Source: a virus
Virus record (IMG/VR): IMGVR_UViG_3300044617_000857
Span: 1 to 27,981 of that record
Length of the DNA: 27,981 bases
Direction: 5' to 3' (one strand)
Shown: one piece after another, positions 1 to 27,981 of the stretch
Numbering within the stretch: position 1 is the first letter of the stretch
How the letters are laid out: each line of letters starts with the position of its first letter
Program-made: the position numbers and the translations under genes
Notes under the pieces: model-generated
What the model was told of the DNA's origin: nothing
The model's database searches: none
What the model saw: only the letters and a program-made list of their open reading frames with translations

Positions 1-2
1 CG

Positions 3-638
3 TATGGCCCCGGAAATTCTGGAGCAGGAACAGGGGCGGCGGTCGGGGCAAGCAACGCGGGCCTCGGCGTCATCGAAATCGAAGAACTCGAATACGGCAC
101 ATTCGGAATGTCACCCACCAGCGGCACAGGCATCCGCCTGAAGAAACTCTCCAGCAATGTCGCCGTCTTCAATTATGTCGATGCAGGCTCCGCAAAAACT
201 CTGGTGGACGCCACCCAAGGCCAAATGCCCGCCGCCACCGATGTCCGCGACGGGGTGAGCTACGCCAGCGGCGCACTCACCGGAACCTGCAAAGTTCCCG
301 CCGCCGCCTCGGTTGGTTTCGGAGTCCCCGTGGATGCGACTACAGGCACGGCGGCACTCACGCCTGCAAGCGTGTGGGAATACGCTACACGCACTCTTAC
401 TGCTGGCGGCGGTATCTCTGCTGAAGATGTGTGGACATACGCTACGCGAGAGATTACGGGCGGAACTGTCGATACACTGGTCAACGCTCCAACTGTTCCT
501 ACGGCAGAGGAGATCGCAACCGAAGTCTGGGACACACCCACCTCCGGTCTTACAACCAGCGGTGCTATCGGCACTCGTCTTAAGAACTCCAGCACGGTTG
601 CTACGACAGGCTCCCAGCTTGCCGCAGCGTTGAGCTAA
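3..638 (+). CDS. Phage virion structural protein (tail/neck-like), 5' end missing
   Basis: The reading frame is open to the window edge, so this is the C-terminal part (at least 211 residues) of a longer protein; the ATG at 108 is only an internal Met. It is rich in Ala, Gly, Ser and Thr with few Cys or Lys. It carries short repeated phrases (AEDVWTYATRE, ASVWEYATRTLT, TEVWDTPTSGLTT) and ends in IGTRLKNSSTVATTGSQ. Such VWD/YAT repeats are, from memory, common at the ends of phage tail and virion-associated proteins. It sits directly before a fibre-like gene and the lysis cassette, as expected for a late gene. The exact virion role is not determinable. Confidence 0.6.
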   Translation, partial: YGPGNSGAGTGAAVGASNAGLGVIEIEELEYGTFGMSPTSGTGIRLKKLSSNVAVFNYVDAGSAKTLVDATQGQMPAATDVRDGVSYASGALTGTCKVPAAASVGFGVPVDATTGTAALTPASVWEYATRTLTAGGGISAEDVWTYATREITGGTVDTLVNAPTVPTAEEIATEVWDTPTSGLTTSGAIGTRLKNSSTVATTGSQLAAALS

Positions 639-1000
639 TGCGTGTCCTCGTCCTGCTGCTAGCTTTCTTTGTAGCGGGATGTTCCACTCCTCCAGCGGAT
701 ACGCCTCCGTGGGTAGGCAAGTATAAGAACGCTTGCTTGCCGGAAGCTATCGTAATGACGCAGGGGCTGAAGAAGCACGGCATACAAGCGAAGGTTCTTA
801 CCATCTATACCGACAAGTGGGGTCACGCTGTCTGCGTGTATATGTATCCTACGGGGCAGAATAGGATGTGGGTTTGGGATTCTTATTGGAAGTCCGTAAA
901 TATACGAGCCTACTTCAACGATCCGAACGACATCGCTAAAGCTTGGATGCGCTGGACGCTCACGGATGCCACGCTCAACCACGCTGTCTTCGTAGAGTGA
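638..1000 (+). CDS. Small lipoprotein with transglutaminase/papain-like Cys-His-Asp triad
   Basis: This 120-residue protein starts with a hydrophobic signal ending in a lipobox V12-A-G-C15, so it should be exported and lipid-anchored. After a Pro-rich linker come NAC33LPEA, WGH63AVCVY and VWD81SYW, the order and spacing of a Cys-His-Asp triad in small transglutaminase-like or papain-fold domains. Its ATG overlaps the stop of the upstream structural gene by one base, which puts it in the late operon. It could act on peptidoglycan or envelope peptides, or modify the cell surface; substrate unknown. The triad is seen in the sequence, but the fold and function are inferred. Confidence 0.55.
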   Translation: MRVLVLLLAFFVAGCSTPPADTPPWVGKYKNACLPEAIVMTQGLKKHGIQAKVLTIYTDKWGHAVCVYMYPTGQNRMWVWDSYWKSVNIRAYFNDPNDIAKAWMRWTLTDATLNHAVFVE

Positions 1001-1006
1001 ATTTAC

Positions 1007-1020
1007 TTGTTCAACAATAA
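1007..1020. promoter_or_regulatory. Dispersed palindrome TTGTT-C-AACAA, site 1
   Basis: TTGTTCAACAATAA follows the lipoprotein stop, and its centre lies 29 nt before the ATG of the fibre-like gene at 1041. It belongs to a family of near-identical palindromes across the window. No convincing -35/-10 pair is visible around it. Operator or leader element is inferred. Confidence 0.5.
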
Positions 1021-1040
1021 ATGCTTTGTAGATTGTCTGT

Positions 1041-1808
1041 ATGCCACTTACGCCTCAGTTTGGAGACTCCGAGAACAACTTGATCGCAAAGATTGCTATC
1101 AATACCGGACCCAATACGCCCTTGAAAGGTGACGGGCGGTGGAACCTTCTCTACAAGCTAGTCCAGAATACCTACGAGTCCGCTGTATCAGGAGCTAAGG
1201 TTCCGCCGGGAGGCACGATTGACCAAGTTCTCACCAAGAACTCCGACAACGACTTTGATCTTATCTGGAAGAGCGTAGGCATCGGGCCTCAATACATCGA
1301 CGGAGAGGTTGCTACCTTCAACGACCTTCCCATTACTATTGGCGATCCTCCGATTGACGCCGCCTACCTCGTTCGTGAACCATCTGGAGTATGGCTTATC
1401 AGCCGCAAGCCAGCGGGCGTGTATATCCGCACAGCAAATACAGGAGCATTAACCGACTGGACTTACGCGGGGATACTGCCGGATGTTTTCTCGGATGCTA
1501 ACTTTGCTATCTACAACATCGCGGATTCTTCAAAGCAAATGAAGCTGGATGTCTCTGGTATATCCCCAGCTACATCTAGGACTCTCGTAGTTCCCAATGC
1601 GGACGGAACGATTAAGCTATCGGAAGAAGTTCGCTCCGACTTCGTTACAGATACATCCTACACAGGGCTGGCTCCAGAGGGTTCGGCAGAGTCCGCGAAT
1701 GTTTGGACGATCTATCGGATTGTTATTGATTCGGACGGCAACATTACATCTACTACCGAAGCAAACAATGTTGCGTGGGATGATAGATACACCGCCACTT
1801 ATGCATAA
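1041..1808 (+). CDS. Tail-fibre-like virion protein
   Basis: This 255-residue protein has the make-up of a fibrous phage appendage: no Cys, many Asn/Asp/Thr, and collagen- or fibre-associated phrases. The segment GGTIDQVLTKNSDNDFDLIW (about 57-77) matches the common fibre pattern G-x-VLTKNS-x-x-D-x-x-W. The segment around 165-195, with KLDVSGISPATSRTL then VPNADGTI, matches a second repeat typical of fibre or baseplate-associated proteins. A role in receptor contact or fibre assembly is inferred. It stands alone between two short gaps that each carry the TTGTT/AACAA palindrome, so it may have its own promoter. Its N terminus could be the attachment part. Confidence 0.6.
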   Translation: MPLTPQFGDSENNLIAKIAINTGPNTPLKGDGRWNLLYKLVQNTYESAVSGAKVPPGGTIDQVLTKNSDNDFDLIWKSVGIGPQYIDGEVATFNDLPITIGDPPIDAAYLVREPSGVWLISRKPAGVYIRTANTGALTDWTYAGILPDVFSDANFAIYNIADSSKQMKLDVSGISPATSRTLVVPNADGTIKLSEEVRSDFVTDTSYTGLAPEGSAESANVWTIYRIVIDSDGNITSTTEANNVAWDDRYTATYA

Positions 1809-1809
1809 C

Positions 1810-1817
1810 TGTTAACA
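1810..1817. promoter_or_regulatory. Half-length palindrome TGTTAACA
   Basis: CTGTTAACAAT lies in the gap before the membrane gene at 1842, with its centre 28 nt from the ATG. It is a shortened form, without a central base, of the TTGTT-N-AACAA family, kept at the same distance from a start codon. Confidence 0.35.
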
Positions 1818-1841
1818 ATTTTATCCGACTAAAAACTTGCC

Positions 1842-2057
1842 ATGAACTTTGACATTCAACATACAACCCCTCAACACGGTCTATTAGGATCAGCAACCAG
1901 CATGATCGCCGTCATTATCTCTTTCCTACCGCACATCGAGGCTTGGCTTCGGGTGTCTTCTTTAGCCTTTGGAACCATTGCCGCTATCGTCTCTATCTTT
2001 CTTATGTTGGAGAAACGCAAAATGGAGAAAAAGAAATATGAAAAGTATCGTCGTTAA
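1842..2057 (+). CDS. Small two-helix membrane protein, holin-like
   Basis: This 71-residue protein has two hydrophobic segments (about 14-30 and 37-56) joined by a short turn with HIE, followed by a very basic tail ending KKKYEKYRR. That layout is typical of class II holins and of holin-associated proteins. It opens the cassette that leads to the endolysin. The next gene starts inside its last 20 bases. It may be the holin itself, an antiholin, or an accessory to the larger membrane protein encoded at 2328. Confidence 0.5.
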   Translation: MNFDIQHTTPQHGLLGSATSMIAVIISFLPHIEAWLRVSSLAFGTIAAIVSIFLMLEKRKMEKKKYEKYRR

Positions 2058-2331
2058 AGCATTGTCGTATCTAACCGGAGCATCCCGTTCCGTGTTAGAG
2101 TTTATTTTGCCTATCCTCCGCGATCAGACTTCCAAGCTGCTTGCAGACATTCTTCCAATCGCAATGGAGATCGTTGCCTCTCTGCTTGTTTCCAATAAAA
2201 CGAACGAAGAGAAGCGCAACGCAGCCTTCCAGCGCATCAACACTATCGCCAAGGAGCGTGGAATCCAAGCCGCAAACAGCACGATCAATCTTGCTATCGA
2301 GCTTGCCGTGCAAAAGATCAAACAAGGATGA
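2038..2331 (+). CDS. Small lysis-cassette protein, unknown
   Basis: The start is taken at the ATG at 2038, which overlaps the previous gene by 20 bases; an earlier in-frame start would read through that gene. The 97 residues form hydrophobic and amphipathic helices (VLEFILPILRDQTSKLL, IAMEIVASLLV), then a charged helix with KTNEEKRNAAF and a C-terminal helix ending VQKIKQG. This resembles small phage proteins near holins, but no family is certain. Its stop overlaps the next ATG as ATGA, so the two genes are probably translated together. Confidence 0.55.
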   Translation: MKSIVVKALSYLTGASRSVLEFILPILRDQTSKLLADILPIAMEIVASLLVSNKTNEEKRNAAFQRINTIAKERGIQAANSTINLAIELAVQKIKQG

Positions 2332-2795
2332 ACGAGAAGGCATGGTGGCAGAGCAGGACGATCATCGGAATTGTTGTCATGCTTTTGGCCCAAGTCCTCA
2401 AGTGGCTTAAGATTGATATCGTCAACGAAGACCTTACCGACATCGTTGCCTTGGCGATGGAAACACTCGGTGCGGGACTAGCTATATACGGGCGCGTAAA
2501 TGCCCGTAAAACGCTTCGGATGACAAAGCCGGGGGGTAAGTATAACCCGAACGCAGAAGTCCGTAGAGCCAAGCCTGTGCGCAAGAAACTGCTGGGTCTA
2601 TTCCTCATCCTCTTCAGCACCCATATTTGCTATTCGGAAATAGCGTATCCCTCTCATGTTTGGTATGAAAACCCAATCCGCTTTGTGGAGATTGAGGATC
2701 AGCGGCCATTCCTAGCTCGCTTGATTGACTCGCTTGTTATCAGCGTTTGCTTGTTTCCAATAAAGGGTGAGATTAAGGGAGAGGCAGACTTTTAA
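2328..2795 (+). CDS. Holin-like protein with an extra C-terminal membrane domain
   Basis: Residues 1-65 (KAWWQSRTIIGIVVMLLAQV to AIYGRVNARKTL) match, from memory, a widespread phage holin type that begins with WxQS(K/R)T and ends its second helix in AIYGRV. Usual members stop soon after that point. Here a basic linker and about 70 more residues follow, with a third hydrophobic stretch LLGLFLILFSTHICYS resembling a signal sequence and another near LIDSLVISVCLF. The protein is thus longer than expected and may join a holin to a second lysis function. It overlaps the upstream gene by ATGA and sits just before the endolysin. Confidence 0.6.
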   Translation: MNEKAWWQSRTIIGIVVMLLAQVLKWLKIDIVNEDLTDIVALAMETLGAGLAIYGRVNARKTLRMTKPGGKYNPNAEVRRAKPVRKKLLGLFLILFSTHICYSEIAYPSHVWYENPIRFVEIEDQRPFLARLIDSLVISVCLFPIKGEIKGEADF

Positions 2796-2799
2796 CTAA

Positions 2800-3363
2800 A
2801 TGAAAACCAACCACAGGCTTTTAATCGCTGACTTCATCGTATCTGTGGAGGTTCGCAGGGATAAGAGCGGCAGGCTTAAGGTCTATCCTTTACCTAAAGC
2901 GGACGGCGGAGGAACCTACGAGGTTGCAGGAATCAACGACCGCTACCATCCTGTTGCTGCGGAGTATCTAAAGTCCCTTATCAACGCAAAGAAGCATAAC
3001 GAAGCAGAAGCCTACATCCGCAACTACCTCGCAGAGTATACAGACATCGTTACTAATTGGGTAAAGCATCCGGCAATCGAGGCATTCTTGCGGGACTGCG
3101 TGTTTAATCGTGGGCCTAAAGGCGCATTGCGCATCTTGCAGCTTGCCTTAAGCGTAGCGGATGACGGGAAGTTTGGGCCTAAGACTAAAGAGGCGTTGCA
3201 GAAAGCGTTGAAGAACCCAGCGGGATTGCTGCAAGCATTGCGTCACGCCAGAGAAGACTACGAGATTCGCATTGCTCCTCCAGTTGGTGCGCGTAAAGCC
3301 TTTTGGAAGGGGCTTGTTAATCGCTGGGACAAAGCCCTTGAGTTCGCTCAATCCTTTTTATGA
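2800..3363 (+). CDS. Endolysin, GH108-like muramidase with peptidoglycan-binding tail
   Basis: This 187-residue protein has the layout of the GH108/TtsA-like lysozyme family. An N-terminal helix holds the likely catalytic Glu17 (IVSVEVRRD), followed by the loop KADGGGTYEVAGI that corresponds to the family's DPGGxTxxGI. The C-terminal half (about 96-135, RGPKGALRILQLAL then DGKFGPKTKEAL) matches the PG_binding_3 region. The usual EGG after the catalytic Glu is EVR here, so activity is likely but not assured. Its place directly after holin-like genes supports a role in cutting peptidoglycan at lysis. There is no signal peptide, so it needs the holin to escape. Confidence 0.75.
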   Translation: MKTNHRLLIADFIVSVEVRRDKSGRLKVYPLPKADGGGTYEVAGINDRYHPVAAEYLKSLINAKKHNEAEAYIRNYLAEYTDIVTNWVKHPAIEAFLRDCVFNRGPKGALRILQLALSVADDGKFGPKTKEALQKALKNPAGLLQALRHAREDYEIRIAPPVGARKAFWKGLVNRWDKALEFAQSFL

Positions 3364-3455
3364 ACCAACACCAATACAAGCTGATCGTGTATTGGATGCT
3401 GTTGTCGTTCGCATCACTCGTAACGCTTTGTGCTTTTCAGAGAATCATTAACTAA
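3360..3455 (+). CDS. 31-residue single-pass membrane peptide
   Basis: The ATG at 3360 overlaps the endolysin stop. The peptide has a short polar N terminus (MNQHQYK), one hydrophobic helix (LIVYWMLLSFASLVTLCAF) and a tail QRIIN. It fits a small lysis accessory or membrane regulator by position and topology. There is no lipobox, so it is not an obvious o-spanin. Confidence 0.45.
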   Translation: MNQHQYKLIVYWMLLSFASLVTLCAFQRIIN

Positions 3456-3456
3456 T

Positions 3457-3603
3457 ATGCCAGAAGACAAACCGCAGGAAGATATCATCAACCACCTACA
3501 GAAAGAAAACAAGAGACTGCAAGAGGTTCTAAAACAATGTCTGAAGGCAAGACAGATTAACCATGTGAAACAGATTATCAAGGAGGCTTTGAAACATGAG
3601 TGA
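3457..3603 (+). CDS. Small coiled-coil protein, unknown
   Basis: Forty-eight residues, almost all charged or polar, with a heptad-like helix from ILNHLQKENKRL-type sequence onward (actual start MPEDKPQEDIINHLQKENK). The gene begins one base after the previous stop and ends by overlapping the next start by eight bases, so it is part of the operon. No family recognised. Confidence 0.45.
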   Translation: MPEDKPQEDIINHLQKENKRLQEVLKQCLKARQINHVKQIIKEALKHE

Positions 3604-3886
3604 GGAACGGGTAAAGAACGCGATGAAGAGGCTTGGTCTTTCGGGATTCAACAAACCCAAGCGGACGCCCGATCATCCAACGAAGAGCCATATTGTTTAC
3701 GCGAAATCTGGAGATCAGAAAAAAATAATCCGCTTCGGTCAGCAAGGCGTATCCGGATCGCCAAAGAAAGAGGGAGAGAGTGAGGCATATCGCAAGCGCA
3801 GGGAGTCCTTTAAGGCTAGGCATCAAGCCAACATCAAGCGCGGAAAGATGTCAGCGGCCTATTGGAGTTCGGTCGAAAAATGGTGA
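3596..3886 (+). CDS. Conserved small basic phage protein
   Basis: Ninety-six residues, strongly basic. The C-terminal half has the pattern IRFGQQGVSG, then FKARHQANIKRGKMSAAYWS and a final VEKW. I recognise this as a family found often in aquatic phages, sometimes next to structural genes, with no proven function that I know of. Its first bases overlap the end of the coiled-coil gene. Its basic charge would fit binding to DNA or to another virion part, but that is inference. Confidence 0.6.
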   Translation: MSEERVKNAMKRLGLSGFNKPKRTPDHPTKSHIVYAKSGDQKKIIRFGQQGVSGSPKKEGESEAYRKRRESFKARHQANIKRGKMSAAYWSSVEKW

Positions 3887-3920
3887 TAGAAAATGACTTG
3901 CGATAGTCCCTAAAAAATTC

Positions 3921-3948
3921 TTGCATTGTTGTTGGTTTTCTCTAGTTT
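3921..3948 (+). promoter_or_regulatory. Possible promoter before the mini-peptidase gene
   Basis: TTGCAT at 3921 and TAGTTT at 3943 are separated by 16 bases in the only non-coding gap (3887-3956) between the lysis set and the next operon. Both boxes match a sigma-70 consensus only in part, so this is a weak call. Confidence 0.25.
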
Positions 3949-3956
3949 ACATCCCC

Positions 3957-4241
3957 ATGCAAATCAAGCCTCGGAGGATCAGCATCCACGGCAAGCGTTG
4001 GACGGTCTACTTCCGTTCCCCCACAAAGAAGGACGACGAGTGCGTTAACGAAGGTGATCTCGGTCTTTGCCTTTATCACAACAACAAAATCTTTGTTACC
4101 CCAAACGACGATGCAGTAGGCACGCTACTCCACGAACTCTTGCATGTCCTCTTTCCACAAATTAAAGAGGAGTCCATTGCTCAAGCTGAAAAGGTGTTGA
4201 TGAAGGGACTGGCTTTATACCCGAACGAGCTACAAAAGTGA
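3957..4241 (+). CDS. Mini zinc metallopeptidase with HExxH motif
   Basis: The start is set at the ATG at 3957; upstream in-frame sequence is promoter-like and Phe/Leu-rich. The 94-residue protein has H59-E-L-L-H63 within LLHELLHVLFPQIKEES, the zinc-binding helix of gluzincins, with E72 or E73 as possible third ligand. Just before it, KIFVTPNDDAVGT resembles the strand-loop that precedes such helices in small phage and SprT/ImmA-like peptidases. It may process a phage or host protein, or be structural only. The motif is clear; the target is unknown. Confidence 0.6.
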   Translation: MQIKPRRISIHGKRWTVYFRSPTKKDDECVNEGDLGLCLYHNNKIFVTPNDDAVGTLLHELLHVLFPQIKEESIAQAEKVLMKGLALYPNELQK

Positions 4242-4266
4242 CGATGCGGATAGAATTATACCCGAC

Positions 4267-4473
4267 ATGAACATACCAAAACAAGGCACATGGTGGACAT
4301 TCAGAGGCGACCAGCAGGGTTGTGGGAAGAATCAGCAGGTTGTCTTCGCAGACAAGGGAGAGACTGTTGCATGGGGTGACGGCTGGACTTGGCTTGGCCC
4401 TACTCATCTCTTTACAAAGCTATTCACCCCAACTGAACCACCGCAACCACCGAAAGAGAAAGCAATCGCATGA
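4267..4473 (+). CDS. Small Trp-rich protein, unknown
   Basis: Sixty-eight residues with six Trp, a fold-like core (GTWWTFRGDQ, VAWGDGWTWLG) and a Pro-rich tail ending PKEKAIA. The stop overlaps the next start by ATGA, so it belongs to the same operon. It looks like a small beta-domain; no family is recognised. Confidence 0.5.
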   Translation: MNIPKQGTWWTFRGDQQGCGKNQQVVFADKGETVAWGDGWTWLGPTHLFTKLFTPTEPPQPPKEKAIA

Positions 4474-4745
4474 GCCTTAAATCTGAACAATGTTACGCCC
4501 TCTACAAGACGCAGAACTTTCTGCGTAGCTTGTTGCACTCAGACACTAGACCGAAGACCGTAAAGGAGTTGAAGGCTAGAGCTTACTCTTGCCTCCGGCA
4601 CTTCCCTTTCTTGGACGAGAGGGGTGCGCCAATCTTTAGCCGAGATGGCTTTGAATGTCCCGTGATCAAACCGATTGACGCGGAATCAATAGAATTTCAG
4701 GTCTTGCAAACAATAGAAAAACCACATGAAGAAAACCAACAGTAA
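4470..4745 (+). CDS. Conserved small phage protein, unknown
   Basis: Ninety-one residues. The N-terminal part (YALYKTQNFLRSLLHSDTRP then KELKARAYSCLRHFPFL) is a two-helix pattern that I associate with unassigned phage proteins encoded beside metallophosphoesterases. It overlaps the following gene by 20 bases, which implies coupled translation. No catalytic motif is visible. Confidence 0.5.
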   Translation: MSLKSEQCYALYKTQNFLRSLLHSDTRPKTVKELKARAYSCLRHFPFLDERGAPIFSRDGFECPVIKPIDAESIEFQVLQTIEKPHEENQQ

Positions 4746-5484
4746 GTTCGGAGTCAACCCTACCAAGGGCTGGAAAAAGTGGATGGCGGTATCGTGTTCC
4801 CACGGAGATCATATTGACCCAGAGGCTAGGGAGGCTGTCCTTACCTTCAAGGATAGGTTCAAACCAGATACTACCATCCACCTCGGAGACTTTGTGGATA
4901 TGGCGGCTGCTCGTTCTGGGGCTATGAACGACCCTAACGCTTCTGACAGGGCTGCATCTGTTGCAGAAGACCTTGCCGCTGGCGTGGACTTCCTTCAAGA
5001 GCTTCGTCCTCAACACATCCTTTACGGCAACCACGAAGATCGCTTGTTCCGGTTGGCTAACTCTCCTAACGCTCTAGCCGCACACGCTTCGACATTAGTC
5101 ATTGAAGAGATTGAAAAGACTGCAAAGAACCTCAAGGCAAGGCTGTATCCCTACGAAATGCAATCCCACCCAATTATCGGGGGAACACGATTCATCCACG
5201 GCTTCATGTATAATGTCGCTGCCATCCGAGATCATGCGGAAACATTTGGAAATTGCGTGATGGGTCACATCCACCGCGTAGGTATCGAGCAGGCTAGGAC
5301 GCTTAACGGAGCGACAGGCTACGCTGTAGGGATGCTTATGCGCTTCGATGCGGACTACGCTAAGACCAAACGCCAGACACTTTCTTGGAGCCAAGGGTTC
5401 GCCTACGGCTTCTATTCAGACACACACATAACAGTAAACCTATGCGAAAGAAAACGACACACACCTTGGATACTTCCGCTCTAA
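4726..5484 (+). CDS. Calcineurin-like metallophosphoesterase
   Basis: This 252-residue protein shows the metallophosphoesterase motifs in order: SC24SH26GD near the N terminus, LGD55FVDM, GNH103ED, FIHGF around 162 and MGHIHR near 183. These bind two metal ions and hydrolyse phosphoesters. In motif I the usual Asp of D-x-H appears as Cys24. I recall the same Cys in related phage proteins, so it may be a family trait and not a loss. Possible roles are nucleotide or DNA end processing. The last 43 bases overlap the next gene. Confidence 0.8.
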   Translation: MKKTNSKFGVNPTKGWKKWMAVSCSHGDHIDPEAREAVLTFKDRFKPDTTIHLGDFVDMAAARSGAMNDPNASDRAASVAEDLAAGVDFLQELRPQHILYGNHEDRLFRLANSPNALAAHASTLVIEEIEKTAKNLKARLYPYEMQSHPIIGGTRFIHGFMYNVAAIRDHAETFGNCVMGHIHRVGIEQARTLNGATGYAVGMLMRFDADYAKTKRQTLSWSQGFAYGFYSDTHITVNLCERKRHTPWILPL

Positions 5485-5705
5485 CAAAAGCTTGGAGCGA
5501 TCTGTTTGAGGAGAATGGAACATTTAATTTGGAAGCGTTGAACAAGCAAGGATGGATGTCCGCTATTCAGATTTGCGAGAAAACAAGTATCCCAAGAACA
5601 AGCCTGAACTACATCCTAATAAAAAAGGGATTTGAAAAGAAAAGGTTTAAGATTTCTCACAACGGAGTAAAGCGAGAATATTGCTTCTACCGCCCTAAAG
5701 AGTAG
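5442..5705 (+). CDS. Winged-helix-like small DNA-binding protein
   Basis: The start at 5442 is the first ATG that gives a sensible N terminus (MRKKTTHT) and overlaps the phosphoesterase end. The 87 residues hold a helix-turn-helix-like stretch (AIQICEKTSIPRTSLNYIL) followed by a two-strand wing (FEKKRFKISHNGVKREYCFY), the layout of a winged helix. A regulator role is likely. It is the last gene of this + operon and is followed at once by a perfect GC-rich hairpin. Confidence 0.55.
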   Translation: MRKKTTHTLDTSALTKAWSDLFEENGTFNLEALNKQGWMSAIQICEKTSIPRTSLNYILIKKGFEKKRFKISHNGVKREYCFYRPKE

Positions 5706-5730
5706 AGGGAGGGGATTGCTCCCCTCCCTC
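5705..5730 (+). terminator. Perfect GC-rich hairpin after the wHTH gene
   Basis: GAGGGAGGGG and CCCCTCCCTC form a 10-bp perfect stem with an ATTGCT loop. It begins on the stop codon of the upstream gene. No T-run follows; instead TTGAACACACATG comes directly after. It could end transcription, protect a 3' end or separate two translation units. The same stem core recurs at 14905-14939. Confidence 0.55.
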
Positions 5731-5740
5731 TTGAACACAC

Positions 5741-5839
5741 ATGAGCGATTGCGAAACCAAAAAACTCAACCGCTGCGTTTACTTTAGTTCCTTTTCTTTA
5801 TTGTGCAACAATAAATTCTGCGTAGACGGCAACAGCTAA
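5741..5839 (+). CDS. Possible 32-residue Cys-rich peptide
   Basis: An ORF opens behind TTGAACACAC, the start leader used by many genes here, and encodes a short peptide with four Cys (MSDCETKKLNRC at its start). It runs 42 bases into the 3' end of the opposite-strand resolvase gene. The leader is the main support; the peptide itself has no recognised relatives and may be chance. Confidence 0.25.
   Translation: MSDCETKKLNRCVYFSSFSLLCNNKFCVDGNS
5798..5814. promoter_or_regulatory. Dispersed palindrome, site on resolvase stop codon
   Basis: TTATTGTGCAACAATAA is a 17-base palindrome with one mismatch. It includes the TAA stop of the minus-strand resolvase gene and lies between two convergent genes, so it cannot serve as a simple upstream promoter there. 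Confidence 0.4.
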
Positions 5840-6238
5840 TGCCGCCCAAGAGTGTGAGGTGATGCCGTAAGTCGGGCCTTTATTAGCCTTCGTTCCCTGC
5901 GGGCCTACCCTTGCGAGTAAAGCCTGCCGAATGTCTTTGTCTTTAGATCGCATCGTCTTGCACAAGTGCATCTTGATATCCTTCCGGTAGCAGAGGACTG
6001 GTTCTATCCGAGATACTTCGCAGAACCTACCCACCCACAAGCAAGTATTGAACACACTGGCCCCTACCGCCATGCCGTAGCTTGCAAGCATCTCGATAGC
6101 GCAGGTGTCGTATTCCCGACCGATCAGGAGTTGCCGCATCTCTGCGTTGGTGACATGCCCGTGGTCGATTACCTTTCCGTTCCATTGCACGAATGCACTC
6201 TTCTCTGGGCCGGGGTCTATTGCGAATATCGTCTTCAT
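5798..6238 (-). CDS. RuvC-like Holliday junction resolvase (phage type)
   Basis: The start at 6238 overlaps the upstream stop as ATGA and places FAIDPG at residues 5-10. The 146-residue protein has an RNase H/RuvC-like layout: Asp8 in the first strand, Glu49 in CAIEMLASYGM with the following Gly-rich helix, and a C-terminal SHSWAALAVAVYA segment with Asp102 and His129 as candidate last acidic or ligand positions. I recognise the PTYGITSHSWAAL ending from phage RuvC-like enzymes. It would resolve branched DNA made by recombination-dependent replication before packaging, and fits with the ERF and SSB genes. Confidence 0.7.
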   Translation of the reverse strand: MKTIFAIDPGPEKSAFVQWNGKVIDHGHVTNAEMRQLLIGREYDTCAIEMLASYGMAVGASVFNTCLWVGRFCEVSRIEPVLCYRKDIKMHLCKTMRSKDKDIRQALLARVGPQGTKANKGPTYGITSHSWAALAVAVYAEFIVAQ

Positions 6239-6516
6239 TCCAGATACCCCATTTCTCGCGCCCATTTGCCGTTAGATTCGATTTTGGAGTGGCAGAGGTG
6301 ACATACCGCCAAGAAGGTGGAAACATCGCTTAGGTGGCTTCCTCGGCGTTTCTTGTGGTGTATCTGTGTAGCCTCGCAACCGCAGACTTCGCAGTATGGA
6401 TTGCTTAAAAGATAAGTCTTCCGTGCATCAGAGTAGACGGCAAGATTGATCTTGTGCTTCTTGCTCACTCGGTTGATTCGTTTCTTACTTCTTAGTGCGG
6501 CGTTCCTTTTTATCAT
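6235..6516 (-). CDS. HNH endonuclease
   Basis: Ninety-three residues with a zinc-finger HNH core: C42-x-x-C45, IHH54 and C72HLC75H. The segment PYCEVCGCEATQIHHKKRRG is typical of small phage HNH nucleases. The N terminus is very basic and suits DNA contact. It may be a homing enzyme, or a terminase-associated nicking enzyme, though it is not near the terminase-like gene. It lies between a small unknown gene and the resolvase with short overlaps on both sides. Confidence 0.8.
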   Translation of the reverse strand: MIKRNAALRSKKRINRVSKKHKINLAVYSDARKTYLLSNPYCEVCGCEATQIHHKKRRGSHLSDVSTFLAVCHLCHSKIESNGKWAREMGYLE

Positions 6517-6712
6517 CTGTGTTATAATAATTGGTTAATATTTGTAACGCTGTCAGGCATTCGTGATCTTCTAGCTCTTTGTGAGCTATATCCGGAAAGG
6601 GTATGCCTCGTTCATGCATCGGTGTTGGCGTTGGAACTTCAAACGCGGAGAGGTGAATTCGCATCTTGCCCTCCACATCCAAGCCTATAAGCGGAATTAA
6701 CTTACCCTTCAT
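6485..6712 (-). CDS. Small acidic/charged protein, unknown
   Basis: Seventy-five residues. The middle holds PTPTPMHERGIPFPDI and the end is very basic (KKERRTKK). It overlaps its neighbours on both sides (10 to 30 bases), typical of this operon. No family recognised. Confidence 0.45.
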   Translation of the reverse strand: MKGKLIPLIGLDVEGKMRIHLSAFEVPTPTPMHERGIPFPDIAHKELEDHECLTALQILTNYYNTDDKKERRTKK

Positions 6713-6944
6713 CCAATGCCTTCCTTATCTTCTCCAGCCAATCCGTATTCTTTTTCTTTGGCTTTGGCTTTGGCTTTGGCTTGTATATACGCTTTCTCTT
6801 TAGCCTGTAGACATCCGGCACGGGTGAGTTCTCCGCAGGTATCTCATGCGTTACCAGCTTCTTGCCGTCATCCGTCATTCGTATTCTCCGAACGAAGAAG
6901 GATACCTCTTGGGTAGATAGTTTACGGGACTCGATTGTTTTCAA
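6702..6944 (-). CDS. Small basic protein with KP repeat, unknown
   Basis: Eighty residues, starting at TTG in a reading frame with no nearby ATG. The N-terminal half is a compact domain (SFFVRRIRMTDDGKKLV) and the C-terminal half has a KPKPKPKPKKK run encoded by a TTTGGC-type hexamer repeat near 6760-6780, followed by DWLEKIRKALDEG. The KP linker suggests a flexible, nucleic-acid-facing tail. Start choice is uncertain. Confidence 0.45.
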   Translation of the reverse strand: MKTIESRKLSTQEVSFFVRRIRMTDDGKKLVTHEIPAENSPVPDVYRLKRKRIYKPKPKPKPKKKNTDWLEKIRKALDEG

Positions 6945-6951
6945 AGCAATG

Positions 6952-7071
6952 TCAGTCCTCTACATCGTAGGTTTCGATACCCTGCTCCACATCCCGCTCC
7001 CAGCATTCGTTGCGGAAGTTGATCTCCCGCTCTTCCTGCATCTCTGATGTCATGTCGGTTTCGTCTTCCAT
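6952..7071 (-). CDS. 39-residue acidic peptide
   Basis: A short ORF (MEDETDMTSEMQEEREINF at its start) fills the gap between two genes of this operon and begins two bases after the upstream stop. It is strongly acidic, and ends TYDVED. Position and spacing support it; nothing indicates its function. Confidence 0.4.
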   Translation of the reverse strand: MEDETDMTSEMQEEREINFRNECWERDVEQGIETYDVED

Positions 7072-7072
7072 A

Positions 7073-7318
7073 TTAGATCATCTTGTTGAGTTCAGCCTTT
7101 GTCTTCTCGTCAGTTGTCTGTTCTGCGAGATACGCTAGTCTTGCTCTTACGCATTGCAGTTCTTCTCTGAGTGAGTCGATCTCGCATTGCGCCAGCAGGC
7201 TGGGGCAGGGTGGTTCTATTCCTACTGTGGGATAATCCGGTTCGTCCATTGCTCTGCGGAGGTGGGGAACCATGTCGTGGTATTCTGCGGTGATGGTGTT
7301 CATGTGTATGTGTGCCAT
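7073..7318 (-). CDS. Small coiled-coil protein, unknown
   Basis: Eighty-one residues. The last 40 form a likely coiled coil (CEIDSLREELQCVRARLAYL then EQTTDEKTKAEL). It is the first gene of the 5798-7318 minus operon. The 106-bp gap upstream is shared with the divergent methyltransferase locus. Confidence 0.5.
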   Translation of the reverse strand: MAHIHMNTITAEYHDMVPHLRRAMDEPDYPTVGIEPPCPSLLAQCEIDSLREELQCVRARLAYLAEQTTDEKTKAELNKMI

Positions 7319-7391
7319 TGCAAAAAAGAGCTTGCACTAAATATGGTGGCGTGTCAAATTGATTTCTCCATGAACACACGAAACCTGAACT

Positions 7392-7408
7392 TTATTGTTC
7401 AACAATAA
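7392..7408. promoter_or_regulatory. Dispersed palindrome, perfect 17-base copy
   Basis: TTATTGTTCAACAATAA is the most complete copy of the family, a perfect palindrome. Its centre lies 25 nt before the ATG at 7425 and it sits in the divergent gap. A separate TTGACA on the minus strand (7352-7357) has no good partner -10 box. Confidence 0.55.
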
Positions 7409-7424
7409 TGAAAGACACACACAC

Positions 7425-7556
7425 ATGCATAGCAATAATCCCATCATCCCTTACATCAGTCTTTGCTCCGGCTATGAAGGCATCGGACTTGGACTCCACC
7501 GCTGTATCCCAAATCTTCGCTGTGTCGCTTACTGCGAGAGCAAAATAAATTGTTGA
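7425..7556 (+). pseudogene. Truncated N terminus of a cytosine-5 DNA methyltransferase
   Basis: A 43-codon ORF behind a GACACACACAC leader encodes ISLCSGYEGIGLGL and LRCVAYCE, which is motif I (SAM binding) and the next strand of a C5-methyltransferase. It then leaves the family after YCE and stops four codons later. The complete gene at 8113 repeats the same region (FCAGYGGIGLGL, LRCLAYCE) with clearly different DNA, so this is a second, unrelated-by-recent-copy allele and not a tandem duplication. The break lies at the start of an HNH insertion. It is probably inactive, though the short peptide could still be made. Confidence 0.75.
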
Positions 7557-7558
7557 CA

Positions 7559-7585
7559 AACCAAGTTTCATGGCGCAACTTGGTT
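7559..7585 (+). repeat. 9-bp inverted repeat before the HNH gene
   Basis: AACCAAGTT and AACTTGGTT are perfect inverted arms around TCATGGCGC, ending five bases before the HNH start codon. The hairpin sits exactly at the junction between the broken methyltransferase and the inserted gene, and could limit HNH translation or mark the insertion edge. Confidence 0.5.
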
Positions 7586-7589
7586 GTCT

Positions 7590-8150
7590 ATGAAATACAG
7601 AAGAGATCACCCTATGCACGCAATATGGCGCGGAATGAAGCAGAGATGCAATAATCCCAATAGAAAAGATTACAAGTATTACGGAGCTTTGGGCATCAAG
7701 GTTTGTGATGAGTGGAATGCTTTTGAGGGATTTGTTAATTCATTTCCGCCAAGGCCGTCAAAACTTCACACCATTGAAAGAAAAGATTCAAGCAAGGGAT
7801 ACGACCCACAAAATTGTGTATGGGCAACAAGAAATGAGCAGGCTTACAACACATCGCATTGTAAGAAAATTGATGGGAAATCTTTGAGCGATTGGGCTAA
7901 GCAATTGGGGTTGAGTTTGGCGTGCCTTTCAGTTCGTTACGCAAAATACGGGCAGGCTTGCTTGGTTAATGGATTTAAACCAAATGGAATTAAATTTAAT
8001 GGGGAAAACAAAACGCTCAAAGAGTGGGCGTTGGAGCTTAACATTTCAGAAGTAGCATTAAAGAAAAGGATACAAAACTGGGGCTTGGAAAAAGCCCTAT
8101 CAACACAAAAATATGAAACCCGAATCGGAAACAAAAACAAATGTGGATAA
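7590..8150 (+). CDS. HNH homing endonuclease with C-terminal DNA-binding repeats
   Basis: The start is set at ATG 7590; a TTG six bases earlier is also possible. Residues 1-95 match a common phage HNH family: MHAIWRGMKQRCNNP, YYGALGIKVCDEW, FPPRP then HTIERKDSSKGYDPQNCVWA (catalytic His and Asn). Two helical repeats follow, each of the type K-(S/T)-L-x-x-W-A-x-x-L (KSLSDWAKQLGLS and KTLKEWALELNIS), likely for target recognition. Base composition is more AT-rich than the genes around it, as usual for mobile homing genes. Its last 38 bases contain the start of the methyltransferase at 8113. Confidence 0.8.
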   Translation: MKYRRDHPMHAIWRGMKQRCNNPNRKDYKYYGALGIKVCDEWNAFEGFVNSFPPRPSKLHTIERKDSSKGYDPQNCVWATRNEQAYNTSHCKKIDGKSLSDWAKQLGLSLACLSVRYAKYGQACLVNGFKPNGIKFNGENKTLKEWALELNISEVALKKRIQNWGLEKALSTQKYETRIGNKNKCG

Positions 8151-9780
8151 TACCATCACAACTCTTGAATTCTGCGCCGGATATGGCGGCATTGGACTTG
8201 GCCTCAAAAACATCTTTGGCGAACGACTGCGATGCCTCGCATATTGTGAGCTTGAGGGGTTCGCTCAAGCCAATCTCATCAGTAAAATGGAAAAAGGACT
8301 CTTGGATGTCGCACCTCTTTGGAACGATCTTAAGACCTTCCCTTACGGAAAATTTCACGGACTGGTGGACATCCTCATTGCAGGATACCCTTGCCAACCG
8401 TTCTCTGCCGCAGGAAAGCGAGCGGGTAAAGATGACCCAAGACACCTCTGGCCTTGGATCGCAGACGGAATTCGCCTTCTTCGACCAAGAGCCTGCTTCC
8501 TCGAAAATGTCGAAGGACACATTTCGTTGGGACTCTCCACAGTCGTTAGCGATCTGGAAGAGTTGGGTTACAAGGTGTCGTGGGGAATATTCTCTGCGAG
8601 TGAAGTCGGTGCGCCTCACCAGCGGAAGCGGGTCTTCATCTTGGCCTACCGCCAATGCGCGGGATTGGAAGGATGGAGATGCTGCTTGCAACCAGAGGGC
8701 AATAGATTCGGGACATCAAATGACATTGGCGAGGGCCGCGACTTGTTGGTCAACCCCATCAACAATGGCTGGAGCAATGTATCCAGAGGCGAATGCAATG
8801 AAACGCAACAGTCCTTCGTTAGCTTCTCAAGTTGTAATGTGGCCGACCCCACAAGCCAACGAGATAGAGAATCCCAACAAGGTTTACCGAAGTCCGACCA
8901 ATGCGTATCGGGGCAACAAGAAGGTTCAGCCGATGCTGGCAGATGTCTGCAAGCATGGCCCAGCCGCCCCGGCGAACCCCAGCACGGATGGGAGCCGCCC
9001 AGAGTTGTGGCGAACACCGTGCGAAAGGGATCACCATCCGAATGGACTGAACAGAACGAGGAATGTCCCGCAGATTTTGTTGAGCCACCAAGTGACCAAG
9101 CAATGGGCAACGCCGAGAGCAGGCAAGACCACGGACGAGAACCCCGAGACATGGGCGGCGAGGCAGGCCAAGGGCGATGTGGCGACCATGCCGCTGACGG
9201 CACAGGTGAAGATGTGGAGAACTCCGTCCGTAGCAGAGGAGAAGAACCAGAACACCTCGACGCAAATCTATCTACAGAACCAAGTGGGTGCGACTCCGAA
9301 GGCGTGGGCAACGCCACAAGCAAGCGACCATATCGAGGGAGCGAGGACGGAGCTAACCAGCAACCAGAAATGCTTGGGACGGGACATGAAGCAGTGGGCA
9401 ACGCCGATCATGGGCGACTCGCATCTGGCATCGACGCCGGAAGTGGCACAGAAGCGGATCGAGGAGGGCAAGGTGACATTGAGCAGGCAGACGGCGGCTT
9501 GGGCGACGCCGCAACTTCAAGACGGCCACAACATCAACCAAGATTCAACGACCCACAAAACGATTCCAGCGCAACTGACCAAAATGAACATGTCGGGCAA
9601 GCTCAACCCGCGCTGGGTCGAGACGCTGATGGGACTGCCGGTGGGCTGGGTTATGCCGAGTTGTGCGTCTCCTGTGACAACCGAACCGACGAACTCCGGC
9701 TCTTGGGAAATGGGGTTTGTCCCCCAACAGCAACAAAAGCATTTATAACACTATACAAAGAATTATTTAAATATGAGTAA
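8113..9780 (+). CDS. Cytosine-5 DNA methyltransferase with repeat-rich variable region
   Basis: A 555-residue enzyme that moves a methyl group from SAM to cytosine C5. Motifs in order: I FCAGYGGIGLGL (20-31), IV GYPC94QPFSAAGKRAG with the catalytic Cys, VI ENV (131-133), VIII HQRKR (169-173) and IX/X LLGNGVCPPTA near 530. The region between VIII and IX, usually the target-recognition domain, is about 350 residues, poor in hydrophobics and built from repeats of the type (V/L/M)-(G/A)-(N/D)-x: VADPTSQR, VANTVRKG, MGNAESRQ, VGNATSKR, VGNADHGR, LGDAATSR. These sit on W-x-T-P codons in the +1 frame. The ATG follows an AACACAAAAAT leader inside the HNH gene. Confidence 0.85.
   Translation: MKPESETKTNVDNTITTLEFCAGYGGIGLGLKNIFGERLRCLAYCELEGFAQANLISKMEKGLLDVAPLWNDLKTFPYGKFHGLVDILIAGYPCQPFSAAGKRAGKDDPRHLWPWIADGIRLLRPRACFLENVEGHISLGLSTVVSDLEELGYKVSWGIFSASEVGAPHQRKRVFILAYRQCAGLEGWRCCLQPEGNRFGTSNDIGEGRDLLVNPINNGWSNVSRGECNETQQSFVSFSSCNVADPTSQRDRESQQGLPKSDQCVSGQQEGSADAGRCLQAWPSRPGEPQHGWEPPRVVANTVRKGSPSEWTEQNEECPADFVEPPSDQAMGNAESRQDHGREPRDMGGEAGQGRCGDHAADGTGEDVENSVRSRGEEPEHLDANLSTEPSGCDSEGVGNATSKRPYRGSEDGANQQPEMLGTGHEAVGNADHGRLASGIDAGSGTEADRGGQGDIEQADGGLGDAATSRRPQHQPRFNDPQNDSSATDQNEHVGQAQPALGRDADGTAGGLGYAELCVSCDNRTDELRLLGNGVCPPTATKAFITLYKELFKYE
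8141..9748 (+). CDS. Overprinted W-x-T-P repeat protein in the +1 frame of the methyltransferase
   Basis: This frame lies wholly inside the methyltransferase gene and stays open for up to 535 codons. From about residue 125 it holds nine or so modules that start with W-(A/P/R/S)-T-P and run 30-45 residues to a L-x-x-Q-x end: SWPTANARDW, MWPTPQANE, LWRTPCERD, QWATPRAGK, MWRTPSVAE, AWATPQASD, QWATPIMGD, AWATPQLQD. It ends in LNPRWVETLMGLPVGW. I recognise that ending and the modules from phage proteins often labelled as methyltransferase-associated. The upstream part (TMTQDTSG-like, FAFFDQEPASSKMS, YSLRVKSVRL) also fits that family. The true start is unknown; later ATGs lie at 8306 and 8432. Confidence 0.6.
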   Translation: MWIIPSQLLNSAPDMAALDLASKTSLANDCDASHIVSLRGSLKPISSVKWKKDSWMSHLFGTILRPSLTENFTDWWTSSLQDTLANRSLPQESERVKMTQDTSGLGSQTEFAFFDQEPASSKMSKDTFRWDSPQSLAIWKSWVTRCRGEYSLRVKSVRLTSGSGSSSWPTANARDWKDGDAACNQRAIDSGHQMTLARAATCWSTPSTMAGAMYPEANAMKRNSPSLASQVVMWPTPQANEIENPNKVYRSPTNAYRGNKKVQPMLADVCKHGPAAPANPSTDGSRPELWRTPCERDHHPNGLNRTRNVPQILLSHQVTKQWATPRAGKTTDENPETWAARQAKGDVATMPLTAQVKMWRTPSVAEEKNQNTSTQIYLQNQVGATPKAWATPQASDHIEGARTELTSNQKCLGRDMKQWATPIMGDSHLASTPEVAQKRIEEGKVTLSRQTAAWATPQLQDGHNINQDSTTHKTIPAQLTKMNMSGKLNPRWVETLMGLPVGWVMPSCASPVTTEPTNSGSWEMGFVPQQQQKHL

Positions 9781-10255
9781 AATAATTACACTTAATAACG
9801 GAATGGAGTGCATCGTTGATGATGAATTATATCCAATTTTATCACGCTGGAAGTGGAAGTTTTTAAAAGCAACCGGATGCTCTGGCGGATATGCGGTAAG
9901 AAACACGATCAAGAATGGAAAAAATTTCGCTATCTTGATGCATAGAAAAATTAATAATACTCCAAACGGCCTGTCCACGGATCATATCAATGGCAATAAG
10001 TTAGATAATAGAAGATCAAATTTGAGATCAGTTCCTCAATATATAAATATGCAGAATCGAGACAAACAAAAGAACAACAAGTCTGGGTTTAAGGGGGTTT
10101 TCTTTGATAAGTGTCGGAATAAATATGTCGCATCAATTGTCATAAATGGGAAAACTGTTTTTAGAAAAAGGTTTCAAACCTTAAATGAGGCAGCTGAAGC
10201 GAGATTGAGTTTTATGTCGTGCCTGCAACAGCAGAAAGAGCTTTTCGAGTGCTAA
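9773..10255 (+). CDS. HNH endonuclease with AP2 DNA-binding domain
   Basis: A 160-residue protein with an N-terminal domain (ITLNNGMECIVDDELYPIL), an HNH motif in LMHRKI and DHINGNKLDNRRSNLR with the Asp-His and Asn residues of HNH_3, and a C-terminal AP2-like domain from KSGFKGVFFDKCRNKYVA to RKRFQTLNEAAEARL. This is a standard phage homing endonuclease type. Its ATG overlaps the methyltransferase stop. It is AT-rich compared with its neighbours, which supports recent entry. With the gene at 7590 it brackets the methyltransferase. Confidence 0.85.
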   Translation: MSKIITLNNGMECIVDDELYPILSRWKWKFLKATGCSGGYAVRNTIKNGKNFAILMHRKINNTPNGLSTDHINGNKLDNRRSNLRSVPQYINMQNRDKQKNNKSGFKGVFFDKCRNKYVASIVINGKTVFRKRFQTLNEAAEARLSFMSCLQQQKELFEC

Positions 10256-10277
10256 TGGAGGAGCTATCTCAAGAGAA

Positions 10278-10472
10278 ATGAACCGCATTCTAGACATCCT
10301 CATCCAGCAGAACGACGATCTGCAAGAAGCCCTCTCCGATGCGCTGAACAACCGCGATGCTTGGAAAGAATGCGCGGAGGCTTTCTTTATGTGCGCAGGG
10401 AAGGATAAGACCGCAAGCTGGGATCAGTTTGAGAAGGCGGCTACGCTGTATCAGCAACTCAAGTCTTGTTGA
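10278..10472 (+). CDS. Small helical protein with RDAWKEC motif
   Basis: Sixty-four residues, mostly helix. NNRDAWKECAEAFFMCAG resembles RDEWRECCERLICCA in the gene at 25132 on the other arm, so the two may be distant relatives. GGAGGA lies 16-21 bases before the start. The stop codon TGA lies inside a TTGTTGAACAA palindrome. No function known. Confidence 0.55.
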   Translation: MNRILDILIQQNDDLQEALSDALNNRDAWKECAEAFFMCAGKDKTASWDQFEKAATLYQQLKSC

Positions 10473-10479
10473 ACAATAA
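10466..10479. promoter_or_regulatory. Dispersed palindrome on the stop of the RDAWKEC gene
   Basis: TTGTTGAACAATAA overlaps the TGA stop codon at 10470-10472 and directly precedes a string of hairpins. The same sequence ends the related gene at 25132. Confidence 0.5.
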
Positions 10480-10490
10480 ATAAATCTTGA

Positions 10491-10660
10491 ACCCTACACT
10501 CACGAAGTGTAGGGTGGTGTCGCTGTAGAGATATAGCCTCGGGGTGAGAGCCGAGTAAAGGAAGTGGCTTAAATTAACAATAAAATATATGATCCCTTTG
10601 TGGTGGTAAACCACTCTCATGCGTCTGTTGCCGCACTGCTTCCGCTGCCACAAAGGGGTC
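10491..10660 (+). ncRNA. Structured leader RNA candidate (four hairpins)
   Basis: No gene lies between 10473 and 10673, but four stems follow one another: 10491-10515 (10 bp, ACCCTACACT/AGTGTAGGGT), 10522-10537 (6 bp closed by a GAGA tetraloop of the GNRA type), 10538-10555 (5 bp, CTCGG/CCGAG) and 10591-10660 (13 bp, GATCCCTTTGTGG/CCACAAAGGGGTC with one G-T pair and an inner GTGGT/ACCAC stem). GCCTTTTG follows the last stem, then the ATG at 10674. It could be an attenuator, riboswitch-like leader or small RNA. I do not recognise a known class. Confidence 0.55.
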
Positions 10661-10673
10661 GCCTTTTGTAAAA

Positions 10674-10955
10674 ATGAATCCATTAGAAAAAAACGGAGGC
10701 ATCTTCGTTCGTAGTGCAATCTTAAAATTGACCATCCTAGATGATAGGAAGAAACAAGTATTCGCCGTCATTGATAATTACGATGGCGGGTTTGACGATA
10801 AAGATATCCAATCTGTCGCCGACACAATTGGCATCACGGAAATGCAGGCACAGAATGCATTTATGACGCTGGTTGGACTTCGGTTTTTGAAACTCAACAA
10901 GGACAAGAAGTGGGTGCTGAATGAAGATGCGAATTGGATGGAGGGGTCGTTATGA
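10674..10955 (+). CDS. Small protein before the replication organizer, HTH-like
   Basis: Ninety-three residues: an N-terminal strand-rich part (GIFVRSAILKLTILDDRKKQ) and a helical part IQSVADTIGITEMQAQNAFMTLVGLRFL that reads as a helix-turn-helix followed by a wing (KLNKDKKWVLNED). It directly follows the hairpin leader and overlaps the replication gene by ATGA. It may regulate or assist that gene. No SD is visible; the nearest AAAGGGG is buried in the last stem. Confidence 0.55.
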   Translation: MNPLEKNGGIFVRSAILKLTILDDRKKQVFAVIDNYDGGFDDKDIQSVADTIGITEMQAQNAFMTLVGLRFLKLNKDKKWVLNEDANWMEGSL

Positions 10956-11941
10956 GCCAAAACATCTTCAAGCAAAAACTGACTAGGGATTTCACAACAA
11001 TCCCGAACGAAATTCTTCGCAACCCAGAGTTGACTTGGAAGGCGAAAGCAATCCACTCCTACCTGCTTTCATTGCCGGAAACATGGGTTGTTCACCTCAA
11101 CCATCTTAAGAAGGTGTCCAAGGACGGGTATGATTCGACCGTTTCTGGAATCAACGAACTTCTAGAAAAGAAATACCTGTGGCGCAGGCCAAGGTCTGGC
11201 GACAATCCGGGCGGTTGGGAATACTATGTATACCAGCAACCCCAATTGGAAGACCCCTTCCGACTCGGGGATTCTCCGACTCGGGATTTTCCCGAATCGG
11301 AAAAATCCACGACTAGTAAAGATATACTTAATAAAGTAAATAAAGACTTAATAAATAAAGACAGCGAGAACATTACCGACAACGATCAAACCGAGTCGTA
11401 TCTCTCTACTCTCCCTCCCGACCGACAAAAGACAACCGCCGAACAACCGGAAGACAAAGTTATGTCTGCTACCGCAGAACCAAAAGAAACCCCCCGAAAC
11501 GATTCGCCCCCCCTTACGCAATACAGCGCAGACTTTGAAACATTCTGGACTGCCTATCCCCGCAAGATCGGAAAGCAAGCTGCCTTTCGGGAATGGAAGC
11601 GGTGCAAGGTTGATCTCCCTACCGCACTCAAAGCTATCGAGCAACAAAGGAAGGCTGGGATGTTCAAAGAACAGCAGTTCATCATCTACCCCGAACGCTG
11701 GATAAAGAACGGGCGTTGGGAAGAGATTGAAACAGCCCCGCAATTGCGCGTAAACGCCCCTGTAGCTTCGTCTAATCCCCAAGTAGGGTCATCGTGCCAC
11801 CGGATCAAATCCGAAGGGCTGGAGGACGCATTCTGGAACTGGTTCCAAATCCAGCGCGATTGGGAAGAGAGGCGCAATCTCCGGACTGTTGACGATGTGT
11901 GGCTGGATCAGTTTCTGCTCACCTTGTCGGAGGAGTTCTAA
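10952..11941 (+). CDS. Phage replication protein (replisome organizer/DnaT-like)
   Basis: The start at 10952 gives an ATGA overlap; an ATG 18 bases earlier is less likely. The 329-residue protein has an N-terminal winged-helix domain typical of phage initiators (FTTIPNEILRNPELTWKAKA, HLNHLKKVSKDGYDSTVSGI). A long polar linker follows, then a C-terminal helical domain with the hallmark FWTAYPRKIGKQAAFREWKR and IIYPERWIKNGRWEE of DnaT-like or helicase-loading proteins. It probably binds the origin and loads the DnaB-like helicase encoded at 25313. The linker DNA is AT-rich near 11320-11370. Confidence 0.75.
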   Translation: MSQNIFKQKLTRDFTTIPNEILRNPELTWKAKAIHSYLLSLPETWVVHLNHLKKVSKDGYDSTVSGINELLEKKYLWRRPRSGDNPGGWEYYVYQQPQLEDPFRLGDSPTRDFPESEKSTTSKDILNKVNKDLINKDSENITDNDQTESYLSTLPPDRQKTTAEQPEDKVMSATAEPKETPRNDSPPLTQYSADFETFWTAYPRKIGKQAAFREWKRCKVDLPTALKAIEQQRKAGMFKEQQFIIYPERWIKNGRWEEIETAPQLRVNAPVASSNPQVGSSCHRIKSEGLEDAFWNWFQIQRDWEERRNLRTVDDVWLDQFLLTLSEEF

Positions 11942-11949
11942 AATATTTT

Positions 11950-11977
11950 TTGACATCCCCGCAGAACGAACTAAAGT
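11950..11977 (+). promoter_or_regulatory. Possible sigma-70 promoter
   Basis: A perfect TTGACA (11950-11955) is 16 bases upstream of TAAAGT (11972-11977), in the 49-bp gap before the gene at 11991. The -35 box is strong, the -10 box partial. Confidence 0.4.
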
Positions 11978-11990
11978 AAACACCGAACAC

Positions 11991-12119
11991 ATGGAACGAC
12001 TCACGATCAAACTCCGCATCCTTTGGCTAATCGTAGTGCGGGAGTATTACATCTCGCTCTACTTCCTGACGGAGCTTGTTCGCTGGATTCTCCAGATGTT
12101 CGTGAAGAACACAAAATGA
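11991..12119 (+). CDS. 42-residue membrane-associated peptide
   Basis: The ATG follows GAACAC, the leader used by many genes here. The peptide is a single long amphipathic or membrane helix (LRILWLIVVREYYISLYFLT) with basic ends. Its stop overlaps the next ATG. No relative recognised. Confidence 0.5.
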   Translation: MERLTIKLRILWLIVVREYYISLYFLTELVRWILQMFVKNTK

Positions 12120-12253
12120 AAACCCAAACCCAAACACTGATAGTAATCGCCTCGTTGTTTTTATTGGTAACAATAGCGGCTTATCGGCTCCAGAAGGAGA
12201 CAACCCCGAACTTCAACCTCTGTCCGTTGTGCAACGAGGAGGCGGCGAAATGA
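12116..12253 (+). CDS. 45-residue single-pass membrane protein with CxxC
   Basis: A Thr/Gln-rich start (MKTQTQT), one transmembrane helix LIVIASLFLLVTIAAY and a short tail with LCPLCNEE. The CPLC pair could bind metal or form a disulfide outside the membrane. Both ends overlap neighbouring genes by four bases. Confidence 0.5.
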   Translation: MKTQTQTLIVIASLFLLVTIAAYRLQKETTPNFNLCPLCNEEAAK

Positions 12254-12561
12254 GCGACATTCCACTCAAAGACGCAATTCTGGCTTGGAACTTCTACGAT
12301 CCGAAGACAAACAAGATCGGCGACTTCCAAGTATTCCGTATGGGGCAATTCATTCCGCACACGCTTGAATGCACAACTGGAGCCTGCTACACGGAATGGC
12401 AGACAGTCCAACCTAGAACTCGCGTCCGCCTGTTCATCCGTGAACTATTCAAGATAGCCCTATCATCCCGCGCTCCCATCCACTACATCCGCGAAAGAAT
12501 CTCCGTCATCCCAGAAGTCCGCAAGCTTCAAGAGGACGCAGGACTAGATCAAATACCATGA
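12250..12561 (+). CDS. Small phage protein, unknown
   Basis: The start at 12250 makes an ATGA overlap. The 103 residues include DAILAWNFYDPKTNKIGDFQ and a C-terminal helical region with RTRVRLFIRELFKIAL and VIPEVRKLQEDAGL. It looks like a folded soluble protein, but no family is recognised. Confidence 0.5.
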   Translation: MSDIPLKDAILAWNFYDPKTNKIGDFQVFRMGQFIPHTLECTTGACYTEWQTVQPRTRVRLFIRELFKIALSSRAPIHYIRERISVIPEVRKLQEDAGLDQIP

Positions 12562-12806
12562 ACAACGAAATACCAATCCGCGTAATGGAGAGCGACACTC
12601 CAGAAACAAACGCAAAGGAGTGGCCTATATGGCCCCCGAACACCAACGGCGAAATGTTTATGGTTCCATCTGACTTCGCAAGGAATCTGGAACGGGAACG
12701 CAACGAGGCTAGGGCAATAGCTGAAAAATTCCGAACAGCCTTCCGTATTGCCTGCAACCGATTAAACAAAACACAAAACTTATTTCCATGGGAGGAATCC
12801 AAATGA
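12558..12806 (+). CDS. Small phage protein of the SDTPETNA type
   Basis: Eighty-two residues. ESDTPETNAKEW and VPSDFARNLERERNEARAIA match a pattern frequent in phage and prophage early regions (S-x-T-P-x-T-(D/N)-A ... VP-x-x-FAR-x-LERE). The C-terminal half is a likely coiled coil. Function unknown. It overlaps the exonuclease gene by four bases. Confidence 0.6.
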   Translation: MNNEIPIRVMESDTPETNAKEWPIWPPNTNGEMFMVPSDFARNLERERNEARAIAEKFRTAFRIACNRLNKTQNLFPWEESK

Positions 12807-13555
12807 ACGAAGGAGGACATTGGTATGACAAAAACGGCAATGCCTGCCACACGATAGTCGGCAAGAACGGCAAGATTCGCAAGACAACGCTGCGTGATGC
12901 ACGCTCTGAAAATTGGTTCCCAAGTGTTACTACCGTAATGAAAGTGTTGGCCGCACCGGAACTGGATCGCTGGAAACAACAGCAAGTCCTGCTAGCCTCA
13001 CTCACCCTCCCACGGCAAGACATGGAGAGCGATGAGGACTATTGCTCCCGCATTTTGCAGGACGCATTCAAGCAGGTGGACGATGCAGCCGACTTGGGAA
13101 CGAACATTCACGCCGCACTAGAGAACCACTTCCAAGGCAAGCCATACGACCCCGCGATGGAAAGCTATGTCGCACCTGTGAAGAAGTGGGCTGAACACAA
13201 TAGAGTAACCTTCCTACAGCACGAACTGCGGTTAGTGTCGCGTGAAGTTGGCTATGCCGGAACGACGGACGCCTTGATTGAGAAGGATGGAGTGCTTCAT
13301 GTGTTGGATTTCAAAAGCCGGAAGACCCGCCCCGACTACGACATTACGCCTTGGGCAAAAGAACCGATGCAAATCTCTGCCTACGCAAAAATCGTCGGCG
13401 CACCGAGAGGAGTGAATGTCTACATCTCAACTACAGAGCCGGGCCGTATCGGCGAGGCTTGGTATGACGAGGCTACCTTGGACAAGGAATACGAAGCCTT
13501 TAAGCATGTCGTAGCTCTTTGGCAGCACCAGAACAAATACATCCCCGCGAAATAA
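12803..13555 (+). CDS. PD-(D/E)XK exonuclease, RecB/Cas4-like
   Basis: The ATG at 12803 overlaps the previous stop as ATGA. In the 250-residue protein, GTNIHAALE (H103), YAGTTD156ALIE and HVLD169FK171SRK followed by Q190ISAY form the RecB-like PD-(D/E)XK nuclease core, with Asp156, Asp169 and Lys171 as catalytic residues and Gln190 of motif QxxxY. It would resect DNA ends to give single strands for the annealing protein encoded two genes later, making a phage recombination pair. FPSVTTVMKVLAAPEL near the N terminus is typical of this family. Confidence 0.8.
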   Translation: MNEGGHWYDKNGNACHTIVGKNGKIRKTTLRDARSENWFPSVTTVMKVLAAPELDRWKQQQVLLASLTLPRQDMESDEDYCSRILQDAFKQVDDAADLGTNIHAALENHFQGKPYDPAMESYVAPVKKWAEHNRVTFLQHELRLVSREVGYAGTTDALIEKDGVLHVLDFKSRKTRPDYDITPWAKEPMQISAYAKIVGAPRGVNVYISTTEPGRIGEAWYDEATLDKEYEAFKHVVALWQHQNKYIPAK

Positions 13556-13556
13556 T

Positions 13557-13748
13557 ATGGAAAAAGAACTAACTGAAATGACCGAGGAAGAGCTTCGGAA
13601 AGAATACAAATCAATCGGACGCAGGCTCAAGTCTGCTCTGAAACAGCGCGACGAGTGGGCTGTTAAGTATGCCAACCTCAAAGAGAAAGAAAAGGACTGG
13701 AAAATTCTTGAAAAAAATACTTGCTCTGTTGTAGGGCATGAGCTTTAA
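13557..13748 (+). CDS. Small coiled-coil protein
   Basis: Sixty-three residues, nearly all charged helix (LTEMTEEELRKEYKSIGRRL and KQRDEWAVKYANLKEKEKDW). It starts one base after the exonuclease stop. It could bind a neighbour in the recombination set, but nothing in the sequence says which. Confidence 0.5.
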   Translation: MEKELTEMTEEELRKEYKSIGRRLKSALKQRDEWAVKYANLKEKEKDWKILEKNTCSVVGHEL

Positions 13749-13777
13749 TCAATGCGTTCGACAACGAACAAACCAAC

Positions 13778-14509
13778 ATGAACACACAATCAGAGAACAT
13801 CGCAGAACTCGCGGCTGCACTTGCTAAAGCGCAAGCCGAAATAGGCGGCGTCCATAAAGACGCAGCAAATCCGTATTATAAATCTTCTTACTCGACTTTA
13901 TCGAATGTATGGGAGACTGTGAAGCCACCCCTCACCAAGCACGGACTCTCTGTAGTCCAGATGCCGGGATCAGATGAGCGTGGATACTATGTGCAAACGC
14001 AGTTGATGCACGGGTCGGGACAATGGATTCGCAGCACAACCTACATGAAGCCAGCCAAAGAAGACCCGCAAGGCATCGGCAGTCTCATCAGCTACGCCCG
14101 CCGCTACGCTTTGCAAGCGATGGTTATGGCCTGCCCAGATGACGATGACGGAGAGGCCGCAATGGGACGCGCCAGCAAGCCCGTAGAATCATCCAAGCCT
14201 GTCGTTAAGGCAAAGCCTGCGGAAGCTCCATCAAAGCCCGCTACAGAGGCTCCTAACGCAAAAGATACACGCTTCGACGGCAAGCCTTCCTTGCTAGACT
14301 TACATACAGGATTGACTGCGGCAAACTTAACGCCGAACGATTTCATTCTTGCGATGCAGCACTTCAAGCAGATTCCGATCACAGCAACTGACTTCTTTAA
14401 AATGAAGGAAGAGACTGCCGCTAAATTCTTCGGCATGCTGAAAGATGTCATCACTTCTACCAGAGAATGGAAAGCTCTGTCTGATAATTTAACAACAAAC
14501 AAACAATGA
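13778..14509 (+). CDS. erf: ERF-family single-strand annealing protein
   Basis: A 243-residue protein with the ERF domain in residues 1-125: AAALAKAQAEIGGVHKDAAN, YYKSSYSTLSNVWETVKPPL, GLSVVQMPG and the signature GSLISYARRYALQAMVMACP followed by DDDDGE. ERF proteins anneal complementary single strands and pair with an exonuclease. A Pro/Lys-rich linker (about 130-160) leads to a C-terminal helical domain. The gene overlaps the SSB gene by four bases. The start follows GAACAAACCAAC, with no SD. Confidence 0.9.
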   Translation: MNTQSENIAELAAALAKAQAEIGGVHKDAANPYYKSSYSTLSNVWETVKPPLTKHGLSVVQMPGSDERGYYVQTQLMHGSGQWIRSTTYMKPAKEDPQGIGSLISYARRYALQAMVMACPDDDDGEAAMGRASKPVESSKPVVKAKPAEAPSKPATEAPNAKDTRFDGKPSLLDLHTGLTAANLTPNDFILAMQHFKQIPITATDFFKMKEETAAKFFGMLKDVITSTREWKALSDNLTTNKQ

Positions 14510-14880
14510 GTAACATACTAGCATCAATCGACATTCTCTCCATTGAGGGAGCCAAGCGAACAGCAACCGCATCAGGAAAAGATGTTGTCGTCATTGACTT
14601 GGGAGCAAGTCGCGCAACACCGCACACCAACGGAAAGGTTTATCTATCCTTGGACATCAAGGAAAAGAAAGAACCGGACCAATTTGGCAAAACGCACTTC
14701 ATCACGGAAGGCCGAACCAAGGAAGAGCGTGAAGCAAAGACACAACTGCCAATCATTGGAAGCGGCAAGGCGTTCACATTCTCGGACAATAAGCCTAAAC
14801 AATCCAAACAAAACGCAGTCCAAGCCGAACGATATGAGGGACGGCGAACCGATGATGAAGGAGATGAGATTCCATTTTAA
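14506..14880 (+). CDS. ssb: Phage single-stranded DNA-binding protein
   Basis: The 124-residue protein ends in DDEGDEIPF (116-124), the acidic tip that SSB proteins use to recruit partners. The body is short and diverged: strands in KDVVVIDLGASRAT and NGKVYLSLDIKEKK fit an OB fold, then a flexible segment. It directly follows the ERF gene, as SSB genes often do in phages. The fold is inferred; the tail and context are the main evidence. Confidence 0.7.
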   Translation: MSNILASIDILSIEGAKRTATASGKDVVVIDLGASRATPHTNGKVYLSLDIKEKKEPDQFGKTHFITEGRTKEEREAKTQLPIIGSGKAFTFSDNKPKQSKQNAVQAERYEGRRTDDEGDEIPF

Positions 14881-14904
14881 TTTCTAGCGGATGGCTCGCC
14901 GGAA

Positions 14905-14939
14905 GGGAGGGGTGGTGCTTGGTTTCCACTACCCCTCCC
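14905..14939 (+). terminator. GC-rich hairpin after the SSB gene
   Basis: GGGAGGGGTGGTG (14905-14917) pairs with CACTACCCCTCCC (14927-14939) over 13 bp with one G-T pair. Its core GGGAGGGG/CCCCTCCC equals that at 5705-5730, and in both places an AACACAC-ATG start follows within 15 bases. No T-run follows, so a classic terminator is not certain. Confidence 0.5.
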
Positions 14940-14954
14940 AAACTTTAAACACAC

Positions 14955-15173
14955 ATGGGAAAACTAATCGTATATCGAGATCACGGGTCAGCGAATTGGC
15001 AGTTCGGCGCATGGTTTCCGAAACTGAACAGCAACCTTGTCGCAAGCTTGGATAGCACCCTTGAATTTAAGGTTCTTGACTGCGATATACCCGAAGAAAA
15101 ACCAAAGCTTTTTGTCGAACCTGAAACGGCTTTTGACGATGACGACATCCCAAGCAAACTAGAATTAGCATGA
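14955..15173 (+). CDS. Small acidic protein, unknown
   Basis: Seventy-two residues behind an AAACACAC leader. KLIVYRDHGSANWQFGAWFP suggests a small beta domain; the end holds ETAFDDDDIPSKLELA, whose DDDDIP resembles an SSB-type acidic tip but not at the terminus. It overlaps the next gene by ATGA. Confidence 0.5.
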   Translation: MGKLIVYRDHGSANWQFGAWFPKLNSNLVASLDSTLEFKVLDCDIPEEKPKLFVEPETAFDDDDIPSKLELA

Positions 15174-15376
15174 GCAAAAAAAAACACAAACCTGAATATA
15201 AACGACCACATATGGCAAAGAAAATACAGCAAGAACAAGCGATGATCGCAGCGATGGTTCCCTACGAACTCTATGTTTTCTTGAAAGACACCGCAAAGAA
15301 GGAACGCAGAAGCCTTTCAGCGCAGGTTGTCATGTATTTAGAGGAACATCTCAAAGATTATGCAGCGCAGACATGA
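15170..15376 (+). CDS. Ribbon-helix-helix (Arc-like) DNA-binding protein
   Basis: Sixty-eight residues. A basic N-terminal arm precedes MVPYELYVFLKDTAKKERRS and LSAQVVMYLEEHLKDY, the strand-helix-helix pattern of Arc/MetJ repressors. It is a candidate regulator for the dispersed palindromes in this window, since such proteins bind short inverted or tandem sites as dimers. That link is inference. Confidence 0.65.
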   Translation: MSKKKHKPEYKRPHMAKKIQQEQAMIAAMVPYELYVFLKDTAKKERRSLSAQVVMYLEEHLKDYAAQT

Positions 15377-16443
15377 TGATTGGCACGAATAATGCTGAAC
15401 AAAAACCGATGAACACACAAACACCAAGGCTACGGGGAACCTTTAATCTCCCCACAGGCGAAGTTACTCGCCAACAATTCGCGGAGATGCTTGCGCTTAA
15501 GCATCGCACCGACATCAAGACAGCACTTAAACTAATCGGTTGCTGTGAACGAGAAGACGAAATTGACGAGGACTCACCGAAGAACTATTGGGAGTTGTTA
15601 GAGGAAGCATGTCAACTGATTGCGTATAGCGACGGAGATGTGGACGAACTTCCTGTCGAACTTGTTAAACAAGTGTCCGCTGAAGGAACAGAGCAGAGCA
15701 TTCTGGACTCCGCGCTATCATCCCGACTTGATAATAGTTACTCCCGACTCGCCGAACGCTTCGACTTCGGCGAGTTTATGACGCAGTTCCGGCCAAAGAA
15801 TGGGACGATACCCACGCCAGAGGACTACGCCGCAGCTATTGGCATGGGTGTGGACATGAGTTCCAAGGGTATGTGGCTAGCAGGAGATGGCATTTCCAAC
15901 CTGATCAGAATGGGGCATGAGAATGTGGTTTACCAAATCGCGGCCTCACTCAAGATGTCCTACAGCGCAGTCAGTAATTGGCATCGCACGGCACAGCGTA
16001 TCCCCCTGCACTATCGCCATGAGATCAGCCCTACAGTCGCCGTAGAGATAGCAACCGCCAAGTTCAGCGAGGACGAGAGCGAGAACAACGCGAAGATTAA
16101 GGAGTTGATCAACCAAGCGAGGGAAGAGAAGTGGTCTTGCGCCGAAGCCCGCGCCCATGTTCGCATGGAGAAGGGGCAGGAGCCTATGCAAAAGCTTGCA
16201 AAAAGTGATACCAAATGGTTAGCCGAGTTCGGTGGAGCGGAAGAACTTCTGGTCATCGCAACCAAGTGCGCCATGTGCCAAGCCGGGGTGGCTAGCTATC
16301 ATTTCGCCGTGACTCTGGTGAAAATTTTCCACCACCTCACCGAAAAAACGCAGATAATCCTTAAGGAATATCTGAAGGAGCGCATGGACGAAGAGACATT
16401 TGACGAAGTCACCAACGAAGAGTTGAGGAGGGTTGTGAAATGA
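15373..16443 (+). CDS. Large early protein with internal HTH, unknown
   Basis: The 356-residue ORF starts at ATG 15373 (ATGA overlap); ATG 15409, preceded by AACAAAAACCG, is an alternative that gives 344 residues. The first 115 residues are acidic. The middle carries GMWLAGDGISNLIRMGHENV, then VYQIAASLKMSYSAVSNWHR, a clear helix-turn-helix, and a tail HARVRMEKG-like helix. I recall phage proteins with the same order (GDWL-x-x-G, HTH, VARRVP, HHAEVA, RELR). A DNA-binding or partition-like role is possible. The end has a helical pair near CAMCQAGVASYHF. Confidence 0.55.
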   Translation: MMIGTNNAEQKPMNTQTPRLRGTFNLPTGEVTRQQFAEMLALKHRTDIKTALKLIGCCEREDEIDEDSPKNYWELLEEACQLIAYSDGDVDELPVELVKQVSAEGTEQSILDSALSSRLDNSYSRLAERFDFGEFMTQFRPKNGTIPTPEDYAAAIGMGVDMSSKGMWLAGDGISNLIRMGHENVVYQIAASLKMSYSAVSNWHRTAQRIPLHYRHEISPTVAVEIATAKFSEDESENNAKIKELINQAREEKWSCAEARAHVRMEKGQEPMQKLAKSDTKWLAEFGGAEELLVIATKCAMCQAGVASYHFAVTLVKIFHHLTEKTQIILKEYLKERMDEETFDEVTNEELRRVVK

Positions 16444-16685
16444 AATACTGGGTAATCGAAATGGAAGGCGGCAAGCCGAGCGATACCATGCAACCACAAG
16501 GGCCGTTCGCAAGCAAAGAAGCCGCAAAAAAGTGGATCATCGAAGACTGCAAGGGGACATTTGAAGCCGCAGACGAGGTTAGTCTTGGCGAGAACACGGA
16601 CTGGTCTACGCCGATGCTTATTCTTCAAGAGGTTGAGGAAGTTAAAACAATCCCTGTTGTATCATTCACAGTCAAAATCCAATGA
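16440..16685 (+). CDS. Small phage protein, unknown
   Basis: Eighty-one residues: a beta-alpha start (YWVIEMEGGKPSDTMQPQGP) with FASKEAAKKWIIED, a pattern common in small phage proteins that end in a short strand. Overlaps of four bases on both sides place it in the operon. Confidence 0.5.
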   Translation: MKYWVIEMEGGKPSDTMQPQGPFASKEAAKKWIIEDCKGTFEAADEVSLGENTDWSTPMLILQEVEEVKTIPVVSFTVKIQ

Positions 16686-16936
16686 AAGAACCGACCGAAT
16701 ATTTCGACCAGAACGAACTCGTTCATGCTGCGTTCCGGTATTATTTAGGACGAAGAACTATATCCGCTTGTGCTTTCGCTGACGATTTGGCTAAAGCCGC
16801 GCCAGCCTTGGAGAAAGGGACGAGGGATATGATCATCGAAGAAATCAAGTATGCACAAGAGCGTAAAGCGTTAGGTGACGCTTGCGATATCGAGGCTTGG
16901 GAAAACTGTCTAACAACAATGGAAGGAATCAAATGA
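16682..16936 (+). CDS. Conserved small phage protein, unknown
   Basis: Eighty-four residues, helical. AAFRYYLGRRTISACAFADD and RDMIIEEIKYAQERKALGDA with a later W-E-N match, from memory, a family seen in many phage genomes with the YYLGRxT signature. Function is not known to me. It shares ATGA overlaps with both neighbours. Confidence 0.55.
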   Translation: MKEPTEYFDQNELVHAAFRYYLGRRTISACAFADDLAKAAPALEKGTRDMIIEEIKYAQERKALGDACDIEAWENCLTTMEGIK

Positions 16937-17229
16937 GCTACTTTAATCAACGATACAAACATCAACTCGATCTCGCAGAAGAATACGAGACACTAATCAA
17001 ACGCAACGGCGTCGTATTGTTTGACAAGAACGAGGAAGAAAACCTTGGAGTAAACTTTGGTAGCGTGACGATCAACCGGATTGAAGAAGCAATCTTGATG
17101 AATGTCATGTGTGCTGCTTACAACAAACGCATCGAAGAGCTTATGTTCCACAAGGACGAGACGCAATTCTTGGACGCACTAGCCAGCGACATAAAGCTAT
17201 GCATCAACCCACCACAAAAGACATCGTAG
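16933..17229 (+). CDS. Small helical protein, unknown
   Basis: The start at 16933 is chosen for the ATGA overlap. The 98 residues are mostly charged helices (YKHQLDLAEEYETLIKRNGV, VTINRIEEAILMNVMCAAYN). No family recognised. Its last 31 bases are shared with the membrane gene at 17199. Confidence 0.5.
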   Translation: MSYFNQRYKHQLDLAEEYETLIKRNGVVLFDKNEEENLGVNFGSVTINRIEEAILMNVMCAAYNKRIEELMFHKDETQFLDALASDIKLCINPPQKTS

Positions 17230-17381
17230 CATCGTTGTTTCTGCTGTTCTTCCTAATCGCTGGAACCATTGGAATCATCGCCTTGTTGGTTCTTTACTGT
17301 CCACCTGCGCTTTACCTCGCCTCCTTGTCTAGCGTGTTCGTAGCGTTCGCAATCCTGACCAGTTATGACTTCTCAAAGTAA
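17199..17381 (+). CDS. 60-residue two-helix membrane protein
   Basis: The short polar start MHQPTTKD is followed by two transmembrane helices (about 10-33, IVASLFLLFFLIAGTIGIIA, and 38-56, LYLASLSSVFVAFAIL). It begins inside the previous gene and ends inside the next. It could be an early membrane effector or a small holin-like protein, but sits far from the lysis cassette. Confidence 0.5.
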   Translation: MHQPTTKDIVASLFLLFFLIAGTIGIIALLVLYCPPALYLASLSSVFVAFAILTSYDFSK

Positions 17382-17610
17382 CATAATAATGGAGGAAGAA
17401 GACGAGATTCGTTCTCTTCAAGCCGAACTGAACGAGCAATGCGAACTGCTAGCCAAAAGCGAGGAGCGTGAATACGGACTGCGCGGGACAGTCTTTGAAT
17501 TGGTAAGGATGAACGAAAGATTCGCCGCATTTTTGCTGCAACATTCGCCGCAAACGGGGAAAGATTTGGTTATCGAATATCGTAAGATTAAACAACGGAG
17601 GAATTTATGA
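17365..17610 (+). CDS. Small coiled-coil protein
   Basis: Eighty-one residues. A strongly charged coiled coil (EEEDEIRSLQAELNEQCELL, KSEEREYGLRG) and a basic end KIKQRRNL. ATG 17389 is an alternative start. The stop overlaps the next gene by four bases. Confidence 0.5.
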   Translation: MTSQSNIIMEEEDEIRSLQAELNEQCELLAKSEEREYGLRGTVFELVRMNERFAAFLLQHSPQTGKDLVIEYRKIKQRRNL

Positions 17611-17924
17611 ATAGAGAAGAAGCGATTCAAGCACAGATTGACGAGATAATGGATTCGTTTGACTTCGCCAGCGTAGAGAAAATCATGGCCGCTTTAGATT
17701 GGAAGTGGGCAACGGGCGGAGGAAACAAGAAGGAAATCCCTGACGAATACGAAATCCGCAGGTCTGCTAGGAACCGGATGCGTGATGCTGCAAAGGTTGG
17801 ATACAGCAGTTCAGGAGGGTTCGCAGCACGATTGATTGAGGGAGTCGAAGACGGGCAAGCATGGGTGCTTATGGATTTGCAGTTTGGAATCCATTCGTAT
17901 CAAGATACGACAGACTATGTTTAG
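17607..17924 (+). CDS. Conserved phage protein of the LDWKWA type
   Basis: 105 residues. DEIMDSFDFASVEKIMAALD and WKWATGGGNKKEIPDEYEIR, then AAKVGYSSSGGFAARL and a C-terminal strand pair. I recognise the pattern (F-D-F-x-K-V-x-x-x-M-x-x-L-x-W-x-W) as a frequent phage family without known function. It overlaps the following gene by eight bases. Confidence 0.6.
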   Translation: MNREEAIQAQIDEIMDSFDFASVEKIMAALDWKWATGGGNKKEIPDEYEIRRSARNRMRDAAKVGYSSSGGFAARLIEGVEDGQAWVLMDLQFGIHSYQDTTDYV

Positions 17925-18465
17925 CAAGATCGGGTATCCTCCCAAACACAGATACATTTGGGTAGATACCGCGTTCACGCACGAAGACTCACTAGGCTTT
18001 CAGGAAGCGTGGTGGATAGGAATTACGGCTATTCCATCGCGCATGTGGGGAATAAATGTCGTATTCCGTGAGGGAGGGATGCTCTACCGCAATGTCCCGC
18101 CTCATGCCGTAGCGTTCCGGCCTGATCCATGGGCCGACTGGTCGCCGAAGCAGGCGCAGATGTGGGACTGCTACTCCCAGCAATTCAGCACGCTGGAGAA
18201 CGATCACCTTTCCGGCCTGCGTGTGTCTGTGCTGGCAGACAGCGAGGTTTACGAGGGCAGATATCTCTTCTCGACGGCACACTACGGAGACGGATGGAGC
18301 GAGTGTCCGGAGCAGGACAAAGAGTTTATTTGGTGCGAACTGGACAACGGCAGGCTGACTATTCAACCAACGAACAGGGTAGTATTTATTGACAAGTCCT
18401 TTATTGTTAACAAGAATCCCCTTCCTCGCTTGAAATTGAGCGACAGAATTTACAGCGTCGAATGA
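17917..18465 (+). CDS. Unknown phage protein, Trp-rich
   Basis: The start at 17917 gives MFSKIGYPPKHRYIWVD. The 182 residues hold twelve or so Trp, mixed strands (AWWIGITAIPSRMWGINVVF, VVFIDKSFIVNKN) and no membrane segment. It may be a single beta-rich domain. TTATTGTTAACAAG inside its 3' part (18402-18415) resembles the dispersed palindrome but is coding sequence. Its stop overlaps the terminase-like gene by ATGA. Confidence 0.5.
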   Translation: MFSKIGYPPKHRYIWVDTAFTHEDSLGFQEAWWIGITAIPSRMWGINVVFREGGMLYRNVPPHAVAFRPDPWADWSPKQAQMWDCYSQQFSTLENDHLSGLRVSVLADSEVYEGRYLFSTAHYGDGWSECPEQDKEFIWCELDNGRLTIQPTNRVVFIDKSFIVNKNPLPRLKLSDRIYSVE

Positions 18466-18968
18466 AACGAATACCCGGCAAACTAACTGATTTAGAGACG
18501 AAATTCGCCCGCAACCTTGCGATGGGAATGAGCTACGCAAAAGCTCACGAACTTGCGGGATACAAGCCGTGCAAGAATGCAAAGATCGCTTACGGCAAGG
18601 GCAAAGCAATTGCAGAGCGTTCAGAGGTGAAGGCGTATCTGGATAGCCTTCGCAAAGCAACTTGGGTGCAGAACTTCCTTTCCGTGGAAGAGAAGCGCAG
18701 CCTATTGGCCGACATCGCCAGAGCCAAGCCGCAGGACATTACTGAGGAGCAGGCGTTTGTTTCGCTGAGTGTTGATGCGGAAGGAAAGCGCACGCTACAA
18801 GGCCCGAAGGTCAGCGAGAAGATCAAAGCCATCGAGGTTGACGCTAGGATCGCAGGAGAGTTGAGCGACGATAACGGGAAGGTTAATGTCGCGATTCAAC
18901 TGGTAAACGAAAGGCTCTCCGTCCCGCAGAACGAAGAGCCTTTGCAGTTGGTTGACGAGGAGGATTAG
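18462..18968 (+). CDS. Small terminase subunit-like DNA-binding protein
   Basis: 168 residues. The N terminus (KLTDLETKFARNLAMGMSYA, KAHELAGYKP) is the HTH of phage small terminases, and the middle NFLSVEEKRSLLADIARAKP with DITEEQAF and SEKIKAIEVDARIAGEL follows the family order: helical core, then an acidic end. It would recognise the packaging site and guide the large subunit. No large terminase follows; the next gene is convergent and overlaps by four bases. A different HTH protein is the alternative. Confidence 0.65.
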   Translation: MKRIPGKLTDLETKFARNLAMGMSYAKAHELAGYKPCKNAKIAYGKGKAIAERSEVKAYLDSLRKATWVQNFLSVEEKRSLLADIARAKPQDITEEQAFVSLSVDAEGKRTLQGPKVSEKIKAIEVDARIAGELSDDNGKVNVAIQLVNERLSVPQNEEPLQLVDEED

Positions 18969-19234
18969 GCGGGTTGCAGGGCTTCAGATAGCCATTGCAT
19001 TACCTTTTTCATTCCAGCGGCGTTCACATTCCAATCCGGAACTCCTCCGTGCAGGCACAGCCCGCCGTCTGGATTTTCCATTAGTGTTGAAACATAATAG
19101 CTGCCGCCTGTGAACTGCCCGTGTTCCGTGAAGTCGTAGCGTGCATCGTAAAACGAAACGATTGGCTCGTCTTGTTCTGTATCCAGCACGACATTGAACG
19201 GAATCCCGTCTGATTTAATTGATAAGGTTTTCAT
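18965..19234 (-). CDS. Small phage protein, unknown
   Basis: Eighty-nine residues, beta-rich: FNVVLDTEQDEPIVSFYDAR, FTGGSYYVSTLME and a helical end VMQWLSEALQPA. It starts behind AACAACACAC. It is the last gene of the long minus operon and meets the terminase-like gene tail to tail with a four-base overlap. Confidence 0.5.
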   Translation of the reverse strand: MKTLSIKSDGIPFNVVLDTEQDEPIVSFYDARYDFTEHGQFTGGSYYVSTLMENPDGGLCLHGGVPDWNVNAAGMKKVMQWLSEALQPA

Positions 19235-19422
19235 GTGTGTTGTTCTTGTTTTGTGATGCGAGTGAATCCTTCGTGTTCCCTGCGCTTGAACGATAGGATT
19301 CTGCCGTCTTCGTGAACAATAGCGCAGTTTTGATCCTGTGCCTCCATCCCGTGCAGCTCTGCTTCCCAGAGTGATGCAAAGCGACGAGGGTTAGAATTGC
19401 CTATGTAGAGTAGACAGGTCAT
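19231..19422 (-). CDS. Small phage protein, unknown
   Basis: Sixty-three residues (CLLYIGNSNPRRFASLWEAE, CAIVHEDGRILSFKRREHEG), which look like a small alpha-beta fold. It overlaps both neighbours by four bases. No family recognised. Confidence 0.5.
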   Translation of the reverse strand: MTCLLYIGNSNPRRFASLWEAELHGMEAQDQNCAIVHEDGRILSFKRREHEGFTRITKQEQHT

Positions 19423-19571
19423 TTCTTCCTCGCTGTTTTAGCTGATTCCTTGAATGCTTTAGCGGTTGGAGCGCCTTTTGCACCGGGCTTGCGCATCTTT
19501 TCGCCTGATCCAGCTTCAATGCGCTGGCGTTTAGCATAAATGTTGGCATATAATCCTTTAGGTTTATTCAT
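19419..19571 (-). CDS. Conserved KGLYANIYAKRQRI basic peptide
   Basis: The start at 19571 is fixed by a perfect AAGGAGGTGA six bases upstream, the best Shine-Dalgarno in the window. The 50-residue peptide (KGLYANIYAKRQRIEAGSGE, then MRKPGAKGAPTAKAF) belongs to a very widespread phage family with KGLxANIxAKRxRI and KPGxKGxPT. It is highly basic; the function is not known to me. Confidence 0.65.
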   Translation of the reverse strand: MNKPKGLYANIYAKRQRIEAGSGEKMRKPGAKGAPTAKAFKESAKTARKK

Positions 19572-19753
19572 TTCGTCACCTCCTTTCTGGGTTGGTAAGT
19601 TGAAGCATAACGGGGTTCGTTGCAAGCACTAGCAAGGCGAATGTAAGCCTCTGGAGGCAGGCAAGTGCCGTGCGTTGTTTCTGTTGATTTGACTTGGCGT
19701 TGCGAGCCAGCGTGGAAGGACTGCATGAGTTTTGGATTCTGTGACATTTTCAT
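19568..19753 (-). CDS. Small polar protein, unknown
   Basis: Sixty-one residues, no membrane segment (NPKLMQSFHAGSQRQVKSTE, TCLPPEAYIRLASACNEPRY). It starts behind AAACACACAACAAA. The SD of the next gene lies in its last codons. Confidence 0.45.
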   Translation of the reverse strand: MKMSQNPKLMQSFHAGSQRQVKSTETTHGTCLPPEAYIRLASACNEPRYASTYQPRKEVTK

Positions 19754-19772
19754 TTTGTTGTGTGTTTAAATA

Positions 19773-20015
19773 TTAACAGCCGCGATGGATGAACTGATCC
19801 CATTGGGAATCGCAAGAACGGATGATGCCTCTGCTGCCATCATTCCAATCAATTACAATTGCGCGTGAGGCATACTTGTCATCGCAATCAGCTATTTTGT
19901 ATTTGATTGATGCGATTGAACCTGTCCGAGATTTCCTATTTTCAAAATCTTGAACTTCTGAAAGGGGTATGATGCCGAGTTGATCTAATGTTGGAGGTTT
20001 GCTTTGTGTTTTCAT
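19773..20015 (-). CDS. Small protein, unknown
   Basis: Eighty residues from the ATG at 20015, behind AAACACACAACAAA; upstream in-frame Met codons lie in the previous gene. PPTLDQLGIIPLSEVQDFEN then IASIKYKIADCDDKYASRAI and a strand AIVIDWNDGSRGII. No family recognised. Confidence 0.5.
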   Translation of the reverse strand: MKTQSKPPTLDQLGIIPLSEVQDFENRKSRTGSIASIKYKIADCDDKYASRAIVIDWNDGSRGIIRSCDSQWDQFIHRGC

Positions 20016-20221
20016 TTTGTTGTGTGTTTTGTTTGTGCGTATGTTGCGGAAATTGCTTCCTCGTAAGCTGATAAGCCGGATTGGAAACCGCAGTTGTATG
20101 ATATTATCGCTTCGGGCTTGTCGTAAGGGCAAGCCTTGCGTGCTGTTTTAAGGGCATCTTGGAACCCACGCTTGAAAGCGGGTGCGGATGCGTTGCTGAT
20201 TTCTCCGAGTGTTTTGTTCAT
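20012..20221 (-). CDS. Small protein, unknown
   Basis: Sixty-nine residues (EISNASAPAFKRGFQDALKT, SYNCGFQSGLSAYEEAISAT), a helix-rich pattern with two GFQ turns. The start follows AATAGAAAACAC. It overlaps the next gene by ATGA. Confidence 0.5.
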   Translation of the reverse strand: MNKTLGEISNASAPAFKRGFQDALKTARKACPYDKPEAIISYNCGFQSGLSAYEEAISATYAQTKHTTK

Positions 20222-20285
20222 GTGTTTTCTATTGTTGGATATTCACGGATGCGTGAACAAGGGTTATTTTGTGAACTGGGGGGGG

Positions 20286-20570
20286 TTAGCCTTTCGCTTT
20301 AGCAAGTGCCGCTTTGCATTGTGCAATCAAAAGCGTGTCACGGTCGCCGTAAGCATCGCAGACGGCTTGCAAGGCGTCGAGCATTTCGGGTGCGGCTGAA
20401 ATGAGGTTCATGGTTGCAAAAGATTCCGGCTTGCAATCCCAAGCAAAAGCAACCCTGTAACCTTCAAGCGATTTTACTTCAAGGTAATCAAAATCTTTCG
20501 GAGTGCCATCATGCCACCGTGAGATGCGATTAATTGTCCAAGGGGCGGGGGCGTGGAGTGTGGTTTTCAT
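20286..20570 (-). CDS. Conserved phage protein with APEMLDAL ending
   Basis: Ninety-four residues starting behind AAAACACACAGGAAAAAAC. HAPAPWTINRISRWHDG and then MNLISAAPEMLDALQAVCDA match a very common phage protein with PWT near the start and (N/D)-x-x-LIxAAP-x-(L/M)L-x-AL at the end. Function unknown. TTGTTAACAA lies 25 nt before the ATG. Confidence 0.65.
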   Translation of the reverse strand: MKTTLHAPAPWTINRISRWHDGTPKDFDYLEVKSLEGYRVAFAWDCKPESFATMNLISAAPEMLDALQAVCDAYGDRDTLLIAQCKAALAKAKG

Positions 20571-20590
20571 GTTTTTTCCTGTGTGTTTTA

Positions 20591-20600
20591 TTGTTAACAA
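20591..20600. promoter_or_regulatory. Palindrome TTGTTAACAA before the APEMLDAL gene
   Basis: A perfect 10-base palindrome without a central base. On the minus strand it reads TTGTTAACAATAAAACACACA and its centre is 25 nt from the ATG at 20570, the same spacing as the other start-linked copies. Confidence 0.45.
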
Positions 20601-20669
20601 GCCGAAGCTTGGGAGGGCATTGTGCCACTCCATGCCGCGCCTTGTGAGGGAAGGCGCGGAGTTGGAATG

Positions 20670-20990
20670 TCACAGGATATCCGCAGCCCTTTGCAAATCC
20701 CGCCGCAGGTTTTCGCGGATTGTTTTCGCGTGTGTTTCCGCTTGGCTTGCAACCCGTGCGGCCTTCTCCTCCGCATCTTTAAGGATTCTCGCCGCTTGTT
20801 CCTTGGCAAGCGCGAGCGTATTTTGCTCTAGCTTTCTGGTTTCCGTCCAGCTGGCTTGCGGTAGAAAATCAGACCGCATGTCGTGTTCAATGAAGGGAAT
20901 TTGATCCAATAACCAAGGCCCGCAATAGGAGTCCCCGCCGAGTGTTTTCGCGCAGGCGAGGAGTGTTTCGATTTCGTCTTGTTTTGTCAT
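20670..20990 (-). CDS. Unknown protein with C-terminal coiled coil
   Basis: The start at 20990 follows AAAACACACTTAAAAAT. The 106 residues have a compact head (IETLLACAKTLGGDSYCGPW, IPFIEHDMRSDFLP) and a long coiled coil (LEQNTLALAKEQAARILKDA to TIRENLRRDLQRAADIL). I do not recognise the head. About 100 bp of unassigned sequence lies between its end and the previous start. Confidence 0.5.
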   Translation of the reverse strand: MTKQDEIETLLACAKTLGGDSYCGPWLLDQIPFIEHDMRSDFLPQASWTETRKLEQNTLALAKEQAARILKDAEEKAARVASQAETHAKTIRENLRRDLQRAADIL

Positions 20991-21058
20991 ATTTTTAAGT
21001 GTGTTTTGTGTGTTATATCGGCGAGAGGGATCGGACCTCGAGCGCCGGGGGTGTGGGA

Positions 21059-21412
21059 TTAGAACTGGGCAACGATGATCCCGCCGTCGAATTCGATTAC
21101 TTGCGTGCGGTCTTGAAGCCACTTCAAAGCGCGCTCCTGATTTTCCTCCTCTATCTCATCATCCGGGCGGATGTTGTCGTCGGAATCTAAAAGGTCCGCC
21201 TCATGGTTCCAGCCGTATTCTATCGCGCAAGCCAAGGCCGAATCGTATTCTGAAAAATCGCAGCGGATTGACACGCGATCAAATTCTGCGTCCGCATTTT
21301 CGTCAGTGTCTAAATACTCCGCCAAAGCTCTCGCTCCGGCATAGGTGAATCCAGCATTTTCGTCGCGGAAAAGGCGGTCGGCGATTTCCGAGGTGTTTAG
21401 TGTCTCTTTCAT
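21059..21412 (-). CDS. Conserved phage/plasmid protein, unknown
   Basis: 117 residues, acidic, start behind AAAACACACAA. ADRLFRDENAGFTYAGARAL, FDRVSIRCDFSEYDSALACA and the EEENQERALKWLQD region match a family I know from phages and plasmids (F-D-x-V-x-I-x-C-x-F-x-E-Y). Function unknown; antirestriction-like genes are often neighbours of this family, which is only context. Confidence 0.6.
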   Translation of the reverse strand: MKETLNTSEIADRLFRDENAGFTYAGARALAEYLDTDENADAEFDRVSIRCDFSEYDSALACAIEYGWNHEADLLDSDDNIRPDDEIEEENQERALKWLQDRTQVIEFDGGIIVAQF

Positions 21413-21507
21413 TTGTGTGTTTTCTAGTGTGTTTTGGCGTCTCATCAGGTGCGGCTTGCCATTTCCGCACTACGGGAAGGAATAGAACCTTGCCCGTTTC
21501 GACATTA

Positions 21508-21684
21508 TTATCGCGAGTAATGCGCGGAATCGTCCCACATTATCACAATGGAATCAGGGTATTTCTCATGAGCGGCGCGGAGTGTTTCAGCTTCAGTATT
21601 AGAGGCACAATCACAATCCCTCAAGCCATCAATGAGAACGGAGAACATGGGAACGCATGCGGTCTTCGCAATTTCGATTTTCAT
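21508..21684 (-). CDS. 58-residue protein, unknown
   Basis: The ORF (MKIEIAKTACVPMFSVLIDG at its start, ending DDSAHYSR) shows a strand-helix-strand pattern with YPDSIVIMWDDS near the end. It lies between two assigned genes with gaps of about 45 to 95 bases. Supported by position and composition only. Confidence 0.45.
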   Translation of the reverse strand: MKIEIAKTACVPMFSVLIDGLRDCDCASNTEAETLRAAHEKYPDSIVIMWDDSAHYSR

Positions 21685-21729
21685 GGTATTTTTCTATTGG
21701 TTTAGGTTAGGCGTTCCGAGGGGAACAGG

Positions 21730-21801
21730 TTAGATGAAAAAGAGGGCTAGGCATGCGCCAAGGCCAGCGAGGAAACCGAGAGTGTCGAGAATGGTGCTCA
21801 T
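21730..21801 (-). CDS. 23-residue hydrophobic peptide
   Basis: The ATG overlaps the upstream stop (ATGA). After MSTILDT the rest is one membrane helix (LGFLAGLGACLALFFI). Such tiny hydrophobic peptides are common in phage early regions; function unknown. Confidence 0.4.
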   Translation of the reverse strand: MSTILDTLGFLAGLGACLALFFI

Positions 21802-22079
21802 GCTTCCCCCCATTGCAAAGATGCAAAAATCATATCCATAGCGCGGCGAGTGTCGCCATGATAGCGGTGGACATATTTTCTCCCATTGTGAAGCGTCACA
21901 ATCTCCCGCAACTCTTTTCCGCCATTATCGGAGGGATGGACATAATATGCAATGTGACCCGTAACAGAAGACCTCCCGACATTGGAGATTTTCTGTTTTT
22001 CTCTTGCGAATGTGCCATGCGGGAGTTTGTGAGGGATTTCGCGCGGCCATGGGGTGACGAGTGTTTCTGTTGTTTTCAT
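21798..22079 (-). CDS. Small basic protein, unknown
   Basis: The start at 22079 follows CACAAACAGAAACCC; ATG 22112 is the alternative. The 93 residues include TPWPREIPHKLPHGTFAREK, HIAYYVHPSDNGGKELREIV and a helical end ARRAMDMIF-like. It looks like a folded beta domain. Confidence 0.45.
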   Translation of the reverse strand: MKTTETLVTPWPREIPHKLPHGTFAREKQKISNVGRSSVTGHIAYYVHPSDNGGKELREIVTLHNGRKYVHRYHGDTRRAMDMIFASLQWGEA

Positions 22080-22115
22080 GGGTTTCTGTTTGTGAAGTGT
22101 AAAGGTGCGCATAGA

Positions 22116-22550
22116 TCAGCGTGAGATTGAATAAAACCAAGCTCCGGAGTCATCTTGGAACAGATAAGAGCTAATCCGCCCATCTTGCTTGTCAGCTTGC
22201 AATTGTTCGGGGTCGATATCCTCCAAAGAATCCGCCCCAGCTTCCCGAATATCTCCGGATACGAATTGAACAAGTAAGGCGTTTAATTCCTGATCGGTCA
22301 TCGCTTCCCGCTCCGATTCATCCCAAGCGCCAAAGTCAGCAATCCATTCTTTGAATGCCTCCCGTTGGTCATCATTGGTCAAAAGCTGGGGACCGTCCTT
22401 TGCATTGTTCCAAGTGATGCGCCCGGCATTCTCGCCCATCTCATAAGCGGAGGCGGAGAATTGAAACGCATCCTCCGAAAGCATAGGTGAGAGGTCAATT
22501 GTGCGGGCCGCATGGTAGGCGGTCCAGTCGATCTGAGTGTGTGTTGTCAT
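22116..22550 (-). CDS. Acidic phage protein, unknown
   Basis: The start at 22550 (MTTHTQIDW) is preferred; the longer frame runs into the previous gene. The 144 residues are acidic (pI clearly low): WTAYHAARTIDLSPMLSEDA, FKEWIADFGAWDESEREAMT, ELNALLVQFVSGDIREAGAD. Helical. Acidic DNA-mimic or inhibitor proteins have such composition, but nothing more supports that. Confidence 0.5.
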   Translation of the reverse strand: MTTHTQIDWTAYHAARTIDLSPMLSEDAFQFSASAYEMGENAGRITWNNAKDGPQLLTNDDQREAFKEWIADFGAWDESEREAMTDQELNALLVQFVSGDIREAGADSLEDIDPEQLQADKQDGRISSYLFQDDSGAWFYSISR

Positions 22551-22569
22551 AGTGTGGAAAGGTAAAGGG

Positions 22570-22875
22570 TCAGGCCAAAAGGTCGGCAAGTTGCGAGCGG
22601 ATATCCCGTGCAGTCTCTTTTGAGTTAGAACGGCGATAGACCCCGACAACGGCCCAATGCGGATAAAAATACGCTGCACCGGAATAACTATTATCGCCCG
22701 TTTGATAGTCCCACTCGCCTGACTCATTAATTGCAACGGTCAATTGAATGCCGGGGATGCTGTCATCCTCGAAAGCGCGATAATCGTCTCCGATATGAGA
22801 CTTGATATGTTTGACAAGGGATTCAAGCTCCGAAAGGGAAGGGAGCTTTGTGGATGTATGTTCTAGTGTGATCAT
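22570..22875 (-). CDS. Unknown protein
   Basis: 101 residues. LPSLSELESLVKHIKSHIGD, IPGIQLTVAINESGEWDYQT, then GAAYFYPHWAVVGVYRRSNS and a helical C terminus. It has the look of a small alpha-beta enzyme-like or binding domain. It is the last gene before the gene-poor island. Confidence 0.5.
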   Translation of the reverse strand: MITLEHTSTKLPSLSELESLVKHIKSHIGDDYRAFEDDSIPGIQLTVAINESGEWDYQTGDNSYSGAAYFYPHWAVVGVYRRSNSKETARDIRSQLADLLA

Positions 22876-22985
22876 TTGATTTGGTTTCTATTTGGTTTCT
22901 CACGGGGACCATCCCCGCTTGCAAATATACTTAGCATCTCCCATGCCAGCCTCGGCAGCCCCGCTTTGAACTGTTCAAATTGCAT
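22872..22985 (-). CDS. Possible 37-residue peptide ORF
   Basis: The stop overlaps the next ATG as ATGA, the joint used throughout this operon. The peptide reads MQFEQFKAGLPRLAWEMLSI at its start and ends basic. The start codon region is one copy of a 22-bp direct repeat. Also in frame is a longer ORF to 23114. Low support. Confidence 0.3.
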   Translation of the reverse strand: MQFEQFKAGLPRLAWEMLSIFASGDGPREKPNRNQIK

Positions 22986-23088
22986 AGCAAGAATCGTGCC
23001 AGTGCATTTATTGCCTAGTAAACAGGCAAGATTTGCCGAAAGGGGAAAGGATTGCCGAGGGGTATTTGCATAGCATGAAGCGTGCCAG
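22981..23088. repeat. Pair of 22-bp direct repeats plus short repeats
   Basis: TGCATAGCAAGAATCGTGCCAG (22981-23002, first 20 bases shown by position) and the copy at 23067-23088 differ at two positions. Between them are an inverted pair TTGCCT/AGGCAA and two copies of ATTGCCGA-type sequence before AGGGG. The 86-bp spacing and clustering suggest iteron-like sites. Confidence 0.5.
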
Positions 23089-23524
23089 CTTGTGAGGGAG
23101 AGAGGGGAATGCAATGGATAGGTGAGTTTTCATTATTTAATGAAAGGAATGAAAGGAATGGACGGCAATGCAATTCGTGGGAACGCAATTGCAATCCCGC
23201 TCCCGCTTTGCAATTTGTCGCCGCTCGCCTACTTTCCAGCTTGTGACCTATCGCCAACAATCCTGCATTTCATTCCCTTGTCCCTTTTCAGCACAGGTTG
23301 AAAGCATCTAACTCCCTGAAGCCCCGTAGAATCGTCCGCTTTTCCGGTGCTATCATACCATTGCTTTTAATCTAGGCGCAGTTTTAAACAGTTCAACGCA
23401 AGCCGTGTCCACTATCTACTTGTGCGTTTATCGGAAGTTATCAAACCGCATGCTGATCATCAACAGGTTGTGATAGCACATCGATGGGGCAAGCGGTCAG
23501 TCTCAACAGTGCGGCCCCACTAAT

Positions 23525-23710
23525 GAGAATGAGCCGAGCCGACAGCGACAGCAACGGCGACAGGCGGCGACAGCGTAGAGCGGAGGGAGCGGAGAGCGGA
23601 GAGCGTGTCCCTCACTAGGTGCGGCGGCGGAGGGAGAGCGTAGCGGCGGCGGTAGCGTAGCGGCGTGGAGCGTGGTGGCGGCAGGGGTGGTAGGGGGTGG
23701 GGGGAGTTGC
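23525..23710. repeat. GC-rich low-complexity tract
   Basis: Imperfect GCGGAG, GCGTAGCGGC, GCGACAG and GGTGG units run for about 185 bp. It ends in GGGGTGGTAGGGGGTGGGGGG (23684-23704), a G-run that could form a quadruplex on the plus strand. Reading frames through it are artefacts of composition. Confidence 0.6.
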
Positions 23711-23751
23711 GCGTGTGTCCATGGCGTAAAACAGACCCTACCAAAAACTAA

Positions 23752-23767
23752 AATTTAAATTTAAATT
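23752..23767. repeat. Perfect AT palindrome AATTTAAATTTAAATT
   Basis: A 16-base perfect palindrome made only of A and T, followed by ATTAAAAATCCCC. It lies about 40 bp from the G-rich tract and could be an unwinding element. Confidence 0.5.
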
Positions 23768-24040
23768 AAAAATCCCCTTTCTCCCCTATTTTACCCCTAT
23801 CCTATTTTCGTTCTTTGAGTTGCTGTTTTATTTGCTGTTAGAATATCGGCTTATCCGAGGTGATTTATCCCTTATTAAACTTACTCATGCTGCATTGCTT
23901 TGGTTTGCATGTATCCCTGCTTTTCTTTAATTGCCCTGTATCGCGTTTTCTGGGGTTGGAATGTCTCCTTGCCCTCCTTGCGGGATGTAATGCGTTTTAA
24001 CGGGCTTCTAGCGCGAAGGAATGGCTCTCCTGACTGTTGG

Positions 24041-24307
24041 CTAGGATGCTTCTTCGATTGTTTTGAGTCGCTTTACGAAGGCTAGGTTGAACTTTTGGCT
24101 TTGCATTGCGGCAAGGATGATTTTCATGTCCTCTTGGGAGTGCTGCAATTCTTCTTCCGAGTCGTTGAGGTCGTTGTCCAGTTCTTCTAAGACTTGGTTT
24201 GTTCTAGAGAGTTCGTCGGTCAGGTTGAAGATTGCTTCTTTCATTTGCTCGATCTCGGCCTTTAGGTCTTTATTTTCTTTCTGGAGATTGGCGTAGCTTG
24301 GTTTCAT
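24041..24307 (-). CDS. Coiled-coil protein
   Basis: Eighty-eight residues from ATG 24307 (24316 is an alternative). Almost the whole protein is coiled coil: NLQKENKDLKAEIEQMKEAI, LSRTNQVLEELDNDLNDSEE, LQHSQEDMKIILAAMQ, then a basic end KRLKTIEEAS. It may dimerise or scaffold a partner. The frame ends at TCC TAG, and the +1 frame stays open for 53 further codons. Confidence 0.55.
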   Translation of the reverse strand: MKPSYANLQKENKDLKAEIEQMKEAIFNLTDELSRTNQVLEELDNDLNDSEEELQHSQEDMKIILAAMQSQKFNLAFVKRLKTIEEAS

Positions 24308-24430
24308 ATAAAACATGTTCTTTAAAAGAAGCGCGGTTTCAGAGATACCGCAAAACTCCTCCCTGCACAGGTGAACACATGTGGCCCTGTCCGGCATCGG
24401 GCTTGTGTAGGGATGCTAGCCGAAATTGTA

Positions 24431-24574
24431 TTAGTTTTTCTTTTCTTCCTTACGCTCTTCTTTCTTCTTTCTGAAGATTTCGTCGTAGTTGTCCTTGTAT
24501 TGCTGTGTGTAGACGCTTGGGCGTGGGCGGGAGCCTTTGCCGTTGCGGTGTCGTTCTGTATAAGAGTTTTTCAC
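24431..24574 (-). CDS. 47-residue basic protein, GTG start
   Basis: GTG at 24574 opens KNSYTERHRNGKGSRPRPSV and VYTQQYKDNYDEIFRKKKEE, ending EEKKN. Very basic, unstructured start and helical end. It resembles in style the small basic protein encoded at 27473. No SD is evident. Confidence 0.45.
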   Translation of the reverse strand: MKNSYTERHRNGKGSRPRPSVYTQQYKDNYDEIFRKKKEERKEEKKN

Positions 24575-24612
24575 TTCAGGTCTAATTTATGTTAAAATGT
24601 ATAGTGTTTTGG

Positions 24613-24687
24613 TTAATTTGGTTTGCGGCAGGGACTCGTATGCATCCGCTTTTCAGGTGTGGGCTTTTTGGAGTCTAGGATGCTCAT
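24613..24687 (-). CDS. Possible 24-residue basic peptide
   Basis: ATG 24687 overlaps the stop of an open frame upstream as ATGA. It reads MSILDSKKPTPEKRMHTSPC and ends RKPN. Supported only by the overlap. Confidence 0.25.
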   Translation of the reverse strand: MSILDSKKPTPEKRMHTSPCRKPN

Positions 24688-25131
24688 GCACCGCCCTTCC
24701 AGCCGAGTTCCTTCACGACGCAAGGTCGGAGAGGGATTACCTTGGCAACAAGTGGGACACCTGCCTGCCGCAAATAGGGTGCGATGGAGTTCAGGTCGCT
24801 CGGCTGCTCTATGCATTTCCTCGGAAATACACCCGCATACGCAGTTGCGCCGAGTAAGGGTAGGGGTCAACCATACGGATGCCGATCTACCGCTCGTAGA
24901 GCTACGACTTATTAGCGTGCCGCCCTCAATGCTCCACCGCAAATTGGTTGATCGGGCTGGACGCTACCCCAGCTTCTGGTTTCGACGCACCTCGATGTGC
25001 GCTATCGGAGCATCCGCCACAACTTGTTCCGGACCTGTGTGACTGGGGCCAGACATACCCTTCAGTTTAGCGTGTCTGCTTTCCACGCCGCCGATCAAAA
25101 TTTTTCAAAGATCAATTCCGGTTTCGGAAAG
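24688..25131. other. GC-rich stretch without a convincing gene
   Basis: About 440 bp where several short minus-strand frames look protein-like but lack starts or are broken by stops: 24684-24866 (SDLNSIAPYLRQAGVPLVAK), a 30-codon ORF beginning MSGPSHTGPEQ near 25050, and a 21-codon ORF beginning MVDPYPYSAQ. This fits a decayed gene or structured non-coding RNA. I found no tRNA fold in it. Confidence 0.4.
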
Positions 25132-25147
25132 TTATTGTTCAACAATA
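25132..25147. promoter_or_regulatory. Dispersed palindrome on the stop of the RDEWREC gene
   Basis: TTATTGTTCAACAATA is 16 of 17 bases of the perfect palindrome. It includes the TAA stop of the minus-strand gene that ends at 25132. Confidence 0.5.
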
Positions 25148-25320
25148 CTCTGCTTGCTGCGTAAAACAATCTTTTTCACATACAGTAAAGCCTTGAGCCA
25201 GTTCACATCCTCCGAGAATTGGATGGGTGCGCAGCAGATAAGCCTTTCGCAACACTCCCTCCATTCGTCTCGCTCTTTCCGAACTCGTTCAATTTCAAAG
25301 TATGTATTGTATTTACTCAC
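25132..25320 (-). CDS. Small helical protein with RDEWREC motif
   Basis: GTG 25320 overlaps the helicase stop; a TTG at 25329 is possible too. The 62 residues read VSKYNTYFEIERVRKERDEW then RECCERLICCAPIQFSEDVN and a basic helical end. The RDxWxEC(A/C)E pattern is shared with the gene at 10278, and both stops fall in the same palindrome. Function unknown. Confidence 0.5.
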   Translation of the reverse strand: MSKYNTYFEIERVRKERDEWRECCERLICCAPIQFSEDVNWLKALLYVKKIVLRSKQSIVEQ

Positions 25321-26575
25321 TCTCCTCAAACCTAGCTTCGTGCCGGATGAATCTCAAGGGGATAGTGCGGATACCGCCGTGTCGGTTGTGAGTGATCTGC
25401 ATGACATAAGCAAACGGATCGTCGTTCTCAGGGTCTTTCTCTACCTTTGTAAAGGAGTCGCAGTCCATGTAGAATGTCCTGCTCTCGCGGACGAATCCCT
25501 GCTCGTTTAGTTGGGCTAGAAGGACAACACAGACATTCAACTCCTTTGCGATGATCTTGCAGGTTCGGCTGATCTCAGCAACCTCCCTCTCGCGGTTCTT
25601 AGGGTCGCCTGATGCCTCTACAAGCTGTGCGTAGTCCAGCATGATGATCTCGACCTTCTTCTCTGCTACCATCCTCCTGCACCTAGCTCTGAACTGCGAG
25701 ATCGTCATACACGCCTCGTCTATGATGTAAATCGGAAGTTTGCTTACCTGATTTATCAAAGATGATAACTTGGAATAGTCAAACTTGTTAAGCCTGCCGT
25801 CGAGGAGGTCTGATATGTTGATCTTAGCTCTATTGCAGGCGATCTTATCTATCAGTTCCTCCGCTGCCATCTCAAGCGAGACGATACAGACTGGGACTTG
25901 CTTCTCAAAAGCTGAATTAACAACCATTTGCATTGCAGAGGTTGTCTTGCCAGCCTTTGCTGCACCGCCAATGACATGCAGAGTCTTTGGGCGGAACCCT
26001 CTGGTAGCCTGATCCCAGAGCCTGATACCGCTTTCGTGTCCCCGATTGATAGCTCCCTTTGTTGTTGCGGCCTCCTCCCAGCGGTTGATGCAAGAGTTCA
26101 TTACCTCAGAGATATGCCTAGCCTCTGCTGATGTAGTGCTGAGTCCGGTTATCTCCTTGCTGGCGTGTTCCTGCAACTCTTGAGGGTCTTTCGCCATGTT
26201 GAGCGAGTCCATGATGAGTTGCTTGCAAGAGACATAGATTTTCCTGCGGACAAAGCAGTCCTGCATCGTTTTGAAGTATGTGTCAATATTCGCGCTGGTG
26301 AAGGTCAAAGTTGCGGTATTTGTCACATAATCCATTCCTCCTGCGTCATCCAGCCTCCCAGCCTTCTCCAGAGCGGAGGTGAGCGTAATCATGTCAATGT
26401 CTTCACGCTTCTGCCACATCTCCAGCATTGTCTCCCAAATGAGCTTGTGAGCGTGGTAGGTGAAGTGGTCGCGGGTTGTCTTGTCTGCAACCTTGTCGAT
26501 GAGTTTCGGGCTAGTGATCAGCGAGCAAAGGAATCCCTGCTCCGCTACGATATCTGCGGGTAGTTTGACTTTCAT
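25313..26575 (-). CDS. dnaB: DnaB-like replicative helicase
   Basis: A 420-residue RecA-fold helicase that opens duplex DNA at the fork. The N-terminal domain (8-110: EQGFLCSLITSPKLIDKVAD, WQKREDIDMITLTSALEKAG) is the DnaB N domain. The ATPase has Walker A GGAAKAGKTT (203-212), Walker B IIMLDYAQLV (310-319) and motif H3 VVLLAQLNEQG, and ends with HNRHGGIRTIPLRFIRHEARF, where the last Arg residues act across subunits. It starts behind CCGAACAC. The first gene of this part of the minus operon is the one at 26613. The loader is probably the protein at 10952. Confidence 0.9.
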   Translation of the reverse strand: MKVKLPADIVAEQGFLCSLITSPKLIDKVADKTTRDHFTYHAHKLIWETMLEMWQKREDIDMITLTSALEKAGRLDDAGGMDYVTNTATLTFTSANIDTYFKTMQDCFVRRKIYVSCKQLIMDSLNMAKDPQELQEHASKEITGLSTTSAEARHISEVMNSCINRWEEAATTKGAINRGHESGIRLWDQATRGFRPKTLHVIGGAAKAGKTTSAMQMVVNSAFEKQVPVCIVSLEMAAEELIDKIACNRAKINISDLLDGRLNKFDYSKLSSLINQVSKLPIYIIDEACMTISQFRARCRRMVAEKKVEIIMLDYAQLVEASGDPKNREREVAEISRTCKIIAKELNVCVVLLAQLNEQGFVRESRTFYMDCDSFTKVEKDPENDDPFAYVMQITHNRHGGIRTIPLRFIRHEARFEESE

Positions 26576-26612
26576 GTGTTCGGGATCAACCCTACCACAT
26601 CTAGTGTGCGAG

Positions 26613-26867
26613 TCAACGCTTCATTCCGAAAATATTCAATAGATCATCAAGCCCAGCCCCACGCATATTCGGGGAACTAACGAAATCGTCGTATTCCTCA
26701 TACGCTTGGGCATCGCTGTCTGGCTCTTGGTTGTAGCCTTGCTTGTATGCTGCATCGTAGGTGGTGAGGAAGAACTTCTTCAGCCCCGCTTGAGTGAAGG
26801 TCATCTTGTTCCCGTTCAGCGCAGGATTCTTGCGAAGATACAGTTCCCACAATTTTTCTTTACTCAT
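26613..26867 (-). CDS. Small protein upstream of the helicase, unknown
   Basis: Eighty-four residues: EKLWELYLRKNPALNGNKMT, FTQAGLKKFFLTTYDAAYKQ and an acidic end with LDDLLNIFGMKR. I recall short proteins of this type (LWxxYxxKNPxF) near phage replication genes. It is divergent from the gene at 26917 across a 49-bp gap. Confidence 0.55.
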   Translation of the reverse strand: MSKEKLWELYLRKNPALNGNKMTFTQAGLKKFFLTTYDAAYKQGYNQEPDSDAQAYEEYDDFVSSPNMRGAGLDDLLNIFGMKR

Positions 26868-26888
26868 ACATAATCAAGTGTAGTTTTC

Positions 26889-26901
26889 TTGTTAAACAAT
26901 A
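26889..26901. promoter_or_regulatory. Dispersed palindrome TTGTT-A-AACAA in a divergent gap
   Basis: TTGTTAAACAATA is centred 23 nt before the ATG at 26917 and 27 nt from the start of the minus gene at 26867, so it could serve both divergent genes. Confidence 0.5.
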
Positions 26902-26916
26902 GAAAGAACAAAAATT

Positions 26917-27195
26917 ATGGCAGAAAAATCAATAAGATTCGGAACTCCTGAAATGGTGTCTGATTATAAAAAAAACATGGGCCAAGGCATGGCGGCTAAT
27001 GCTTTTCGGAGATTGTTCCCGAATTGGGACAGCATGAGTGAGGAACAAAAGGCAGAAACTCTAGGAAAGTGGGAGGGCCAAAAGAGTCGAAAAGAAATGG
27101 ATATTGCTAGTCTCCGCGAAAAAGCGTTTAGGGAAGGATTGGCAAAGGGAAGGCCGGGTGGACTTGGTGGAATGTCTGCTACTGGAATCACTTAA
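26917..27195 (+). CDS. Small basic protein, unknown
   Basis: Ninety-two residues. EKSIRFGTPEMVSDYKKNMG and AFRRLFPNWDSMSEEQKAET are helical, the end is Gly-rich (GRPGGLGGMSATGIT). Adjacent genes at 27201 and 27473 share its basic character and may form one unit. No family recognised. Confidence 0.5.
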   Translation: MAEKSIRFGTPEMVSDYKKNMGQGMAANAFRRLFPNWDSMSEEQKAETLGKWEGQKSRKEMDIASLREKAFREGLAKGRPGGLGGMSATGIT

Positions 27196-27200
27196 CTATT

Positions 27201-27476
27201 ATGGCATACGGTTGGTCTCCAGAACAAATGGCTCGCGTTAATGAACGCAGGTCCGCACGCGGCCAAAAGTCACTTGATCCGGGTAAGGTTGATCGTGAAT
27301 ATGTTTCTAAGTATGCGGAAGAGGAAGATCGTAGAAAGCAAAGGCTGGCTAAACAACCTTTGGAGGAAGAGCCTGAAATGAGTTCTTTTGATGAATATCT
27401 TGCAGATATTCGTATGAGACAGGCTCTAAAGGGTAAGAAGATTTTACCTCCGACAATGACAGGAAGGGCTGTATGA
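27201..27476 (+). CDS. Small charged protein, unknown
   Basis: Ninety-one residues: SPEQMARVNERRSARGQKSL, YVSKYAEEEDRRKQRLAKQP and DEYLADIRMRQALKGKKILP. Highly charged helices with no sign of a fold core. It overlaps the next gene by four bases. Confidence 0.5.
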   Translation: MAYGWSPEQMARVNERRSARGQKSLDPGKVDREYVSKYAEEEDRRKQRLAKQPLEEEPEMSSFDEYLADIRMRQALKGKKILPPTMTGRAV

Positions 27477-27628
27477 AAAAGAAAACTGAACCAAAATCTG
27501 AAGGCTACCCTCCGAAGAAAAACATCCCCAAATACACGGATAACTTTCGCAGCATTTACGACAAGCGTCTTTCTAAAAAGATGCAGAAGAATAAAACCTT
27601 TCAGTCTCTCAACGCGCAGCAGGGCTGA
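27473..27628 (+). CDS. 51-residue basic peptide
   Basis: MKKKTEPKSEGYPPKKNIPK then TDNFRSIYDKRLSKKMQKNK, strongly basic. The last 20 bases overlap the 3' end of the dCMP deaminase gene on the other strand. Function unknown. Confidence 0.5.
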   Translation: MKKKTEPKSEGYPPKKNIPKYTDNFRSIYDKRLSKKMQKNKTFQSLNAQQG

Positions 27629-27981
27629 GTTGGGTTAGGGTTATCCCAAACTCGTCCGCTAGTTCCAGCGTAGACTCGTCTAGCTCGTAGGTCTGAGCGT
27701 AGACAATCTCTTTTATCCCGTAAGAGGCTATCGCCTTCAAACAATCGTTGCAAGGAAGGAGCGTAACAGCAATCAACCTGCACTCGTCAGGCTTAACATA
27801 CCTCAACGCATTCTGCTCTGCGTGGACGACGAACTTCCTTCTTTTGTCTCTGTCGGTCCAGTCTTCCTGCATACCGGAAGGGAAGCCGTTATACCCAACA
27901 GAAGCAATAGAGTTATCGTTGCGAATAAGGCATGCCCCAACCTTTCTCCACGGGTCTTTACTTTTTCCTGCAACCGCACAA
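27609..27981 (-). CDS. dCMP deaminase, 5' end outside the window
   Basis: The frame is open to the window edge, giving at least 123 residues; the first internal ATG is at 27872. It has GYNGFPSGM, then H-A-E-Q-N-A-L with the zinc His and catalytic Glu, and LLPCNDCLKAI with two zinc Cys: all hallmarks of the deoxycytidylate deaminase family. It turns dCMP into dUMP for thymidylate synthesis. The start lies beyond 27981 and one or two dozen residues, perhaps, are missing. Confidence 0.9.
   Translation of the reverse strand, partial: CAVAGKSKDPWRKVGACLIRNDNSIASVGYNGFPSGMQEDWTDRDKRRKFVVHAEQNALRYVKPDECRLIAVTLLPCNDCLKAIASYGIKEIVYAQTYELDESTLELADEFGITLTQLSPAAR

Follow-up and report, generated by a model that had tools for sequence, protein, structure and literature searches.

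The 5' untranslated region in front of the replication genes of an uncultured virus was found to be occupied by what is, with near certainty, a real and conserved pseudoknotted RNA, and comparison of related sequences suggests that this leader most likely controls expression of the next gene. The DNA analysed, referred to below as the window, is the whole 27,981-base record IMGVR_UViG_3300044617_000857. The RNA proper extends from 10522 to 10676, about 155 nt, and forms one compact domain with two pseudoknotted helices; it is present in about 100 uncultured phage contigs, represented by 71 distinct sequences. On its 5' side lie an HNH/AP2 endonuclease gene (9773-10255) and an ORF of 64 aa, and on its 3' side the gene for a protein of 93 aa, after which the replication-initiator gene begins at 10952. 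No similarity of the window DNA to sequenced phages, plasmids, or GTDB genomes was detected at the sensitivity used, and a scan of GTDB with terminase profiles likewise revealed no host. The features of the leader region are as follows.

10487-10515, plus strand: predicted sigma-70-like promoter, -35 TTGAAC (10487-10492), 17-nt spacer, -10 TAGGGT (10510-10515); arrangement common to the relatives
10491-10515, no strand: 25-bp palindrome ACCCTACACT-cacga-AGTGTAGGGT over the promoter; single copy in the window
10522-10537, plus strand: P1, 6-bp hairpin closed by a GAGA tetraloop of the GNRA type, with which the transcript is predicted to begin; 96% of cells paired
10538-10555, plus strand: P2, hairpin CTCGG/CCGAG with loop GGTGAGAG; 93% of cells paired
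10544-10550, plus strand: strand a in the P2 loop, partner a'; 7-8 bp in every sequence
10560-10567, plus strand: strand b, partner b'; see the b:b' permutation test below
10569-10578, plus strand: single-stranded joining strand after b, conserved UUAAAUUAAC; UAAAU near-invariant in all relatives
10591-10606, plus strand: 5' strand of P3; 98% of cells paired, two-sided changes in 14 of 15 pairs
10614-10620, plus strand: strand a' within P3, pairs with the P2 loop
10621-10634, plus strand: P4, small hairpin GCG-ucuguugc-CGC between a' and b'; 100% of cells paired
10636-10643, plus strand: strand b' within P3, pairs with 10560-10567
10645-10660, plus strand: 3' strand of P3; its SD-like AAAGGGG is not kept by the relatives
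10661-10673, plus strand: spacer between P3 and AUG, invariant GCC followed by U-rich/A-rich sequence; length between 11 and 16 nt in every one of the 71 distinct elements
10674-10955, plus strand: gene for the 93-aa protein, with which the replication operon opens

Two other parts of the window are unusual. The ORF for a cytosine methyltransferase (8113-9780, 555 aa) is overlapped almost completely by an ORF of 535 aa in another frame (8141-9748), in which W-x-T-P motifs are repeated. A region of about 600 bases (23301-23900) is almost devoid of ORFs of at least 50 aa on the plus strand and has one weak ORF on the minus strand.

Identification of related leaders

Among viral contigs, 23 encode relatives of the 93-aa protein with 79-90% identity, and their leaders showed the same architecture as that of the window. 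Further loci were fetched by searches with short P2 sequences, yielding 103 loci with 71 distinct elements. Since these later loci were picked by P2, this hairpin and strand a are partly fixed by the sampling and less free to vary; P1, b, b', P3, and P4 are free of this bias. One locus (L081) contained only an exact 19-mer without the element and was discarded as a chance match. A covariance model built from the element scored 125 bits for the window; of 58 other records searched with it, 56 contained a single copy. Three weak matches of the model were treated as not real: L046 2166-2311 (E 0.28), G038 13221-13307 (E 0.34), and L117 3356-3477 (20.7 bits), the last of which lies on a terminator-like hairpin. 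At L046 2166-2446, on the minus strand, a major-capsid-like gene is preceded by the operator palindrome TTATCGNNNNCGATAA (see below), and the match of E 0.28 found there is probably due to chance.

Structure and covariation of the RNA

The initial annotation had described a string of four hairpins. All the stems do exist: a 10-bp stem (10491-10500/10506-10515), a 6-bp GAGA hairpin (10522-10537) directly adjoining a 5-bp stem (10538-10542/10551-10555), and a 13-bp stem (10591-10603/10648-10660) with an inner helix, followed by GCCTTTTG and the ATG at 10674. They are not independent of each other, however; the 10-bp stem is promoter DNA and the remainder is a single pseudoknotted domain. P3, which comprises 13-16 bp, encloses a', P4, and b', and from the order of the strands, a, b, a', b', it follows that the two helices a:a' and b:b' cross each other and also P3. 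In folding energy the region surpassed all of 200 dinucleotide shuffles (z -3.1), although for the window leader by itself, a single phage, the folding z was only -1.8; the comparison with relatives was decisive.

The stems of this RNA domain are conserved in related phages and covary strongly, the opposite of what would have spoken against a structured RNA. In an alignment of 46 sequences, 94.3% of cells were paired, compared to 40-50% when the partners were slid, and two-sided changes occurred in 37 of 45 pairs. None of 500 shuffles scored as high as the real alignment on any of the five covariation measures, and RNAalifold recovered P1, P2, P3, and P4 unaided. Two-sided changes affect five of the six pairs of P1, the loop of which is GAAA, GCAA, GAGA, or GGAA in nearly all relatives. 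P2 consists of 5-6 bp with a loop of 8-9 nt forming strand a, and a and a' vary together (GUGAGAG/CUCUCA, GUGAAGG/CCUUCA, GUAGGAG/CUCCUA, GUGAAGAA/UUCUUCAC, GUGAAACC/GGUUUCAC). In P4, 3-4 bp long, compensatory switches lead from GCG/CGC to CUG/CAG and CCG/CGG. For the b:b' helix, usually 7-9 bp, 27 different b' sequences were found among the relatives; pairing with the own partner reached 361, whereas permuted partners gave 247.5 +- 10.9 with a maximum of 287 in 2000 permutations.

Outside the b helix, 175 G.U cells were counted versus six A.C cells. This excess indicates that the selected molecule is the sense-strand RNA. A minus-strand ORF of 86 aa (10459-10719) was rejected as coding, because indels in the relatives break any frame and the G.U pairs point to sense RNA; a promoter scan of this region of the window revealed no antisense promoter. 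As the initial annotation had supposed, no known riboswitch or ribozyme is recognisable: Rfam 15 contained no family matching the window at the gathering score, nine relatives yielded one tRNA only, and a permissive search produced nothing but chance-level matches.

Promoter and palindromes

Each of the 71 distinct elements is preceded by TTGnnn-N16-18-TAnnnT, the last base of which lies 3-7 nt away from the element; at random sites the chance of such a match is 0.25%. The predicted transcription start therefore coincides with the first base of P1. The 10-bp stem falls outside the RNA because it spans the -35 and -10 regions, and in relatives the same place is taken by promoter sequence without this stem. 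Lying across the promoter, the 25-bp palindrome of the window is most likely an operator and probably a site for a repressor; in relatives, a gene for an XRE-type repressor is located divergently upstream.

Another palindrome, TTATCGNNNNCGATAA, occurs in one to six copies per locus in 107 of 152 loci, for example at 163, 2934, 10345, 11877, 13561, and 15751 in L107. In most loci one copy is found shortly upstream of the RNA promoter. These palindromes look like dispersed repressor sites of the stoperator kind.

Boundaries of the element and downstream genes

The whole 5' UTR is taken up by the element, which begins at the predicted transcription start and leaves 11-16 nt free in front of the AUG. 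This distance was kept in 71 of 71 distinct elements and amounts to 11-13 nt in 65 of them. The genes behind it are diverse. First genes belong to at least six families, forming six sequence groups at E<1e-8, most of which match different families of phage replication initiators or helicase loaders; two groups of proteins of about 90 aa have no clear match. Different genes have thus been attached to the element, the junction being precisely the AUG. In L083, where a standard element occupies 1333-1493 on the minus strand, the gene directly behind it encodes an HNH endonuclease and takes the usual place of the replication gene.

A second, strongly diverged copy is present in two records and also in a third phage, L117 (47 bits). 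Each of the three precedes directly a related HNH/endonuclease VII-like gene, and these units have their own TTGACC/TTGACA promoter and are followed immediately by a convergent gene and a terminator-like sequence. Although their sequences are new, the diverged copies can still form a:a', b:b', P3, and P4; since P1 is missing in that of L117, it is not essential to the fold.

Two further interpretations of the region were rejected. P3 is not an intrinsic terminator, because 3-4 nt separate the stem from the U residues and several members have no U tract. A conserved upstream ORF was not found, as the frames differ among the elements; reading from the AUG at the foot of P3 gives an open, in-frame sequence in no more than 14 of the 71.

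Shine-Dalgarno sequences

Translational control had originally been suggested because the SD-like AAAGGGG near the next gene lies within the last stem. This sequence is replaced in relatives along with the covariation of P3 (AAGUGACC, AAGCAGCC, GGAAGGUC, and others). Start codons of 284 long ORFs in these contigs, taken mechanically as the first ATG of each, showed no SD enrichment; strong sites were not more common, and the median pairing energy with the 16S tail was +0.1 kcal/mol versus -2.8 at internal control sites. With no SD enrichment and no conservation of AAAGGGG, the argument of a hidden SD fails, and a leader sequestering a functional SD in its stem was rejected. Hosts poor in SD sequences are known among Bacteroidota and some Verrucomicrobiota (PMC10783764). 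Control of translation as such is still the leading idea, but its basis is now the fit between promoter and AUG, the fixed spacing, and the exchangeable genes.

Possible functions of the leader

The ends of the element are fixed to promoter and AUG, it is portable, and it also occurs in single-gene units; together these properties argue for an effect in cis on the following ORF at the level of the mRNA. We consider it somewhat probable, on comparative grounds, that the leader determines how efficiently translation of the next ORF is initiated or how stable its mRNA is. Transcription would begin at the sigma-70-like, repressor-controlled promoter. P1 and P2 could fold at once from the 5' end of the RNA, followed by P3 and P4, and strands a and b would then lock into the interior of P3 as the two pseudoknotted helices. 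With the fold stopping 11-16 nt before the AUG, only the short U/A-rich start region would be left free. The folded leader would act in cis on the mRNA, on the rate of translation start or on the life of the following ORF, possibly as a rigid fold at the mRNA exit side of the ribosome in a host without SD pairing, and perhaps modulated by a protein or ligand. Control of translation initiation is most likely the form taken, with protection of the mRNA as part of it or as an alternative; the constant distance between P3 and AUG could instead serve such protection or be inherited among related phages. The comparison establishes the structure, the sense strand as the RNA that is selected, the boundaries, and the exchange of downstream genes; that the leader acts on translation or stability, in whichever direction and with whatever ligand, is our inference.

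The fold might instead sense a metabolite or a phage or host protein and switch translation of the next ORF, as a riboswitch or protein-binding operator. The compact double pseudoknot and the near-invariant unpaired bases (UAAAU, AUAU before P3, GCC after P3, the P4 loop) would fit, but neither a conserved alternative structure nor a terminator was seen, no metabolic theme is common to the genes that follow, and Rfam provided no match; this possibility appears unlikely.

Rather more doubtful is antitermination of the put type, in which the nascent leader binds RNA polymerase and enables it to pass the terminators within the early operon. The put RNA of phage HK022 is located at the start of early phage transcripts and needs no trans protein in its own phage; it consists of two stem-loops of about 70 nt and exists in two copies, at both early promoters (PMC9378689). 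The position of the element at the start of an early, repressor-controlled transcript is like that of putL (PMC9378689). Its size and architecture, about 155 nt with two pseudoknotted helices, differ from put, the structural features of which were not found; there is one copy per record, and put has no tie to an AUG such as the element has. Moreover, the HNH genes behind the diverged copies are immediately followed by a convergent gene and a terminator-like sequence, leaving nothing to be read through, which disfavours this explanation.

A bacterial counterpart of an internal-entry element, that is, a pseudoknotted RNA recruiting or positioning the ribosome without an SD and serving as a portable module before any gene, is a still more speculative reading of the same comparisons. 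It is very unlikely that the element is a small RNA or decoy acting in trans, with an end that just happens to lie close to the first gene: an own promoter, the 5' GNRA hairpin, and the stable fold would suit it, but a conserved terminator is missing (L002, L083, and L087 have no U tract) and the element is always fused to the AUG at a fixed distance. Least probable of all is a replication origin or recombination boundary with the hairpins acting as single-stranded DNA, for although the element lies before replication genes and modules are exchanged exactly at its end, the G.U excess marks a plus-strand RNA, the loops are GNRA, and copies also precede HNH genes elsewhere in the genome.

Relation to known leader RNAs

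A conserved sense-strand structure between promoter and ORF, as found here, is characteristic of structured phage 5' UTR leaders. The cyanophage manA and wcaG motifs are such phage-borne 5' UTR RNAs with a putative ligand (PMC2864571). The element differs from both in sequence and fold, and their separate Rfam families gave no match.

In E. coli, the alpha operon (S4) and rpsO (S15), and likewise T4 gene 32, have leaders with a pseudoknot close to the start codon, through which translation is controlled by binding of a product of the same operon. Compared by description, the element is unlike them in that the first gene varies while the RNA stays. The HEARO or omega RNA of IscB likewise contains a pseudoknot and immediately precedes an HNH nuclease gene, a position shared by some copies of the element. 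However, the downstream genes are mostly replication initiators and no guide segment was seen, and neither an Rfam match nor a RuvC/HNH IscB gene downstream was found.

Similar in position is the repZ leader of the IncI/IncB plasmid ColIb-P9, in which the loop of an upstream hairpin forms a pseudoknot with a stem just before the replication-initiator gene (Asano & Mizobuchi 1998, as cited in PMC10724649). The element, too, is a pseudoknot upstream of a replication-initiator gene. Control of repZ involves translation of a leader peptide, an antisense RNA, and an SD, all of them required, whereas the element has no conserved upstream ORF, no SD use was detected, and many different genes follow it.

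A limited literature search revealed no description of the element. Structured phage leaders are a known kind of RNA; the fold and the use of this one are new within that kind. It represents a class of RNA not described before, the covariation of which equals that of accepted families in strength, occupying the complete 5' UTR of a replication operon and exchanged between genes as a unit. If the leader drives or gates translation, it would show how phage early genes can be controlled without SD pairing and would provide an expression element that is both compact and portable. Should it respond to a signal, it would be a sensor for lysis/lysogeny or growth.
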